In this document: positions 1 to 64,000 of the stretch, in pieces
Layout of the letters: every line of letters begins with the position of its first letter
Numbering within the stretch: position 1 is the stretch's first letter
Assembly: GCF_001434255.1 (NCBI RefSeq)
Contig: NZ_AZEY01000098.1
Location: 1 to 64,000 of the forward strand
Length of the DNA stretch: 64,000 nucleotides
Reading direction: 5' to 3'
Source of the DNA: Lentilactobacillus diolivorans DSM 14421
GTDB taxonomy: Bacteria > Bacillota > Bacilli > Lactobacillales > Lactobacillaceae
Translations under genes and position numbers: made by a program
The notes under the pieces: model-generated
Seen by the model: the letters and a program-made list of their open reading frames with translations, nothing else
The model's database searches: none
Told to the model about the DNA's origin: nothing

Positions 1-56
1 CGAAATGATTAGAACTTTAATATTTGAATTCACCAACAACAGTTGACGAACAACCA

Positions 57-100
57 TTTTTATCGGCTTCTAACTGGATCTAATCTTAGATTGTTTTGAT
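57..100. repeat. short dispersed repeat, copy 1
   Basis: A segment of about 40 bp containing TCTAACTGGATCTAATCTTA is repeated almost exactly at 26239-26278. In the second copy the left side (GATCCAGT...ACTGGATC) completes a hairpin; here the left arm is missing or diverged. It lies just downstream of the HdeD-like gene, so it could act in 3' end formation, but that is inference. Confidence 0.5.
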
Positions 101-124
101 ATAGAACCGATTCAATGGCAAAAA

Positions 125-655
125 TTACTTCCGCCATTCCCAAGCCATAACCATTTCCATGATTGCCATTACGACCATGGTGCCACCAAACAATCGCAAA
201 ACGACCAAGATGGTAATGTATGGGTTAAATGCTAAGATCGCGCCAACGACAGCAAGTAAAACACCATAAATGATAAATGGGATTGGTGATACATTTACAA
301 ATTGACGATTACGAATTGACTGGACGATCCGGGTAATGCCCAAGACCATTAAAGTGATTCCCAAGACGATCGGCAAGAATGCCAACAATGGTTTAGCTAA
401 AATCATAATAATTGTGGCGATGATCAGTTGAAGAATGCCAACCGGTAAACCGAATCCGGGATCATCAATCCGGTTGCGTTGCCACAGATAACCAATGATA
501 TTGATCACACCGAACGCGGCCACAAATGAAGCTAATGTGATAATAAAAATATCCAACGTTGCGTCCGGTTCAAATAGGAAGAACAATCCAAAAATGATGT
601 AAAGCAAGCTTTTAATCCAAACATATTTTCGAATTTGGTTAATGAATTTGTTCAA
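125..655 (-). CDS. HdeD family (DUF308) membrane protein
   Basis: Small integral membrane protein with about six hydrophobic helices in three pairs, the pattern of the HdeD/DUF308 family. In enterobacteria HdeD is linked to acid resistance; the role in lactobacilli is not established. Recognisable stretches are the N-terminal NQIRKYVWIK leading into the first helix and glycine-rich helices near the C-terminus. A longer frame reaches 775, but the first 40 residues are not hydrophobic or family-like. A GGGGGTG ribosome site lies 7 nt before a TTG at 655, so that start is preferred. It stands alone, convergent with nothing to its left in the window. Family assignment is fairly firm, function is not. 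Confidence 0.75.
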   Translation of the reverse strand: MNKFINQIRKYVWIKSLLYIIFGLFFLFEPDATLDIFIITLASFVAAFGVINIIGYLWQRNRIDDPGFGLPVGILQLIIATIIMILAKPLLAFLPIVLGITLMVLGITRIVQSIRNRQFVNVSPIPFIIYGVLLAVVGAILAFNPYITILVVLRLFGGTMVVMAIMEMVMAWEWRK

Positions 656-1001
656 ACCAAGCACCCCCAATTTAAATTGCAAATCAGCCACGTCATCATT
701 TGGAAAGGCTGTTTTACAACTTCCAATTTTAATGGTAGTTGGTAATTCGTGAGCATTAACCAACTGCTGTATCATCTTAATTTTACGAGAAAAAATGGTA
801 AAACAACAGTCTTTTGTTTCTGATTGGTACTTTTTTCAGAAAGCCATCAGGAAGGGACACAGCCAATCTTTGAAATATCGGCAGTTTTATCAAGGATTCA
901 TAGTCGGGTCATTGATAAAGTTGCCGATACTAAGGGGGCATCAGCTTAATTGGAGAAGAAAATCTAAAATTGATTATAATCTCTAACTTGCGTCAAAATA
1001 G

Positions 1002-2750
1002 CTATTTTAGAACTTCCCTACTGAACTTAAACATTGGAATAACTAATAGTGATAGGAATGGTAACCATATCATGCTGCCGTAAACCTTTAAAAAGGCATG
1101 ATTTAATTGTTGCTTTAAATGATGTTTAATTTGATTAATGACGAGTTGGATTTGCCCGTTCAAATTGATTGCCTTTTTATGAACCTGCTGCTGCACCGCC
1201 TGTGAAACAGCTGTCTTTAACTGATGCTTAACTGACAGAGGGACTTTGGATACCGGCACTTTTATTTTCTGGCTCACTATTTGTAGTTTGTGGTGATAGA
1301 CTTTCTGAGATAAACGCTGGATTGTTTCCCGTGAAACGTGAATGGAATTGAATTTGACACTATGGTTACTTTCAGCCACGTTGGTATTCTTAGGATTCAA
1401 CTTTTTCTGCAATCGGTGTTGAACTGCTGCTTTACTTTTAGCTGGTAGGGATAACGCTGTCACTTGCCCTTCGCTATAAGTAAGTGTTTTTTGTTTGGCA
1501 GAATCGATATTATTTGAAAGGATCGTCATAAAGACAGCAATTGCCAAAACCATCCCAACTTGACGAAGGACGTTGGCGACACTTTGGGAGTCGGTCAATT
1601 TACTGCCATGAAAGTCGGCAACGGCTAAAATATTTGCGGTTGCGGCGACTAATCCGTAACCAATGCCCAACATAATGGCGGCAATAATCAGGTCAGTGTA
1701 ATGATGATCGATATTCATTGTTGCCAACAGATAGTAGCTGCTGCCGATTAAGATAAATCCCAGACTAATTAAGACTTTATTGTTGATTTTTTTCACAAAT
1801 AAAGAAGTGATGATCACCGATATCATGACAGCAATTGAATAGGGGGTAATTAGTAAGGCCGCGTGCAGCTCACTCTCACCATGTACCCGGGTTAAAAATG
1901 TGGGAATGATAATGGCCATACCACCCAGAAAAAAATTGCACAGAACTAATGAAATGCCGGCACCGTCAAAATTACGACTTTCAAACAGGGACATATTAAT
2001 CATCGGCGATTTTAGTCGCTGTTCAAGTAAAATAAAGAGGATCAGCGAACAACCAGCCGTTATAAATAGTCCAAGAATACCAGTAGAATGCCATCCCCAA
2101 CTATTTCCTTTGATCAGTCCCAGAGAAAGTGAGAACAGCATAATGATACTTAAACCGGCACCAAACCAATCGATTGATAGGGTATCTTTTGATTCATTTC
2201 GCATTGATAATGCCAGCGGGTAAAGCAGCAGATCCAAAACAACTAATGGGACGTTAATGAAAAAAACCCAACGCCAACCCCAGTATTGTGAGACAAATCC
2301 GCCGATACTTGGTCCCAACGCAACTGCCAGTCCCTGAACACCCGCTAATGCTGCCACGATTTTGTGCCGATTTTGCTGATTACTAATTTCGAGACCAATT
2401 ACCATACTGGTCGGGATGATATTTGCTGCCCCGATGCTTTGAATCGTTCGCGCGATTAACATCAATACAAGATTGGTTGAAGCTCCGGTTAAAAGCGAAC
2501 CAATCCCAAAGATAATTAAACCCATAAATACGAATTTATTTCTGCCGATTTTTTCGGCAAGTCGGCCAAATGGGATAATAAACGTCGCAAATACAATGGT
2601 GTAAATATTTAAAGTCCACGATAAGTTTGTTAGGCTAACCTTGAACGCCGTTTGAATTTCCGGCAGGACGATCGTCATAATAGACACATCCATCATGCAC
2701 AGCAAGTTACCGAGTAACAGGATGGGAAGTACATATTTAATTTGTTTCAT
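1002..2750 (-). CDS. DHA2-type MFS multidrug exporter with long basic C-terminal loop
   Basis: Proton-driven drug exporter of the 14-helix DHA2 (EmrB/QacA) group. The start ATG at 2750 (MKQIKYVLP) follows AGGAGG by 7 nt; an upstream in-frame ATG at 2837 has no ribosome site. The N-terminal half carries the MDVSIMTIVLPEIQ helix and the LAEKIGRNK loop typical of motif A. Unusual is a roughly 130-residue hydrophilic stretch rich in Lys, Gln and His between the penultimate and last helix, predicted outside or as a cytoplasmic loop. It is divergent from a TetR-type regulator at 2970 with an inverted repeat between them, so it is probably that regulator's target. Substrate unknown. Confidence 0.85.
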   Translation of the reverse strand: MKQIKYVLPILLLGNLLCMMDVSIMTIVLPEIQTAFKVSLTNLSWTLNIYTIVFATFIIPFGRLAEKIGRNKFVFMGLIIFGIGSLLTGASTNLVLMLIARTIQSIGAANIIPTSMVIGLEISNQQNRHKIVAALAGVQGLAVALGPSIGGFVSQYWGWRWVFFINVPLVVLDLLLYPLALSMRNESKDTLSIDWFGAGLSIIMLFSLSLGLIKGNSWGWHSTGILGLFITAGCSLILFILLEQRLKSPMINMSLFESRNFDGAGISLVLCNFFLGGMAIIIPTFLTRVHGESELHAALLITPYSIAVMISVIITSLFVKKINNKVLISLGFILIGSSYYLLATMNIDHHYTDLIIAAIMLGIGYGLVAATANILAVADFHGSKLTDSQSVANVLRQVGMVLAIAVFMTILSNNIDSAKQKTLTYSEGQVTALSLPAKSKAAVQHRLQKKLNPKNTNVAESNHSVKFNSIHVSRETIQRLSQKVYHHKLQIVSQKIKVPVSKVPLSVKHQLKTAVSQAVQQQVHKKAINLNGQIQLVINQIKHHLKQQLNHAFLKVYGSMIWLPFLSLLVIPMFKFSREVLK

Positions 2751-2828
2751 CAATATCCTCCTAGAGGCATTTGCAAACAAAGTTGATTGAAATGCCACCT
2801 TTCTAGGCAATGATAATTGCGCAATATC

Positions 2829-2869
2829 ATCTGTCACACAAATGGCCGTTTGCTACACATGTGACAGAT
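2829..2869. promoter_or_regulatory. candidate TetR operator between exporter and regulator
   Basis: Inverted repeat ATCTGTCACA (2829-2838) and TGTGACAGAT (2860-2869), perfect over 10 bp, spaced by 21 nt, in the divergent intergenic region. A further GTGACAG half-site is at 2945-2951 before the regulator gene. The arrangement suggests autoregulation and repression of the exporter by the TetR-type protein; this is inference from position and symmetry. Confidence 0.5.
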
Positions 2870-2969
2870 CACCTGCTTTTTAGTATACTAACCCTAAGAG
2901 AAAAAACCAGCCTTTAACGACAAGTGCTACATATAGCTGAAGACGTGACAGGAAGGACAATGAATTTAA

Positions 2970-3533
2970 ATGAATGGAAAAGAACGGATGGCGGAACAGT
3001 CACGAACATGGCTAATGGACGCCTTTTTTGAGCTATTGCAGACGAAACCTTATGAAATGATCACGGTAAAGGATATTTCTGAACGGGCACAATTATCAAG
3101 GCGAACTTTTTATCGTGCATTTAAGGATAAGAATGATTTATTAAACGTTTATGGCGATGGATTAATTCGGGATTATATTGCAGCCCTTCAATCGGTTACA
3201 GCCGATAAGTTGAACTTTGAACGGGTGTTAAAGCTCTTTTTTAACTTTTGGTGGATCAAGCGAGATCGGGTGCGTATTTTAATTCATCAAAACTTATTCA
3301 TGAATTTATTGAATCGGATGAATCCGGAAGCACCGCGATTATACGATTTATTTGATGCTCCTTGGCATATTGAGGGCAGCCAACAGGAAATTGCCTATAT
3401 TATGAGCTTTTCGGTCGGTGGGTTCTGGAACGTGTTGAATACATGGCTGGCTAAAGATGATGATCAAGCACAATCACCGGCGTTGGTAGCGGACTCACTC
3501 GTTCAAGCTTTAAATAAGCTTTCACGTTCGTAA
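2970..3533 (+). CDS. TetR/AcrR family transcriptional regulator
   Basis: 187-residue one-component repressor. Residues about 10-55 form the TetR helix-turn-helix, with the characteristic ITVKDISERAQLSRRTFYRAF run followed by KDKNDLL. The rest is a helical ligand-binding domain of usual length with several Trp and Phe residues. It is divergent from the DHA2 exporter, the standard layout for a drug-responsive repressor controlling its pump. A GGAAGGA element lies 12 nt upstream; an internal ATG at 2988 is an alternative start. The inducer is unknown. sfsA and an SDR gene follow on the same strand with short gaps and may be cotranscribed. Confidence 0.88.
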   Translation: MNGKERMAEQSRTWLMDAFFELLQTKPYEMITVKDISERAQLSRRTFYRAFKDKNDLLNVYGDGLIRDYIAALQSVTADKLNFERVLKLFFNFWWIKRDRVRILIHQNLFMNLLNRMNPEAPRLYDLFDAPWHIEGSQQEIAYIMSFSVGGFWNVLNTWLAKDDDQAQSPALVADSLVQALNKLSRS

Positions 3534-3559
3534 GGATCTTTTTAAGAAGGGGATAAAAT

Positions 3560-4312
3560 ATGCGATATCCGAATAGTCATCTTGCGAGATTCATCGATCG
3601 GCCCAACCGATTTATTTCCCATTGTCGCTTAATTGAAACAGGGGAGGTTGTGACCGTTCATGTTAAAAACACCGGTCGGACAACAATTCTGCAGCCCAAT
3701 GTAACAACAGCGCTGGTTAAAAGCGATAATCCGGCCCGAAAAACCCAATATGATTTAGTGGCCGCAAAAAAATATGATCAGTTTTGGATTAATGTTGATT
3801 CGCAGGCGCCCAACAAAATTGTTAAAACCGGTTTGGGAAATAATGTGATTCAATTACCCGGTATTCAACAAATTACCCAAGTGACTCCTGAGGTTACTTT
3901 TCTGGATTCCAGATTAGACTTTTCAGGAATTGGCGATCACAGCAAAAAGTTTTTCTTGGAAGTGAAAGGTGTTACATTGGAAAACCGTGGTATTGCGGCG
4001 TTTCCAGACGTACCAACAACACGGGGATTAAAACACGTGAAAACTTTACAAAAAGCCCTTGACAAAGGGTACCTGTCCTATCTATTATTTATTATTCAGA
4101 TGGAGAAAATCACTGCTATGACAATTGACACAGATATTTTCGAACCCCTCGCTGTTGAGATTTCCAAGGCTCAAAAAAGAGGGGTTCACGTTTTAGCTTA
4201 TGATTGCCAGGTGACCCAAGATTCATTGAATTTGGATCAGCCGGTGCCATTTGATTTAAATCAAAAATTCGTGAGTGATGGGTTGCCATCCTCGATTAAA
4301 AAACGACAGTAA
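3560..4312 (+). CDS. sfsA: SfsA family protein
   Basis: 250-residue SfsA (sugar fermentation stimulation) family protein, now generally described as a DNA/RNA-binding protein with a nuclease-like fold; the cellular role is uncertain. Family features visible are the N-terminal RFI.R.NRF segment, the HVKNTGR block near residue 35, the FLEVKGVTLE block near residue 135 with the PDVPTTRGLKH motif after it, and a C-terminal VHVLAYDC stretch. Length is a little above the usual 230-240. A GAAGGGG ribosome site precedes the ATG. It follows the TetR gene by 26 nt. High confidence in family. Confidence 0.9.
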   Translation: MRYPNSHLARFIDRPNRFISHCRLIETGEVVTVHVKNTGRTTILQPNVTTALVKSDNPARKTQYDLVAAKKYDQFWINVDSQAPNKIVKTGLGNNVIQLPGIQQITQVTPEVTFLDSRLDFSGIGDHSKKFFLEVKGVTLENRGIAAFPDVPTTRGLKHVKTLQKALDKGYLSYLLFIIQMEKITAMTIDTDIFEPLAVEISKAQKRGVHVLAYDCQVTQDSLNLDQPVPFDLNQKFVSDGLPSSIKKRQ

Positions 4313-4346
4313 ACATTAGAGTAACAACTAAAGAGGTAATCAATTA

Positions 4347-5381
4347 ATGCTTCAAACATCAAAACAAACACCAATCAAGAGTCCATTTAACAATGCCACA
4401 ACGGCTGAGAAAGTGATGAAGGGAATTGATTTAAGAGGCAAGAATGTCATTGTGACCGGTGGATACAGTGGAATTGGACTAAGAACAACTGAAGCTTTAG
4501 CTAATGCTGGCGCGCATGTCATTGTTCCGGCAAGGACGATTTCAAAAGCGCAGCCGGTTACTGAACGGATTCGCAATGCTGAACTCGGGGTTCTTGATTT
4601 GATGGATCCGGCATCCATTGACCGATTTGCCGAAGGATTTTTAAATTCTGGTCGACCGTTGGATCTGTTGATCGAATGTGCCGGGATTATGTTTCCACCA
4701 TTAAACCGTGATCGGCGTGGTAATGAGTCTCAATTTTCAACTAATTATTTAGGCCATTTTCAATTAACGGCTAAGTTGTATCCGGCTTTAAAGAAGGCAC
4801 AAAATGCACGAGTGATTGTCATGTCTTCACGTGCGCAAAGTTGGAATGGTGTTGATTTTGCTGATCCCAATTTTAATGGGCGTCAATATGATCCTAAGGT
4901 GGCTTATGCCCAATCTAAAGTCGCAGATGCGTTATTTGCCGTTGAATTGAATAAACGGGCTGAGACAGACGGCGTTCAAGCCTTTGCTGTTCACCCGGGA
5001 TTAGTTCCCGGAACCGGCTTGGGACGTTATACAACGCATAATGGGGCAGTTCGACAGGCAGTATCATTTGTATTAAATGGGATGCATATGACCCACTTAG
5101 TCAATGCCCAGCATGTGATTCATGCTAAACTGCAGCATCAAGATGAATATGATTATTTCAAAACAGCTGATCAGGGAGCCGCAAGTACGCTTTGGGCAGC
5201 CACGAGTCCGTTGTTAACTAATAGGGGCGGCGTATTCATTGAAGATTGTAATATTAGCCAAGAGGTGTCGGCTGACAGTGATTCCAAATATGGTGTCCGA
5301 CCTTGGTCGATTGATCCACAGGCTGCTGAAAGGTTATGGGGAATTGGCGAAAAATTAACGGGATGCCGATTTTTGGACTAG
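4347..5381 (+). CDS. short-chain dehydrogenase/reductase
   Basis: 344-residue classical-type SDR with an extended N-terminus, resembling the retinol dehydrogenase/WW-oxidoreductase-like group. Visible are the nucleotide-binding TGGYSGIG at residues 37-44, an NNAG-equivalent ECAGIM near 110, NYLG near 133, catalytic Ser at 160/161 and Tyr187-x3-Lys191. NAD(P)H-dependent oxidoreduction is expected but the substrate is not known. AAAGAGG lies before the ATG. It follows sfsA by 34 nt, probably in the same transcription unit. Confidence 0.87.
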   Translation: MLQTSKQTPIKSPFNNATTAEKVMKGIDLRGKNVIVTGGYSGIGLRTTEALANAGAHVIVPARTISKAQPVTERIRNAELGVLDLMDPASIDRFAEGFLNSGRPLDLLIECAGIMFPPLNRDRRGNESQFSTNYLGHFQLTAKLYPALKKAQNARVIVMSSRAQSWNGVDFADPNFNGRQYDPKVAYAQSKVADALFAVELNKRAETDGVQAFAVHPGLVPGTGLGRYTTHNGAVRQAVSFVLNGMHMTHLVNAQHVIHAKLQHQDEYDYFKTADQGAASTLWAATSPLLTNRGGVFIEDCNISQEVSADSDSKYGVRPWSIDPQAAERLWGIGEKLTGCRFLD

Positions 5382-5603
5382 TTATTGAAACTGGTATCAA
5401 AATAGGTTAAAAAATCCCACGGAGCGCAATCAATTTGTTACAATCATTTCACAAAGAATGACAATTCAGTACCAAATGATCTGACCCCCTTGAAATTCAA
5501 TTTTGACATGCTAACATAAGCGATAATGCATTAGTGTGAGTGCATCATAGTTTGAGTTGATCGCACATTTACAGGTTTGTTGGAAGGAAGCAACATACAA
5601 ATA
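5382..5603. other. intergenic region before glycerophosphodiesterase
   Basis: About 220 bp without a gene. It contains AT-rich promoter-like sequence before the downstream gene but no clear operator, hairpin terminator or repeat that can be supported. Confidence 0.4.
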
Positions 5604-6293
5604 ATGATAAACAAAACATTGATCTTCGGCCATCGTGGCTATCCTCAGAAGTTTCCAGAAAACTCATTAGACGGCTTTGCGTATGCCATTAATCACGGAA
5701 TTGATGGCTTGGAATTTGATGTTCATTTGACTAAGGACAATGTTCCAGTTATTATGCACGATGAAAAGATTGACCGAACCACCAATGGAACTGGCGAAAT
5801 TCGTTCGTATACTTTCAAAGCTTTACGAACTTTTCAGCTTAGTGATGGTCAAACAATCCCAACCTTAAAAGAATTACTTGATCTTGCTGAAAATAAGCCG
5901 GTTCATTTAAACTTGGAATTTAAGACAAATGAAATTCACTATCCCAATATTGAACAGATTGTCCTTGATATGGTGAAAAATTACGATTTGGTTTATCCTG
6001 TGATCTACTCATCATTTAACTTGGATTCACTCAAGGTGGCTTATAAAATTGATCCAACGCAGCAGTATTGCTTACTTGCTGATCACGATATTAAGAATCC
6101 ACGTGATCTAATGGCTAAGGAACATTTGGCCGGGTTGCATTTGAGCCATTATCAACCTTTGAGAAACGTTAAAGAACGGATTTGGACCGTTGATGATCCC
6201 AAGAAACAGAAAGCTTTGTTAAGCCAAAATGTTGCCGGTATTTTTACCGATGACTTTGAATCTGCTGAACAGGTGGCAAGTTCATTGGCTTAG
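5604..6293 (+). CDS. glycerophosphodiester phosphodiesterase (copy 1)
   Basis: Hydrolyses glycerophosphodiesters such as glycerophosphocholine to sn-glycerol-3-phosphate and an alcohol. The 229-residue protein has the GDPD TIM-barrel signature: FGHRGYP near residue 8, the ENS..GF segment, the GLEFDVHLTKD block with acidic metal ligands, and MHDEKIDRTTNG. No signal peptide, so probably cytosolic. A second, very similar copy is at 19641-20351 behind the ugp operon. The frame is open to a TTG at 5577, but alignment with the other copy supports the ATG at 5604; the GGAAGGAAG element is unusually far (about 15 nt). Confidence 0.9.
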   Translation: MINKTLIFGHRGYPQKFPENSLDGFAYAINHGIDGLEFDVHLTKDNVPVIMHDEKIDRTTNGTGEIRSYTFKALRTFQLSDGQTIPTLKELLDLAENKPVHLNLEFKTNEIHYPNIEQIVLDMVKNYDLVYPVIYSSFNLDSLKVAYKIDPTQQYCLLADHDIKNPRDLMAKEHLAGLHLSHYQPLRNVKERIWTVDDPKKQKALLSQNVAGIFTDDFESAEQVASSLA

Positions 6294-6330
6294 CTGTTTA
6301 ACCGATTAATATTTAAGTATTGTTTGAAGT

Positions 6331-6369
6331 AAAATAGTTGGTGTCGTTTCTGGCACTGGCTATTTTTTA
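6331..6369 (+). terminator. probable intrinsic terminator after glycerophosphodiesterase
   Basis: AAATAG..GTGTC / GGCAC..CTATTT imperfect stem followed by a run of T residues, 40 nt downstream of the stop codon. Position and T tract fit a Rho-independent terminator; the stem has mismatches. Confidence 0.55.
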
Positions 6370-6437
6370 TGTTGCGGTAGAAGAGCTTGTTGTTTGACGT
6401 ATAATAAAAATATCTTTTGGATATCTGGAGGGGTATT

Positions 6438-6968
6438 ATGAAAAAACTGATAATCTCGTTATTATGTTTTGGTGGATTACTATTTGGTGGTGTAATAAAT
6501 CCGCAGTCATCACACGCAGCCGCTTATTCTTTAAAAGTTTTTCCAAAGGTATTGCGGCATACTTGGTATCACTATGATGGTCATGGCAGGTATGATCAAA
6601 TTACATTTGGTTATAAGCATTATCGAATGCATAATTTCTATGAAAAGTGGGATGTTTATAACGGCAAAATCCATTATCGTAATTTGAAGGCAACGCGAAT
6701 TAGTCATCACCCTAATTGGACTTTTGCAACGCCGGTTTACTACCACCGGATGCATTGGACTAACATATATGGGTGGAACCAAAGTGCTGGCGATGGCGAT
6801 TATTATGGTGTTAAGATTCGCCGCTATCATGGACACCGTGTCCGAGTAATGAGCGAGGCTGGTGGGGCAGATATTTGGACAGATTCCCATTATTATGCAA
6901 CCAGAAAAGTTGCCAAGGCATTGGGGAATAAACATTTTCCAGGTGTTTTATACTATCCTAAAATTTAG
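6438..6968 (+). CDS. small secreted protein of unknown function
   Basis: 176-residue protein with a typical signal peptide (MKKLIISLLCFGG..., cleavage near SHAA-AYS) and a mature part very rich in His, Tyr and Trp, with repeated HY/YH pairs. The start at 6438 is 7 nt behind GGAGGGG; an upstream in-frame start at 6417 lacks a site. No LPXTG motif or membrane anchor, so it is likely released or held non-covalently at the wall. No recognised family. It is monocistronic between a terminator and a palindromic repeat. Confidence 0.75.
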   Translation: MKKLIISLLCFGGLLFGGVINPQSSHAAAYSLKVFPKVLRHTWYHYDGHGRYDQITFGYKHYRMHNFYEKWDVYNGKIHYRNLKATRISHHPNWTFATPVYYHRMHWTNIYGWNQSAGDGDYYGVKIRRYHGHRVRVMSEAGGADIWTDSHYYATRKVAKALGNKHFPGVLYYPKI

Positions 6969-6992
6969 GTCATGATAAGTTGATAAAAAAAT

Positions 6993-7113
6993 AGAGAGTG
7001 GGACGAAAGGCGGTTACGCGGCAGGAAGTTGCCTTTTGGCGCACGGTTCCACTCGGTAATAATCGTGATTACACAAAACGGGACTGGGACAAAATCGCTT
7101 TTGTCCCAGCCCC
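6993..7113 (-). repeat. composite intergenic palindromic element, shortened copy
   Basis: Contains the GTGGGACGAAAGG arm and GGAAGTTGCCTTTTGG block of the large palindrome found elsewhere (for example 13955-14064), but the central stem is missing. It is joined to the second motif CGGTAATAATCGTGATTACAC and a perfect 11-bp hairpin CTGGGACAAAA/TTTTGTCCCAG (7084-7094/7099-7109). The hairpin lies between convergent genes and may act as a terminator. Confidence 0.7.
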
Positions 7114-7152
7114 TATCACTATTTAGTAAGTATTTAAAAGGAGATTATTCTT

Positions 7153-8511
7153 TTATTTGCTTGCTGATGCGTTAGCAGTCTTGGTGCTTGAAGATGTTGA
7201 TGCTGGTGTTTTAGCAGGTGTCGTTGTGGGTGTCTTGACTGAAGATTGTTGCTTATCAACGACTTTGCCCTTGGCATCATAATAGGCTTTTGCATAAGCA
7301 ACTTGGGCAACCGTATTTGTACTATAATCCGGATTATAGGCTTTACCAGCCGCAAAATCTTTCGTTGCTTGAGCTTGAGCCTTATTGGTGATAAAGGTAT
7401 TGTCAAGGTTAGTACCCTTGGCATCATAATAAGTTTGCGCATAGACGGTTTGACCTAAAGTGTCATTACTATAATTAGGGTTGTACTCCTTACCGTTTTG
7501 ATAGTCGGTTTGGGCTTGTGTAGTGGCGTCATCAATGACTTTGCCCTTGGCGTTATAGTAAGCTTCCGCATAAGCAACTTGGGCAACTGTATTTGTACTG
7601 TAAGTCGGATCATAGGCTTTGCCAGCCGCAAAATCCTGTGCTGCTTGGGTTTGGGCCCGATCGGTAATGAAGTCGTTGTCAAGATCACTACCCTTGGCAC
7701 CATAATAAGTTTGTGCATAAACGGTTTGACCGACACTGTTGTTGCTATAATTAGGATTGTAGCTCTTACCGTTTTGATAATCTGTTTGGGCTTGTTTAAT
7801 CGCTGCATCAACGACTTTACCCTTAGCGGCATAGTAAGCTTGGGCATATGCTACTTGTGCTGCACTGTCGCTACTGTAATTAGCGTTGTAATCCTTCCCG
7901 GCAGCGAAATCCTTTTCTGCCTGAGACTTGGCAATTGTAGCCGGATCAGTTGGTGTTACCGGAGTAGTCGGTGTTGAACTGGAACTACTGGATGACCCAG
8001 GTGTTGTAGCTGTAGAATTATTTGAGGCTGCCGGAGTCGATGAATTGTTATCTGAGGAGCTGGAGCTTGTTGGGGTGGAACTTGATGTTGGCGTTGTTGT
8101 GGTGGTTTGGGTTGATGTTGTTGCGGTTACCTTAGCCTTGTTGATTTTGCCAAACCTGACGTTCTTTTTATTCACCCAACCAGAGATTGATTTTGCATTA
8201 ACATGTGCTTTAACGTAATAATAGATGGTGCCACCCTTTACCTCCATGTGGCGGTATGTATAGAAAGTGGTATGTTTATAGTTGTTCATATTGTGAACTT
8301 TCTTAACTTTTTTTGCAGTCTTATATGGATGATTTAACAGGACAGATTTGTTGTTTTTGTAGTGAACAGCATATTTCTTGGCGGTTGGTTTATTCCATAA
8401 TACATAATGAGAATAGGAAGTTGTTTTGGCAGAAGCGGTTGCAGCGCCAAAACCTCCCAGCATCGTTAAAGCAGCTAATGATGATAGTGCAAGTTGATTG
8501 ATTCTTTTCAT
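7153..8511 (-). CDS. secreted surface protein with five tandem 43-residue repeats
   Basis: 452-residue exported protein. Signal peptide (MKRINQLALSSLAAL..., cleavage near ATASA), then a domain of about 100 residues with WNKPTAKKY and NNYKHTTFYTY..GWV, resembling the wall-associated modules of other secreted proteins in this window. A Thr/Ser/Pro linker (about 135-190) follows, then five tandem units of about 43-44 residues built on Q.DF..GK.Y.P.YS....Q.AYAQAYY.AKG. The tail is Ser/Thr/Lys-rich without LPXTG. GGAGGG lies 8 nt before the ATG. Function unknown; adhesion or wall association is plausible from the architecture. It is convergent with the 6438 gene. Confidence 0.8.
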   Translation of the reverse strand: MKRINQLALSSLAALTMLGGFGAATASAKTTSYSHYVLWNKPTAKKYAVHYKNNKSVLLNHPYKTAKKVKKVHNMNNYKHTTFYTYRHMEVKGGTIYYYVKAHVNAKSISGWVNKKNVRFGKINKAKVTATTSTQTTTTTPTSSSTPTSSSSSDNNSSTPAASNNSTATTPGSSSSSSSTPTTPVTPTDPATIAKSQAEKDFAAGKDYNANYSSDSAAQVAYAQAYYAAKGKVVDAAIKQAQTDYQNGKSYNPNYSNNSVGQTVYAQTYYGAKGSDLDNDFITDRAQTQAAQDFAAGKAYDPTYSTNTVAQVAYAEAYYNAKGKVIDDATTQAQTDYQNGKEYNPNYSNDTLGQTVYAQTYYDAKGTNLDNTFITNKAQAQATKDFAAGKAYNPDYSTNTVAQVAYAKAYYDAKGKVVDKQQSSVKTPTTTPAKTPASTSSSTKTANASASK

Positions 8512-8519
8512 AAAAGATC

Positions 8520-9561
8520 CCTCCAGATAGTTATTATTTCGGTGTTTCCCTCAATAAGACGGATAAAATAAAATTGACTTTTAGTTAAGTCAACAAGTTG
8601 AAACATACTTTTGACTATCATCTTCTTTCCTATTTTTATTAATAGTTATCAAAAAAGCCAGGCCAAAGAAATTGATGACAAACCACCCTAAGTAGGGCAA
8701 GATGGATTTAGGAATGCAATTATCCATTGCTGAATTCATCTCTCAGCTTTAATGACTAATAGTTTGACAGGTAATTCATTCTCTTAAGAAGCGGACGATG
8801 CTTATCTAACAGCTTAATTTTCCGTTTAAGCAGACCAATTCCGTTAACGGTTTTGATTGATGTCTCACCGTCTCTCAAAACATAATCTGAATTGGTAAAG
8901 CTAACCTGTCTTTTTTATCATTTGAGTATCCTTAACGTATTGAGTTTAAATTATCAATAAAAGGAGTGAAAGACAATTTTTATTGATTAAAAAATAAATT
9001 TGGTTATCTATGATAATAGTCTGAGGCTTAAGCCGGATGTTGAGGGGAACCAAATCCCTCGTGTATGTTTCCAGAATTTTAGCATCAAGTGGTCTTTATG
9101 ATGCCACTTGTTTAAATACCAAGTACCATCGGGATTTTCACCGCTAATTTTTCAATCGTTTTCAGAATAGTGATACCTAACGATGAACAGTTTAGGTTGA
9201 TGACCGACTGCTAAAAAATTTTTCTCGAAACGCCTTGGTTAGCGGACTATTTGTGTCCATTTTGATAACCAGCAACGTCAACAGCGTCGATTTATGATTT
9301 GAAGCCATTGTGTGTTTTGCTTTTCATTTGGTGTTATTCAAATATCTTTTAATGGGACAGATGTTTTAGTTTCACGGTCACGCTTTTCCTGAATTTGGTC
9401 ATTGTTGATAATAGCTAAATCAATCCTGAGGGCAAAGCAGCGTATGGCTATTGATCGCATAACCTTTTTGAGGCGGATTCTTTTTCACAATATCCCACAA
9501 TTTTCGACAGGTAAACTAAAGGTCTTTGATACAGTTTCAATAGTATTACAAAAAGGAGTGA
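8520..9561. other. gene-poor decayed region upstream of cas9
   Basis: About 1 kb without an intact gene. On the minus strand 8756-8918 and about 9345-9540 read as protein-like stretches without usable starts. An inverted repeat ATCAATAAAA/TTTTATTGAT lies at 8953-8987, and three small hairpins follow at 9030-9110 (GGCTTAAGCC, GAGGG/CCCTC, CAAGTGG/CCACTTG). The sequence AAAAGGAGTGAA.GACAA occurs at about 8959 and again at the cas9 ribosome site (9551-9569). In type II-A loci the tracrRNA often lies here, but no anti-repeat can be assigned because no CRISPR repeat is available. Confidence 0.45.
8756..8918 (-). pseudogene. protein-like fragment without start
   Basis: A 53-codon minus-strand stretch between stop codons encodes a coherent, lysine/leucine-rich peptide containing NSDYVLRDGETSIKTVNGIG and ending LLKRMNYLSNY. 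There is no start or ribosome site in frame; an ATG in another frame just upstream followed by a run of A suggests a frameshift. No family recognised. Treated as a gene remnant with low certainty. Confidence 0.3.
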
Positions 9562-12500
9562 ATGACAACGAAAAATCGAGAAAAAAATAATAAATTTCAT
9601 AAAGCTTCGCCGTTATATACTCTTGGACTTGATATCGGCACTACTTCTGTTGGGTTCACTGCTATTGATGAAGCGCAGCGACCTATGCGTGCAAAAGGGA
9701 AGACAGTGATTGGTGTGCGGCTCTTTCAAGAAGGTCAGTCAGCCGTTGGTCGAAAGAATTTCCGAACGACCCGCCGGCGATTGAAACGACGCCGGCGACG
9801 TCTCAACTTACTTAAGCAGTTTTTTAGTGCACCTTTGAGAAAAATTGATCCTACTTTTTTTAAGCGTTTGAAAGCTTCAAGTTTATCGCCTGCAGATAAG
9901 CGGCGATATTTGGCACCGGGGTTGTTTCCAAATGGTGGCGACATCAAGTTTTATCAAAAATATCCGACAATTTATCACTTGAGACTGGCACTGATGACTG
10001 AAAAGCGGCCATTTGACCTTCGCGAAGTGTATTTAGCGATTCATCATATTGTCAAATATCGTGGAAACTTTTTAAATCCACTACCGGTTTCAGCTTTTAG
10101 AGGTCGAAACCAGCGTTTTGAAGATCAGTTTTCTGAATTAAATCAGCTATACAAATCGTTAGAGGGCGAGTCGCCATTTCAATTTGATGAAAAAATTTTT
10201 TCCGAGTTGGACAAGCAACTTTTAGTTAATGACGGTCGAAAAATCGATCGCCAAAAACAACTAGCAAAAAGGGTGTTCATAAAGACAAATGAAAAAAGGA
10301 TTGATTCCCATCATCAAAAAATTGCGTCAGCGTTTTCAAAGGCTGTTTTCGGCTATAAGTTTCGGCCGGATGTGCTCTTAAATAGTGATCCTAATGAATC
10401 AATTGACGAATTTATTAAATTTGGAGATGAAGATTTTGATGATAAACTGGTCATCTTACGCGAGTCACTTAATGCCACGCAAAAAGAAATTTTGGCTGTC
10501 ACCCAACGAATTTATTCGCAGATCATCCTTAATGAAATAGTCCCAAGTCGGGAAACTTTATCTGAAGCAATGGTTAGTCGTTATCAAAAACACCATTCTG
10601 ACTTGCAATTGCTGACTGAGGCCTGCAAAAAGATGACCAAAGCTAAGGCGGCGCGGATTCAAGCAGCCTATACCGACTACATTGGTAAAGGGGACGGACA
10701 TAAGCTAGTTCACGATCAGTTTGTTGCACTTATTAAAAAGAACTTGGACCCGTCGGAAGAAGGGCGGGATTTGGCAGAACGGTTGGCTCAGGATGACTTT
10801 ATGCCATTGCAACGAACGCCTTTAAATCGGGTTATTCCGCATCAGCTGCAACAGGAAGAATTGGACCGGATTATTGAAAATCAGGGCGAGTACTATCCTT
10901 TTCTAAAAACGTTAAATCCCAATCGTTCACGAGCTGGGGTTGCCAACTATCAGTTGGACGAGTTGGTGAGTTTTCGCATTCCGTATTATGTTGGTCCGTT
11001 GATCACGGCAACTGATCAGCTGCATACTTCCGGAGCCAAATTTGCGTGGATGACGCGTCGGGCTGCCGGAGAAATCACGCCGTGGAACTTTGATCAAAAA
11101 GTTGATCGGCTTGCTTCAGCAAATCAGTTTATTCGTCAAAATATGCCTAAGGATAATCATTTGCTTGAGGCTGACGTTTTACCGGCCAATAGTTTGACTT
11201 ATCAACGGTACCTGGTTTTGGATGAGTTGAATGCTGTTAAGGTAAACCATAAGTCATTGACGGTTTCACAAAAGCAGCGCATCTTTAATGACTTGTTTAA
11301 AAGGCAAAGAACAGTGACGGTTCTAAATCTTCAAAATTATTTAAAGTCGATTGAAAAGCTGCCGACACTTCCGGTAATTACCGGAGTCTCTGATAGTGAG
11401 CGTTTTAAAACAACCTTATCAACCTATCTTGATTTTAAAAACATTTTTGGTGGTAAAGTGGATGATTCCTCCCAGAAAGAGAAATTTGAAAAGATTATTT
11501 TATATGCGACTATTTTTGAAGATCATGCTGTTTATAAAGCCAAGTTGGATCAGATCGATTGGCTAGGGCAACAGCAAAAAACGGATCTTCTTTCTAAGAA
11601 TTATCAAGGGTGGGGACAACTTTCTGAAAAGCTCTTATTAGGATTAAAAAATCAAGCCGGTCAATCAATTCTGGATGAACTTTGGCAAACAAATAAACGG
11701 TTTCGGGAAATAATGAATGAAGCTCATTTTGCGAAACAAATCATGGCATCCAATGCGGCCCTATTGAGAAAAAAAGGGCTTGATGATGTTTTATCCACCG
11801 CGTTTCTATCACCCCAAAATAAGAAAGCAATTCGGCAGACGGTCGAAGTTGTTGACGACATTGTGAAGGCAATCGGGTGCCCACCTCAGAAAATATCGTT
11901 GCATTTTTCCAAAGCACCTGCCGATGCAATTCGACATGAGCGGGATAATGCCAATATCATTCTTCGAACATATCGAAATTTACCTGCCAAAATGGTGGAT
12001 GACCAATTAAAAGCTGAATTACAGGCAACGGCGGAAAAGCATCAGGTGTTGTCGGACAAGTTGTACCTGTACTTTACTCAGCTTGGCCGGGACTTATACA
12101 CTGGTGAAATGCTTAAAATGAGTGAGTTGGAAAATGATATGATTGATCATATTATGCCCCAAACGTTTGCTTACGATGATTCGGTTAATAACCGTGTGTT
12201 GGTGTCTCAAAACCATTCGTCACAATTGGGGAAGACGTCTGGCGAAAAATCTGATGCCAAGATGATTCGGTTTTGGCAAGTGCTGCGCGACAATAAATTG
12301 ATTAGCGAACAGAAGTATCAAAATCTAACTTTGGACTCTGATCATTTATCTAAGTCGACCCGTGAACAATTGTTGAATCGCTACCTGGTCGAAAAGAATC
12401 CGATTACGCAGTGGGTTGCCAGTGTCTTAACCGAAAAGTATGGTGATAATGGGACTCGGGTTTTAACAATTAATCCAAGAATGGTTTATCAAATGCGACG

Positions 12501-13692
12501 CCAATTTAATTTGGTTAATTTGCCTGAAGTTAATGATTATGATCACGGTCTTGATGCTTATTTGGCGGCGTTTATTGGAAACTATGTGGATCGCCGATAT
12601 CCGCGGTTGCGATCCTACTTTGTCTATGGTGATTTTAGTTCATCCAAAGAGATTGTTTTTAGACTCAATCGGTTCAACTTTTTGTTTGACTTAGGGCAGG
12701 CTGAACCGAATGAGTTGACGGATTGGGAAACCGGTGAAATGATTTGGGATAAGGCAGCGGCAAACAGTGTGTTGCGTGACGTATACCAATATAAATTCAT
12801 GTTGATCTCTCAGGCGGTATACTCTCGGCAGGGTGCGATGTTTAATCAAACAATTTATCCGGCAAGTCAAGCTGCTGGACGACAGTTGATTCCCGTTAAG
12901 AAAAATCGGGCAACCAAGCTTTATGGTGGCTACAGTGGTAATGTTGATGCATATCTGGCTATTGTGCGCTTGGGTGGTCCAAAATCCGATCAGTACAGAG
13001 TAGTTGGGATTCCAACGAGAATGGTGGGCCGCTTGCAAAGCGCGATGAAACAAGGGGCCGATACTTATGCCAATACGTTGCATAAAATCCTTCAGCCGCA
13101 GTTTACCAAGCGAAAGAAAAATCGTCAGACAGGTTATTATGAAGAAACAACTGAACCCTTTGCGGTTATTCTGGATAAAGTTTATTATCGGCAGTTGATT
13201 ATTGATGGTCAGCAGAAGTTCATGCTGGGAAGTTCCACCTATCAATTTAATGCCAAGCAACTGGTACTGTCTTCAAGGGCGCGACAAATATTGAGTGGTG
13301 AAGAACGGTTAACCGATGAAAATGGCAGTCAGGATTTGATTGATGTTTATGATGAAATTTTAACCAAAATCGATCGTTATTTTGAATTGTATGATCAACG
13401 ACACTTCAGGCAATCGCTGCATGACGGCAGGAAGCAATTCATTTCTTTGCCAATTCACAATGTTTATCGTGCCAACCGGCTGATTGAACACGGAAAGTAC
13501 GAAACATTATCTCAGATTTTGAATGGTCTCCATGCTAACACGATGATGACCAATTTACGTTATCTGGGGATTTCGTCTCCATTTGGTAAATTTCAGTCGC
13601 CCAATGGGATTAAACTATCCAAGGATGCGGTCTTGGTTTACCAATCACCAAGTGGCTTGTTTGAAAGAAGAGTTCGCTTGCGAGATCTTTAA
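9562..13692 (+). CDS. cas9: orphan type II-A Cas9 with substituted catalytic residues
   Basis: RNA-guided DNA endonuclease family protein, 1376 residues, normal II-A length with no internal stop. Seen in order: RuvC-I (LGLDIGTTSVG, Asp24), an arginine-rich bridge helix (about 68-88), a REC lobe with HHIVKYRGNFL, RuvC-II, HNH with DHIMPQ (His863), RuvC-III (YDHGLDAYL, His995/Asp998), a PAM-interacting region with KLYGGYS (about 1119) and the C-terminal SGLFERRVRL. Odd: RuvC-II reads KISLHFSKA, so the metal-binding Glu (SpCas9 E762) is His781; the alignment is fixed by QTVEVVDDIVKAIG just before. In HNH, 23 residues after His863, where SpCas9 N863 and SaCas9 N580 sit, there is Ser886. Both nuclease centres therefore look impaired. 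No cas1, cas2, csn2 or array nearby. The ATG is only 3 nt after GGAG. Identity certain; loss of cleavage is inference. Confidence 0.95.
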   Translation: MTTKNREKNNKFHKASPLYTLGLDIGTTSVGFTAIDEAQRPMRAKGKTVIGVRLFQEGQSAVGRKNFRTTRRRLKRRRRRLNLLKQFFSAPLRKIDPTFFKRLKASSLSPADKRRYLAPGLFPNGGDIKFYQKYPTIYHLRLALMTEKRPFDLREVYLAIHHIVKYRGNFLNPLPVSAFRGRNQRFEDQFSELNQLYKSLEGESPFQFDEKIFSELDKQLLVNDGRKIDRQKQLAKRVFIKTNEKRIDSHHQKIASAFSKAVFGYKFRPDVLLNSDPNESIDEFIKFGDEDFDDKLVILRESLNATQKEILAVTQRIYSQIILNEIVPSRETLSEAMVSRYQKHHSDLQLLTEACKKMTKAKAARIQAAYTDYIGKGDGHKLVHDQFVALIKKNLDPSEEGRDLAERLAQDDFMPLQRTPLNRVIPHQLQQEELDRIIENQGEYYPFLKTLNPNRSRAGVANYQLDELVSFRIPYYVGPLITATDQLHTSGAKFAWMTRRAAGEITPWNFDQKVDRLASANQFIRQNMPKDNHLLEADVLPANSLTYQRYLVLDELNAVKVNHKSLTVSQKQRIFNDLFKRQRTVTVLNLQNYLKSIEKLPTLPVITGVSDSERFKTTLSTYLDFKNIFGGKVDDSSQKEKFEKIILYATIFEDHAVYKAKLDQIDWLGQQQKTDLLSKNYQGWGQLSEKLLLGLKNQAGQSILDELWQTNKRFREIMNEAHFAKQIMASNAALLRKKGLDDVLSTAFLSPQNKKAIRQTVEVVDDIVKAIGCPPQKISLHFSKAPADAIRHERDNANIILRTYRNLPAKMVDDQLKAELQATAEKHQVLSDKLYLYFTQLGRDLYTGEMLKMSELENDMIDHIMPQTFAYDDSVNNRVLVSQNHSSQLGKTSGEKSDAKMIRFWQVLRDNKLISEQKYQNLTLDSDHLSKSTREQLLNRYLVEKNPITQWVASVLTEKYGDNGTRVLTINPRMVYQMRRQFNLVNLPEVNDYDHGLDAYLAAFIGNYVDRRYPRLRSYFVYGDFSSSKEIVFRLNRFNFLFDLGQAEPNELTDWETGEMIWDKAAANSVLRDVYQYKFMLISQAVYSRQGAMFNQTIYPASQAAGRQLIPVKKNRATKLYGGYSGNVDAYLAIVRLGGPKSDQYRVVGIPTRMVGRLQSAMKQGADTYANTLHKILQPQFTKRKKNRQTGYYEETTEPFAVILDKVYYRQLIIDGQQKFMLGSSTYQFNAKQLVLSSRARQILSGEERLTDENGSQDLIDVYDEILTKIDRYFELYDQRHFRQSLHDGRKQFISLPIHNVYRANRLIEHGKYETLSQILNGLHANTMMTNLRYLGISSPFGKFQSPNGIKLSKDAVLVYQSPSGLFERRVRLRDL

Positions 13693-13885
13693 TGGTGGTG
13701 CTATTGAAGCCTTTGATTGAACATGTAGGCATGATAAAATAAGAAGTAGACCTTTTCGACAGAGAAATGATTCAAAAGTTTTGCCCTGTCGAGGAGTGAG
13801 TTTTAGCGTTAAGTCAGATTAATGAGGATAAACTTACTTCAATAAACAGTGGTCCTTAGCGTCACGGTTTATTAAAGGTTAGAAT

Positions 13886-14064
13886 CAGAGGCTGGGACAA
13901 TGTCATTTGTTCCAGCCTCTATTCGTGTAAACACGATTGTTACCGAGCAAAAACGCGGGACAAAAGGCAACTTCCGGCCGTGTAACCGAATTATCCAAAT
14001 ATTCAAGTTCAGAATATTCGAATAATCCGGTTACACTCTGGAAGTTAAGCACCTTTTGTCCCGC
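13886..14064 (+). repeat. composite intergenic palindromic element downstream of cas9
   Basis: Small hairpin GAGGCTGG.ACAA/TTGT.CCAGCCTC (13888-13919), the motif CGTGTAAACACGATTGTTACCGAG, then the large palindrome 13955-14064: outer arms GCGGGACAAAAGG/CCTTTTGTCCCGC, conserved CTTCCGGCCGTGTAA and TTACACTCTGGAAG, and an ATATTC-loop-GAATAT apex. It directly follows cas9 and may terminate its transcript. A roughly 43-bp imperfect direct repeat (13803-13845 and 14124-14168) flanks it. Confidence 0.8.
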
Positions 14065-14264
14065 TCTGGTTCGTTATGTAGGCCCATATAATGGGTCAGA
14101 AAGTTAAACTCGATAAAACTATCTTGCTTGATTTTAAGTTGTTAAGTCAGATTAATAAGGACAAGCCTCAGCTAAATATTAAGCTAAAATGTTACGGAAT
14201 TCAAGCAAAGTTGGGCCGGCAATCAGGAACTTTCTGTTTAAGTCTGGGTCAAATTAGAGTGTAT

Positions 14265-14696
14265 TTATTTAAACGAGTGCCGGGTTTTATCAATTGTTAA
14301 TTGAATTAATAAGATGAGTGGCCCCAAAAGTGCCTTTAATAGGCTGGTTGCTAACGTGAGGACAATGCCCAATTGATCATCGCGGCGTTTAATATCTTCA
14401 AACATGAGTTCATTATGTATTTTTTCACGATTGGTTAAGTAATGGTGTTGATACTGACTTTGATGATTTTCTGCTTTTAGCTTTTTTAGTGAGGCTTGGC
14501 CGAGTGACACGTTTTTGACAAAGAAATGTTGAGATGTGACTAATTTTATTTGGGAAATGGCTGATAAGAGCAGCCAAATGTTAAACCAGTTTAAGGTTGG
14601 CCGAAATCGGTATCGACAATCCAGGCTAACAAAAATGAACAAAATCAAAATGATTCCTAATTGCCAAAATAAGTAAAGGTAGTTTTTGATTCTCAT
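14265..14696 (-). CDS. small membrane protein of unknown function
   Basis: 143-residue protein with two N-terminal hydrophobic helices (LFWQLGIILILFIFVSL and a second near 40-55), a hydrophilic, basic and charged middle (about 65-115), and a C-terminal hydrophobic segment (LLKALLGPLILLIQL). GGAGAA lies 9 nt before the ATG. No family recognised. It is convergent with cas9 across the palindromic element; nothing links it functionally to cas9. Confidence 0.65.
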   Translation of the reverse strand: MRIKNYLYLFWQLGIILILFIFVSLDCRYRFRPTLNWFNIWLLLSAISQIKLVTSQHFFVKNVSLGQASLKKLKAENHQSQYQHHYLTNREKIHNELMFEDIKRRDDQLGIVLTLATSLLKALLGPLILLIQLTIDKTRHSFK

Positions 14697-15188
14697 TTAA
14701 ATTTGTTCTCCTTCCTTTATTCAATGAGGAACTAATAGTGAAGTTTTCTGTAGCTGATCGAAAGTAGTGACTTAAATAACATGGGTCATCAACTTTGGTA
14801 AAATATTTTTGCTTTCATTATAAAAGATATTTTTCAGAAATAAATAGTAATCGGTAAAATAACGATCCACTTAGTAGCAGCGATTATCCCCAGTTAAAAC
14901 GAGAAATGAAAGCTAGTTTTCGAGCTGTGTAAGCGTGTCGATGGCGGATAGTGGAATGGCGCGATATTCCTCAGCCAAAACGTGCAAAGTAACCGCAGCT
15001 TCCGGCCATATAAGCCCCACAAACAATATTCCCAAACCAGGAATATTGTTTGTGGGGCTTATATTCTGGAAGCTAACCGCGGTTCTTTGCACTCTTTTTA
15101 CATTAGTTTTACATTCCTTCAACCAACAATTTACATTCACCTGCAACAATGAAAATGTACTTAAATAAAACAAGTTGAGGTGAGATAT
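14697..15188. other. intergenic region before ugp operon
   Basis: About 490 bp with no gene. The first half is AT-rich with no recognised signal; the second half is occupied by the palindromic element at 14982-15092. The short plus- and minus-strand frames across that element are mirror images caused by the palindrome and are not genes. Confidence 0.6.
14982..15092 (+). repeat. intergenic palindromic element
   Basis: Inner stem of 25 perfect base pairs (15008-15032 with 15040-15064, starting ATATAAGCCCC) around a 7-nt loop, and outer arms GTGCAAAG...ACCGC / GCGGTTCTTTGCAC. Between the stems the asymmetric conserved blocks CTTCCGGCC and TCTGGAAG identify the family and its orientation. The arm sequences differ from the other copies in this window but remain complementary. 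Confidence 0.85.
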
Positions 15189-16277
15189 TTGTCAATTACA
15201 TTAAGAAATATCCGTAAAGATTACGACCAAAACACCGAAGTTCTCAAAGATGTCTCGGTTAAAGTTGAAACGGGAGAGTTCTTCGTTATTGTTGGCCCTT
15301 CTGGTTGTGGTAAGAGTACGTTACTTCGAATGATTGCAGGTTTAACACCGATTACTGGTGGTGAAGTTCAAATTGACGATCAAGTTGTTAATGAGTTGCC
15401 TCCAAAAGCACGAAAGTTAACAATGGTTTTTCAAAATTATGCTTTGTACCCATTTCTAAGTGTTTGGGATAACGTTGCGTTTGGTTTAAAAGCACGAAAG
15501 CTCGACAGTGCTGATATTAAGCAACGGGTTGATAATGCACTGAAGATGGTTAGTTTAACAAAGTTGCGAAAACGAAAGCCTCGTGAATTATCCGGTGGGC
15601 AGCGTCAACGAGTGGCATTGGCTCGGGCAGTTGCCAGTGATGCCAAGATTTGCCTGATGGATGAACCATTATCTAACTTGGATGCCCAGCTGCGAATTAA
15701 AATGCGTCAGGAAATTTATGCTTTGCAACGGAAACTGGGTTTAACTTTGATTTATGTCACCCATGACCAGGTTGAGGCAATGACGATGGCCGACCACATT
15801 ATGGTGTTGCATGACAAACATGTTCAACAGATTGGTACGCCATCAGAAATTTATCAGACACCGGCAAATGACTTTGTTGCCAAATTCTTCGGGACACCAC
15901 AAATTAATATTTTGCCGGCTAAACGATCTGCCGATAATGATCATATCTTAAATGTTTCCTCTGATTTGGAAATTGCCCTTAATCAACCAGTGCCTGCTGA
16001 GAACCTTAAAATTGGTGTTCGTCCCGACGACTTTAAAATTGAACGGGCTGATGGTGTCAGTTCAAATGCGGTTGTGAAAAATACTGAGTTCTTGGGGAAT
16101 GAAACGATTGTTTATGCCACGATGAATAGCGGGAGCGACATTCACGTTGTCGTTGACGGTCAGGTTGCCTTTAGAAGCTACGAACCGGTGAAAGTAACGG
16201 CTAGTTCAAAATTGCTGTTCTTTGATCAAAATGGTAACCGGATTAACTTAGCAAAGGAGGCCTTGGTACATGCTTAA
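15189..16277 (+). CDS. ugpC: glycerol-3-phosphate ABC transporter ATP-binding protein
   Basis: ATPase of a carbohydrate-type (CUT1) importer. With the TTG start at 15189: Walker A GPSGCGKS at 36-43, Q-loop Gln82, LSGGQ at 134-138, Walker B LMDEP at 156-160, switch His in VTHDQ, then the C-terminal OB-type regulatory domain (HVQQIGTPSEIY onward, IGVRPDD) seen in UgpC/MsmK/MalK. AGGTGAG lies 4 nt before the TTG; a GTG at 15180 is an alternative start. The gene overlaps the permease that follows by 8 nt. The substrate is inferred from the UgpB-like binding protein and the linked glycerophosphodiesterase. Confidence 0.9.
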   Translation: MSITLRNIRKDYDQNTEVLKDVSVKVETGEFFVIVGPSGCGKSTLLRMIAGLTPITGGEVQIDDQVVNELPPKARKLTMVFQNYALYPFLSVWDNVAFGLKARKLDSADIKQRVDNALKMVSLTKLRKRKPRELSGGQRQRVALARAVASDAKICLMDEPLSNLDAQLRIKMRQEIYALQRKLGLTLIYVTHDQVEAMTMADHIMVLHDKHVQQIGTPSEIYQTPANDFVAKFFGTPQINILPAKRSADNDHILNVSSDLEIALNQPVPAENLKIGVRPDDFKIERADGVSSNAVVKNTEFLGNETIVYATMNSGSDIHVVVDGQVAFRSYEPVKVTASSKLLFFDQNGNRINLAKEALVHA

Positions 16278-17220
16278 ATCACCAGCATCCAGTCAAACAA
16301 AACCACTGGCAGTTAACCAAACAAAGCAGAGAACAAAAACGACCTTTGCTTTAAACGCGAAGGATAAGTATTACGCTTGGATATTTTTGGGTCCATCATT
16401 ATTAATTTTAAGCGTCTTTATTTTCTATCCAATGATCAAGACGTTGTATCTGAGCTTATTCTTAACCAATACGGTTGGCAAACCAACTGTTTTTGTTGGC
16501 TTGTCAAATTACATTAGTTTGCTGACATCAGCTGATTATTTATCAAGTTTAGGGGTCACAATGGTTTACGTTTTCGCGGTTACAATTTTAACCATTGCGA
16601 TCGGATTAGTTTTGGCTAATTACGCTAGTAAAGAGTTAGCTGGAATTGGGATTTTTAGAACATTATTCTCGGCAACCATGGGTGTTTCAGTATCTGTTGC
16701 CGCCATCTTCTGGCTATTTATTTTCAATCCGTCGACTGGTTTCCTATCACTAATCAGTACGTGGCTGCATTTACCACAAATCGGTTGGTTGACTGATCCG
16801 ACGGCTGCAATGATTGCCGTTACGATTACAACTGTTTGGATGAATTTAGGATTTACTTTTTTGATTTTACTTGGTGCGATTCAATCCGTCCCAACCACTT
16901 TGTATGAAGCCGCCAACGTTGAGGGTGCTTCCCCGCGGTATCAATTTTTACATATCACGATTCCAATGATTTCCCCAACGCTGTTTTTCGTGTCAATCAT
17001 CACTTTAATTGAAGCCTTTAAGAGCTTTGGCCTGATTGATTTGATGACGAAAGGCGGTCCAACCAATGCAACAAATATGTTGGTTTACCGAATTTACAAA
17101 GATGCCTTTTACAGTGGGAACTTTGCCCAGGCCAGTGCCGAATCAATTATCCTGACAGCGATTATTGCATTGTTTACGTGGTTGCAATTTAAAATCTTGG
17201 AAAAGCGGGTGAACTACTAA
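16270..17220 (+). CDS. ugpA: glycerol-3-phosphate ABC transporter permease UgpA-like
   Basis: 316-residue inner permease with six predicted helices after a cytoplasmic N-terminus of about 30 residues. The binding-protein-dependent transport signature (EAA loop) is at EAANVEGASPRYQFLHITIP, where it docks onto the ATPase. The start overlaps the end of ugpC by 8 nt and the stop overlaps the ugpE start by 1 nt, so translation is probably coupled. Assigned as UgpA from gene order and family resemblance. Confidence 0.88.
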   Translation: MLKSPASSQTKPLAVNQTKQRTKTTFALNAKDKYYAWIFLGPSLLILSVFIFYPMIKTLYLSLFLTNTVGKPTVFVGLSNYISLLTSADYLSSLGVTMVYVFAVTILTIAIGLVLANYASKELAGIGIFRTLFSATMGVSVSVAAIFWLFIFNPSTGFLSLISTWLHLPQIGWLTDPTAAMIAVTITTVWMNLGFTFLILLGAIQSVPTTLYEAANVEGASPRYQFLHITIPMISPTLFFVSIITLIEAFKSFGLIDLMTKGGPTNATNMLVYRIYKDAFYSGNFAQASAESIILTAIIALFTWLQFKILEKRVNY

Positions 17221-18050
17221 TGAATATTGTTGCGAAGCCGAAGTTGTCTCACACTATTTTGAATTATATTTTGTTGATTGTCTTGGCAGCTGTTGTTTTA
17301 GGACCTTTTCTGATTGGTCTATGGACCAGTTTTCTGCCAACGATGGATATTGCGAAAGGGAACTTTTTAAGCTTGCATCTTTCCCTTCAAAATTATATTG
17401 ATGCATTTACCCAAACACCGATTATCCGGTATCTTGGTAACAGTTTGTTTATTTCAGTGGCAACAATGATCGCGCAACTGATCTTCTGTTCAATGAGTGC
17501 TTATGCCTTTGTCTTTCTGAAATTTAAGTATCGTAATTTTCTGTTTGGTCTGTTCTTGGCTACCATGATGCTGCCATTTGAAGCTGAAATTATTCCCAAC
17601 TTTACAACTGTTAAAGCATTAGGGTTACTAAACACTTACTCAGTTATGATTATTCCGTTTTTAACATCGGCTTTTGGAACGTTTATGTTACGACAGTCAT
17701 TTCTTCAAATGCCGGCTGAGTTAAAAGAAGCCGCTGATATCGAGGGTCTTGGCCACTTCCAATTCTATTGGAAAATTGCGTTGCCGTATAACAAAATAAG
17801 TCTGTTGACGTTGGGTGCATACAGCTTCCTGGGTGCTTGGAATCAGTATCTCTGGCCAATGTTAACCACCTTTAGTAATGCTTATCGACCAGTTCAAAAT
17901 GGGTTACGTCAACTTCAATCCGAAGAAACATTTAATGATTGGGGCATGATTCAAGCAACCGCTGCGATTGTGGTTATTCCAACATTGATTGTCTTGTTTG
18001 TTGGCCAACATTACTTCAAGTCAGGAATGAATGAAGGTGCCGTCAAATGA
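17220..18050 (+). CDS. ugpE: glycerol-3-phosphate ABC transporter permease UgpE-like
   Basis: 276-residue second permease with six helices. The EAA loop reads EAADIEGLGHFQFYWKIALP. The C-terminus ends FKSGMNEGAVK, a typical UgpE/MalG-type ending (G...GAVKG). It overlaps ugpA by one nucleotide and the binding-protein gene by four (ATGA). Forms the transmembrane pore with UgpA. Confidence 0.88.
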   Translation: MNIVAKPKLSHTILNYILLIVLAAVVLGPFLIGLWTSFLPTMDIAKGNFLSLHLSLQNYIDAFTQTPIIRYLGNSLFISVATMIAQLIFCSMSAYAFVFLKFKYRNFLFGLFLATMMLPFEAEIIPNFTTVKALGLLNTYSVMIIPFLTSAFGTFMLRQSFLQMPAELKEAADIEGLGHFQFYWKIALPYNKISLLTLGAYSFLGAWNQYLWPMLTTFSNAYRPVQNGLRQLQSEETFNDWGMIQATAAIVVIPTLIVLFVGQHYFKSGMNEGAVK

Positions 18051-19414
18051 TTAAAAATTGGATTACCTTTATTAAAAAGCATTGGTTTCCGGTTGTTGCA
18101 GCCGTTGTTATTGTTTTAGGGGTTGTGGTTGTTGGATCTGCTAGAAATGCTACCACTGCCAAAGCCGGTCGAACCCCAATTGTCTTCTGGCATGAAATGG
18201 GCGGCCCGGCTGAGCAGGCATTGGATAAAATGGTTGATTCATTTAACAAGTCACAAGATAAATATGAAGTCATTCCTCAATATGAGGGCGTCTACGATGA
18301 AGCAGTTCAAAAGATTATTCAGAGTCACGGTACCAGCGCGTCACCAGCGGTCTTTCAATCGTTTGATATCTCGACCGCGCAAATGATGCACAGTAAATAT
18401 ACAACACCGGTTCAAAAGTTTATGAATGAAGATAAGAGTTTTGATGCAAGTAAGATTTCACCGGTTGCCCGTTCATTTTACTCAAATAAAGGCCAACAAT
18501 TGGCGTTACCATTCAATACATCGCAACCGGTCCTGTACTATAATGCCACGCTATTAAAGAAATATAAGATTACACCACCATCCAAGTCACCCAGTTATAG
18601 TGACGTCACTCGGGTGGCTGAACAGCTGTATAAACGTTCCCATCATCAGGTTAAGGGAATGACGATAGAAATTTATGGTTGGTTGATGGAAGAGGCGCTT
18701 GCCAACGCTCATACATCATTAATTAATCACGGGGATGGTCATGCAGGAAACCCAACCAAAATCAATTTAAAAAATCCAACAACGGTTAAATTCTTAAAGT
18801 GGATCCGAACGAACATCAAGTCTGGTGATTTCGTCAACTACGGTTCCGGTGCGAGCGCTGAAACCAACGAAATCGCGGCCTTCTTAGCTGGTAAATTAGG
18901 GATTTTTGTTCAGTCTTCTGCTTATATTGGGCAGTTGACGACTGGTAATAAAGATAAACTGGGAATTTCCTACTTCCCACATCCCGATGGTGTCAAGGCT
19001 AATGGTGTCGGAATTGGGGGTGCTGCTCTTTGGATTTCAAATGATAAACCGAAGAAGGTTCAAAAGGGTGCCTATGAATTTATGAAGTTTGCCTTAAATG
19101 CAAAGAACCAAGCTAATTGGCAGGCGGCAACCGGCTACTTGGCATTGAATAAGGACTCACAGAAGCAGGCGGCTTTGAAGAAGCTCTATGCAAAGCAACC
19201 TGAAGCACGGGTTCCGGGTGAGCAATTGGCCAGTGCCAAGCCAAACGATACAAACTCCGGTATTTTAATGGAGGGGATGCAGCTAACAAGAGAGTTGGAA
19301 CAAACCGCAATGGAATCTGTTTATGAGGGCGGCAGTATTAACAAGGCGTTAACAACGGCGAGCCAGTCGATGAATGCCAGTTTGAAGACGACGAATAGGG
19401 CGGACAAAAAATAG
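18047..19414 (+). CDS. ugpB: glycerol-3-phosphate binding protein UgpB-like, N-terminally anchored
   Basis: 455-residue extracellular solute-binding protein. The mature part begins with PIVFWHEMGGPAEQALDKMV, matching the UgpB FWH.MGG...D..V..FN block, and includes the family's YNLPF-like LALPFNTSQPVLYYN segment. Unusual: the N-terminal hydrophobic segment (about 13-30, VVAAVVIVLGVVVVG) has no lipobox cysteine, so it should be held by an uncleaved helix or be cleaved and released. It overlaps ugpE by 4 nt. A palindromic element separates it from the glycerophosphodiesterase. Confidence 0.87.
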   Translation: MIKNWITFIKKHWFPVVAAVVIVLGVVVVGSARNATTAKAGRTPIVFWHEMGGPAEQALDKMVDSFNKSQDKYEVIPQYEGVYDEAVQKIIQSHGTSASPAVFQSFDISTAQMMHSKYTTPVQKFMNEDKSFDASKISPVARSFYSNKGQQLALPFNTSQPVLYYNATLLKKYKITPPSKSPSYSDVTRVAEQLYKRSHHQVKGMTIEIYGWLMEEALANAHTSLINHGDGHAGNPTKINLKNPTTVKFLKWIRTNIKSGDFVNYGSGASAETNEIAAFLAGKLGIFVQSSAYIGQLTTGNKDKLGISYFPHPDGVKANGVGIGGAALWISNDKPKKVQKGAYEFMKFALNAKNQANWQAATGYLALNKDSQKQAALKKLYAKQPEARVPGEQLASAKPNDTNSGILMEGMQLTRELEQTAMESVYEGGSINKALTTASQSMNASLKTTNRADKK

Positions 19415-19415
19415 A

Positions 19416-19525
19416 GTGGTCCAGAAATCGGTTAGATCCCAGAGTATAAGGCAACCAGCCGAATATTCTGGTCCTGAATATTTGGCTGGTTGCCTTATAC
19501 GGCCGGGATCTGATTTCTTGACCAC
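19416..19525 (-). repeat. intergenic palindromic element inside ugp region
   Basis: Inverted-orientation copy: outer arms GTGGTCCAGAAATC/GATTTCTTGACCAC, conserved CCCAGAGTATAAGG and CCTTATACGGCCGGG, inner stem TATAAGGCAACCAGCC with mate GGCTGGTTGCCTTATA, apex GAATATTC...GAATATTT. It starts at the ugpB stop codon and could reduce readthrough into the phosphodiesterase gene; that role is inference. Confidence 0.82.
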
Positions 19526-19640
19526 GTTTCGGCCAAATAACGCACAGAACCCCCCGTACCAAATTATGTTAGTACCCAATTAACTTCACAAACCGTTTTG
19601 TTGACTTAATTTTGAATGAGTTTTAAAGGAGAAAGAGATT

Positions 19641-20351
19641 ATGACAAATAAAACATTGATTTTCGGTCATCGCGGTTACCCGTTTAAGTTTCCAGAAAAT
19701 TCATTAGATGGTTTTGAATATGCGATTGATCATGGTGCTGATGGATTGGAGTTTGATGTTCATTTAACCAAAGACAATGTGCCTGTTATTATGCACGATG
19801 AGAAGATTAATCGGACAACCAACGGAAAGGGAAAGATTCAAGCATATACTTACGCGGAATTGCAACAATTTCACCTAAGTGATGATGAAAAAATCCCGGC
19901 TTTGAAGGAATTGCTTGCGCTTGCCAGTCAAAAGCCAATTCATCTTAATCTTGAATTTAAAACCAACAAGATTCACTATCCAAATATTGAACGAATTGTC
20001 CTTGATATGGTCAAAGAATTTGATTTGGTTTACCCGGTTATCTATTCATCGTTTAACCTGGATTCGTTGAAGATCGCTAATAAAATTGATGCAACCCAGC
20101 AGTATTGTCTGCTTTCGGACCATCAAATTGACCATCCGCGTGAATTGATGATTAAAGATCATCTGGCTGGATTTCATTTGAGTCACTATCAACCGCTTCG
20201 AAATGTCAAAGAGCGGATCTGGACGATTGATGATCCAGTTAAGCAGCGAAATTTGTTTGCCATGCACGTTGCTGGGATTATTACCGATAATTTCGAAATG
20301 GCTAAACAGGTTGAAGCCAGCTTGGGTGCGGTTGTTCAACAGCGTGTGTAA
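19641..20351 (+). CDS. ugpQ: glycerophosphodiester phosphodiesterase (copy 2)
   Basis: 236-residue GDPD enzyme, closely similar to the 5604 gene over its whole length (FGHRGYP, GLEFDVHLTKD, MHDEKINRTTNG, YSSFNLDSLK). Makes glycerol-3-phosphate from glycerophosphodiesters in the cytosol, matching UgpQ. AAAGGAG lies 10 nt before the ATG. Its place behind ugpCAEB fits the ugp pathway, though it is separated from ugpB by 226 nt and a palindrome. The two copies likely arose by duplication. Confidence 0.9.
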   Translation: MTNKTLIFGHRGYPFKFPENSLDGFEYAIDHGADGLEFDVHLTKDNVPVIMHDEKINRTTNGKGKIQAYTYAELQQFHLSDDEKIPALKELLALASQKPIHLNLEFKTNKIHYPNIERIVLDMVKEFDLVYPVIYSSFNLDSLKIANKIDATQQYCLLSDHQIDHPRELMIKDHLAGFHLSHYQPLRNVKERIWTIDDPVKQRNLFAMHVAGIITDNFEMAKQVEASLGAVVQQRV

Positions 20352-20435
20352 TTAATTATTGTGAATCACTAGGTAGTTCCAATCAAGAAATAGTAATAAC
20401 ATCCTCCAATATTTCTCGATAAATATGAAGCCAGA

Positions 20436-20612
20436 GCGGGACAAAAGGTGTTTAACTTCCAAAGTGTAATTGGATTATCCGAATATTCTGAACTTGAATA
20501 TTTGGATAATTTAGTTACACGACCGGAAGTTGCCTTTTGTCCCGCGTTTTCGCTCGGTAACAATTGTGTTTGCACGAACAGAGGATGGGATAAATGACTA
20601 TTGTCCCATCCT
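20436..20612 (-). repeat. composite intergenic palindromic element
   Basis: Large palindrome 20436-20545 in inverted orientation (GCGGGACAAAAGG/CCTTTTGTCCCGC outer arms, GTGTAATTGGATTATCC inner arm, GAATATTC apex), followed by CTCGGTAACAATTGTG and the hairpin GAGGATGGGATAA/TTGTCCCATCCTC. Same two-part order as at 13886-14064 but flipped. Confidence 0.8.
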
Positions 20613-20668
20613 CGCTCTTTTGGATACCCTGAAATTACAGAGGCGTTAATGAAGTGGTCTCATTTTTA

Positions 20669-20726
20669 GTGACACAGTGTCATTTTTGTGATATGCTTTC
20701 TAAGATGAATTAGTGACACAGTGTCA
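20669..20726 (+). promoter_or_regulatory. promoter with twin TGACACAGTGTCA operators
   Basis: Two identical perfect palindromes TGACACAGTGTCA at 20670-20682 and 20714-20726, 44 bp apart centre to centre (about four helical turns), each within TTAGTGACACAGTGTCAT-like context. A promoter fits between them: -35 GTGACA (20669-20674) inside the first operator, 17-bp spacer, extended -10 TGATATGCT (20689-20697). A dimeric repressor of TetR type is likely; no candidate regulator is adjacent. Confidence 0.7.
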
Positions 20727-20782
20727 TACCACTGGGTATATCCAACCACCCTCATTGTGATTATAAAATTGGAGGAATAGTC

Positions 20783-21169
20783 ATGACTATCAAATTAATT
20801 TTCGCGATCGTTACAATTACTTTGGCACTTGTTTTTTACACAATTGGTGTGTTTTCGGAGCGGCACTCTGGATCGTTAAGGATCAAACACATTGTGATGT
20901 TTGGCCTTGGACTGGTCTTTGATACAACTGGGACGACAATTATGTCTGCAATTGCTAAGAACGAAGTGGCGGCATCCAATTTCTCTCTGCATCAAGTAAC
21001 GGGGATGGCCGCAATTATTTTGATGGCGTTTCACTTCTTATGGGCGATCTATGTTCTAATGAAAGGGACTGAAAAAGCCAAAAGTAGGTTTCATAAATTC
21101 AGCTTGGTAGTTTGGCTATTTTGGTTGATTCCATATATTGTGGGAATGGTTATTGGAATTGGCGTGTAA
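20783..21169 (+). CDS. HsmA-like small membrane protein
   Basis: 128-residue protein with four hydrophobic helices, resembling the HsmA/TIGR03987 family of predicted membrane proteins of unknown function. Conserved-looking residues include HIVMFGLGLVFDTTGTTIM and HQVTGMAAIILMAFHFLWA. TTGGAGGAA lies 8 nt before the ATG. It is first in a two-gene unit with the exporter at 21217, behind the twin-operator promoter, so both are probably induced together. Confidence 0.75.
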   Translation: MTIKLIFAIVTITLALVFYTIGVFSERHSGSLRIKHIVMFGLGLVFDTTGTTIMSAIAKNEVAASNFSLHQVTGMAAIILMAFHFLWAIYVLMKGTEKAKSRFHKFSLVVWLFWLIPYIVGMVIGIGV

Positions 21170-21216
21170 ATTGAAAAATTTTCATTATTAAATTGTTCCG
21201 AGAAAGGAATTGTTTC

Positions 21217-22695
21217 ATGGGAAAAAGGAATTCAACATTCGCGATGATCATCTTGATTATTGGCGTGTTTATGTCGGCTTTGGATAACGGCATTATTGCC
21301 AGCGCGCTTTCAACAATCAATTATTCATTTCAAGTTAGTGAGGTTCAAGGAACGTGGGGAATTACCGGCTATACGCTGGGGATGGCGATTTCCACCCCGA
21401 TTATTGGCAAGTTGGCCGATAAATTTGGTCGGCGAAAATTATTCCTGATTGAAATTAGTATTTTTGCGCTTGGATCATTACTAGTGGCACTGAGTTCGTC
21501 ATTCATTCTCTTTTTAGCTGCCAGATTAATTCAGTCAGTTGGTGGCGGTGGGATTTTTATCATTGCTTCCAGTCATGTATTATCGACATATCCAAAGGAC
21601 AAGCAGGGTGGCTTACTTGGTGCACTGGGCGCAGTTAATGGGATTGCTTCAGTAGTAGGTCCCAATCTTGGGAGTTTGATTTTAAATCTGACCGGTCGCT
21701 GGAATTGGCTCTTTTTAATTAATCTGCCGATTGCACTATTTGTGGTTATTAGCGGTTATTTGGCAATTCCTGAGACGAAAGCCAGTAATATCAAAACAAT
21801 TGATTTTAAAGGATTGGTTCTATTAAGCCTGGGTATTTTAAGCTTTATGTTGGCCATTACCAACTTACAAAGTAATGCTTTAGTTGGTAGCTTGTTAAAA
21901 ATCCAGGCTTGGGGTTTGTTTGGGTTAGGCATTATTCTGTTTATTATGTTCATTCGAGTTGAAAAACGGGTTTCAGATCGGGTGGATCCCTTTCTGCCTT
22001 ACCAGTTATTACGCAGCCAAGGATTTGTTTTAACACTATTAATGGGCCTTTTGTCTGGGGCGTTAATCGGAATCTTTGTCTTCATCCCAAGTTTCGTTGA
22101 ACAGCGTTATGGGATTTCAGCTGATAATAGTGGGATTTGGATGAGTGGTATCGGATTAGGTTCGATTGTTGGTGCAGCGGTTGGGGGATCATTGACCTCT
22201 AAACTTGGCTCAACCAAAACGATTGTTATTTCCGGATCTTTATCGACAGTCGGCTTTGCCCTAATTGCTTATTTAAGTCCCAATCCGCTTTGGTTTATCG
22301 TGTCCTCGACAATTGCCGGAATTGGCTTTGGGATGTTAATGGGAGCGCCATTGTCCGTATTGATGGCTGAAGTTGCCAGTAAAAAGGATAACGGGGTTGC
22401 CCTTGGAACTTTGTCCGTTAGTCGGCAAGTCGGCATTACGATTGCCCCCATCATTTACGCAACGATTATTCAAAGCGGATTCAGCAGCATTCAAATGAAC
22501 ACGTCCATTGAACAGTATTACCGAGGCCTTCAGCGAATGACAGGCAGCAATCAACACCAACTATTAAAGGTTTTTTTCGCAACAGCTCAGCAGGCATACC
22601 AACAGATGTTTTGGCTGGCAATCATTGCTTCGGTTGTGATTGCGCTGGTTGGCTGGTATTTGATGAGGCGGAAACATAGATTGTTAAGTTCATGA
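21217..22695 (+). CDS. DHA2-type MFS drug exporter
   Basis: 492-residue major facilitator transporter with 14 helices. The N-terminal SALDNGIIASALSTI and the loop GKLADKFGRRKLF (motif A) are clear; the central antiporter helix contains GIASVVGPNLGSLIL, matching the drug/proton antiporter motif C. The ATG at 21217 follows GAAAGGA; an upstream in-frame TTG at 21193 is less likely. Probably extrudes hydrophobic compounds and is co-regulated with the HsmA-like gene. Substrate unknown. Confidence 0.87.
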   Translation: MGKRNSTFAMIILIIGVFMSALDNGIIASALSTINYSFQVSEVQGTWGITGYTLGMAISTPIIGKLADKFGRRKLFLIEISIFALGSLLVALSSSFILFLAARLIQSVGGGGIFIIASSHVLSTYPKDKQGGLLGALGAVNGIASVVGPNLGSLILNLTGRWNWLFLINLPIALFVVISGYLAIPETKASNIKTIDFKGLVLLSLGILSFMLAITNLQSNALVGSLLKIQAWGLFGLGIILFIMFIRVEKRVSDRVDPFLPYQLLRSQGFVLTLLMGLLSGALIGIFVFIPSFVEQRYGISADNSGIWMSGIGLGSIVGAAVGGSLTSKLGSTKTIVISGSLSTVGFALIAYLSPNPLWFIVSSTIAGIGFGMLMGAPLSVLMAEVASKKDNGVALGTLSVSRQVGITIAPIIYATIIQSGFSSIQMNTSIEQYYRGLQRMTGSNQHQLLKVFFATAQQAYQQMFWLAIIASVVIALVGWYLMRRKHRLLSS

Positions 22696-23661
22696 TGCTC
22701 CTGATATTTATTACAATAACGAAGCCTTGGATCGGTTTATTGCGATTCAAGGCTTTGTTGGTTCAACGTATGTTTACGCACTTCAATTATTTAACAGTAA
22801 TAGGGATGTTGTAATCTCACGTGTTCGTAAAGATTCTGTCACGAATACGTATGATCTTGATTTTACTAATGCAGCATCCATGTATTTAAAGAATTTTGGT
22901 CATGGTCAAACATTTGAATATTTCAAGCATGCGAATAAGGATTATTGGTGGGTTGTAACTAAAGGTGATAATACTGAAGAAAATTGGGGAAGCCAGATTG
23001 CGCGAATCCAGTTTAGTCCAAACACTTATGACACAACGCCGTATGATGGTAATACTAGTGTTACACGGCTATCTAGTGTCAGCAGTGCGACTAAGAATGG
23101 CAAGCCCTATGGTAAGATTCTTCGGGTAGAAGCAGCCTTATCTTCAACCAATGCGCCCGTATCAGGCAGTAGCACTAATAGACTATTACTCATCGCTGGT
23201 GTAGATACCAATTACAATGCTCATTTTACGTTATATGATAACGATAAAGTTAATGATGCGTTGGATAACGTTGATGCAACGCATGGATTTGTTTCTTGTG
23301 GAACATTAACGTCGGCACTTGTTAGTGATCCTTACAAAAAGATTGATGATGTCCGTAGTAAACTAACGAGTAAATCAATTCAAGGATTTGATATTTCAGA
23401 TGGACGCGCGGTTTATATTTCAAGCGGATAAGCAAAAAGTGAAACACATAGCAAAGACGATACTCCAGGAATTGCAAAATATTATTGGGGAAATAAATTT
23501 GTTTCAAAGCTTTTAAATAATACCAATTGGTCAAGCAAGAATGTTGAAACAGAAGGAATCCAGATTTCGAATGATCTTTATGTGGGAATTTCTTATCATG
23601 ATACTTTGGCTACTAAAACTCTTGAAAACAGGTTATACGTAACCGCAAAAGCTTCTTGGTA
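22688..23661 (+). pseudogene. broken helveticin J-family bacteriocin gene
   Basis: Reads in one frame from just behind an in-frame stop at 22685 to 23661 with a single internal TAA at 23429-23431. The product carries the helveticin J hallmarks NFGHGQTFEYF, YWWVVTKG and WGSQIARIQFSPNTYD, then RVEAALSS. It overlaps the end of the exporter gene and has no start codon with a ribosome site near the expected N-terminus, so the 5' end appears lost. Helveticin J-like proteins are large heat-labile class III bacteriocins. An intact homologue is at 34893. Two independent defects indicate a dead gene. Confidence 0.82.
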
Positions 23662-23699
23662 AAACAGACTATAATTTATTAAGTTAAATTTATAAAGGA

Positions 23700-23746
23700 T
23701 CCTAAGACAAAATTCCGTGTGAATTTTGCCTTAAGACCCTTTTTTT
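23700..23746. terminator. bidirectional terminator
   Basis: CAAAATTC/GAATTTTG stem extended by TAAG/CTTA with a T7 run on the plus side, between the broken bacteriocin gene (+) and the secreted-protein gene (-). Confidence 0.65.
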
Positions 23747-24500
23747 AGTTTTCAGGTGGTAATAAAAAGATAATGCCATATCCATACAGCGAACTATTTT
23801 TAGAGTATACATCTGCTGCAATTTTCCATCCAGAGAAATCTTTCATGGTATAGCCTTCAAACCCTGTTGCATTCTTAAATCCTGCAGGTATTGCTCTTTG
23901 GATGTATTGCCTGTAGGACATTTGGCCTGATTCGAGTTGTTTAATTTGAGCTTTAGTACCATCGATTGAACTCATTTTTAATTCATCAAGTTGTGATCCT
24001 AATTTTTTCCGTAAATATTCGCCCTGTTCATCTGGTGTTCCATTCATATCGTCTAAGGTTTTTTGTAACTTGGGATCGTGAATTGTCCCTGGAAACGCGT
24101 CGATAACTTGTTTCTGTAAAGGTAAGCTGGTTTCGGCAAAGTTGTATCTTCTTAGATATCCTCGCCAAATATAGCCCTTAACTGTTTGTGCACTATTTGA
24201 TACGTAATAAAAGATACCGATTTTCTTTCCGTTAGTCATTTTGAAACTTTTCGAAACAGACCAAACGGTTTTAGGATAATTTTTGAGGTTATGAAGCTTT
24301 TTAGTAAGATTACGATTCCAGATATATGCATTTCGTTGTGTTTTCGCCTGAAACTTTGGCATGCTTGTAGAATAGTTTTTTGATTTAATAATGCGGTAAG
24401 CAGCTCGAGTAGTATCGGGATTGGTGGTGAAATTTATGCAACTAATGAGCAAGCCAAGAATACCGATAAAAAACATTTTTTTCATTATCTTCATTGTCAA
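23745..24500 (-). CDS. secreted HNLKNYP-module protein, type 1 tail
   Basis: 251-residue exported protein. Signal peptide (KKMFFIGILGLLISC...), then a module of about 100 residues: YIWNRNLTKKLHNLKNYP, W..SKSFKMTNGKK.GIFYYVSN, VKGYIWRGYL. The C-terminal half (DAFPGTIHDPKLQKTLDDM ... GWKIAADVYS...YGYGIIFLLPP) is shared only with the frameshifted neighbour at 24546. Start choices are a TTG at 24500, 5 nt behind GGGAG, or the ATG at 24494. Function unknown; a wall-associated role is plausible. One of six paralogues in the window. Confidence 0.78.
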   Translation of the reverse strand: MTMKIMKKMFFIGILGLLISCINFTTNPDTTRAAYRIIKSKNYSTSMPKFQAKTQRNAYIWNRNLTKKLHNLKNYPKTVWSVSKSFKMTNGKKIGIFYYVSNSAQTVKGYIWRGYLRRYNFAETSLPLQKQVIDAFPGTIHDPKLQKTLDDMNGTPDEQGEYLRKKLGSQLDELKMSSIDGTKAQIKQLESGQMSYRQYIQRAIPAGFKNATGFEGYTMKDFSGWKIAADVYSKNSSLYGYGIIFLLPPEN

Positions 24501-24545
24501 AACATCTCCCTATTACTTATAAACTAATTGTTTAAACACAACTCT

Positions 24546-25282
24546 TTATGGTTCCAGAAAGTTCACAAATCCATACCCATTATATTTACTACGCTTATTT
24601 GACAACCATACAGCAACTTTCCAATTTTCAAAATTATTGAGGGAATATGCTTCGCTGCGAAAATCAGGAGATTGTTTAATTGTTTGTGGCAGTGATCTTT
24701 GAAGATAAGCGTTAAACGAGATCCTTTTGTCTTGTAAGTCGATTAAAGCAGCTTTACTTCCCGTAATCCCGGTAACCTTATATTTGTTAAATTCAGTACC
24801 AAGTTTATCTCGCATATATTCATTACGTTCATCGAGATTTCCAGATAATCCATCAATATTTTTTGAAGATGGGCATCATAAATTGTTCCAGGTAGCGAAT
24901 TTAAAACTTCTTGCTTGCGTATCAAATTTCTTTGCCTTGATAAATAGCCACGCCAGACTAATCCTGTAATAGTTTTACCGGGATTCTCGATTCGATAGAA
25001 AATGCCAGTCCTTTTTCCATTGGTCATTTTGTAGCTTTTGGTGACATACCAATTTGCATTGGGACTATTTTTCATGTTATAGCGCTTTTGGGTTAAATTG
25101 TTATTCCAAACATAGACAGGTTTAATTGACGCGCGACTGCGGTAAGTCGGCAGGATGTTTGCATAACTTTTGGACTTGATGGTGTGATAGGGAACATTAT
25201 TAGCACTTGCACTTTTTGGTAATGCAGCCCCTGATAGGCTGACGCAAACGACTAACATTAAAAATAACACCCATTTTTTCAT
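24546..25282 (-). pseudogene. frameshifted secreted HNLKNYP-module protein, type 1 tail
   Basis: Paralogue of the 23745 gene. The first part (25282 to about 24860) has a signal peptide (MKKWVLFLMLVVCVSLSG), YVWNNNLTQKRYNMKNSP, YKMTNGKRTGIFYRI and GLVWRGYLS. The second part (about 24860 to 24546, other frame) continues with LDERNEYMRDKLG to YNGYGFVNFLEP. The switch maps to a run of six T at 24859-24864 (A6 in the coding strand); one more A would restore LQKNIDGLSGNLDERNEY. This may be a recent slip, phase variation or a sequencing error. AAGGAAT precedes the ATG at 25282. Confidence 0.78.
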
Positions 25283-25359
25283 TTGAATATTCCTTCTCTT
25301 CACTCGATTATACTAAAAAGGCCCATTTAATGTTTATTGCGAATGTGTCAATGAATTTT

Positions 25360-25387
25360 TTGACTTAAAGTGCACTTTAAGTAGTAA
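25360..25387 (+). promoter_or_regulatory. promoter containing a perfect 20-bp palindromic operator
   Basis: ACTTAAAGTGCACTTTAAGT at 25363-25382 is a perfect palindrome placed between a -35 TTGACT (25360-25365) and -10 TAGTAA (25382-25387). The placement implies repression of the SDR-like gene that follows by a dimeric regulator of MarR/HxlR or similar type; none is adjacent. Confidence 0.65.
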
Positions 25388-25418
25388 ACTACATAAAGTT
25401 AAGAAAGGAATGAAGATA

Positions 25419-26054
25419 TTGACAAATGGATTAATTTTAGGCGCCCATGGCCAAATTGCACAACTTGTCCGGCAAAGATTGCTAACCGAAACTGATGTTC
25501 ATCTTACTTTATATTTAAGAAATTCGGATCGGATTAAAAAGACTAATCCGCAAAGAGAGACAATAATTGATGGGGATGTTAATGATTATCATAGGTTGAC
25601 AACCGCGATGAAAAGCCAAGACATTGTTTATGCTAATTTAGGTGGTCGATTTGAACCAATGGCCAAAAACATTGTTAAAGCAATGACGGCAAATAACATT
25701 AATAGATTGATCTATGTTACCGGGTTGGGGCTTTATCATGAGGTACCTAATCCATTTGGTCAGTGGGTTGAAGACTCAGTTGGCCACGATGTGATGACAG
25801 ACACCCGCCGTGCTGCCCAGATAATCGAGGAATCGAAAATTAATGCCACGATTATTCGCGCAGCTTACATGGACAATAACGATGAGATCGATTATGAATT
25901 AACTGAGAGAGGGACTCCCTTCAAAGGCACCGTTATATCACGAAAAAGTATCGCGGACTTGATCGTAAAAGTGATTAAGAATCCGAAATTGTACGAAAAT
26001 AGTAGTTTGGGAATTGCCAAGCCGGGTACGAATGGTGATCGACCAATGTTTTAA
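25419..26054 (+). CDS. NAD(P)-binding SDR-like (NmrA/atypical) oxidoreductase
   Basis: Rossmann-fold protein of about 211 residues with the N-terminal LILGAHGQIAQLV dinucleotide-binding loop, IDGDVNDYHRL, ANLGGRFEP and LIYVTGLGLYHEVP, the pattern of atypical extended SDR proteins that may sense or use NAD(P)H. The usual Tyr-x3-Lys pair is not evident. The TTG at 25419 is 9 nt behind AAAGGA; the ATG at 25410 sits directly on the ribosome site. A palindromic operator controls its promoter. Often such genes respond to electrophile or redox stress; here that is inference. Confidence 0.75.
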   Translation: MTNGLILGAHGQIAQLVRQRLLTETDVHLTLYLRNSDRIKKTNPQRETIIDGDVNDYHRLTTAMKSQDIVYANLGGRFEPMAKNIVKAMTANNINRLIYVTGLGLYHEVPNPFGQWVEDSVGHDVMTDTRRAAQIIEESKINATIIRAAYMDNNDEIDYELTERGTPFKGTVISRKSIADLIVKVIKNPKLYENSSLGIAKPGTNGDRPMF

Positions 26055-26084
26055 ATAATTTACTTTTTTGGTGACAATCAGCAA

Positions 26085-26278
26085 TCGTGATTACACTAAA
26101 GGGGGATGGGACAAAAGTAATCTTGTCCCAGTCCCTATTTGTGTAATCACGATTATTACCGAGTCGAAGTCCCTCAGAGTATGAACGGCCTTTAGCTTCA
26201 TCTCCAGTGTAACGAAAAAGATCCAGTCAGGAGCTGATTTTTATCAGTTTCTAACTGGATCTAATCTTAGATTGTTTA
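26085..26278. repeat. degenerate composite repeat plus short dispersed repeat
   Basis: GATGGGACAAAAGTAATCTTGTCCCA hairpin flanked by the inverted pair AATCGTGATTACAC/GTGTAATCACGATT, followed by ACCGAGTCG and a decayed remnant of the large palindrome. The last part (26221-26278) is the hairpin GATCCAGT...ACTGGATC plus the 40-bp repeat shared with 57-100. It lies between the SDR gene and the convergent ABC permease gene and may terminate both. Confidence 0.6.
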
Positions 26279-26312
26279 AAATTGATAATTTCCAACCCTC
26301 TTGTTCAGTCTT

Positions 26313-27083
26313 CTACAATTCCTTTCGCTTAATAATGGTTAATGCTAGTCCAAAACAAACAGCTAGAATTGCGAAGCTTGTCCAGATGTACGGTTGAAAT
26401 TGATTAACTGTAATTTCTTTTAAACTGATTTTAACGGTAACACTAAAGAAATCGATGTATTTTAACCAGTTCCATTTAGTGATCATACTAAGAATTGAGA
26501 TAAGCATCGGAAAGGCAACGATAAAAATCGCACTTCCAATCAATGAACTGGTTAACATGAGAATCACAATTGCCATACTGAAAACGACGCCGATAAAGAA
26601 CGTCACGATGACTGCGGTTAATAAGGTTGTACTAAAAAGATTTCCCCAGCTGGTGCCAATTTTGCGGCCCAATGCGATACCGGTTAGAATGCCTGCAAGA
26701 TAAAATGCAATGACTTGAATGAAAATATCTAAAAGCATTGTTACGAATTTAGCGATAATGAATCCTGAACGGGAAATTCCTGAAACAAGGGTGTTTTTAT
26801 AAGTTTGCTGGCTAAATTCATAACCGATTACCATGACGAAAATACTAATGAAGGCATACATTAACACGCTGGAAGAAATGGTTAGTCCTCGAGTCCCAGA
26901 TAATAAGGTCCATTGCATATTGGCCAGCCGGCCTAAGAAGTCCGCGGGTGCGCTAACCATAATCCCGCCAACGTTTTTAGAATAAACGGTGATCACACTA
27001 AAGAGGATGACTAAGATTAGCAACAAGTAATGGCCAAAAGTGTGAGTTTGTCGATAAAAATCAGCTCTTAATTGATTAATCAT
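26313..27083 (-). CDS. ABC transporter permease (bacitracin/lantibiotic-type)
   Basis: 256-residue ABC-2-like membrane protein with six helices, including the early YEFSQQTYKNTLVSGISRSGF loop common in BcrB- or lantibiotic-immunity-type permeases. The start overlaps the stop of the ATPase gene by 4 nt. With the ATPase it should form an exporter or a resistance/immunity pump for peptides or small molecules. It is divergent from a two-component system that probably controls it. Confidence 0.82.
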   Translation of the reverse strand: MINQLRADFYRQTHTFGHYLLLILVILFSVITVYSKNVGGIMVSAPADFLGRLANMQWTLLSGTRGLTISSSVLMYAFISIFVMVIGYEFSQQTYKNTLVSGISRSGFIIAKFVTMLLDIFIQVIAFYLAGILTGIALGRKIGTSWGNLFSTTLLTAVIVTFFIGVVFSMAIVILMLTSSLIGSAIFIVAFPMLISILSMITKWNWLKYIDFFSVTVKISLKEITVNQFQPYIWTSFAILAVCFGLALTIIKRKEL

Positions 27084-28003
27084 TGTTGGTTGCCTCCTTG
27101 ATGCTGCAATAAGTTGGTATAGTATTGCTCCAATGAGCCTTCCTGCCGTGTGATATTGGTAACCGCAACGCCGTTTGTGACCAGTGTTTGATTAAGCTTG
27201 GCCGTATCAATTGAAAAATTGTGAATCAGGATTTGATGATCGTTGAGGACCGTAAATGAACCGATATTGTCATTATCCAATAGTTGGGCAGCCAGCTTAA
27301 CATCGCTAACCCCCAAGAGAATGCCGGATTCATTTTCCTTATCTAAAGTTTCTTTGGTAACCTCTTTAATAAATTTACCGTGATGGATAAACCCAAATTT
27401 TGTTGAGACTTGATACAGTTCGGTTAAAATATGACTGGAAATTAGAATTGTGGTGTTTCGTTCTTGATTAAGCTGTTTTAATAACTTTCGAAACGCAACG
27501 ATTCCTGATGGATCCAAGCCGTTAATTGGTTCATCCAAAATCAAAAAATCTGGTTGTGGTAAGAGTGCCAAGGCAAGCCCAAGTCGTTGACGTTGTCCCA
27601 ATGACAGATGGCTGGCTTTGGTTTTTTGTTTGGCTGATAGGCCGACGAAATCAATCGTTTGATCAATCAGGTGCTTATCTTGAATACCATGTTGGATCGC
27701 GGTTAATTTGAGATTTTGGCGAACAGTTAATTTTTTAAACGCAGCTGGTGTTTCAATAACCGCACCGACGTGTTTAAGTGCCTGTTGATAATGAGTGGCT
27801 GATTCACCGAGTAACGTGATCTTGCCATCAGCCAGCGGTGACAGGTGGGTAATGAGGCGCATCAGAGTTGTTTTTCCAGCGCCGTTTTCACCGATTAGTC
27901 CATAGATATCGCCACGGTTAATCGAAAACGTGACGTCATTTAATGCTTGAAAATGACCAAAATGTTTACTGACGTGGTCGACCGTCAAAATTGTGGTGGT
28001 CAT
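27080..28003 (-). CDS. ABC transporter ATP-binding protein (BcrA-like)
   Basis: 307-residue ATPase. Walker A GENGAGKT at 38-45, LSLGQRQRLGLA signature (G to L variation at position 2), Walker B FLILDEP, then a C-terminal region of about 90 residues typical of the BcrA/lantibiotic-immunity group. AAAAGGAG lies 9 nt before the ATG at 28003; earlier ATGs at 28042 and 28012 are less well placed. It forms a pump with the permease at 26313. The response regulator gene begins 134 nt away on the opposite strand. Confidence 0.85.
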   Translation of the reverse strand: MTTTILTVDHVSKHFGHFQALNDVTFSINRGDIYGLIGENGAGKTTLMRLITHLSPLADGKITLLGESATHYQQALKHVGAVIETPAAFKKLTVRQNLKLTAIQHGIQDKHLIDQTIDFVGLSAKQKTKASHLSLGQRQRLGLALALLPQPDFLILDEPINGLDPSGIVAFRKLLKQLNQERNTTILISSHILTELYQVSTKFGFIHHGKFIKEVTKETLDKENESGILLGVSDVKLAAQLLDNDNIGSFTVLNDHQILIHNFSIDTAKLNQTLVTNGVAVTNITRQEGSLEQYYTNLLQHQGGNQQ

Positions 28004-28137
28004 GTTGCTCATCTCCTTTTCATGATTAACAATACATGGCAATCCTTAAGTACCGACATAAGTAAACCTTAATTAAACCTAAATTGTGGCCGCTGGCTTG
28101 ACGCGGTACACTTAACTTATATAAGGAGGGTTTGGTT

Positions 28138-28815
28138 ATGGCAGCTGCAACCATTTTAATTGTTGAAGATCATGAGGATATTCGGACTTTATTAAGGGAT
28201 GTTTTGGCTCCCGACTACACGATTGTTGAGGCTGTCGATGGGGTTAGTGCGCTTTCCAAATTTCATGACTCTCAGCCGGACTTGGTAATTTTGGATCTCA
28301 TGCTACCGGGAATTATGGGGGAGAGTGTCCTTAAAACACTCCGCAAGACGTCGCAAGTTCCCGTTCTGGTTTTAACGGCGATTCAAGATAAACAAAAAAT
28401 CGTTGAGCTGCTGGAAAATGGGGCTAATGATTATTTAACCAAACCGTTTGATATTGATGAGTTGATTGCCCGCGTCAAGGTTCAATTACGAGCCAATCAA
28501 CCTTCCCAGCCGCAAGCTAAAATGCTTACTTATGGCAAAGTCTCGCTTAACCAGGAAACCCATCAAATCTTGGTGGCCGATCACGAACTGGTTTTACCTA
28601 AGAAAGAGTTCGCACTTCTACAAATTTTAATGACCCATCCCCACCAGGTTTTTCAAAAAGCACAACTTTATGAAACCGTCTGGGGTGAGCCCTATATTAA
28701 TGCTGAAAATACTTTAAATGTCCATCTCAGTAATTTACGAACAAAAATTAGTGCTTTGTCGATTGATTCCCAATATGTCAACTCTATTTGGGGCATCGGC
28801 GTCCGATTTGATTAG
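28138..28815 (+). CDS. OmpR-family response regulator
   Basis: 225-residue regulator with a receiver domain (acidic pair Glu10/Asp11, phospho-acceptor Asp53 in VILDLMLP, Thr80, Lys102) and a C-terminal winged-helix DNA-binding domain (about 130-225). AAGGAGGG lies 7 nt before the ATG. A 14-nt gap separates it from the kinase gene. Divergent from the BcrA-like transporter, suggesting cell-envelope or antimicrobial-peptide stress control. Confidence 0.9.
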   Translation: MAAATILIVEDHEDIRTLLRDVLAPDYTIVEAVDGVSALSKFHDSQPDLVILDLMLPGIMGESVLKTLRKTSQVPVLVLTAIQDKQKIVELLENGANDYLTKPFDIDELIARVKVQLRANQPSQPQAKMLTYGKVSLNQETHQILVADHELVLPKKEFALLQILMTHPHQVFQKAQLYETVWGEPYINAENTLNVHLSNLRTKISALSIDSQYVNSIWGIGVRFD

Positions 28816-28829
28816 GGGGGATAACGACG

Positions 28830-29720
28830 ATGGTAGTAGTATTTCTAAGTATGCTTTGTTTGCTGTTGGCTGGTGTTTTGCTGTTAATTGTTATCGACAT
28901 TCGACGGGTAACCAAAGAGTTAATTTACATTAATGAGCATACGACAAATGGGTTTGTGACGGCCAACACAAATTTTCCCTTAATTCGAAAACTAATCAGT
29001 GCCAGTAACCTTAGTCTCAAGGTTAGTCGAAAGTTGCAGCAGGCTCAGGCTCATCAGGAAAATCAGATTCGAAAGATGTTAACTAATTTAACCCATGATA
29101 TTAAGACGCCATTAACCGTTTCAATGGGTTATGTTCAATTGATGGTTAAATCAGCAACGCAAGCACAACAACCACGGCTAAAGCGGATTGAACGCAACTT
29201 GGATTCAGTGAATTACTATCTTCGGTATTTAATGGACTTTAATCTTATGCAGGAAAAAAGTACCACCCTTAAGGTTAAGCAGGTGAATGTTTCGCATCTG
29301 TTGGAAAACGAATTGTTCAACTATTATGATGAATTTACTAAACAATCGTTGGAAATGACACCAGTTATTGAACCGGATGTGATGTTACAGACTGATGCAA
29401 CCTTGCTAATTCGAGTTTGCCAAAATCTAATTGGCAATATTTTAAAGTATGGTCAAAAGCAGGCCCAGGTAACTTTGGCACCCATTGATGATACCCATAT
29501 TAAAATTGAATTTGCGAATCGGGGAAACCAACTGCCCAAAGATCCAGCCCAGTTATTAAATCGGTTCTACACTGCCGATCAATCGCGATCGGATCAAAGC
29601 GTTGGCTTGGGGTTCAGTATTGTTCAATCATTGGTGACAACGCTGGGTGGTCGATTACACTTATCAACAGAAGATGGCTGGTTTCGGGTGGCGGTGATTT
29701 TGAAACCATTGAAGGATTGA
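28830..29720 (+). CDS. membrane sensor histidine kinase with minimal sensor
   Basis: 296-residue kinase with one N-terminal helix (about 3-22) and no extracellular domain. H-box THDIKTPLT with His89, N-box QNLIGNILKYG, G-box SVGLGFSIV. The absence of a sensor domain suggests it senses within the membrane or through its linked transporter, as proposed for intramembrane-sensing kinases in Firmicutes. The ATG follows a GGGGGG-rich site overlapping the regulator's stop region. Confidence 0.88.
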   Translation: MVVVFLSMLCLLLAGVLLLIVIDIRRVTKELIYINEHTTNGFVTANTNFPLIRKLISASNLSLKVSRKLQQAQAHQENQIRKMLTNLTHDIKTPLTVSMGYVQLMVKSATQAQQPRLKRIERNLDSVNYYLRYLMDFNLMQEKSTTLKVKQVNVSHLLENELFNYYDEFTKQSLEMTPVIEPDVMLQTDATLLIRVCQNLIGNILKYGQKQAQVTLAPIDDTHIKIEFANRGNQLPKDPAQLLNRFYTADQSRSDQSVGLGFSIVQSLVTTLGGRLHLSTEDGWFRVAVILKPLKD

Positions 29721-29788
29721 ATGTGGGGAAGTGATTTCATTAATTTTTATGCCAATTAAATGTATTTAGAGGGAAGGAATAAGTTGTT

Positions 29789-30658
29789 TTGGAACTAATC
29801 ATAAAAAACTTACAAATGAATTTTAAAAATAAAGTTGCGTTGAAGGATGTCTCAATGAAACTAGAATCAGGCAGTGTTATCGGGTTAATTGGGCCTAATG
29901 GTGCTGGGAAGTCAACGTTGTTAAAAATCCTTTCAACAACACTGTTACCCTCTTCTGGCAGCGTGTCACTTAATGGTATTGACATTGTCAAGCATCCTAA
30001 TCAAATGCGACGTGTCTTGGGATATTTACCTCAGCAAGTTCCATCCTATCCACAGTTAACGGCTTTTGAATATTTGGAATATATTGCTTCTTTAAAGGGA
30101 TTACCTAAAAAACAGGTAACTTCCCAGATTAGAGGTTTATTGGAAAGATTCAGTCTGAACACAACCGGAAAACGGCGACTAAAAGATTTTTCGGGCGGCA
30201 TGTTGCAGCGGGTTGGCATTATTGCAACATTGCTGGGTGACCCGAAAGTCATCATTGTTGATGAGCCCACCGTTGGTCTGGATCCGATTCAACGGGTTGT
30301 TTTAAGAGATGTCCTAAGCGAATTAGCCAAGAATCGGATTGTCGTAATGTCAACCCATATTATTTCAGACGTTGAAGCCGTTTCCTCAAATTTGGTCATG
30401 TTAAATCACGGTCGGTTGGCTTTTCAGGGAACCACGGATACGTTACTGGCAAGTGCCGCAGGTAAGGTTTGGGAGTACGTTGTTCCAACTAATCAAGCAC
30501 CCAAAAATCTAACTGGTATTAGTTCTTTAGTTCAAAGATCGGATGGTGTTCATATCAGAATGGTTGCGGATACGCCACCCAGTAAAACAGCTAAAGAAGT
30601 TTCGCCTAATTTGGAAGATGCCAGTTTAGCTATTTTGGAAGGTTCGATGAAAAAGTGA
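29789..30658 (+). CDS. ABC transporter ATP-binding protein
   Basis: 289-residue ATPase: Walker A GPNGAGKS at 35-42, signature FSGGMLQRVG, Walker B VIIVDEPTVGLDP, switch STHIISDVE. The C-terminal region is short and divergent. The TTG start is 9 nt after GGGAAGGAA. Overlaps the following permease by 4 nt, so the two form one exporter. It lies right behind the two-component genes and may belong to the same regulon. Substrate unknown. Confidence 0.85.
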   Translation: MELIIKNLQMNFKNKVALKDVSMKLESGSVIGLIGPNGAGKSTLLKILSTTLLPSSGSVSLNGIDIVKHPNQMRRVLGYLPQQVPSYPQLTAFEYLEYIASLKGLPKKQVTSQIRGLLERFSLNTTGKRRLKDFSGGMLQRVGIIATLLGDPKVIIVDEPTVGLDPIQRVVLRDVLSELAKNRIVVMSTHIISDVEAVSSNLVMLNHGRLAFQGTTDTLLASAAGKVWEYVVPTNQAPKNLTGISSLVQRSDGVHIRMVADTPPSKTAKEVSPNLEDASLAILEGSMKK

Positions 30659-32208
30659 TTCGAGTATTTAAAGCGAGTTTGTTCGAAAGAACTCGAAGTA
30701 AGTCGTTTTGGATGTTAGTAATAGCTGTCTTATTTATTTCGGTTATCTGTACGCCGCAACACCACGCGTCTATTCAGGTTTTAGCCATTGACCCGGGAAC
30801 GTTCAAACAGGATGACAATCCGTCGTGGATTCCGATGGGTGCTGCGCTTATATTGGGGCTTTTTCAACCGATATTCGGATATGCATTTATTAAGAATGCA
30901 ATTGGTATGGATCAAATTTATGGCGTTTATCAATTGATTAACACGATGGACTTTCACAGTTTCCGATATGCTTGGGGGAAGTTTGCGGCCAACTTTACGA
31001 TTCTCTTAGCTTTTTGGATAACGACCGTTATTGGTACGTTTGGGATGCTATTGATCAGATTTCCTGGTAAGTGGTTACCTGTTTGGCAGTTTGCCGGACC
31101 ATTCTTAGTCCTGTTACCGGGAATGGCATTTATTGCGGTATTTTCGATGGTTATTGATTCATTTCCAGCTTTGCAGAAATCTGCGGGGACCGTGTTGGGG
31201 ACGTTTGGCTTATTAATTTTATACGCATTTAGTTTTATTCGCCAAGCCACTTGGTTAAGGCTATTTGATGTGTCTGGAACCTCTTATCTTGGTAAAACGA
31301 TTTCTCAATCAGTTGCGACTGCTGCTGATGGTAAGACACTAAAAAGTTTAATGATCTTTGCAAATATGAATGATCAAGCACATATAGGAACCAAGGAACT
31401 GCTTATTTTACCTATTAAATTAAAAGAAATCGATTTACTGTTCATGCTTGGTGAACTTGTCTTAATCGGTTTAATGGTTATCTTAGTGGCTGGGTTAGTT
31501 AAACGAAGAAAAGGGTTTGCCGATAGTCGGTTAATGAGGGATTTAAGGGCGCGTTCTAATACAAGCCCTGAAGTAGTGGTACCAACTCGAGAGAGTAATC
31601 AATTCAACTTTGTACCGATTAAAACTAGTCATTTTAACTACATGCATCATATTGGTCTTGAATTCAATCGAGTTAGGAAATCAGTTTCTAAAAAAGTTCA
31701 GTTTTTCATAGTAGTTGTGTGGATAATTAGCTGGTTGGTTTCCGTTTTGGCCGAAAGAAATATGATGGTTCCCTTAATTTTCTTATTGTCGATTCCGTTA
31801 CTTTCAGAACTTGGAGTTGCTTCACAATCGAATCATTTATTTAATTGGCTTAAGACGATTCCTAAAGGTCAAAGACATCAAATAAATGCTGAAAGTGTTG
31901 CTGGCATTCTTGTTTTGATTGGTTTGACAATTCCAATTTTTGTGAAGTTACCGGAAGATTCTTTGCTGTTAATTGCATTTGAAATGGTGATTGTCTTGTT
32001 AGCTCAGTTACTGGGTTTGTTAACGAAAAATAGTCGATTGTTAACTGTTTTGGCAGCCCTTTTCTGGTTCGTTTATTTAAATGGGATGACAGCCATTTTA
32101 CCGATTGGAAAGCCAGGAGCATTCTTCATGACAACTTTTTATGGTGGATTAGCAATTGTTATGTGGTTTTGTCTTCAAGGTGTTGTTTTGAAAAAATTCG
32201 AGAAATGA
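30655..32208 (+). CDS. large ABC transporter permease
   Basis: 517-residue membrane protein with about twelve helices and a hydrophilic central linker (about 280-335, SRLMRDLRARSNTSPEVVVP), as if two six-helix units were joined. It starts at a GTG overlapping the ATPase stop. No enzymatic motif. Partner of the 29789 ATPase; an export role is inferred. Confidence 0.78.
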   Translation: MIRVFKASLFERTRSKSFWMLVIAVLFISVICTPQHHASIQVLAIDPGTFKQDDNPSWIPMGAALILGLFQPIFGYAFIKNAIGMDQIYGVYQLINTMDFHSFRYAWGKFAANFTILLAFWITTVIGTFGMLLIRFPGKWLPVWQFAGPFLVLLPGMAFIAVFSMVIDSFPALQKSAGTVLGTFGLLILYAFSFIRQATWLRLFDVSGTSYLGKTISQSVATAADGKTLKSLMIFANMNDQAHIGTKELLILPIKLKEIDLLFMLGELVLIGLMVILVAGLVKRRKGFADSRLMRDLRARSNTSPEVVVPTRESNQFNFVPIKTSHFNYMHHIGLEFNRVRKSVSKKVQFFIVVVWIISWLVSVLAERNMMVPLIFLLSIPLLSELGVASQSNHLFNWLKTIPKGQRHQINAESVAGILVLIGLTIPIFVKLPEDSLLLIAFEMVIVLLAQLLGLLTKNSRLLTVLAALFWFVYLNGMTAILPIGKPGAFFMTTFYGGLAIVMWFCLQGVVLKKFEK

Positions 32209-32244
32209 TTGTATTAAAAACGTTTCTTCAAAATTTGACTAAGT

Positions 32245-32284
32245 AATCCCAATATCCTTTCAGATTTGAAGGGATATTGGGATT
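32245..32284. terminator. bidirectional terminator
   Basis: Perfect 13-bp stem AATCCCAATATCC/GGATATTGGGATT, between the ABC permease (+) and a small membrane protein gene (-). T-rich flank on both strands is short. Confidence 0.7.
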
Positions 32285-32290
32285 ATTTAG

Positions 32291-32683
32291 TCAACTGGTT
32301 TGTTTTCGGTGCAAATACCAAGTTGCCAGTCGATAGGCGATACAAAATATGGTCAGAAAGCAACCAACTTCACAAATAATATCGGTAACGTGCCAAATTG
32401 CCAAGAAGATACTTGGCAGGGCAGTTGGAAATAAGAATTGGGGAATAAAAAAAGTCACACAGCCGGCAATTAAGCTCGCAGAATCTTCCTTGGTGAATAT
32501 TTCAGTCGGTTTCCTAAATCTGGTAAAGGAGAAAATTGATCGTGAAAAGTGAATCCCGATGACGTTACCGCAACTGGCCAAAACTAGCAACAGTAATTTG
32601 AGTCCGATGGTGGTTGCGGTAAACAAAGAAAGGTAGACAGCACATGCAATGCCTAAACCATCAAAAATTGAGAGCCATTTCAT
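32291..32683 (-). CDS. small membrane protein of unknown function
   Basis: 130 residues, four hydrophobic helices (start LGIACAVYLSLFTATTIGLKLLLLVLAS) with a basic segment FTRFRKPTEIFTKED in the middle. The ribosome site AAAGGTGAT is rather far (14 nt) from the ATG. Followed on the same strand by nothing; preceded by the 80-residue gene at 32733. No family recognised. Confidence 0.6.
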   Translation of the reverse strand: MKWLSIFDGLGIACAVYLSLFTATTIGLKLLLLVLASCGNVIGIHFSRSIFSFTRFRKPTEIFTKEDSASLIAGCVTFFIPQFLFPTALPSIFLAIWHVTDIICEVGCFLTIFCIAYRLATWYLHRKQTS

Positions 32684-32732
32684 TTTTGATTTGGAAGATC
32701 ACCTTTCGTTAATTTGGAAGTGACTTGATCTT

Positions 32733-32975
32733 TTAGGAGTGCTGATGGTTTTTAATACCATGATAAATGGTTTCAACCAGAAATGTTGTGATATGCAGCG
32801 AAATATAGACACTCGCGATCAAGCCGAAGATAGCGAGCAAAAAATTGTTTTGATATATTAAGCCCAAGATTCCTACGATTAAATCAATCGATGTTACTGG
32901 TCCCAAAAAATGTTCCAAAAATTGAAACCATTTTGAATATTTTGAAAGAAATGCTTTATAACGTTGCCGATTCAA
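32733..32975 (-). CDS. small membrane protein of unknown function
   Basis: 80 residues with two hydrophobic helices (SIDLIVGILGLIY and FLLAIFGLIASVYISLHITTF) between a basic N-terminus (MNRQRYKAFLSKYSKWF) and a His-rich tail. It probably shares a transcript with the 32291 gene 49 nt downstream. Two-helix, basic-ended proteins beside bacteriocin regions are sometimes immunity proteins, but nothing here proves it. Confidence 0.55.
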   Translation of the reverse strand: MNRQRYKAFLSKYSKWFQFLEHFLGPVTSIDLIVGILGLIYQNNFLLAIFGLIASVYISLHITTFLVETIYHGIKNHQHS

Positions 32976-33480
32976 CTCGTATCCTTCTTATGTTAAATAA
33001 TGGGATCAGCCTTATTTTGTGAATGATGGATATAGATTTGATTTCTAATTGGTTATAACTAACCATTTCAAGTTATCATGGCTGCTTTTTAATGTCAATA
33101 TTGTCAGCGACGAAAAAAATGGATTAGACTTTTGTGAATTAAATCAATGATTTCTCTTTTTTACTGATTTATCGGTTCACAATGTAATCGGCGAACACGC
33201 TGCAATAATGATTGTGGCTGCTAAATATGTTCGACTAAAGGTTTTGTTGAATTATTGGTCTTTATCGTAGCTGATATAGGCCCCTTGAAATCCGACAGTG
33301 GGTTATGTATAATTTACCCCAAGAAAAATCTTATAATAATATACATAAATTCATTGATTCGGGCTATTCAATGACCGATTCATTATGGTGAACTTTCGAT
33401 TAGTGTTTAAGAAAGCGCGCTTAATAATTTATAGTAGCGAGTAGTTTTGTGGAAACTTAATAAGACGAGGGAGATATTCG
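32976..33480. other. intergenic region without recognised feature
   Basis: About 500 bp, AT-rich, between divergent genes. It should hold promoters for both sides; no operator, repeat or RNA could be supported, and no protein-like frame was seen. Confidence 0.4.
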
Positions 33481-34071
33481 ATGTTAGATCGGTTGGTCAA
33501 AGTAAGGAATCAATTAAGAACTCAACATCCCGTTGCGACTATTTGGTTGATATTTATGCTTGTGGATGGGGGTAATTTGTTAATGCAACTTGCTGCTCAT
33601 CGCAATGGTAGGGATTTGGTTAGCCGTTTTATCTCTCAAGGAATTATTATCACGGTTGGTGCGTGCTTAATATGGGTTTGGATAAATCGGAAAGGTGGCC
33701 GTATTTATTTGGTAAATAACATGGTAAAAGGCATTGCGCAGCATCCCATCATCACTGTGTGGTTTGTATTTATGATTGGAAACAGCATTCCGTCGCTAAT
33801 TCAATGGTCAATTGACGGGTTTATTTTCCAAGAAGCAGTCGTGACCGTTGCCATGTATTTGATGTGGGTCTGGGCCAATCGAAAAGAATTACTCCGGAAT
33901 AAATTTAGTATCTCTGCCTTAATGCTTCTGTTTGGCATTTTACTGGTTGGAATTGCCCTTCACGTGATCGCCGGTAAATATGTCATATTAACTTATTTGA
34001 TTGCCGGCTGTTGCTGGTTAGGATCATTTAGTCTAGCAGTTAAAGAAATGAGAAAAAATTCAAATGCATAG
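33481..34071 (+). CDS. membrane protein with internal duplication
   Basis: 196 residues, about six helices. The first two thirds contain two similar units: HPVATIWLIFMLVDGGNLL...VWINRK (about 15-75) and HPIITVWFVFMIGNSIPSL...VWANRK (about 88-138), each two helices ending in a W(V/A)W.NRK motif. This points to an internal duplication. GAGGGAG lies before the ATG. No family recognised. Confidence 0.65.
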   Translation: MLDRLVKVRNQLRTQHPVATIWLIFMLVDGGNLLMQLAAHRNGRDLVSRFISQGIIITVGACLIWVWINRKGGRIYLVNNMVKGIAQHPIITVWFVFMIGNSIPSLIQWSIDGFIFQEAVVTVAMYLMWVWANRKELLRNKFSISALMLLFGILLVGIALHVIAGKYVILTYLIAGCCWLGSFSLAVKEMRKNSNA

Positions 34072-34148
34072 AAATCGTCAGTCCGATGACTTCCATCTGT
34101 AATTGCTGGAATAATAAGCTTTGATATTGAAGGAGTGATTCTGGGCAA

Positions 34149-34481
34149 ATGAAAGAATTAACATATTATGTCCAACCAAATGAGCAAAGTCCCTTGTTTA
34201 AAGCTTTCCAGACGCTAATCTCTTTAAGAAAAGAAGGGCGTTTAAAGAAATCATTAGCGGGATATCACTTATCTATCGTGAAAATTGGCGCAGATATGGA
34301 TATTCCGAAAGTGACTAATAAACAGCTATTGGATCTGCTTAAGAATCATAGAAATGATGCGCTACCGATCGTCACATTAGACGACCGAATCATCAAAATT
34401 GGTGGATTTTTAACACCGAGTGAAATTTCACAACGGTTTGAAGGCTTATCGTTACAAATAAACGATGATAGTGATCGATAA
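34149..34481 (+). CDS. unknown protein, thioredoxin-like/ArsD-like pattern without cysteines
   Basis: 110 residues. The pattern HLSIVKIGADMDIPKVTNKQ...LLKNHRNDALPIVTLDDRIIKIGGFLTP.EI resembles the C-terminal part of the ArsD/thioredoxin-like fold (ALP.... D....K.G..PT..EL), but the metal-binding cysteines are absent. GGAGTG lies before the ATG. Assignment is tentative; it could equally be an unrelated small protein. Confidence 0.5.
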   Translation: MKELTYYVQPNEQSPLFKAFQTLISLRKEGRLKKSLAGYHLSIVKIGADMDIPKVTNKQLLDLLKNHRNDALPIVTLDDRIIKIGGFLTPSEISQRFEGLSLQINDDSDR

Positions 34482-34505
34482 CTATACGCTAAAAATGGCT
34501 AAATT

Positions 34506-34667
34506 GTGATTGCTTATGTCGACGGTCGCAGTTACATTAAACAATTCGAACATACGGAACGAACCTGCCAACTAATTAGCTTAAATCGAAAGTATGCCCC
34601 CATTGAGGTTCAAGATAATCCCAGTTTTCAAATTAAGGGTATTGTAATCGGCACCCTTAGTAATTAG
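34506..34667 (+). pseudogene. fragment of LexA-like (S24 peptidase) repressor C-terminus
   Basis: A 53-codon frame too short for routine calling: VIAYVDGRSYIKQFEH ... YAPIEVQDNPSFQIKGIVIGTL. This matches the last third of S24/LexA-type proteins (VA.VDG...VK.F ... Y.PI.V.....I.GKVVG), including the catalytic-lysine region (Lys in IKQF). The helix-turn-helix and serine parts are missing; the preceding codon run has a stop at 34500. Likely remnant of a prophage or conjugative-element repressor. Confidence 0.6.
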
Positions 34668-34678
34668 ACAGGTTATTT

Positions 34679-34721
34679 AAAAGCCCCCACATCAGGAAAT
34701 TCTTGATGAGGGGGCTTTTTT
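34679..34721 (+). terminator. strong intrinsic terminator
   Basis: AAAAGCCCCC..ATCA / TGAT..GGGGGCTTTTTT hairpin with a T6 run directly behind the S24 fragment. Its survival suggests an originally transcribed gene here. Confidence 0.8.
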
Positions 34722-34892
34722 CTATCCAAATTGTCAATACTCTGGCGTTAAGTGGTCGTAGGGATGACGCACTATTTAGCTGAAATGACGATATGCTATA
34801 AGCGTCAAATCGATTTGATACAGAAAATCTTTTAATTCCGGAGTTAGAAGATTTAAATCAAAAAACATTAAATTTAGAAAAAGGTAATTATT

Positions 34893-35855
34893 ATGGCAGA
34901 AGCCACAAAAAGATTTGAATTAAAAATGCCGGGTAACCAAGTGGTACAAAAATTTTATTTAGATTCTGACAACACGGCATACGCTTTACAAATGTACGGG
35001 AACAGCGGAAAGGATATGAAGTTGTGCTACGGAACTATTGATCCTAACCAAGCAGTTATTGACTTTACCAAACCTGGCTTTACACAAATAAACTTGTATA
35101 ATTTTGGGCATGGTCAAACTTTTGAGCCATTCACTGATTCAGCTGGTAATAAGTGGGCTTGGGTGGCAACTTATGCTAGCTCAACCGAAAAAGACAACTT
35201 GGGTGCTTCCTGGGCAAGTCGCATTGGCGTTATTAAGCTTGATGGTCAAGCTAAGAATGCCAGTGATGTGCCAGCAATTACGTATTTAAACTATTTGGGT
35301 ACTGGGAAAACCAAAAATATGAGTATGCATAGAGTTGATGCAGCTTTGTCCAGTGACAAAACCCGCTTAGCGATCTGGACACAAGCCGCTGGTGACACAC
35401 AAACTACAAACAAACAAATTACGGCTTTGAATGCTCAGCCGCTGTTTGAGGCATTGCAGTCAGGCAATGTTAATGCTAAGACAGACCCAAGGATGGTTAA
35501 GGGCGGTAGCTTTTACGTCTCTAGTCGGAACATTACAAAATATGTTTATCCGCAAAAATCTTGGCAAGGAATGGAACTATCTGATAAACGATCACCAGAA
35601 AATGGCGGTTACAATTGGTTGTATTTCACCAGTGGACAAGCAGTCAAAGGTTCAAAACCAATGATTATTCGCGCACCCTGGAATGTTTTTAGTGCCACTC
35701 CTGTCGAACGTGTCATGACCTTTTCGGATCTATCCGGAGCGGTAGAAATCGAGGCACCACAATTGACTGGTAACGATATTCTGTTTGGGATTGAGCAAGG
35801 CCCATCTGGTCATAAAACCCATTATATTTACAGCGTTAAAAAATCTATTTTTTAG
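34893..35855 (+). CDS. helveticin J-family class III bacteriocin
   Basis: 320-residue protein with no signal peptide, as usual for helveticin J. Family hallmarks: LYNFGHGQTFEPF, KWAWVATYAS, ASWASRIGVIKLDG, and HRVDAALSSDKTRLAIW, equivalent to the blocks in the broken paralogue at 22688. Helveticin J kills related lactobacilli; the family is also found as secreted or lysis-released proteins of unproven activity. AAAAGGT lies 8 nt before the ATG, and a bidirectional terminator follows. The partner immunity gene is not evident; neighbours are secreted HNLKNYP proteins. Confidence 0.82.
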   Translation: MAEATKRFELKMPGNQVVQKFYLDSDNTAYALQMYGNSGKDMKLCYGTIDPNQAVIDFTKPGFTQINLYNFGHGQTFEPFTDSAGNKWAWVATYASSTEKDNLGASWASRIGVIKLDGQAKNASDVPAITYLNYLGTGKTKNMSMHRVDAALSSDKTRLAIWTQAAGDTQTTNKQITALNAQPLFEALQSGNVNAKTDPRMVKGGSFYVSSRNITKYVYPQKSWQGMELSDKRSPENGGYNWLYFTSGQAVKGSKPMIIRAPWNVFSATPVERVMTFSDLSGAVEIEAPQLTGNDILFGIEQGPSGHKTHYIYSVKKSIF

Positions 35856-35864
35856 ATAAAAAAG

Positions 35865-35885
35865 CCCTTCCTGAGTAAGGAAGGG
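35865..35885. terminator. bidirectional terminator
   Basis: CCCTTCCT/AGGAAGGG stem with a 5-nt loop between the convergent helveticin gene and the secreted-protein gene; an A6 run to its left gives a T tract for minus-strand transcripts. Confidence 0.7.
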
Positions 35886-35901
35886 GTACATATTATTTGC
35901 T

Positions 35902-36750
35902 TTATTTGGGAATTCCAAGCTGAATGGCACACGCTTGATAATCTACCATGTCGCGAAAGCCTGGCAGAGTGACTGGATATCGGTACTGATTAGCTAAGTT
36001 AAAGCCTCTTTGGTCATCATAAGAGTCCGCATAGCCGACAATGTCTAAGCCAATGTCGTAATCAGACATACTATTTCTTTTATTCTGATCATACCCCAAC
36101 TCCGTAAGCCGTTGGTCAATTAAGTTAATAGCTTTAGAGGGCGCCATACGTTCATATTCACTAACGGACCACTTACCAGTTTGTTTATTTAAATCCAGCT
36201 CTTTAGTATTTGTAAAACTATTTAGTAGATAAGCGTTTTGAGGCTGAGTGAGGTACAGGCTCTTAGACAGATTTAGATTAATTTTAGAATTAGGAAACAG
36301 CTTAGCAACCATTCGAGTTAACTTTAGCGCTTTATTGCTATTTAGGTCGTTAAGGTAGGCCTGTTGGCTATTAAAGAGAACCGGCAACTTAATAATGCTT
36401 TTTTTGAAATAACCGTACCAGGCAATCCCTTTAACTTTTTTATTGTATGCCGAATATAACTTGTAATACACTTCGTTTTTGCCTTTAACGGGTTTCACAA
36501 ATGCCTTGGAAACCAACCAGACAGTGTTAGGATAGTTTTTTAAATTATGAATTCGTTTGGTTTGGGTATTATTCCAAATATAAGCTTTCTGACTTTTGGT
36601 GCTTGAATAATACGGAATCGGCCCTGTAAATTTGGAGCCATCAAAAGAATAGTTGCTTGGAATGGTGTTGGCAGATACCGAGCCAACACTTGCTAGACTA
36701 AGAAAAATAGCCCCTAACAGTAACAGAAATGACAAACTCTTTTTTAGCAT
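35902..36750 (-). CDS. secreted HNLKNYP-module protein, type 2 tail
   Basis: 282 residues from the ATG at 36750, which follows GGAGG by 8 nt; the frame extends to 36876 without a ribosome site. Signal peptide (KKSLSFLLLLGAIFLSLASVG...), module YIWNNTQTKRIHNLKNYPNTVW ... VYYKLYSAYNKKVKGIAWYGYF, then a tail with AYLNDLNSNKALKLTRMVAKLFPNSKINLNLSKS and LGYDQNKRNSMSDYDIGLDIVGYADS. Convergent with the helveticin gene. Function unknown. Confidence 0.75.
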   Translation of the reverse strand: MLKKSLSFLLLLGAIFLSLASVGSVSANTIPSNYSFDGSKFTGPIPYYSSTKSQKAYIWNNTQTKRIHNLKNYPNTVWLVSKAFVKPVKGKNEVYYKLYSAYNKKVKGIAWYGYFKKSIIKLPVLFNSQQAYLNDLNSNKALKLTRMVAKLFPNSKINLNLSKSLYLTQPQNAYLLNSFTNTKELDLNKQTGKWSVSEYERMAPSKAINLIDQRLTELGYDQNKRNSMSDYDIGLDIVGYADSYDDQRGFNLANQYRYPVTLPGFRDMVDYQACAIQLGIPK

Positions 36751-36876
36751 ATTAAATACCTCCACTACATGCATTATAACAAAAAAGATTACATATTTAG
36801 AAAGTCCTGTCCATGAAAAGAAAAGATTCAATATCAGTAACTTAATCGCTAAACCGATCAATAATATCCTCTTCAT

Positions 36877-37197
36877 TTACTTAAAACTGTATCAGTGACC
36901 GTTATCATTTGCCAATAACTTTGGCTGAAGTTAAGCATCTATCACGTTTATTGAAGATTGTTTTACCAAGTGCTAGCTCGGATTCAAGCTTTGAGTTGAC
37001 CCAAAATAGAACCTAAGTGTTGTTGAAATGATCATTAAAGCCCAAAACAGCCAATCATTTTAACAGATTCGTTAAAATAATTGGCTGTTTTGAAGCTATG
37101 AATAATTCGGGTAAATATAAGATTCCGTAGAGTATCAAAAAATACTAATTCTACGAGATCTTTTAGTAATTTGCCCCGGAAGTGATTAGATTTTGGA
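36877..37197. other. intergenic region, terminator at its right
   Basis: About 320 bp without gene. It contains the promoter side of the 35902 gene and the hairpin at 37045-37092; otherwise nothing recognised. Confidence 0.4.
37045..37092 (-). terminator. strong terminator of the 37198 gene
   Basis: AAAACAGCCAAT.ATTTTAAC / GTTAAAAT.ATTGGCTGTTTT, nearly perfect stem with A and T runs at both ends, 105 nt past the stop codon of the minus-strand gene. Confidence 0.78.
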
Positions 37198-38016
37198 TTA
37201 TTTAGATTTTCCAATGACAATTGTTTGGCCATTAAGACCATCGCTAATTGGCAGATATTTATTTGAGAGGTATATCCCAATGATAAACTTTTGGTGGCGC
37301 GTCTCAGCACCATAACCATTCGCGTTTAGAAGCCGTTTGATCTTTACATATCGCTGATTAATTGAGAGATGATCGGAATACATATTCAAAAAGTCATTTA
37401 ACTTACTTACTTTATCGTATGGTAAAACAACATTACTTATATGATACGTAGCTGAATTTAATCCTAAGCCAGCCTTGGCTAAATCAAGTGAAATGGTACT
37501 ATTTGGAAATAAGGCCATTACTTTGCGGGTTAGCACTTGCGAGGGGGATAATTTAACATATCGCTGATACTCGTGATTATTATAAAAGTTCAAAATATCG
37601 ACCGTACTGATGTTTTGAAAATTTGGATTGTGTCCCTGTCTCAAGTAACCATGCCAAACGTAACCGATCGCTTTTACTGGCTTATTGTCGGCAACAACTT
37701 GATTCACATGATAATAAACGGATTTTTTACCATGATGTTCAAAGATTGCAACTGCATTTCTGAGCCAAGTCGTATTCGGATAATTTTTTAGATTATGTCT
37801 TACTTTACTGTGGTTTGAATTCCAAATGGCAGCTGAATGTTTTGGATTTCTTGCGTAGTATAACGGGCCGTTATGCGTTGTCGTTTCTTTCAGTGTTTTT
37901 TGGCTATCATATTTGATACTGACTAACTTATATGAAGAACTTGCAACCGCTGGGGAACCACTGTAAATACCGGTTCCAATAATGATGCCAATTATTAGCC
38001 AAAAAAGTTTTTTCAT
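37198..38016 (-). CDS. secreted HNLKNYP-module protein, type 2 tail
   Basis: 272 residues. Signal peptide (KKLFWLIIGIIIGTGIYSG, cleavage near AVASS), module AAIWNSNHSKVRHNLKNYPNTTW ... KSVYYHVNQV, AIGYVWHGYL, and tail YLRQGHNPNFQNISTVDILNF, YVKLSPSQVLTRKVMALFPNSTISLDLAK, GYGAETRHQKFIIGIYLSNK. GGAG lies 9 nt before the ATG. A paralogue of the genes on both sides; unknown role at the cell surface. Confidence 0.76.
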   Translation of the reverse strand: MKKLFWLIIGIIIGTGIYSGSPAVASSSYKLVSIKYDSQKTLKETTTHNGPLYYARNPKHSAAIWNSNHSKVRHNLKNYPNTTWLRNAVAIFEHHGKKSVYYHVNQVVADNKPVKAIGYVWHGYLRQGHNPNFQNISTVDILNFYNNHEYQRYVKLSPSQVLTRKVMALFPNSTISLDLAKAGLGLNSATYHISNVVLPYDKVSKLNDFLNMYSDHLSINQRYVKIKRLLNANGYGAETRHQKFIIGIYLSNKYLPISDGLNGQTIVIGKSK

Positions 38017-38140
38017 TATTTTTTCTCCATTTCTCTGGATTATAGCGGTTAATATGTTTTAAATGTGGATTTGCGGTTGCTTTTGCTTACCTGTTAGATG
38101 AATCGGACGAGAACTAGGATTGTTCGGCTTTCATGTTAAA

Positions 38141-38962
38141 TTATTTTTGTTTTGCAATCACAAATGCCATGTTATTTTGAATTGATGACTTAAAACTAAT
38201 CGTACTAGGGTACCCGGATTTACCAACCGAAGTCGCCGCACCATCATTGACATAAATACCAACTTGATAGCCCTGATTCATTAATGAAGCTAATTTCCGA
38301 CTTGTGTATCCTTTGGCAGCAAGCATTTTTCCAACAGTTTTTGCTTTTTGGGCATTAGTAGCAGCAGGTCCCATTAGGAAATCATGAACGATTGTTTTAT
38401 GGGTTATTAATCCCTCCGTCACAGTGCCGCTTACTTTCCCCAAATCGATCACAGATTGGTAATTAGTGATCTTATTCATAGCAGCTTGTTTAGATAAATT
38501 AAGGCTTATGTTAGCATTCGGGATTAATCGTAGCAATGCTCGAGATAATTTTTGGGACTTGTCAGTGTTCAGATAATTGAGATAATCACTATCACGATTA
38601 AAACTGTTGATATTTTTAACAACGGCTGGGGTCACGTAACCGTGCCAAACGTAGCCTTTAACCTTGCCACCATAATTACTGATTGCGTAATAGACGCTGT
38701 TCTTACGGACAAATGAACGGGTGATATACCAAGTTGTGTACTGGTAGTTTTTCAAATTATGCAATTTCTTGGTAAACCGCGAGTTCCAAATATACGCATT
38801 CTTGTTTGTGTCAGTGTAATAAATTGCGGCATCGGCTTTTCCAGAAGTCCAAGTGTACTTGTTAACAGCTGTCCAAGCATGAGAAGTCACCGGGTAGGCA
38901 CTTACGCTAATCCCCAACGTTAATAAGCCGATAGATAAAAATTGAACGATTCTTTTATTCAT
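38141..38962 (-). CDS. secreted HNLKNYP-module protein, type 2 tail
   Basis: 273 residues from the ATG at 38962, which follows AAAGGAG; a longer frame to 39013 has no site. Signal peptide ending near SHAW, module AYIWNSRFTKKLHNLKNYQYTTWYITRSF ... YYAISN, KVKGYVWHGYV, tail DSDYLNYLNTDKSQKLSRALLRLIPNANISLNLSKQA and GYTSRKLASLMNQGYQVGIYVND. Each gene of this cluster has its own ribosome site and gap of 90-180 nt. Confidence 0.76.
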   Translation of the reverse strand: MNKRIVQFLSIGLLTLGISVSAYPVTSHAWTAVNKYTWTSGKADAAIYYTDTNKNAYIWNSRFTKKLHNLKNYQYTTWYITRSFVRKNSVYYAISNYGGKVKGYVWHGYVTPAVVKNINSFNRDSDYLNYLNTDKSQKLSRALLRLIPNANISLNLSKQAAMNKITNYQSVIDLGKVSGTVTEGLITHKTIVHDFLMGPAATNAQKAKTVGKMLAAKGYTSRKLASLMNQGYQVGIYVNDGAATSVGKSGYPSTISFKSSIQNNMAFVIAKQK

Positions 38963-39053
38963 TGCGAGTTCTCCTTTGAAGATGCTATTATCTAATATCA
39001 AAAAGTTTTGCAAAATAACCAGTTATACAATATGTGATCATGCAATAGTTGAT

Positions 39054-39896
39054 TTATAGCGGTTTAGCTAAATTAATACTCCAGACAAATTCTTCCCATG
39101 CCATATTCGGATTAGGGGCATAAATACCAATGACATAGTTACGCATTGCATTTCGTTTGCTGGTTGTGTAACCTTCAGAAGCCAATGTTTGTTTAATTTT
39201 GGCAATTCTTTGCTGATTTGTCAATTTCGCCTTGGTCGGGCCCAAATAAGCAGCCGCTTTTTGTAAATTGATTCGGTCCGTGAAGAATTCTTCAAAAGGC
39301 TTGTTAGTTGAATCTACATCTGAATTAAACTGGCCGAGGTTTGATAACCTCAGTGAAAGTTTACTGTTTGGAAAGAGTTTTAAAACTGCACGCGCAACAA
39401 CTTGCGATGGTGATCTCTTAATGTAATTAAGGTAGTCTTGATTATTAGTGAAGCCAACTGTACTTAAATAGTTCAGTTTTTGATAATTACGATTATATCC
39501 TTTGGTTAAATAACCATGCCAGACGCGACCATATCTTGAGGAATTGCCTTTGGGGGTCACGATGAATGTTGCATAGTACAGACTTTTATGACCATTATGA
39601 AGATAAGTTTGCTTAGTTAAGGCTGAAAGATAGGAATTAGGAAAGTCTTTCAAATTGTAAAGAACCTTGGTGTGTTTCTTGTTCCAAACGGGCACATTCT
39701 TGTTCTTATACTGATTTTTAACATGAAGGATGCCGTTATTATTGAATGAATTGAGCGTTTGATAGGTGTTAACATTTTTACTGGTAATTATTTGGTAATT
39801 GGTATCACTTTTAGCATGGACTTGATCGTTAGCCAAGCTGACTAAACCAATAATTAGGCTACATATGGATAGAACAATGGTTAAATATTTTTTCAT
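39054..39896 (-). CDS. secreted HNLKNYP-module protein, type 2 tail
   Basis: 280 residues. AGGAGG lies 6 nt before the ATG. Signal peptide (KKYLTIVLSICSLIIGLVSL, cleavage near VHAKS), a diverged module (VPVWNKKHTKVLYNLKDFPNSY ... KSLYYATF, GRVWHGYL) and the tail YLNYIKRSPSQVVARAVLKLFPNSKLSLRLSNL plus GYTTSKRNAMRNYVIGIYAPN. The IGIY motif near the C-terminus is shared by all type 2 members. Most upstream gene of the minus-strand cluster. Confidence 0.76.
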   Translation of the reverse strand: MKKYLTIVLSICSLIIGLVSLANDQVHAKSDTNYQIITSKNVNTYQTLNSFNNNGILHVKNQYKNKNVPVWNKKHTKVLYNLKDFPNSYLSALTKQTYLHNGHKSLYYATFIVTPKGNSSRYGRVWHGYLTKGYNRNYQKLNYLSTVGFTNNQDYLNYIKRSPSQVVARAVLKLFPNSKLSLRLSNLGQFNSDVDSTNKPFEEFFTDRINLQKAAAYLGPTKAKLTNQQRIAKIKQTLASEGYTTSKRNAMRNYVIGIYAPNPNMAWEEFVWSINLAKPL

Positions 39897-40003
39897 GTTT
39901 TCCTCCTAAACAGGTCATCTTCAGTATACTAAACTGAAATACAAAGTAAAAATTATTAAAGTGGTTATTTCTGGAGTTTAAATAGTTAGTTTATGCCAAA
40001 AAA

Positions 40004-40268
40004 ATGAAAACGAATTATTCTTTAATTAATCCCGTAATCGTGTATGGAAAGGATGATCGTGGTCAGGTGTTACCGTTATATTTTAATTATTATTTTACCC
40101 GCAATTTTAATGGATTTGATTGATCATTACTCTTTATTGGGATCTGCCATGTTACTAAAAATTACCTAGATAGGTATCTGGCAACCGTTGGTATTTGCAG
40201 CTACAAGCTGGTTGTTCATTGGAATGACAACATACAATTATAAATACTGCATTATTTTCAGCGATTAA
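40004..40268 (+). pseudogene. decayed small membrane-protein gene
   Basis: Reading from the ATG at 40004 gives a plausible N-terminus (MKTNYSLINPVIVYGKDDRG), then a change of frame gives a hydrophobic run (YILIIILPAILMDLIDHYSLLGSAMLLKI), a TAG, and another (WQPLVFAATSWLFIGMTTYNYK) ending at 40268. A frameshift plus a nonsense codon in an otherwise coherent membrane protein is the simplest reading. No family recognised and no clear ribosome site. Confidence 0.35.
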
Positions 40269-40445
40269 ATATTTGGGAAGAAGTATTTGTGGCAAATTAA
40301 ATAAGTCATGGCTTAGCTTTTGCCTAAAAATTTGGATAATCGGATTAAAAGAATATAAAGGTGGCAGGGGATTACTTGTAACTTGGGAACAGAGAATTAC
40401 ACTGGAGGCGATTTAAGGAATTAAATCTATGAGGAGATTATCGAT

Positions 40446-41111
40446 ATGAAACTATCACAAACAGGAATTGTTTTATTATCTGGCTTAGTTTTAGGCGGAT
40501 TAGGGATGGTTACTCTTGATAATTCGGATGTTTATGCTAAACAGGAAAATGGTTATAGTGTTCACACCGGCTATGATAAGCCCTGGGGTTCCCAGCTAGC
40601 TAAGGAAGGCTATGTGTTTAGATTGGAAAACGATCAAAATAACAACGGACTTTGGAGCCAACCGATCGGCAAAAATGGTCATAATTTAATTAGTCGGAAA
40701 GCATTTCAGCAAGTCATAAAAAATAAGGTTGATTTTAAGATTTATCGCGTTTGGCAGTATAAAAACGGATTGCAATATAAAATCGTTTCGCGATCGGGTA
40801 AATATCGGGGTTGGATTGATAATGCGGGTGTTTACAATAAATATAGTCTCGATAAGCAGTTGCAACCGATCATTGAACAAGAGCAAAAAGTTGTTAACAG
40901 CATTAATTCCAAATACCCTTATACAACGCATTACAATAAAGCCGACTTAATGGACTATCGAAACGATTTAGCAAAGGCAAATAAAGAAGCCAGTGGCCTC
41001 AGCGGAAATAAAAGGGCAATTGCTTTGAGTTCAGTGAAAGAAGTTAACCGCTATCTTAGAAGTCATAACGCTGACCTGGTACCAACTTTATTGTGGCAGA
41101 AAGTGAAATGA
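40446..41111 (+). CDS. secreted protein of tandem pair, copy 1
   Basis: 221-residue exported protein. Signal peptide (MKLSQTGIVLLSGLVLGGLG..., cleavage near VYAKQ), then YVFRLENDQNN..LWSQPIG, a core FKIYRVWQYKNGLQYKIVSRSGKYRGWIDNAG (an SH3-like wall-module pattern), and a charged helical tail. GGAG lies 8 nt before the ATG. The next gene is a tandem duplicate including its leader (CTGGAGGCGA...GAGATTATCGATATG). No family recognised. Confidence 0.75.
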   Translation: MKLSQTGIVLLSGLVLGGLGMVTLDNSDVYAKQENGYSVHTGYDKPWGSQLAKEGYVFRLENDQNNNGLWSQPIGKNGHNLISRKAFQQVIKNKVDFKIYRVWQYKNGLQYKIVSRSGKYRGWIDNAGVYNKYSLDKQLQPIIEQEQKVVNSINSKYPYTTHYNKADLMDYRNDLAKANKEASGLSGNKRAIALSSVKEVNRYLRSHNADLVPTLLWQKVK

Positions 41112-41158
41112 TACTGGAGGCGAATTAAGGAAGTTAAACTTATAGGGAGATTATCGAT

Positions 41159-41821
41159 ATGGAACTATCAAAAACAGGAATTGTTTTATTATCTGGCTTA
41201 GTTTTAGGCGGATTAGTTACTCTTGATAATCCGGTTGTTTATGCAAAGCAGGAAACCGGCTATGGTGTTCAAGCTGGCAACATTAATAGAGCACGTGGTT
41301 CTCAGTTGGTTAAAGAAGGTTATGTGTTTAGGTTGGATGGTGATAAGCATAATAGTGGGCTTTGGAGTCAACCAACTGGAAATAATAGATCCAGATTAAC
41401 CGGCCATAAAGAATTACGAAGAATTATCAAGGATCGAATTAACTTTAAGATTTATCGCGTTTGGCAGTATAAAAACGGATTGCAATATAAAATCGTTTCG
41501 CAATCGGGTAAATATCAAGGTTGGATTGATAATGCAGGTATTTACAATAAATATAGTCTCGATAAGCAGTTGCAGCCGATTATTAGCCAGGAACAGAAAG
41601 TGGTAAACAGTATTAACGCGAAATACGTGGGTGCGGCACATCAACATTATGAAAAGAAGGATTTATTAGCTTATCAGGACGAATTAACCAAGGCGTCTGA
41701 ATATGCTGGTCGTCTTTCCGGTGATAAACGGTTAGTCGCCTTAAAATCAATCGGCCAAGTTAGGAACTATATTAAAAGTCGAAATTCTAATTCAATTCCA
41801 ACATTACTATGGCCTGTTTAA
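41159..41821 (+). CDS. secreted protein of tandem pair, copy 2
   Basis: 220-residue paralogue of the 40446 product with the same signal peptide, central core and helical tail. The DNA of the core (41446-41580 against 40733-40867) is almost identical while the flanks have diverged, suggesting local gene conversion or strong constraint. Same ribosome site GGGAGATTATCGATATG. Ends TLLWPV in place of TLLWQKVK. A palindromic element follows. Confidence 0.75.
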   Translation: MELSKTGIVLLSGLVLGGLVTLDNPVVYAKQETGYGVQAGNINRARGSQLVKEGYVFRLDGDKHNSGLWSQPTGNNRSRLTGHKELRRIIKDRINFKIYRVWQYKNGLQYKIVSQSGKYQGWIDNAGIYNKYSLDKQLQPIISQEQKVVNSINAKYVGAAHQHYEKKDLLAYQDELTKASEYAGRLSGDKRLVALKSIGQVRNYIKSRNSNSIPTLLWPV

Positions 41822-41853
41822 AATGATTTTTTCATGAATATGTTTAAAAAATA

Positions 41854-42032
41854 GAATGAGACAAAGTCGGTTAACTTCCAGAGTACAATTGGATTATCCC
41901 AATATTCCGGGTGGCATAGTGGGATAATTCGGTTGTACTCTGGAAGTTGCCTTTTGTCACACGTTTTTTACTTGGTAATAGTTATGATTACAAAAATGGG
42001 GCTGGACAAAATCACTTTTGTCGCAACCCCTT
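41854..42032. repeat. composite intergenic palindromic element
   Basis: Large palindrome 41854-41963 (AACTTCCAGAGTACAA / TTGTACTCTGGAAGTT inner arms; this copy lost the usual GGCC side), then TTGGTAATAGTTATGATTACA and the partly decayed hairpin GGGGCTGGACAAAA/TTTTGTCGCAACCCC. Between the tandem secreted genes (+) and the ABC permease gene (-). Confidence 0.75.
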
Positions 42033-42143
42033 TTCTATGGGAAAATAATTGTTTAATTCAGAAGATTGGAAAATAAGTAAGTTGTGGTTGCTGTTTTTTG
42101 AGAACGGTATTTTTTCTAAAATAGTTCTGCAAAATATCGCATT

Positions 42144-43307
42144 TTATTTCTTATATGAATTGGCAATTAGTCCGGTACTATGATAGCGTTGACGAACTCG
42201 CAGAACGATATAAGCTGCTGCTATAAATGCAATTGTCCAGGCGAGTAGGGTCACAATTCCATGAGGATAGCTAAACTGAATGTTTCTAGTTTGATGAGCA
42301 AGTTGCCCCGAAACCACGTTGGCTCCATTAAAATAACTGGTAGGTAAAAATTGACCTGCCTTGGCGAGTGGTTTGAGAAAGGGGGTTACCAAGCTAGTTC
42401 CGATTAAAGCCAAAGTACCAATTAAGATAGTTGGCAATACCTGCTTAGTTAAAGTTGCAATAAAGTAAATGCATGTCACGATAAAACAAGTGCTTAGAAT
42501 TCGAAGGACAAGAATTGGGAATACCAAAGAGCCCTGAGAAATGTAGATATTGAATGGAAATTTTGGTGTGAAGAACGCGATTGGATAACGCCAGTTTCCA
42601 ATGCCGGAAATGATAGATGAAGTTAAAAAGCTGGTAATAATTGCGATAATAACAAATAAGATGGCAACTGCGTAGCCGGTTGAGATACTTTGGATCATAT
42701 TGTTTTGGGTGCTCATTGGTAATAGGTTGTCCTTATCGATATTGTGGCCAAAGCGTTTAGTATATAATAAACCAAAGTTGAAAATAAGTAATAGTGGAAT
42801 TAACACGGACGAGATAACCTGATCGACAAAAATAGAAAATGAAATGCCGGTTGTGGGGCTGGTTCGTGATTGTTCGGGAAGGTTTAATTTAAACAGATAA
42901 TGACATCGATAAGTTTCACTCATTAAAAAGTTCACCAAGGTCCGATCAATCACTTTATCATTACTTGCGGCCGGCAACTGCCAGTTATTATATTTAATTT
43001 GAGATTGATAAGCAGCTCGCCATTTCTTAGTTTTGGCCAGGTTCTGTACGCGGTGATTCATTCGGCGATCTTTTTTTATTAACCGAATATCATCCTGATT
43101 AGCTTTAGTTTTATCTGAAGCGCTGCGGTTGATTTGTTGCGTATCAAATGTGATTTGTCTTCCTGAGTTAGAAGCCAAAGTTTGATCGTTTTGATTTCGC
43201 AAGTTGAAAGCCAAGCAAGCGATTATAATAATGACGATAATGGAAACTGAAATAATAAATAGTTTTGATTTAATGACTTTTTTTAATAAAAAAGTTGCAT
43301 AACTCAT
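42144..43307 (-). CDS. ABC transporter permease
   Basis: 387-residue membrane protein: one N-terminal helix (about 14-33), a large hydrophilic segment (about 35-155) on the outside, then five to six helices, the layout of ABC-2-type permeases with an extracellular loop. The start overlaps the ATPase stop by 4 nt. Probably exports or gives immunity to a peptide; no sequence proof. Confidence 0.76.
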   Translation of the reverse strand: MSYATFLLKKVIKSKLFIISVSIIVIIIIACLAFNLRNQNDQTLASNSGRQITFDTQQINRSASDKTKANQDDIRLIKKDRRMNHRVQNLAKTKKWRAAYQSQIKYNNWQLPAASNDKVIDRTLVNFLMSETYRCHYLFKLNLPEQSRTSPTTGISFSIFVDQVISSVLIPLLLIFNFGLLYTKRFGHNIDKDNLLPMSTQNNMIQSISTGYAVAILFVIIAIITSFLTSSIISGIGNWRYPIAFFTPKFPFNIYISQGSLVFPILVLRILSTCFIVTCIYFIATLTKQVLPTILIGTLALIGTSLVTPFLKPLAKAGQFLPTSYFNGANVVSGQLAHQTRNIQFSYPHGIVTLLAWTIAFIAAAYIVLRVRQRYHSTGLIANSYKK

Positions 43308-43942
43308 TTACTTACCTCCTTCATCACTTGATCCTTCAATTCGAGAATGTGATCGACGATTGGTGTCATGTCAGATCGGTAGTGAGAAGAGATAATAATG
43401 CATTTTTGCTTCTGTTTTGCGGTTGTCTGTAACTTGCTATAAAGGAGCTTACGGCTATTTTCGTCGAGACCATTACTTATTTCATCCATGACTAAATAAT
43501 CTGCATTGCTAATAAAATACATAGCGATTAATACATGTTGCTTCATACCCAGGGAATATTTTTTAATCGGAACTTTAATATACTCGGTCATCCCCCAATC
43601 CGAAATGATGTCGGTTATCTTTTGGTTGGAATGCCATTGTTGCTTCACAAATTTGAGATAATCTAATCCCGATAAATTGCCATCAAACCAGTCTGAGGAT
43701 TCGTAGAAAAAGACACGACGTTTACCCTGGTTAAATGGTTGATTATCGAAATAGACTTCACCTTGTTCCCGCTTAACTAAATTGGTAATGGTTCTAAAAA
43801 AAGTTGTTTTTCCGGTACCATTAGTCGCAACGATCAAATAAATCTGTCCTTGTTTAAATTGATAGCTAAATTCTCTGAGGATTGGGTGACGCATTTTAAT
43901 AGATAATTTGTTGACAGTTAAAATTCTATCAGCCTCTTTCAT
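43304..43942 (-). CDS. ABC transporter ATP-binding protein
   Basis: 212-residue ATPase. Walker A is ATNGTGKT (39-46, the usual first Gly replaced by Ala), signature YSLGMKQHVL, Walker B YLVMDEISNGLD and a switch His in IISSHYRSD. Small size fits lantibiotic-immunity and related exporters. The start is preceded by a weak AGAAAGTT-like site only. Partner of the 42144 permease. Confidence 0.8.
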   Translation of the reverse strand: MKEADRILTVNKLSIKMRHPILREFSYQFKQGQIYLIVATNGTGKTTFFRTITNLVKREQGEVYFDNQPFNQGKRRVFFYESSDWFDGNLSGLDYLKFVKQQWHSNQKITDIISDWGMTEYIKVPIKKYSLGMKQHVLIAMYFISNADYLVMDEISNGLDENSRKLLYSKLQTTAKQKQKCIIISSHYRSDMTPIVDHILELKDQVMKEVSK

Positions 43943-44221
43943 AGATTGATTTCATAACAATACAGTTTGCTTATTTCCCATTTCAAGCTACCATTTTCTT
44001 ATAAACGTGTCAATGAGGCAACTATAAGCAACAAATCCCGTTTGTCAGTGGCTAATTTGGTGATTGACGGGCTGTTGGCAAGATATGCGCTATGATTTCA
44101 AAATTATTGAATTCTCTAAATACTAGACCTACACTCTTAGTAAGATCCCAATTCACTGAGGTTTCAAATAAAAATCCGGGATTTGATTGTTTCAGATTAC
44201 CAATGAAAGCGAGTGATCATC

Positions 44222-44539
44222 ATGAATGGATTGGCATCAAGTGTTGGGATTCTAATTGTATTAGTTGTAGTTTGTTTATTCTATGTAATGGATCCTGATA
44301 AAAAGCGATCTAACTTTATTGGTTATCGAACTAAGCTGAGTAGGTCCTCTGAAGCGAACTGGCGATTATCGCAAAAGCTGTTTTATATCTTGGCAATATC
44401 CTGCCAGTTGGTTTTGGTGCTTGCCAACGTCCTGATCGACATTTCTGCTTCCCTTAATTTCTGGATATTACTGGGCTATATGCTAATTGTGGTTGCGATT
44501 ATTCAATCGATTTTACATAATAAACAGAAACGCTCGTAA
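44222..44539 (+). CDS. SdpI-like membrane protein
   Basis: 105-residue protein with three hydrophobic helices and, between the first two, NFIGYRTKLSRSSEANW, the motif (GYRT..S..S...W) of the SdpI/YhfL family. In Bacillus SdpI gives immunity to the SDP toxin and signals to a regulator; other family members have no known toxin. Here a bacteriocin-immunity role is possible given the region but unproved. GAAAGCGAG precedes the ATG at 44222. Confidence 0.72.
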   Translation: MNGLASSVGILIVLVVVCLFYVMDPDKKRSNFIGYRTKLSRSSEANWRLSQKLFYILAISCQLVLVLANVLIDISASLNFWILLGYMLIVVAIIQSILHNKQKRS

Positions 44540-44708
44540 GATGATTGCTAAAAATAGTCAAGAATTGAAAGTCCACATCATGAAATATAAAAGGCACCAC
44601 TTTCTAGTTGATAACGATGAGGTTACCAAATAAAAAGTGATGCTTATTTAGATCTTTCAGTTTATATCGAAGAAACTTTCAATCAACAAAAAATTGTGAC
44701 TGATCTCG

Positions 44709-45557
44709 TTATTCAAATTCTTCATATTCATTAGGATCCTGACCATCAATTCTGCCATCCGGCTTACTTAACGAATTAATCGATTTGATTTCATCAGGTG
44801 TTAGTTCGAAATCAAAGAGGTCGAGATTGGCTCGTTGATGATTTAAGTTGCGTGACTTTGGAATTGGGACAATGCCACGTTGATTGTGCCATCTTAAAAT
44901 AATTTGGCCGACATTTTTATTGTACTTTTTGGCAAGGTCTTTAATGATCGGTTCCTTCAAAGCGGCACTTCCGCGACCTAATGGACTCCAAGCTTCAGTG
45001 ACAATCCCACGTTTCTTATCTTCAGCCAACATGCGCTCTTGAACCCAATAAGGGTGGATTTCAAGTTGGTTGACGGCTGGTGTCACGCCAGTCTCTTCAA
45101 TCAGTCGATCCAAGTGTTTCGGTTCAAAATTAGAAACACCAATTGATCGAATGAACCCCCGTTTTTTCGCATCAATCATGGCTTGAAATGCCTCAACATA
45201 GTGATTGCGTTTAGGTAGGGGCCAGTGAATGAGGTAGAGGTCAAAGTAATCTAAGCCCATCCGATATAGTGATTCTTGGATAGCCATGGTTGCATCATCA
45301 TATTTATGATATTTGCCAGGTAGTTTAGTTGTCACGATAAACCGCGAACGAGGAATTCCGGATTGACGAATTGCTTCGCCAACCAATCCTTCGTTATCGT
45401 AGTTAGTGGCGGTATCTAAGGCGCGGTAACCGTCTTTAATTGCGGCGAGGATCTGTTGGAGACCGTCGCCGCCACGGATTTGATAAGTTCCCAAGCCGAT
45501 TGCCGGTAGTTTATAGCCATCATTTAAAATTAAATTTGGAACTGTTCCATTTGCCAT
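44709..45557 (-). CDS. aldo/keto reductase
   Basis: 282-residue NADPH-dependent reductase of the AKR5-like (2,5-diketo-D-gluconate reductase/prostaglandin F synthase) group. Catalytic tetrad visible: Asp48, Tyr53, Lys78, His111 (LIHWPLP). GVSNFEPKHL and the C-terminal IPKSRNLNHQRANL phosphate-binding block are present. Start ATG at 45557 behind GGAGGT. Reduces aldehydes or ketones; the physiological substrate is unknown. Confidence 0.92.
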   Translation of the reverse strand: MANGTVPNLILNDGYKLPAIGLGTYQIRGGDGLQQILAAIKDGYRALDTATNYDNEGLVGEAIRQSGIPRSRFIVTTKLPGKYHKYDDATMAIQESLYRMGLDYFDLYLIHWPLPKRNHYVEAFQAMIDAKKRGFIRSIGVSNFEPKHLDRLIEETGVTPAVNQLEIHPYWVQERMLAEDKKRGIVTEAWSPLGRGSAALKEPIIKDLAKKYNKNVGQIILRWHNQRGIVPIPKSRNLNHQRANLDLFDFELTPDEIKSINSLSKPDGRIDGQDPNEYEEFE

Positions 45558-45651
45558 TTAATTGATAACCTCCATTTGGTGTTAGATAATATAACGTGTT
45601 CTTTTACCGTAACGCGATTTTTCTTGATTTTCAAATGATATGTTCGCAAAA

Positions 45652-45933
45652 TTATTTTTTAGAATTATCGGTTTGATCATCCGATGGTTTTGCAACGACT
45701 TTTCGGACAGTGATGTACCAGCCAACCTGCATTGATTGGTTTGGATTAATATATTCCACGCTTAATTCGTATTGTTTAGCATGAGGACTGCGGGTTTGCA
45801 GCATATTTTTAACTTCAAGCGCATCAGAACGGCTTTCAAAACGAAAATTACTATTGGTACTATATGCGCTGTGCGTGCTGGGGTCTTTATACTCATGATT
45901 GAAGAAATCTAGGTACTCCTTGGAGTTATTCAA
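45652..45933 (-). CDS. small cytosolic protein of unknown function
   Basis: 93 residues from a TTG at 45933 that follows GAGGAAGG; the frame is open to an ATG at 45987 without a site. Hydrophilic, with FNHEYKDPSTHSAYSTNSNF and a C-terminal GWYITVRKVVAKPSDDQ stretch, no signal peptide and no recognised motif. It lies alone between the reductase and the 46076 gene. Confidence 0.55.
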   Translation of the reverse strand: MNNSKEYLDFFNHEYKDPSTHSAYSTNSNFRFESRSDALEVKNMLQTRSPHAKQYELSVEYINPNQSMQVGWYITVRKVVAKPSDDQTDNSKK

Positions 45934-46075
45934 GGTATCACATCCTTCCTCATTCTCTATTGTAACCAACCATGGCGGTAAATTCATCGTTATGACTTAA
46001 TTTTAAGTTGTTTTGATTTTGAAAAGCCTATAGGATAATAGTTAAGTTAATGATAGCACTAAGGAGTTGACTAAT

Positions 46076-46345
46076 ATGAAAAATGAACTGCCGAAAAGCG
46101 GCATTGTTCGTCGCAAAATTAATGAACACTATCTAATTTATGATGGTGATAATCATGAGGCCGTTCAAGCGTTTGTGAAACCGTTTGACAGCCATGTTAC
46201 CAAAAAGAAGAATAAGATGCAGATTGTGACTAGTCGGGGGGCCACTGCGGTTGAGCCTGGCGAAGTAATTATCAAGGGGTTTGAAAATCGAATTGAAATA
46301 TTTAGTCAAAGTGAATTTGAAGAGACCTATCAGCTTACGGATTAG
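46076..46345 (+). CDS. small basic protein of unknown function
   Basis: 89 residues, ATG at 46076, 9 nt after AAGGAG. Predicted mostly beta, with KSGIVRRKINEHYLIYDGDNHE and a Lys-rich loop (VTKKKNKM), ending acidic. No family recognised. The membrane-protein gene at 46355 starts 9 nt after its stop, so the two are cotranscribed. Confidence 0.6.
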   Translation: MKNELPKSGIVRRKINEHYLIYDGDNHEAVQAFVKPFDSHVTKKKNKMQIVTSRGATAVEPGEVIIKGFENRIEIFSQSEFEETYQLTD

Positions 46346-46354
46346 AGGTAGTTT

Positions 46355-46858
46355 ATGAGTAGACGGCAAAAAGTTCAATTATGTTACTGGTTAACATTTA
46401 TTGTTGGGATGGCACTGGCGCTTTACATTAATAGTCGGGAAGTATTGCGGATTGCACCCCATACGACAAATGCAGTGCCATTATCCAGATCATTGATTGG
46501 GACAATGTTAGTGAGTGATTTTGGTGAATTATTAATAGTTAGTATCTTTTTTGGCTGGCTGGCAACCAGGTTTCTTACAAGGGGTCTACTGCATCAGGAT
46601 AAAACAATGTGGGCAAGCCTGGTTTTAATGATCATGATGACGGTTATGTTAATGACGCTGGTTGTCTATCAGACTGCCATGCCGTCATGGTTGGACATCC
46701 CTTGGACGCTATGTTTGTTTGGTGGGCCGATTTTGATTCTGATCAACGCTTTGAAAGTGGATGCAACGATGATCGATCAACATTACCTTGTTGGAATCAT
46801 GGTGGGTATTGGATACATATTGATGATGCTGACTGGTTTGAATACGTCGACGATGTGA
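46355..46858 (+). CDS. membrane protein of unknown function
   Basis: 167 residues with four to five hydrophobic helices (CYWLTFIVGMALALYI; IVSIFFGWLA; LVLMIMMTVMLMTLVVYQTA; ILIINALKV; GIMVGIGYILMMLTG). Coupled to the gene before it (AGAGGTAG site across the stop). No family recognised. Confidence 0.62.
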   Translation: MSRRQKVQLCYWLTFIVGMALALYINSREVLRIAPHTTNAVPLSRSLIGTMLVSDFGELLIVSIFFGWLATRFLTRGLLHQDKTMWASLVLMIMMTVMLMTLVVYQTAMPSWLDIPWTLCLFGGPILILINALKVDATMIDQHYLVGIMVGIGYILMMLTGLNTSTM

Positions 46859-46904
46859 GGTTATGGGGTGTTGTTGGCGGGTGGTTGAAGGACTTTATCA
46901 TTAA

Positions 46905-47036
46905 GCTAAAACGTGGTGCGAGAGGCAGCTTCCAGCCCTGGAAAATATTTTCCCAGAGTAGATTTAGAAGTGGCTACTTAGCTGAAATGTGGATTCAGAA
47001 GCAACTCCCGGCCATATAAGTGAATCAAGAAGTTGA
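46905..47036. repeat. decayed palindromic elements
   Basis: Two partial left ends of the large palindrome family: AAAACGTGGTGCGAGAGGCAGCTTCC (from about 46909) and GAAATGTGG...AACTCCCGGCCATATAAG (from about 46984), without matching right arms. They precede the intact copy at 47110, so this gap has gained the element several times. Confidence 0.55.
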
Positions 47037-47109
47037 GGGGTTAACTATGTTGAAATCTTGAAATTAGTAAGTCCCCCAGAGCAGATGGATTTGGTACTTA
47101 GTCTAAAAC

Positions 47110-47221
47110 GTGGTCTAATGAGCAGCTTCCGGCCATATAAGGCACTTAACCCAATATTCCTGCTCTTGGAATATTGGGTTAAGTGCCTTATATTCTGGAA
47201 GCTAAGCGCTCATTAGACCAC
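47110..47221 (+). repeat. intergenic palindromic element, best-preserved copy
   Basis: Outer arms GTGGTCTAATGAGC/GCTCATTAGACCAC perfect over 14 bp; conserved AGCTTCCGGCC and TCTGGAAGCTAAGC; inner arms ATATAAGGCACTTAACCCAA with its exact mate, then TATTCC-TGCTCTT-GGAATA apex. Upstream of the hemH-mntH promoter. Confidence 0.88.
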
Positions 47222-47295
47222 TCTCTTGTAATTACCCCCACAACCCCCTAAAATAAAACTTATAACGTTATTCGAATTAGGGGGAGATGCGTTTC

Positions 47296-48267
47296 ATGGC
47301 ACATAATGGGTTATTACTGGTTAATTTGGGGTCACCGGTTTCACCGACCAACAAAGATGTCCGCGCCTACTTGAAGGAATTCTTAAGTGATCAAAACGTT
47401 GTCGAGTTACCCAAATGGTTTTGGCAGCCACTTTTACGGGGGATCATTTTGCCTGCCCGGACTTGGCGTTCCGCGACCTTTTATCAACATATGTGGACGA
47501 AAGCCGGCTCGCCATTAATTGTTTACACGCAGATTTTACGAGATAAAGTTCAGAAAATCTTGCCTGACTGGGACATTCAAATGGCAATGACATACGGGCA
47601 GCCGGATATTTCTGAAACCTTACATAAGATGGCTGCCCACGATGATGAAATCGTTGTGTTACCACTGTTTCCGCAATATACCCAGAGTACTCATGATTCA
47701 ATTTTCCAGCAAGTGCGTGCTTCCGGCGTAAAAACAAAATTGATTAAGAGTTTCTATCAAGAGCCCCGTTATTTGAAATTACTGGCCAGCGGGGTTGATC
47801 GCTGTTATCCCCAAAAGAAATATGATGCAGTTTTATTCAGTTATCATGGGATTCCAACTTCAATGGTTAAAAAGGGCGATCCTTATCGGAAGGAGTGTTT
47901 GGCAACTACCGCTGGAGCCACTCAATATTTGAAGTTGCCGCATGAAAAGGTTCGAACCGTTTTTCAATCTAAATTTGGCCCAATGCCATGGCTAAAACCG
48001 TATTTAAAAAATACTTTAATGGAATTAGCCGAAATGGGGAAACGAAACGTTCTGATTGTTACACCGTCGTTTGTGGAAGATTGTTTGGAAACGATTGAAG
48101 AGAATAACGTTCAGAATTATCAGCAGTTCCGGGCAACCGGTGGTCAAATTTTTGATGCGGTTCCACCGATGAATGCAAACGATGACTTTTGCCAATTTGT
48201 TGCCGATCTTAGCATGAAACAAATCAATCCCGATCGGGGGAAGGCTGATCATGACACCAAATACTAA
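47296..48267 (+). CDS. hemH: ferrochelatase (coproporphyrin-type expected)
   Basis: Inserts iron into a porphyrin; in Gram-positive bacteria the substrate is normally coproporphyrin III. 323 residues from the ATG at 47296, 9 nt after GGGGGAG. Family blocks: LLLVNLGSP at the N-terminus, LFSYHGIP with the catalytic His, VQFQSKFGP-like FQSKFGPMPWL, and VEDCLETIEE with the acidic catalytic residues. No other haem-synthesis gene is in the window; many lactobacilli keep hemH alone. It overlaps mntH by 17 nt, so metal uptake and insertion may be coexpressed. Confidence 0.93.
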   Translation: MAHNGLLLVNLGSPVSPTNKDVRAYLKEFLSDQNVVELPKWFWQPLLRGIILPARTWRSATFYQHMWTKAGSPLIVYTQILRDKVQKILPDWDIQMAMTYGQPDISETLHKMAAHDDEIVVLPLFPQYTQSTHDSIFQQVRASGVKTKLIKSFYQEPRYLKLLASGVDRCYPQKKYDAVLFSYHGIPTSMVKKGDPYRKECLATTAGATQYLKLPHEKVRTVFQSKFGPMPWLKPYLKNTLMELAEMGKRNVLIVTPSFVEDCLETIEENNVQNYQQFRATGGQIFDAVPPMNANDDFCQFVADLSMKQINPDRGKADHDTKY

Positions 48268-49573
48268 AAAGAGTCTCGATGAAATTAACCAAAGTGTTGC
48301 TGTTCCCAGCGTTTATGAAACCTCGTTTTTCCAAAAGTTTCTAGCTTATAGTGGTCCCGGTGCCTTGGTTGCTGTCGGGTATATGGATCCTGGTAACTGG
48401 TTGACGTCACTTTCCGGCGGAAGTAAATACCGTTATGCGTTATTATCGGTTTTGCTGATGTCAATCTTGGTTGCGATGTTCATGCAAACGCTGGCGATTA
48501 AATTAGGGGTTGTTGCCAGATTGGATTTGGCACAGGCGATCGCACAAAAGATTCCCAGAGGCGGTCGATACGTGCTTTGGATCATTAACGAAATTGCAAT
48601 GATGGCCACTGATATGACTGGTGTGGTTGGCACAGCCATTGCGCTCAAATTATTGTTTAGGATACCATTAGTTTACGGAATTCTGTTTACGATTTTTGAT
48701 GTCTTGTTAGTCCTGCTGTTTTTACGGTTTGGGATTCGGCGGATTGAATTTATTGTGTTGTTCTCGATATTGACCGTTGGCATTATATTTGGTATTGAAG
48801 TTTTTCGAGCCTGCCCCAGTGTACCAGCCATTTTTAAGGGATTGGTCCCCACTCCCGGGATTATCACAAATCACGAGATGCTGATTATGAGCCTCGGAAT
48901 TGTCGGCGCGACGATCATGCCGCATAACGTATATTTACATTCTTCCTTGGCCCAGAGCCGCCGATACGATTATCATAACCCCAAGCAGGTCGATGAAGCG
49001 CTGCGTTTCGCGAAATGGGATTCCAACGTCCATTTAATTGCGGCATTTCTGATTAACGCGTTGCTGTTGGTATTGGGCGGAACCTTATTTTTTCAGAAAA
49101 ATAGCAACTTGTCAGCCTTCCAAGATGTGTATAATGGTTTGAAAAATACGGCAATCGTTGGCAATCTGGCAAGCCCGTTAATGAGTACGCTATTTGCGTT
49201 TGCCTTATTAATTACGGGAATGATTTCATCAATCACGAGTACCTTGGCCGGCCAAATTGTTATGGAAGGGTATTTGAATATTCGATTACCGTTGTGGGAG
49301 CGCCGTTTGCTAACCCGATTTGTAACGTTGATTCCGATTTTGATAATTGGTTATTTGGTTGGTTTTAGTGATCAGTCGTTTGAACAAATGATTGTTTTTG
49401 CTCAGATCGCGTTGTCAATTGCACTGCCGTTTACCTTGTTTCCAATGGTTGCTTTGACCAGTAATCGTGACTTGATGGGTCGGCACACGAATAATCTGTT
49501 CATCACAGTTCTTGGGTACGCGTTAACAGCTGTGATTACGGTATTGAATCTGCAGTTTATGTTTAGCATTTGA
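48251..49573 (+). CDS. mntH: Nramp-type Mn/Fe transporter MntH
   Basis: 440-residue proton-coupled divalent metal importer. Signatures: GYMDPGNW in the first helix (metal-binding Asp and Asn) and GATIMPHNVYLHSSL in helix six (Met-Pro-His). Eleven helices predicted. Lactobacilli accumulate Mn(II) as an antioxidant, and this family supplies it. The start overlaps the hemH end by 17 nt. No MntR-type box was recognised upstream, though ATAACGTTAT lies in the leader near 47260. Confidence 0.93.
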   Translation: MTPNTKKSLDEINQSVAVPSVYETSFFQKFLAYSGPGALVAVGYMDPGNWLTSLSGGSKYRYALLSVLLMSILVAMFMQTLAIKLGVVARLDLAQAIAQKIPRGGRYVLWIINEIAMMATDMTGVVGTAIALKLLFRIPLVYGILFTIFDVLLVLLFLRFGIRRIEFIVLFSILTVGIIFGIEVFRACPSVPAIFKGLVPTPGIITNHEMLIMSLGIVGATIMPHNVYLHSSLAQSRRYDYHNPKQVDEALRFAKWDSNVHLIAAFLINALLLVLGGTLFFQKNSNLSAFQDVYNGLKNTAIVGNLASPLMSTLFAFALLITGMISSITSTLAGQIVMEGYLNIRLPLWERRLLTRFVTLIPILIIGYLVGFSDQSFEQMIVFAQIALSIALPFTLFPMVALTSNRDLMGRHTNNLFITVLGYALTAVITVLNLQFMFSI

Positions 49574-49623
49574 AGACTTTTTAGTTTAAATGAAATCAAT
49601 TTTCAATCAGGGGGGATTGGCTT

Positions 49624-50385
49624 TTGAAAGTTTTGGGAATTCTTGGTGCCCATCGTCGAAACGGGATTACTGAGAAAATGCTTGAAACGGTTTTAGCGGG
49701 TGTCAAAGCACCCAATGAAACTGAAACGATCTATTTAGAAGATTATTCATTTAAGCCGGATCAAGGGGATCAACATGATTCAGTATTGGATGAATTAGAA
49801 CAAAAAATGCTTGATAGTGATGTATGGGTTATCGCGGCACCGACTTATTGGGGTGGTTTGGCCGGTAAAATGAAGGACTTTTTTGACTGTATGCGTGAGC
49901 GATTGGTCCGAATTGATCATCTCGGTGGCACTCACCCTGACCGGTTTGCTGATAAGCATTACGTCAGTATCACGGATTGTTATACCGGCGCGTTCGAAAA
50001 TTGGGTAACCGGAGTCACCGATCAGTCATTTCGAACGATCGATAAAGTGATGTCCGCGGCAGGAGTGATTAAACTACATGAACTGGTTTTAACCAATACT
50101 TACGGGATGAAGGCATTACCGGAAAATAAAAAACAGACCTGCCTCAAATGGGGACAGCGTCTGAATTCAGTGAAGAAGCGAGATGACAGTACATTGAAAC
50201 GGTATATCGAATTATTCTTTATGATTGCATTTATGGCATTATTAACGATGGGCATTCAAGTTGGGTTGAAAATGCTGCCAACGGAACACTTTTGGTTAAG
50301 CTATCTTTCATTTGTCGTTATTTTTTATGTGCTGTTGGGATTTATTCTTCATTTCTTTACAGTCGTGAAACATCGTCGGCGTTAA
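49624..50385 (+). CDS. flavodoxin-like NAD(P)H-dependent reductase fused to membrane helices
   Basis: 253 residues. The first 185 form an FMN-binding flavodoxin-like fold (ILGAHRRNGITEKML, APTYWGGLAGKMKDFFDC, SITDCYTGAFENW) as in NADPH-dependent FMN reductases. The last 70 residues hold two hydrophobic helices (YIELFFMIAFMALLTMGIQVG and YLSFVVIFYVLLGFIL) ending basic, so the enzyme is tail-anchored. TTG start behind GGGGGGA. Its stop overlaps the convergent gene by 4 nt. Substrate unknown. Confidence 0.82.
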   Translation: MKVLGILGAHRRNGITEKMLETVLAGVKAPNETETIYLEDYSFKPDQGDQHDSVLDELEQKMLDSDVWVIAAPTYWGGLAGKMKDFFDCMRERLVRIDHLGGTHPDRFADKHYVSITDCYTGAFENWVTGVTDQSFRTIDKVMSAAGVIKLHELVLTNTYGMKALPENKKQTCLKWGQRLNSVKKRDDSTLKRYIELFFMIAFMALLTMGIQVGLKMLPTEHFWLSYLSFVVIFYVLLGFILHFFTVVKHRRR

Positions 50386-51221
50386 TCTGGTAATTCCTGC
50401 AACCACGAGAGAAGCTGAGATTCAGCTTGTGAAACATAGGCTGGAATTTGTAATGCTTTTAGGGTTGATAAGGAACTAAGGGTTACCCTCATTAACTGGA
50501 TCTCATCCAAGAGACTCGCTTTGGTTTGAGCCAAGGTGTCTTGGCGATAAGTTTTAAAAAGGTCAATTTGTTGCTGGTTTGATAAGCAGTTCGCTAAGAA
50601 TTTATAATTAGCGCCCGCGTCAAACTGGCCTTTTCTTTTGATTGAAACGCGCCAAGCCAATATTTTCAGTAATTGGGGTCGAACCGTTTGATTGTTGGTT
50701 TCATTGGCATAAATGAGGTTATGGCGGGCCAGGCCCTTGACGACATTTCCGGCTGTCCAATAAAATTCATTAAGGGAATTTTCAAAATCCGATTGGGTTG
50801 GAATACCGATAAAGTGAGTTTTGGCACTGGTTTGCCTCGGTGTTACCTGCTGACCCCGCCGCCAAACGATGGTGTTGAGCGAGTCGGCTCTTAAATAGGT
50901 TGGCAAGTCGGAAAGAGGGGCGATCTTTAAGTCAATGCGCTGGTGATGGTCAAACCGGACCAGGTAAGTGTTCCATGGCTTGGTTGCCTTGCCGAATAAA
51001 TGGTTGTTGGCAAAGTGCTGCCAAATCGTGGGCGTCCCAAACTTTGGCCACCAGTCCTGAAAACGAAACCGTTGTAGATCCGTGGAAAAGTAAGTGACAT
51101 CAATATCCTGCCAAGGGTCACTGTGAATCTTGGCGTTATTAATTGAGCCTTCCGTACCAACGGCTTCGATGAAATCGTGATCTTTGGCATATTGAATTAA
51201 TTTAGTGAGGGTTGGATGCAT
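50382..51221 (-). CDS. aminoglycoside 6-adenylyltransferase-like protein
   Basis: 279 residues of the ANT(6)/AadE family: GTEGSINNAKIHSDPWQDIDVTYF gives the nucleotidyltransferase GS...D.D motif, then RIDLKIAPL with the third acidic residue, and a helical C-terminal domain. Family members transfer AMP to streptomycin, but chromosomal homologues in Gram-positive bacteria often have no proven resistance role. Start ATG at 51221 behind AAGAGA; an ATG at 51230 is on the site itself. Confidence 0.8.
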   Translation of the reverse strand: MHPTLTKLIQYAKDHDFIEAVGTEGSINNAKIHSDPWQDIDVTYFSTDLQRFRFQDWWPKFGTPTIWQHFANNHLFGKATKPWNTYLVRFDHHQRIDLKIAPLSDLPTYLRADSLNTIVWRRGQQVTPRQTSAKTHFIGIPTQSDFENSLNEFYWTAGNVVKGLARHNLIYANETNNQTVRPQLLKILAWRVSIKRKGQFDAGANYKFLANCLSNQQQIDLFKTYRQDTLAQTKASLLDEIQLMRVTLSSLSTLKALQIPAYVSQAESQLLSWLQELPD

Positions 51222-51272
51222 TACGATCATCTCTTTTAAGGTTGATTGATTAATTGGGATACTTGCCGGAAG

Positions 51273-52709
51273 TTAACTTGGGGTTTGTTTAGCTTCTTCG
51301 ATTATTTCTTGAATGTTATCCCGGGTGCTCATGAGTTGCTCTTGCATAGCTGATCGGTATGGATACTTCTTTTGCAGCCAGCTAATCCAAGTTAAGGCTT
51401 GATGGGGATTGGCAACTTTTGCAAAATAGATAAGTTTGTCTCCGACCCGTTTATAGGCCGCTTTGTTGGCATAATGATCGTTAATAATTAAATAGTCGTA
51501 ATAAGATTGGCTTATTTCTTCAGGAAATTGCTGGTAGAGGACAGGTGTATATTGATAAATTAAATAACTGGTATCGGCAATGACGGCTAATAGTTTAGCG
51601 TATTCGTGTTCGATGTTAAGAACGAATGCGTTATTTTCGGTTGTTAGTTGTTGTTGGCAATCTTTCAGTAGATCGGAGCGGATCCTTTGCCATTTGTTTT
51701 GTCTAATGTAAAGCTGTTTTAATGGTTGATAAGCATCCGTGTTATTGGTTAATAGCCGTCTTCTAAGAATTTTCTCCAGATCTTGATCTTGATGAGTTGT
51801 TGAATAAATTTGAATGAGTTGTTTTTGCCAAATATCTTTCCATGACATGTTACGCCAGTCACCCTCTTGGCATAGCTTTGCCGCGAGTTGATAATCTTTA
51901 TCATTCAGAGCGAACTTAACGCGTTCTAAACGGACGTTTGAATCATCCAAATTTTTGTCAAGAAGTGCTCTTGCTTGATCAATTCTTCCGAAATGGTGTT
52001 TTAGTCGGGCTTTAATAATTATTTCCATTGCTTGGGCATCAGGAAGATCGTTTCCGATATAACCGTCATAACCACCATCACTGATTCTAGCGATTGAATT
52101 CGTCATTGTTTGGGTGACGATTGTTAACATCGATTCTGGAATTAATGGGATAATACTGCTGATAATTTTGTAACGGGTCTTTTCTTTTCCATCCCAAATT
52201 TTACGATTGAATATCTTCAGTGTTTCCTGAATCATGTTTTGTTTGGTGGAGGCGTTAACCTGATCTTTAATTTGTTGAACCAAAGCGGTTAATTTCTTAA
52301 GTGCCGTATTAATCGTGGTTTTAAAGGTGTCATCAAATGGAAGGATAGTTGATTGAATTTTTCCCGCATTCAGCAAAACGAAAAGGATTCCGTGAAAAGC
52401 GTAAGCATAGTAACCTTGTTGGCCGCGTCGTGTAAAGCGTTGCAGGTCAGCAAGCAGCAACTCGTTAACAACAATAACAGTACTGTTGCTCCAAAGGCCT
52501 TCATCATTAACATGCTTTTTGATCGTTGTTTTAATTGTCTGTTTGATATCGTTAAATTCTGCTTTAAAGTCTAGTTTTCCCGATTGCGCGGTCAACTCAT
52601 AGTATAAGGAAGGTGTGATCTGAGCGGCACTGACTGCAAAATCTTGTAACTGTTTTTTTGACAACTGAGAAACGAATTGTGTTAACGCTGTTTGCTGTTT
52701 TTTATCCAT
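51273..52709 (-). CDS. large unknown protein, helical-repeat type, copy 1
   Basis: 478 residues, soluble, no signal peptide. N-terminal third begins QFVSQLSKKQLQDFAVSAAQITPSLY and includes RRGQQGYYAYAFHGILF. The second half looks like TPR-like helical hairpins (ARLKHHFGRIDQARALLDKNLDDS, DYQLAAKLCQEGDW, LEKILRRRLLTNNTDAYQPLKQLY). No motif for catalysis. A diverged paralogue with a nonsense codon lies just upstream (52814-54187). The pattern recalls C-terminal regions linked to SWIM-type proteins, but this is not certain. Confidence 0.65.
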   Translation of the reverse strand: MDKKQQTALTQFVSQLSKKQLQDFAVSAAQITPSLYYELTAQSGKLDFKAEFNDIKQTIKTTIKKHVNDEGLWSNSTVIVVNELLLADLQRFTRRGQQGYYAYAFHGILFVLLNAGKIQSTILPFDDTFKTTINTALKKLTALVQQIKDQVNASTKQNMIQETLKIFNRKIWDGKEKTRYKIISSIIPLIPESMLTIVTQTMTNSIARISDGGYDGYIGNDLPDAQAMEIIIKARLKHHFGRIDQARALLDKNLDDSNVRLERVKFALNDKDYQLAAKLCQEGDWRNMSWKDIWQKQLIQIYSTTHQDQDLEKILRRRLLTNNTDAYQPLKQLYIRQNKWQRIRSDLLKDCQQQLTTENNAFVLNIEHEYAKLLAVIADTSYLIYQYTPVLYQQFPEEISQSYYDYLIINDHYANKAAYKRVGDKLIYFAKVANPHQALTWISWLQKKYPYRSAMQEQLMSTRDNIQEIIEEAKQTPS

Positions 52710-52813
52710 TGTGAATGCCTCTTTTTAGACTTTCTCTAAGTTCAATATCACATAGTAAACAGATTTAGTTGTGCCGGGATAACGGAATGCAGATGCTACA
52801 GTTTGAGTTAAAG

Positions 52814-54187
52814 TTAACGCAAAAATTCATTCAAAACAACTGATAACTCTTCAATCATGGCTCGTCTTCTGGGATACATCATAATGAGCTTATTAATCCA
52901 AGCCTTCGCTAGATCAATGCTGCCAAAATCAGCATATTCACGAATCTTATTAGCAAGTCGACGATAACCATTTCGATTAGTTTCGGGTTTATTAAGGACA
53001 ACAACATGATAATATAAGCTGCTAATTTCACCAGGATATCTTGGGTAAAGTGACCGGGCAAAGGCGACATCTAAGATACGTGGCTTGATTCTGATTAATG
53101 TCATTAATTTATCAATTTCATGTTCATTATCCAAGATGGATGAATATTCCCATGGTGTGAGTCGATTTTCGCATTTCTTTAGTAATTTCGGATATTTCTT
53201 TTTCCAAGAGCCATCCTCTGTGATGAGCTTTTTTAGCGATTGATATGCAGATAGATCGTGGTTATCCAAAAGCCTTTTTTCAAACATGTCTTGGAGCTTT
53301 TATCGTTGGTTGGTCATTTTATATATTTTGATGAGGTAGTTTTTCCAAGAATCGTTTCTTTTAGAGTCATCAGCGTCAAGGCAGTATTGTGCGGCTAATT
53401 CGAAATCTTTTTCTTCAATTGCCAAATCAATACGCATTTTGCGAATGTCGTTAATTTGAATGTGTTTTTCCATGTATGCTTTTGCTTGTTGCAAGTGATT
53501 AAGTTGGAGGAGAATTTTCGTGTTTAAAATGCAACTTTTGCTGACATAGTAACTGTTGGGGTCTGAATTATGAACCGATGAGTATTTGGTAGTCTTTTGA
53601 ATAACATCGAATGATTTATCTGTAATTATTGGTAGCATACTGGCCAGAGCATTAAAACAATACTCATACCAGTCATTAAATTTTTGGCCGTTAAACGTTT
53701 TAATGATTTGACGAGTATAATCGATCTTTTTGTCTTCGGACTTATTTAAAACTGTATCACTAAATTCGACAAGCGCGTTGTCTACCATTGAAAAAAGATA
53801 GTCTAGAGAGTTTGAATCATCAAATGCTGTTGTTAACATGCTACCACCTGCCTGATAAATAAGAAGAAACCCATTTAATGCATGCTGATGGTAACCTTGT
53901 TTCAAACGATGTCGATATTTGTCTATAATCGGCCACAGCTTGTTGCAAATTACTTGACATTCTTTATCGGAAATAAAATTATTTAATTCAGTATTATTCA
54001 GTATTGATCCGATTTCTTCTTTTGTTTTAGCAAGCTCATAGTCCGTATTCAGTTCACCGAATTGAGCTGTGAAGTCTTTATAAAAATCGGTATCTAACTG
54101 GCATCGGTGGATAATAAACTGACGCAGATCATTGGTAGAAGTTTTTGTAACGAGTTTAATAATCGAATTTGTTTGATTGTTTTTCAT
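52814..54187 (-). pseudogene. large unknown protein, copy 2, interrupted by a nonsense codon
   Basis: Paralogue of the 51273 product over its full length: LRQFIIHRCQLDTDFYKDFTAQFG, HRLKQGYHQHALNGFLLIY, HLQQAKAYMEKHIQIND, FELAAQYCLDADD, then FEKRLLDNHDLSAYQSLKKLI. One TAA at 53300-53302 (MTNQR-stop-KLQDMFEKR) splits an otherwise continuous frame of 457 codons. The second part has no ribosome site. A single base change would explain it. Confidence 0.78.
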
Positions 54188-54367
54188 AGACGTTCTCCGT
54201 TAAATCAAAGATGTGAGGGGATTTGACGTATTAAATAAGTTTCAATAGTCATTTCTTTGTCAAGAGGATACCACATCAATCTTTACTGTGCGACCTGATT
54301 CTTAATCTAATGGACGCCGCGCCCTTATTCAGGTATCATCAAGTTAAACTAATTAGGGGTGTTTAGC

Positions 54368-55291
54368 TTGCAAAACGTTTATTTTGATCATGATGGCAAT
54401 GTTGACGATTTAGTATCACTGTTGCTTCTGTTACAAATGCCGGACGTTCATTTAACTGGTGTGGGTGTTATCGATGCAGATGGTTTTATTGAGGGATCAG
54501 TACCGGCTTCCCAGAAAATCATTGCGAAATTTGGGCATGATTCGAAGGTTCGGGTGGCTGCTTCAAACTCACGTGCCGTTCACCAATTTCCTAAAGAATG
54601 GCGCTTAAGTTCATTTTCATTCGATGCCTTTCCGATTTTAAATGAAGGTGATCCTGAATTAGCGCCTCAGGCTGATAAACCGGCTCACCTTGATATGATT
54701 GAAAAATTAAAACAGGAACCTGAAAAAACGGTATTGGTAATGACCGGGCCATTGACAGATCTAGCTCGCGCGCTGGAAGTTGATCCAAGCATCGTTGATC
54801 ATATTGAACGATTATATTGGATGGGTGGGACCATGCGAACGACTGGAAACGTCATTGAGCCCAAACATGATGGCACTGCTGAATGGAATGCTTATTGGGA
54901 TGCCGAAGCGGTTAAAACCGTTTTTGATGCCAAAATTGATATTCAAATGGTTGGTTTGGAAAGTACCAATCAAGTTCCATTGAATGCCGATGTTCAACAG
55001 CACTGGGCCGACTTGCGACGTTATCCGATGATGGATTTGATTGGTCAAGGCTATGCATTGGTATCATCATATGAAGCAAACTCCACGTATTATTTGTGGG
55101 ATGTTTTGACAACGGTTGCCAGCCAGTATCCAGAGATTGTTGAAACAAAAGATATTCGCGGTGACGTGATTGTTTCCGGCGAAGGTGCCGGTCGAACCTT
55201 TGAAACGGCTGATGGCCGCCCAATTAATTTGGTAACTAAAGTCAAGGCTGATAAGTTCTTTGATAAATTGGATGACCTGTTAACAAAATAG
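54368..55291 (+). CDS. nucleoside hydrolase (IUNH family)
   Basis: Cleaves the N-glycosidic bond of ribonucleosides to base and ribose. 307 residues from the TTG at 54368, 7 nt after AGGGGTG. N-terminal calcium-binding aspartates in DHDGNVDD (7-14), VLVMTGPLTDLARAL, WMGGTMRTTGN and EWNAYWDAEA, the family's diagnostic blocks; Asp in YLWDVLT corresponds to the last metal ligand. Purine or pyrimidine preference cannot be told. Confidence 0.9.
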   Translation: MQNVYFDHDGNVDDLVSLLLLLQMPDVHLTGVGVIDADGFIEGSVPASQKIIAKFGHDSKVRVAASNSRAVHQFPKEWRLSSFSFDAFPILNEGDPELAPQADKPAHLDMIEKLKQEPEKTVLVMTGPLTDLARALEVDPSIVDHIERLYWMGGTMRTTGNVIEPKHDGTAEWNAYWDAEAVKTVFDAKIDIQMVGLESTNQVPLNADVQQHWADLRRYPMMDLIGQGYALVSSYEANSTYYLWDVLTTVASQYPEIVETKDIRGDVIVSGEGAGRTFETADGRPINLVTKVKADKFFDKLDDLLTK

Positions 55292-55548
55292 CGTTTTTTA
55301 AGGTTTGAGTCGTTAAATCTGAAATTATTGAAAAGAGTGAAACGGAGTGTCTTTTGGCTTAAGTGGCTTCGATTCATTCTTTTTGTGATAGATACAAATT
55401 GTTTGACCGGTGTGTGTCTTGGTTGCTACTAATCTGAAACGTGGTTTAGCAAGCAGCTCCCGGAAGATGAATATTTTAATTGGCTTGAACAAAATATCAT
55501 TTGGACCGAATTCTTCTAGTCTAATCACAATAATTACCGAGTGGAGAC
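55292..55548. other. intergenic region with partial palindrome
   Basis: About 260 bp without a gene. GAAACGTGG...GCAGCTCCCGGAAG near 55435 is a left-end fragment of the large palindrome, and CTAATCACAATAATTACCGAG (55520-55541) is the accompanying motif of the second repeat. Confidence 0.5.
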
Positions 55549-55658
55549 GTGGGAAGAAAGGCAACTTCCGGCCGTATAGTCGGGTTAGCTCAATATTCAA
55601 ACCCGGAATATTAAGCTAACCCGACTACACTCTGGAAGTTAACCGCCTTTCGTCCCAC
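55549..55658 (+). repeat. intergenic palindromic element
   Basis: Outer arms GTGGGA..AAAGGC.AACTTCC / GGAAGTTAACCGCCTTTCGTCCCAC, conserved CTTCCGGCCGTATAG and CTACACTCTGGAAG, inner arms GTCGGGTTAGCT/AGCTAACCCGAC, apex ATATTC-loop-GAATAT. It ends at the stop codon of the convergent exonuclease gene. Confidence 0.83.
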
Positions 55659-55659
55659 T

Positions 55660-56409
55660 TTACTTTAATTCCAACATCACCGGACAATGATCCGACCCAT
55701 AAATATCGGTTAAGATATCAGCTGATTTAATTTGATCCTTCAAATCATTTGAAACGACAAAATAGTCAATCCGCCAGCCCGCGTTGTGTTCTCTTGCATG
55801 GGAGCGATAACTCCACCATGAATATTTGACTTCGTCGGGATGTAGAAATCTGAAAGTGTCAATGAAGCCGTTATTTAATAATTCCGTGAAGTCTTCACGT
55901 TCTTCATCCGAGAAACCGGGGTTATGGTGGTTGGTTGCGTCATTTTTTAAATCAATGGGTTGGTGAGCAACATTCAAGTCACCACAAAAGATAACCGATT
56001 TGTTTGTTTTAAGCTGGTTGATATAATTTAAAAAGGCTCGGTTATACGCGCGTTTAAAGGCTAGTCGCTTTAACTTTGGCTGCGAATTTGGCGTATAGCT
56101 GACAATGACGTAGTAGTTATCGTATTCCAATGTAATGGTTCGGCCTTCATGATCAAGTTCATCGACGCCAAGCCCGTTGGTAACATGAAGGGGTTCTTGT
56201 TTCGTGAAAATAGCGGTTCCGGAGTACCCCTTTTTGTCAGCGTAATTCCAATACTGGTGGTAGCCGGGAAGATCGACTTTAATTTGTCCGGGTTGAAGCT
56301 TGGTCTCGCCAATACAAAAGATATCAGCGTCTAAATTTTTGAACGTTGTCATAAAGTCGTGTCTAATCGCGGCTCGTAAGCCATTAACATTCCATGCAAT
56401 TAATTTCAT
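55660..56409 (-). CDS. xthA: exodeoxyribonuclease III (AP endonuclease)
   Basis: 249-residue base-excision-repair enzyme that incises abasic sites and trims 3' ends. Blocks: MKLIAWNVNGLRAA, CIGETKLQ (metal-binding Glu), FCGDLNVAH (Asp/Asn), YSWWSYR and GSDHCPVMLEL (catalytic Asp-His). Length normal for the ExoA/XthA type. The start overlaps the stop of the upstream 161-residue gene by 4 nt. Confidence 0.93.
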   Translation of the reverse strand: MKLIAWNVNGLRAAIRHDFMTTFKNLDADIFCIGETKLQPGQIKVDLPGYHQYWNYADKKGYSGTAIFTKQEPLHVTNGLGVDELDHEGRTITLEYDNYYVIVSYTPNSQPKLKRLAFKRAYNRAFLNYINQLKTNKSVIFCGDLNVAHQPIDLKNDATNHHNPGFSDEEREDFTELLNNGFIDTFRFLHPDEVKYSWWSYRSHAREHNAGWRIDYFVVSNDLKDQIKSADILTDIYGSDHCPVMLELK

Positions 56410-56891
56410 TTACTCGAATCCTCTTTTACTAGTTTTATTAATTTCGCGCGATTCCCTTTAACACTAAAGGGGAGCTGGTTGAGTTGATCAAAGATGACTT
56501 GGACCAACTGTTTGATTTGATCAGGTTGGGCACTACGATTCAAAAAATCACTTACCGCTTGGTCGTAGTTGTTTTTATGCGCTAAATTCAACTTTTTCCA
56601 ATTAATATCCTTAAATGCGGCTAATAATTCCTTTGAATGATTTGGAAGGACAAGTTTACCCTGCTTAATGAGGACTGCGACAATTGGGTAGCCGGCATAG
56701 TGCTGCCAATAAGTCGCGTTGTCATTGGATGAATACAAATCGTCTGAAATCCTGACGGTGTAGCGTTTTGAGTAGTTTGATGAGGTTACCAATGCGTCTG
56801 TGTCCCGCATTGTGATCCGATTATCTGCGATTGCACTCAGAGCTTCATAAACTTTAGCAATGGGTGTTTGCTTTCTTGTGGTGTCAGTCAT
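56406..56891 (-). CDS. unknown protein coupled to exonuclease III
   Basis: 161 residues, soluble, Lys- and Asn-rich, with DNRITMRDTDALVTSSNYSKRYTVRIS, YWQHYAGYPIVAVLIKQGKL and helical C-terminal part. GGGAGGG precedes the ATG. It shares an ATGA junction with xthA, so the two are translated together; a DNA-related role is possible but not shown. No family recognised. Confidence 0.68.
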   Translation of the reverse strand: MTDTTRKQTPIAKVYEALSAIADNRITMRDTDALVTSSNYSKRYTVRISDDLYSSNDNATYWQHYAGYPIVAVLIKQGKLVLPNHSKELLAAFKDINWKKLNLAHKNNYDQAVSDFLNRSAQPDQIKQLVQVIFDQLNQLPFSVKGNRAKLIKLVKEDSSK

Positions 56892-56963
56892 TAAATCCCT
56901 CCCGAAAACTCATCTACGTCTAATTTACCGCAACAGGGTGGATTGTGCTACTTTTCCAAGCTT

Positions 56964-56979
56964 TGTTTCACGTGAAACA
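56964..56979. promoter_or_regulatory. parS: parS centromere-like site (ParB/Spo0J binding)
   Basis: TGTTTCACGTGAAACA, a perfect 16-bp palindrome identical to the widely conserved parS consensus. It is intergenic, 111 nt before an oxidoreductase gene. ParB loads at parS and spreads; the sites cluster around the chromosomal origin, so this window probably lies in the origin-proximal part of the chromosome. Confidence 0.88.
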
Positions 56980-57074
56980 TTAAAAGGGGAGTTGTTGAAA
57001 GTGACTCTTCCAGCTAAAATTGAATCAAACTTAACGTTAATTTGGTCATCATTTAAAATGGAGGTGCCTTTTAG

Positions 57075-58268
57075 ATGAGTTATTTACAAGTTGGAAAATC
57101 GTTAACGTTGCCCTGTGGGATGACGGTTAAAAACCGCTTCTTTAAGTCGGCGATGAGCGAAACTTTTGCGGACAACGATCATCAGCCCAACGCGCTTCAC
57201 GTTAACTTATATCGAAAATGGGCGAACGGTGGTGCTGGTATCGTTGTGACCGGCAATGTGATGGTTGATCATCATGCGATGGCCGAGCCAGGAAATGTTG
57301 TGATTGAAGACGACCGCAGCTTGCCAATTTTAAAAAAGTGGGCGGAGGCGGGCACTCAAAATAATACCCAGCTTTGGCTGCAATTAAATCATCCTGGAAA
57401 ACAATCACCACGAATTTTTTCAGAACAGCCGGTTGCACCGAGTGCCATTCCGATTAGTGGTCAGAATCACCATGCATTTAATCAGCCGCGGGAATTGCGA
57501 ACGGCTGAAGTTAAAGAATTAGTTGCAAAATTTGTGCGGGCGGCCGAGATTGCGCAGTCCGCCGGATTTACGGGCGTTCAAATTCACGGTGCGTTTGGTT
57601 ACCTGGTTAATCAGTTTCTCTCACGTAAGGACAATCGTCGAACGGATGAATATGGTGGGTCATTGGAAAACCGGATGCACTTTTTGGTTGAAATTTATGA
57701 GGGTATTCGTGAAAGTTGCGGGCCGCAATTTGCAATTTCTCTAAAATTGAGCGTTACTGATTTAGATCTGGATGGTTTTTCAGAAGCAGATTCAATTCAG
57801 GTAGCGAAAAAGATGGCTGCTCTGGGAATTGATTTGATTGAGATAGCAGGAGATAATTATGAGAATTCGGAATTGGGCTTTTCAGGTTATGCCCACATGC
57901 TGAATCAATTGGTTAATGTTCCAATTGTGCTAAGTGGTGGTTTTCGTCGGGTGTCAACGATGGAGGAAGCACTTGGCCGAAACGATGCGGCTTTAATTGG
58001 TATTTGTACGCCAATGCTGGTGATTCCGGACTTACCAAACCAAGTTTTAAACGATCAGTACCGTGCATTTGACCTACCATTAACAACTGGAAATAAACAT
58101 CTCGATGCCAAATTGATGTCAGCAATGGTGACCAGCTATTGTGAAGAACAGGCGAAACGGCTTGCCGAGAATAAGCAACCTCAGGTTTATTCAAACGGAT
58201 GGCGGGCGTTGGCTGCCAGTGTGGCGTTGCACGGACCAAAGGGGCTGGTGCCCAGAAGAAAGGTGTGA
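57075..58268 (+). CDS. NADH:flavin oxidoreductase / Old Yellow Enzyme family
   Basis: 397-residue FMN-dependent TIM-barrel reductase. FFKSAMSETFAD, WLQLNHPGKQ, GFTGVQIHGAFGYLVNQFLS, NRRTDEYGGSLENRMHF and LSGGFRR blocks define the family; the HGA.G pattern carries the substrate-binding His (His-Gly-Ala). Single domain without the Fe-S and second flavin part of the 2,4-dienoyl-CoA reductase type. GGAGGTG lies before the ATG. Substrate unknown. Confidence 0.9.
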   Translation: MSYLQVGKSLTLPCGMTVKNRFFKSAMSETFADNDHQPNALHVNLYRKWANGGAGIVVTGNVMVDHHAMAEPGNVVIEDDRSLPILKKWAEAGTQNNTQLWLQLNHPGKQSPRIFSEQPVAPSAIPISGQNHHAFNQPRELRTAEVKELVAKFVRAAEIAQSAGFTGVQIHGAFGYLVNQFLSRKDNRRTDEYGGSLENRMHFLVEIYEGIRESCGPQFAISLKLSVTDLDLDGFSEADSIQVAKKMAALGIDLIEIAGDNYENSELGFSGYAHMLNQLVNVPIVLSGGFRRVSTMEEALGRNDAALIGICTPMLVIPDLPNQVLNDQYRAFDLPLTTGNKHLDAKLMSAMVTSYCEEQAKRLAENKQPQVYSNGWRALAASVALHGPKGLVPRRKV

Positions 58269-58441
58269 GAACAGTCTGAGTTGGAATGCGGTGGACGTTT
58301 GAAGACCTATCTTTTCGAAATTATTAATTTGTCTATTTATAGACAAACCGAAGTGGTTATCACTTGAATCTTGGCTGCCACTAAGTTATTATAAGTGTAG
58401 GTATTAGACAAATGTCCAACTATTGACATAAGTATACAAAA

Positions 58442-58495
58442 CAAACAACAGCACCGGTTGACGGGTCCCCTCCCATTAACCGGTGCTGTTGTTTG
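58442..58495. terminator. strong bidirectional terminator
   Basis: Perfect 18-bp stem beginning CAAACAACAGCACCGGTT (58442-58459) with its mate at 58478-58495, loop GACGGGTCCCCTCCCATT. Between the convergent oxidoreductase and alarmone synthetase genes. Confidence 0.85.
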
Positions 58496-58496
58496 T

Positions 58497-59180
58497 TTAT
58501 TGCAGGTCTTTGAAAATCTCTTGCATGCGACTCTCAATATCATACAATTCGGTGGCGTATTTCTGGAGATTACCAGTGTGCTCTTTAACTTTTTTAGGAT
58601 CGACATTGGTTTTATAGCGCAGCTTGTGCTCCAAGCTGGCCCACATATCCATCCCGATTGTCCGAATCTGAACTTCCACGGGGACGTCTTCAACACCAGT
58701 TGACTGAAAAACCGGTATCGAAACAACAATGTGTAGGCTACGATAACCACTGGGTTTGGGATTCTTAATATAGTCTTTTCGCCTAATTAGAGTAACATCG
58801 GATTGATCAATTAGGGCTTCCTCAATTCGATAAATATCATCGATGTAGTTGGTAATGACCCGGATTCCGGCAATGTCATAAATATGATTCCGGACATTTT
58901 CAATGGTCAGATCAAGCCCTTTGCGATCTAATTTACCGATTAGACTACCAATTGATTTCATTCGTTCTTCCATGTGGTGAATTGGATTATGATCATAATT
59001 CATTGAATACTCATCATCCAGATTTTCCAGCTTGGTTCCAATCTCGTTGGCCCCGGAATGGCACAATTGGAAAATTTTGACTAGCGCTTTAAAATCATCA
59101 ATTCTACTTTTCTGCTGTGATTGTTTTAATTGCTGCTCAATTTGTTTGACGTTTAAAAAATTATTTCGCTCTAATATCAT
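58497..59180 (-). CDS. small alarmone synthetase (RelP/RelQ type)
   Basis: 227-residue single-domain (p)ppGpp synthetase: DIAGIRVITNYIDDIYRIEE, RRKDYIKNPKPSGYRSLHIVV with the substrate-binding Arg/Lys and Tyr-Arg-Ser-Leu-His, and VPVEVQIRTIGMDMWASLEHKL with the catalytic Glu. No hydrolase or regulatory domain, so it makes alarmone from GTP/GDP and ATP when induced. The KNPKPSGYRSLH block looks closer to the RelP (YwaC) branch. AAAGGAG precedes the ATG. Confidence 0.88.
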   Translation of the reverse strand: MILERNNFLNVKQIEQQLKQSQQKSRIDDFKALVKIFQLCHSGANEIGTKLENLDDEYSMNYDHNPIHHMEERMKSIGSLIGKLDRKGLDLTIENVRNHIYDIAGIRVITNYIDDIYRIEEALIDQSDVTLIRRKDYIKNPKPSGYRSLHIVVSIPVFQSTGVEDVPVEVQIRTIGMDMWASLEHKLRYKTNVDPKKVKEHTGNLQKYATELYDIESRMQEIFKDLQ

Positions 59181-59281
59181 AAAGAGACTCCTTTGGTGGT
59201 TAGTGTTTTGTCAATACTATTAGGATAACTTTATTTTAGCAGAGTAAGTGATTTTCCCAAAAATAGTTATGAGTTCTTAGT

Positions 59282-59345
59282 AAAAACCTCCTTTGACTCA
59301 TGGATTTTGAAAGAGTATCAAAATCATGAGCCAAAGGAGGTTTTT
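59282..59345. terminator. strong bidirectional terminator
   Basis: AAAAACCTCCTTTG / CAAAGGAGGTTTTT outer stem, CTCATG/CATGAG and TTTTG/CAAAA inner pairs, T run on both strands. It lies 22 nt past the lipoprotein gene (-). Curiously the stem contains a ribosome-site-like AAAGGAGG. Confidence 0.85.
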
Positions 59346-59366
59346 AGTTAAATCAGGATGGGTCAC

Positions 59367-60323
59367 TTACTTGGTGATATAAATATATAACGTGGTTGTT
59401 GAATAACCAATTCTAAAGTCAACACCATTTGAATGGAGTGCCTTGGTGGTTGTTTTAGTGGTTTTCTTTGATTTGGCCTGCTTTTGGAAATCTTTCATAA
59501 TCTGTTTTGCGTCAGCACCAACGCTGTTGGCTAAAATAGAGAACGAGAGGCCAAAGTTCTTAGCCCGGACTTTGTCTTTCATCGCGGCAACCGGTACCAG
59601 CATTGCGATTCCGGTTACCTGTTGACGATCTTGATTCATTCGGATGGTGACGTCTTTAGTGGTCACTAAATTATGAATACCGTCTTTGGACTTTGTGGGT
59701 AATAATTGATTGGCAACTTTGGATTTAGCATCCTTCATCGCTGCTTCAACCATCTGCTGAGTTTGCTTCATCGCAGTGGCCTGCTGTTTTAAGGCAGCAG
59801 CCTTTTTAGCTTGAGCTTGCAAAGTTGCGGCCGCAGAAGTATCACCCTTGGCCAACTTTTTTCTAGCCACGGCAACTGCCTGCTGAATCGCAACTTGCTC
59901 GCGTTTCAGCTTGGTGCCTTGAGTTTGCAAGGCAGCAGCTCTTTTTTGATCAGCTTTTGAAAGGGCGGTCGCAATCGTTGCTTGATTATAGGCGCGTTGC
60001 AGTTTTGGATAAGTTGTTAGGGAATTTACTTTGCCAACTTTAACTGTTTGTTTGACACCACCAGCTGATAAGACGACCCGTTGTGATTGGGTGGTTGCTG
60101 GAATCGTCAGCGCGAAGCTACCGTTGTTGGTTGATTCGGTTTTTGCCGAGCCGTTGTTAATCCGATAACTAATTTGTTTGTGGCTGCTCTGTCCCTTGAT
60201 GATGGCTGCCAGACCATCAGGCTTGAGCTGGTGGCTTTTTACCGATAAAGTCGGTCGACCACAACCAGCCAAGCCCAAAAGAAGTAGGGCAACGATCGAA
60301 GCAATCCTAATTAATTTTTTCAC
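59367..60323 (-). CDS. secreted lipoprotein of unknown function
   Basis: 318 residues. Signal peptide with lipobox LAGC (Cys at about 21), so it is lipid-anchored outside the membrane. Residues about 25-95 look like an Ig-like beta domain; 105-200 is a long Ala/Gln/Lys coiled-coil (AALQTQGTKLKREQVAIQQAV...); the end (about 215-318) is mixed with GIAMLVPVAAM and LYIYITK. GTG start 5 nt behind AGGAGG. It begins 9 nt after the ABC exporter gene stop on the same strand, so it may be part of that exporter operon. Confidence 0.78.
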   Translation of the reverse strand: MKKLIRIASIVALLLLGLAGCGRPTLSVKSHQLKPDGLAAIIKGQSSHKQISYRINNGSAKTESTNNGSFALTIPATTQSQRVVLSAGGVKQTVKVGKVNSLTTYPKLQRAYNQATIATALSKADQKRAAALQTQGTKLKREQVAIQQAVAVARKKLAKGDTSAAATLQAQAKKAAALKQQATAMKQTQQMVEAAMKDAKSKVANQLLPTKSKDGIHNLVTTKDVTIRMNQDRQQVTGIAMLVPVAAMKDKVRAKNFGLSFSILANSVGADAKQIMKDFQKQAKSKKTTKTTTKALHSNGVDFRIGYSTTTLYIYITK

Positions 60324-60332
60324 GGTGTCCTC

Positions 60333-62222
60333 CTAACTAAACGAGACATTGTCTGAGAATTGACTGTTGTAAAGATCAGCGTAGAATCCATTTTTAGCCA
60401 GTAGTTCATTATGGGTACCAGTTTCAACCACCGAACCGTTATTCATCACAATGATGTTGTCAGCGTTTTGAATGGTTGATAATCGGTGCGCCACAACAAA
60501 ACTGGTCCGATTCTTCAGTAGTTCGCTCATGGCGTGCTGAATTTGAACTTCGGTTCGCGTATCAACTGAGCTGGTGGCTTCATCAAGAATCAAAATTTCC
60601 GGATCAGCCACAAAGGCTCTGGCAATTGTGACTAACTGACGTTGACCTTGAGAAATATTGGAGGCGGCCTCGTTTAAAACGGTGTCGTAACCGTTGGGCA
60701 ATTTTCTGACAAATTCGTCTACGTGGGCGGCCTTGGCGGCTTCGATAATATCATCGTGGGTGGCCTTTTCACGGCCATACTTAATATTATCGTAAATTGT
60801 TCCGGTAAACAGCCAAGTATCTTGTAAAACCATGGCAAAATGTGATCGGAGATCTTCACGGTCAATGTCTCTGGTATCAACACCCTTTAAGCGAATGGCA
60901 CCACCTTTTACATCATAGAAACGTTCCAATAAATTAATGATGGTTGTTTTACCCGCTCCGGTTGGGCCAACAATGGCAACCTGCTGACCAGGTTTAACCG
61001 TTAAGTTATAATCGGTCATTAATAAATCTTGATCCTCATAGCCAAATTGAACGTGTTCCAATGAAATAACGTCATCGGTTTCTTTGACTTCACGATTGGC
61101 CTTGGTGTTCTTCATTTCTTCTTCGTCAATCACTTCAAAGACCCGTTCAGCAGAGGCAATTGTTGATTGAATCGTGTTCATGAGGTTTGCCAATTGAGAA
61201 ATAGGTTGTGAAAATTGATTGGTGTATTGCAGAAAGGCTTGAACATTTCCCAGTGTTACCGTTCCGTTAGCCACCTGAATACCACCAATTACGGCTACAA
61301 ACACATAACCAATGTTATTCATGAAGATCATAAGCGGCATGATAATGCCCGAAATGAACTGGGCCTTCCAAGCGGCTTGATAATATTTATCGTTTTGATC
61401 TTCAAACTTCTCGATCGTATCGGCTTCTTTACGGAAGCTCTTGAGCACTTGCTGGCCGGCATAGTTTTCTTCCACTTGATTGTTTAACAGGCCAAGACTT
61501 TTTTGCTGGGCCGCAAAGAACCTTTGTGATTTGGGAGCAACAATTCCCACAACAATTAAGCTCAGCGGGATAGTCACAAAGGCAATTAAGGTTAATTTCC
61601 AACTAATCGAAAACATCATCCAAAGGGTTCCAATAAAAGTCACAAAACTGGTTACCGCTTGGGTCAGACTTTGCTGAAGCGTGCTGGCTATATTATCCAT
61701 ATCATTAACTGCTCGGCTCATAATGTCACCGTTACTATGAGTGTCGTAGTATCTAATTGGCACAACCCGCATTTTCTGTTTCATTTGACGACGCAAACGA
61801 TAAACGGTTCGCTGAGAGATCAGGGTCATGATGAATTGCTGCAGATAACTGAAGATAGCGGCAGCTAAGTACATGATGGCAACCACGATGATAATGTGGA
61901 CAATTTTGTCGAAATTAATGGGTAAATTACCAATGTTGAAACCAGCCTTTTGTTCGGCAGTTCCCTTCATAACTCCCTTATAAATTTCGGTCGTTGCCTG
62001 CCCAAGTATTTTAGGGGTTCGAATTTGGAAGATCACACTGGTAATTGCAAAAATCAGGACTAAGATTAAGCCAACAATTCGGTCTGACATATAGTGCATG
62101 AGACGGGCAGTCGTGCCCCAGAAATTCTTTGGCTTTTCAACGACACCTTGATAACCACCAGGACCTCCCCGACGACCACCTGGGCCAGCTGTTGACTGGT
62201 TTTCAGATTTATCTTCTGCCAT
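60333..62222 (-). CDS. heterodimeric ABC exporter subunit (LmrD/YheH-like)
   Basis: 629-residue half-transporter: a Gly-rich N-terminal tail (GPGGRRGGPGGYQG), six helices, then the ATPase with Walker A GPTGAGKT, Q-loop VLQD, signature NISQGQRQL, Walker B ILILDEATSSVD and switch His in VAHRLST. The intact Glu after Walker B marks the catalytically competent half of such heterodimers. The start overlaps the partner gene stop by one base. Function depends on its partner, which is frameshifted here. Confidence 0.88.
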   Translation of the reverse strand: MAEDKSENQSTAGPGGRRGGPGGYQGVVEKPKNFWGTTARLMHYMSDRIVGLILVLIFAITSVIFQIRTPKILGQATTEIYKGVMKGTAEQKAGFNIGNLPINFDKIVHIIIVVAIMYLAAAIFSYLQQFIMTLISQRTVYRLRRQMKQKMRVVPIRYYDTHSNGDIMSRAVNDMDNIASTLQQSLTQAVTSFVTFIGTLWMMFSISWKLTLIAFVTIPLSLIVVGIVAPKSQRFFAAQQKSLGLLNNQVEENYAGQQVLKSFRKEADTIEKFEDQNDKYYQAAWKAQFISGIIMPLMIFMNNIGYVFVAVIGGIQVANGTVTLGNVQAFLQYTNQFSQPISQLANLMNTIQSTIASAERVFEVIDEEEMKNTKANREVKETDDVISLEHVQFGYEDQDLLMTDYNLTVKPGQQVAIVGPTGAGKTTIINLLERFYDVKGGAIRLKGVDTRDIDREDLRSHFAMVLQDTWLFTGTIYDNIKYGREKATHDDIIEAAKAAHVDEFVRKLPNGYDTVLNEAASNISQGQRQLVTIARAFVADPEILILDEATSSVDTRTEVQIQHAMSELLKNRTSFVVAHRLSTIQNADNIIVMNNGSVVETGTHNELLAKNGFYADLYNSQFSDNVSFS

Positions 62223-63983
62223 TATTTGTCAGCCTCCTTCCTGATTTGAGATTTGATGATTTCTTGATAAACTTTGTTAGTCTTTCGTAATTCGTCGTGA
62301 GTACCTTTACCAACTAATTTCCCATTATCCAGGACAAGGATGAGGTCGGCATCAGCAACGGTTGCAATTCGCTGGGCAACGATAATGGTGATACTTTTTT
62401 GAATATGGGGATCGTTTCGCAATTCACCCCGTAGTTCAGCATCAGTTTTAAAATCAAGGGCTGAGAAAGAATCATCAAAAATATAAACGATCGCTTGTTT
62501 GACCAATGCTCTGGCAATCGCCAGTCGTTGCCGCTGGCCGCCTGAGAAGTTGCCGCCGCCTTGTTCAACGTGTAAATCCAACCCTTCTGGATCTTCGGCA
62601 ACAAAGTCCTTGGCGCGGGCTAACTCTAAAGCGTGCCAGATCTCATCATCTGTGGCGTCATCTTTTCCGTATCTCATGTTGTCATGTTCCGGTGAATAGA
62701 GTTGCTTTTTGGGGAACCAGAGAAACGGCTTTTCGAAGTTGATCTAATGACATATCAGCAACGTTGGTGTTATCCAATTTGATAGCACCATCTTCAACGT
62801 CGTAAAAACGGGGAATCAGGTTGATTAATGATGTTTTTCCAGACCCCGTCCCACCGATAATGGCAACTGTCTGGCCACTTTTTGCTTGAAAATCAATATC
62901 GTTTAGCGCGGGCATTTCAGCTTTTCGATATCGATACGTGACATGATCAAAAGAAAGGGTGTGGGTTGTGGCATCAGGATTGATTTTCTCAGGGGTATCA
63001 GCCACTTTAAGTGCGGAATGTAAGTTTAAGACTTCTTGAATTCGTTTAGCGGATGCTTGAGCTCTGGGAATGAAAACAAAGACCATTGACATCATCATAA
63101 AGCTCATTAGAATCTGCATGGCGTAAGTCATAAAGGCAATTAAGTTACCAACCTGCATTGATTGGGTGCCAATTAATTTTGCCCCGAACCAGATAATGGC
63201 GATATTGGTCCCGCTCATAATCATGGTCATGACCGGAAAGGCAAGCGCCATTAAAACGTTGACGTTAATGGCATTTTTGGTATAGTCTTGGTTGGCATCT
63301 TCAAATCGATCCTGTTCAAACTGATCTTGTCGGAAGGCTCGGATGACTCGAACACCAGTTAAACCCTCACGAAAAATCCGGTTGATTCTATCAGTCTTTG
63401 TCTGCATTGCCCGAAACATGGGAACGGCAAAGTAAAGTAGAAAACCGATAAAGAGCGCCATAATTGGTAGGACAACCAGGAAGACAGTTGTTAATTGATG
63501 ATCCTTGTTGTAGGCCAGAAAGCTCGCACCAATCAGCATGATCGGTGCCATTAACATCATTCGTAACATGATGATCCCAACGTTTTGAATTTGGACCACG
63601 TCATTGGTAGTTCGAGTGATCAAAGAAGACGTTTCGATCTGATCATATTCATCATTTGAGAAATTGATGACCTTGTGGTAAATGTCGGTTCGCAAATTTT
63701 TCCCAAGCATCTGAGAGGTTCGGGCAGCGAGAAAAACGTTGCAGATCGCCGCGGCAATGCTGATCAGAGAAAAGCCAACCATTTGAATCCCGATTTTCCA
63801 AATGTAGCCAATGTCACCGGTGGCAACCCCGTTATTAACAATGTTGGAAGTTAAACTGGGCAAGGTTAAATTGGCAGTCACTTGAATGGCCATAAAAAAG
63901 ACAGCCCCGAGGACTGCGAGATAGGATATTCGGCCCTTAGCAATTTTTAGCAATGCAGAAAGCTCCTTTCGATTTTCCTTCAT
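62222..63983 (-). pseudogene. heterodimeric ABC exporter partner subunit, frameshifted
   Basis: The upstream part (63983 to 62682) gives six helices and Walker A GGTGSGKT, ending VPQKATLFTGT-stop. The downstream part (62677 to 62222, other frame) resumes MRYGKDDATDDEIW with signature FSGGQRQRLAIARAL and Walker B VYIFDDSFSALD (Asp in place of catalytic Glu, as in the degenerate half of heterodimers). Between GT and DNMRYG two residues (I-x) seen in the partner (GTIYDN) are missing, matching a 5-bp loss near 62684. The ATG at 63983 has no ribosome site; a TTG at 63953, 9 nt behind AAAGGAG, is the likelier start. Confidence 0.8.
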
Positions 63984-64000
63984 TTTTAGAAACCCTATAA

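Follow-up and report, generated by a model that had tools for sequence, protein, structure and literature searches.

Engineered dCas9 is in routine laboratory use; could a natural Cas9 with both nuclease centres substituted serve a bacterium in the same way, as an RNA-guided DNA binder, or is such a gene the residue of a decaying CRISPR locus? The question is raised by a cas9 gene within a 64,000-nucleotide stretch of Lentilactobacillus diolivorans DSM 14421 (hereafter the window), the features of which are collected in Table 1.

Table 1. Features of the cas9 locus in the window
Feature	Coordinates	Strand	Remarks
Segment carrying cas9, its RNA parts, decayed sequence and two genes for secreted-looking proteins	6271–15095		missing in relatives G004 and G006
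Solitary type II-A-like Cas9	9562–13692	+	1376 aa; His781, Ser886 and Asp994 at catalytic columns
Putative leader and guide segment	13747–13799	+	5′ of the repeat; assigned from its position
Single CRISPR repeat GTTTTAGCGTTAAGTCAGATTAATGAGGATAAACTT	13800–13835	+	starts GTTTTAG, as in relatives' repeats
Dispersed palindromic (MITE-like) element	13888–14069		lies between the repeat and the tracrRNA; at least 12 further sites in the genome
tracrRNA gene	14047–14174	−	anti-repeat 14124–14165; nexus and TACATAA box retained

An intact reading frame with substituted nuclease centres

The cas9 reading frame is free of stops and frameshifts. Its product scores above the Pfam cut-offs for Cas9_REC, RuvC, HNH_4 and PI, with only the bridge-helix model (22 bits) staying below its cut-off of 26.3, and an AlphaFold model of residues 1–1166 matches SpCas9 structures (Foldseek E 3.7e-61). 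The uninterrupted type II-A Cas9 of a preliminary description is thus borne out. Searches of genomes, plasmids and viral contigs found no relative above 48% identity, and in the tree the protein occupies a long terminal branch (0.89) with a poorly supported placement (0.21).

The protein was aligned with 101 other distinct full-length Cas9s of the family, identical proteins and three shorter than 1250 residues (L011, L020 and L047) being left out. The RuvC-II Glu column is occupied by His781 (CAT) and the HNH Asn column by Ser886 (TCG), as had been proposed; each residue is kept in 99 of the 101, and the two exceptions, L119 and L127, are changed at both sites. The first His of HHxxD, a His in 100 of the 101, is Asp994 (GAT) here, a substitution overlooked in the first reading of the sequence. 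Depending on the alignment, the Asn column lands on Ser886 or on His885 (CAT), never on Asn884 (AAC), which had been named as a possible substitute; because the pLDDT of the model is below 50 across residues 886–891, the column is placed by alignment alone. Asp24 (GAT), Asp862 (GAT), His863 (CAT), Asn877 (AAC), His995 (CAC) and Asp998 (GAT) are retained, including the four (Asp24, His863, His995 and Asp998) described earlier as intact. The sequence confirms that both nuclease centres are substituted. We infer that cleavage is lost, with room left for residual nicking because the six residues just listed are kept.

Breaks of otherwise invariant columns are concentrated in the nuclease parts: 14 of 48 columns are broken in RuvC-II, the linker, HNH and RuvC-III, versus 9 of 122 elsewhere (p = 0.0007; RuvC-I, with 0 of 10 broken, is grouped with elsewhere). 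A second version (89 sequences, 98% criterion, RuvC-I grouped with the nuclease) gives 6/36 versus 2/68 (p = 0.02); domain boundaries were set by hand in these counts, as they were in the L142/L160 comparison below. When neutral drift was simulated to 29% amino-acid change, which is the break rate of the nuclease parts, every one of 40 runs acquired at least 15 stops, versus none in the actual frame. Selection on the remainder of the protein, as suspected from the intact frame, is supported by both results, and the stops, frameshifts and general relaxation of constraint that mark a pseudogene are not seen. Binding may nonetheless be impaired, because substitutions extend into the bridge helix (2 of 11 invariant columns, R65K and W79R) and REC (7 of 93).

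Guide-RNA parts and genomic setting

The Cas9 had been called solitary. This holds for the adaptation genes, as cas1, cas2 and csn2 have no tblastn match in the window at E 1e-3, but not for the RNA parts, since a tracrRNA gene and one repeat lie just downstream, nor for the genome, another contig of which carries a complete II-A system with 74 repeats and a second Cas9 with intact sites.

Repeat and tracrRNA form a duplex of −38.3 kcal/mol, versus a mean of −13.8 and a lowest value of −22.9 in 200 shuffles, and pair nearly perfectly though each diverges from its counterparts in relatives. By alignment, the repeat groups with relatives' repeats and not with anti-repeats. A covariance model built on 13 tracrRNAs (12 from relatives and one from the genome's own C56 locus) gives the tracrRNA 53.6 bits (E 1.2e-10 in 64 kb) as its sole match at E ≤ 10; with filters off, the runner-up between 8500 and 15300 scores 14.2 bits. 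That the locus retains guide-RNA parts of its own, including the tracrRNA with anti-repeat expected of type II-A, therefore has direct support. The repeat–spacer array of such systems is reduced to one repeat. Its core occurs genome-wide only in the repeat and anti-repeat, plus one site with 3 mismatches; no further copy was found in the genome at ≤ 2 mismatches in the core, and none in the window by a pattern search whose pattern derives from the site itself. Two candidates were rejected: a degenerate second repeat at 13867, which lies 67 bases away from the first and pairs at −19.7, inside the shuffle range, and the C56 repeat as partner of an anti-repeat near cas9, for which pairing is not significant. 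Rfam at gathering thresholds gave no matches in the window.

The preliminary proposal of an RNA-guided, non-cleaving binder thus gains its RNA parts and substituted centres, but not a target: the guide segment has none in its own genome at ≤ 3 mismatches and no credible one among the phages or plasmids searched. A promoter-like site with TG ahead of the second hexamer lies at 13713–13740 (29 such sites in the region versus 17.9 in shuffles). Hairpins are predicted at 13756–13792, within the guide segment, and at a second place that includes the repeat. The octamer preceding the repeat (AGGAGTGA) recurs at the cas9 ribosome-binding site; self-targeting autoregulation is not claimed, because it resembles a Shine–Dalgarno sequence and the guide segment has no self-match of at least 10 bases within the window.

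Crosses between the window's RNA parts and those of the resident II-A system reach −16.9 and −15.4, the level of shuffles (window tracrRNA with resident repeat, −15.4 versus a shuffle mean of −13.7), and the two sets are predicted to be orthogonal. In G004 and G006, homologous GDPD and ABC-transporter genes lie only 0.2–0.6 kb apart, without the cas9-bearing segment, the flanks of which are syntenic with the genus. Four decayed fragments upstream of cas9 gave nothing credible in Pfam. Phage origin was considered and set aside, as no viral-contig relative was found for this Cas9 or for L159.

Doubly dead Cas9s in relatives

Of 397 genomes, 153 matched, and the loci surveyed are a retrieved set plus 60 picked down the ranking (L022 and L074 are one contig; L026–L028 come from outside the family). 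Seven further Cas9s are doubly dead: L141 and L142 in other genomes, and L158, L159 and L162–L164 on Lactobacillus plasmids. They come from five of six Lactobacillus plasmid records that matched; the sixth (Lactobacillus sp. JM1) aligns over 176 REC residues only and was left out, as were records from Listeria, Escherichia and Klebsiella. The plasmid copies lose more catalytic residues than the window Cas9, and two of the five are interrupted (L158 is split, L164 carries IS30). Plasmid location alone does not equal inactivation, because a Nicoliella plasmid of 343,860 bases has a complete locus with intact catalytic sites. No cas1, cas2 or csn2 was found in the available stretches of any of the eight dead loci, versus presence of cas1 in all 33 evaluable active loci (p = 1e-8; L010 and L014, both ending just past cas9, are excluded), a comparison of non-random samples because loci were picked by similarity and the dead cases are partly non-independent.

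Arrays accompany five of the seven. Five of their 54 spacers match Lactobacillus plasmids and none matches a phage; one matches the dead cas9 of another plasmid (the searches covered 23 of 26 spacers for three arrays and 17 of 20 for one, with a second place in CP016630 left out). In L. johnsonii G2A, the array of the plasmid locus L163 matches a plasmid resident in the same strain. An anti-repeat is clear in L164 and L141 and marginal in L163; none was found for L158, L162 or L159, the last tested with the repeat of L158. As in the window, L142 has a single well-paired repeat.

L142 is the sole dead case with a close active orthologue (L160, 83% identity; outgroup L161). In the nuclease parts, the dead branch carries 58 amino-acid changes versus 19 on the active branch, with 34 versus 32 synonymous changes (p = 0.005); elsewhere the counts are 26 versus 17 and 43 versus 42 (p = 0.35). 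The faster evolution of L142 is limited to its nuclease parts. Pairwise dN/dS hardly differs (0.103 in the nuclease, 0.088 elsewhere), because dS, too, is estimated to be larger in the nuclease part (1.9 versus 0.67).

Proposed function, alternatives and known systems

We favour, at a probability of about 0.6, the reading that the window Cas9 is a DNA binder loaded with guide RNA that has lost cleavage, silences through an RNA with a single repeat and is kept by selection. It would descend from a complete II-A system by loss of cas1, cas2, csn2 and the array, and would have kept guide-RNA loading and DNA recognition while losing cutting. Its partners would be its own tracrRNA and an RNA bearing the repeat; DNA matching the segment upstream of the repeat would be bound, and transcription or replication blocked there without cleavage, with selection acting on the RNA- and DNA-binding parts. 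Expression, DNA binding and silencing are inferred. Against this reading stand the guide segment, for which no target was found and which folds into a predicted hairpin, and the tracrRNA, in which the 3′ terminator hairpin of relatives is not recognisable; a collapsing array would also leave one repeat.

The locus could instead be an early relic, a decayed II-A locus whose reading frame is past selection and still stop-free. Missing adaptation genes and array, decayed sequence upstream, a dispersed element adjoining the tracrRNA, the long terminal branch and two interrupted plasmid relatives all fit such decay. We nevertheless consider it unlikely: the simulations acquired stops that the frame lacks, breaks cluster in the nuclease parts, repeat and anti-repeat pair almost perfectly despite their divergence, and L142 shows no acceleration outside its nuclease parts. 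That dead Cas9s lacking nearby adaptation genes recur in relatives, together with the pattern of change in L142, likewise disfavours a mere relic.

Less probable still is a crippled nuclease, a slow nickase or an enzyme with altered metal use in which His781 and a neighbour replace the ligands and a defence role is kept. RNase H-like enzymes accept His as a metal ligand, and the six retained catalytic residues fit this account; but both centres and several adjoining invariant residues are changed, there is no array to guide defence, and the plasmid parallels have lost further catalytic residues. A decoy that titrates crRNAs away from other systems, the role suggested for a phage II-C Cas9 with dead RuvC (PMC10910872), seems very improbable. 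The resident II-A system is indeed complete, with intact sites in its Cas9, and in the window the tracrRNA comes without a full array, but that tracrRNA pairs with the resident repeat at chance level, the neighbours are syntenic with the genus and no viral-contig relatives were found.

Tentatively, and with somewhat less confidence than in the binder reading itself, we propose that nuclease-dead type II loci of Lactobacillaceae form a recurrent, undescribed class. These loci would have repeatedly lost the nuclease centres and cas1, cas2 and csn2 while retaining repeats and tracrRNA, and would act by RNA-guided binding only. Plasmid copies would silence other plasmids, even co-resident ones; the reduction of the window locus and L142 to one well-paired repeat suggests a turn into a dedicated regulator.

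With lactobacillar type II-A systems (for example that of Lentilactobacillus parakefiri, L022), the locus shares the Cas9 architecture, the GTTTTAG repeat start and a tracrRNA gene that lies downstream of cas9 in the opposite orientation; unlike them, it is without cas1, cas2, csn2 and a multi-spacer array, and both centres are substituted. Phage II-C2 Cas9s (PMC10910872, PMC12669027) likewise combine an inactivated Cas9 and a tracrRNA without an array of their own, but their HNH is described as active and their anti-repeat fits the host array. In the window Cas9 both centres are changed, the flanks are syntenic host sequence, and the anti-repeat is not complementary to the host array. Types IV-A and V-M (Cas12m) on plasmids have a non-cleaving effector, often lack adaptation genes and carry anti-plasmid spacers (PMC11656645), the last as in the dead Cas9 relatives on Lactobacillus plasmids; here the effector is a full-length Cas9, predicted not to cleave, and the window copy has one repeat and is not on a known plasmid. 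The mobile element CampyICE1 likewise harbours an incomplete type II system, the spacers of which are directed at rival plasmids, but that system belongs to type II-C, and conserved RuvC and HNH motifs are reported for its Cas9 (PMC8743540). In tracr-L, a locus-encoded RNA makes Cas9 a non-cleaving repressor, but with an active Cas9 (PMC11417352), and for the window guide segment no self-match was found, as noted above.

Searches of open-access papers turned up no natural Cas9 lacking both centres. The accessible text of the November 2025 classification names only the phage Cas9, with RuvC dead and HNH apparently active (PMC12669027). The gap may arise because catalogues filter on catalytic residues: one large ortholog catalogue retained only Cas9s that bear them (PMC7606464). 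If binding without cutting holds true, nature has produced dCas9 several times, and type II would be a source of non-cleaving silencing beside types IV-A and V-M. An intact-site Cas9 and a dead Cas9 with separate RNAs in one cell offer a clean comparison.

Catalytic sites of the window Cas9

The window opens contig C45 (its first 64 kb of 155,984 bases) in a 3.26-Mb genome of 109 contigs. As far as sequence can tell, the reading of its Cas9 as a naturally inactivated, RNA-equipped protein holds, and RNA-guided DNA binding without cleavage would be its likeliest way of working. The ORF encodes 1376 aa without interruption, as the preliminary description had it, and its product matched the Cas9 REC, PI, RuvC and HNH domains. 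An AlphaFold model covering residues 1-1166 (mean pLDDT 78.6) retrieved SpCas9 structures (E 3.7e-61). GC content of the gene is 0.414, against 0.397 for the window, and is the same in the other cas9 of the genome, on contig C56. The two substitutions first read from the sequence were borne out: His781 (CAT) occupies the RuvC-II Glu column and Ser886 (TCG) the HNH Asn column, each conserved in 99 of 101 other distinct full-length Cas9s. Asp24, His863, His995 and Asp998 are kept, again as described, together with Asp862 and Asn877; Asp994 stands at a column that is His in 100 of the 101 others. In SpCas9, E762A and N863A each yield a nickase.

A leave-one-out test on 36 dereplicated sequences, using columns invariant in all others, showed that the window Cas9 breaks 23 of 170 such columns: 14/48 in RuvC-II, linker, HNH and RuvC-III versus 9/122 elsewhere, the unbroken RuvC-I being counted as elsewhere (p 0.0007). 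The runner-up breaks 9/156 and the remaining sequences three at most. On 89 sequences, with the criterion set at 98% and RuvC-I placed among the nuclease parts, 6/36 nuclease and 2/68 other columns were broken (p 0.02). Neutral drift simulated to 29% amino-acid change gave at least 15 stops in 40 of 40 runs. The Cas9 of Secundilactobacillus silagei (L016), with 9/156 columns broken, has 8 of these in its RuvC and HNH parts and keeps RuvC-II Glu and HNH Asn.

RNA components and the second type II-A system

The C56 system and 12 loci from relatives share one arrangement: the anti-repeat lies 110-124 bases past the stop codon of cas9, and the tracrRNA is encoded on the other strand. A covariance model of these 13 tracrRNAs found a single match in the window (E 1.2e-10), and alignment placed the repeat copy at 14124 among anti-repeats. 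The description of this Cas9 as solitary thus stands only in part, having missed both the tracrRNA and the repeat. Their predicted pairing is -38.3 kcal/mol (200 shuffles: mean -13.8, lowest -22.9), and nine loci gave -42.3 to -49.4 for their own predicted pairs. Apart from one site with three mismatches, the repeat core occurs in the genome only at 13800 and 14124, and no credible target was found for the putative guide segment 5' of the window repeat. Between the two copies sits a dispersed palindrome, present at no fewer than 12 further sites in this genome and, in diverged form, in G004 and other relatives.

The C56 locus is complete, with cas9, cas1, cas2 and csn2, and its Cas9 has intact sites and is 46% identical to the window Cas9. 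Predicted pairing of the C56 repeat with the window tracrRNA (-15.4) and of the window repeat with the C56 tracrRNA (-16.9) is at chance level. By prediction the two systems are orthogonal, and this speaks against the window Cas9 acting as a decoy.

Coordinates of features and spacer matches
Feature	Location	Strand	Details
cas9	9562-13692
CRISPR repeat	starts 13800		begins with typical GTTTTAG; clusters with repeats in alignment
tracrRNA	14174-14047	minus	covariance model, 53.6 bits
Palindromic element	13888-14069; 20431-20613		~183 bases
GDPD genes	5577-6293; 19641-20351		two similar genes
Secreted-looking protein	7153-8511		452 aa; repeated KDFAAGK-type units
Apparently decayed sequence	8512-9561		~1 kb, 5' of cas9
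Complete II-A locus	G000:C56 (L003:7820-18862)		74 similar repeats, 73 spacers
Dead-Cas9 plasmids	L. crispatus NZ_CP083391, NZ_CP047143; L. taiwanensis NZ_CP059277; L. johnsonii NZ_CP040856, NZ_CP040855
L141 spacer 1	NZ_CP047143, itself a dead-cas9 carrier		30/30; E 3e-4
L162 spacer 2	CP024782 and CP016630		29/30; E 0.01
L164 spacer 15	NZ_CP072179 and NZ_CP118066		28/30; E 0.1
L163 spacer 2	NZ_CP040855, second plasmid of the same L. johnsonii G2A strain		27/28; E 0.06
L164 spacer 11	NZ_CP059277, 43559-43586, inside dead cas9		27/28; E 0.04

Recurrence of dead Cas9s and their spacer targets

Among the 101 other Cas9s surveyed, two more are altered at both the RuvC-II Glu and HNH Asn sites, and their genomes, G370 and G102, each hold one Cas9_REC match. 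L141 (G370) carries RuvC-I Asp->Thr, RuvC-II Glu->Met, HNH Asp->Leu and HH->YR, with an anti-repeat directly upstream of cas9 and an 8-repeat array whose last repeat is degenerate. L142 (G102) carries Glu->Gly and Asn->Thr, keeps the remaining catalytic residues and is set among ribosomal-protein genes (identified by eye). Its layout resembles that of the window locus: a tracrRNA-like stretch and one pairing repeat (-43.7; best of 200 shuffles, -33.2), a second repeat pairing no better than shuffles. Five solitary Cas9s on Lactobacillus plasmids have lost RuvC-I Asp, RuvC-II Glu and HNH Asp; two of these genes are interrupted, by a frame break (NZ_CP083391) and by IS30 (NZ_CP040855). Four of the five plasmids carry arrays, each with between 9 and 21 repeats, some of which are degenerate; none was seen on NZ_CP047143. 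In L. johnsonii G2A, two plasmids (L163, NZ_CP040856; L164, NZ_CP040855) both bear a dead cas9 together with an array. A Nicoliella spurrieriana plasmid (NZ_CP093360.1; G054:C1, L075) carries a complete II-A locus with intact catalytic columns; plasmid Cas9s are therefore not always dead.

Cas1, Cas2 and Csn2 were found in none of the eight dead loci, L141 and L142 included (stretches of 14-64 kb). By contrast, cas1 is present in all 33 active loci with evaluable flank (p 1e-8, for loci picked by similarity rather than at random, the dead cases being partly non-independent).

Five dead-Cas9 arrays yielded 54 spacers. A search of 50,697 phage records gave no match with an E value of 1 or less; five spacers matched Lactobacillus plasmids other than their own record. 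Several of the single E values are weak; what carries weight is that all best matches are Lactobacillus plasmids. Matches in Staphylococcus, Campylobacter and Borreliella (E at least 0.5) were taken as chance, and the protospacer 3' flanks inspected were too few for a PAM call. The relatives suggest a mode of life as plasmid-versus-plasmid silencers, functionally similar to types IV-A and V-M though not akin to them. With its single repeat and chromosome-like setting, the window copy may represent a further step to regulation or a final stage before loss.

Selection and genomic setting

L142 has an active orthologue, L160 (G128; 83% identical), with intact sites and cas1, cas2 and csn2 (overall dN 0.099, dS 0.89, ratio 0.11). 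With changes polarised by L161 as outgroup, the dead (L142) and active (L160) branches show 58 versus 19 amino-acid and 34 versus 32 synonymous changes in the nuclease parts (p 0.005), and 26 versus 17 and 43 versus 42 outside them (p 0.35); with synonymous changes pooled (77 versus 74), p is 0.0004 and 0.30, respectively, and direct comparison of nuclease with other amino-acid changes by branch gave p 0.10. The excess on the L142 branch is greatest at residues 801-1000. We read this as relaxation in the would-be cutting parts of L142 and constraint in its would-be binding parts. However, pairwise dN/dS is nearly equal (0.103 nuclease, 0.088 elsewhere), and estimated dS is 1.9 in the nuclease part versus 0.67 elsewhere; four-fold sites differ at 55/114 and 116/308, respectively.

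No Cas9 more than 48% identical to the window Cas9 was found in the 23 other genomes of the genus, in genomes sampled from the family (397) and order (395), or by genome-contig and viral-contig scans. The GDPD and ABC-transporter genes flanking the cas9-bearing segment lie 0.2-0.6 kb apart in relatives G004 and G006, and the segment is thus extra in this genome. The two similar glycerophosphodiester phosphodiesterase genes bracket this segment and the ABC-transporter operon. Fragments in the apparently decayed stretch 5' of cas9 had no Pfam match, no plasmid match and no match among those listed for the genus. The secreted-looking protein shares the extra segment with cas9.
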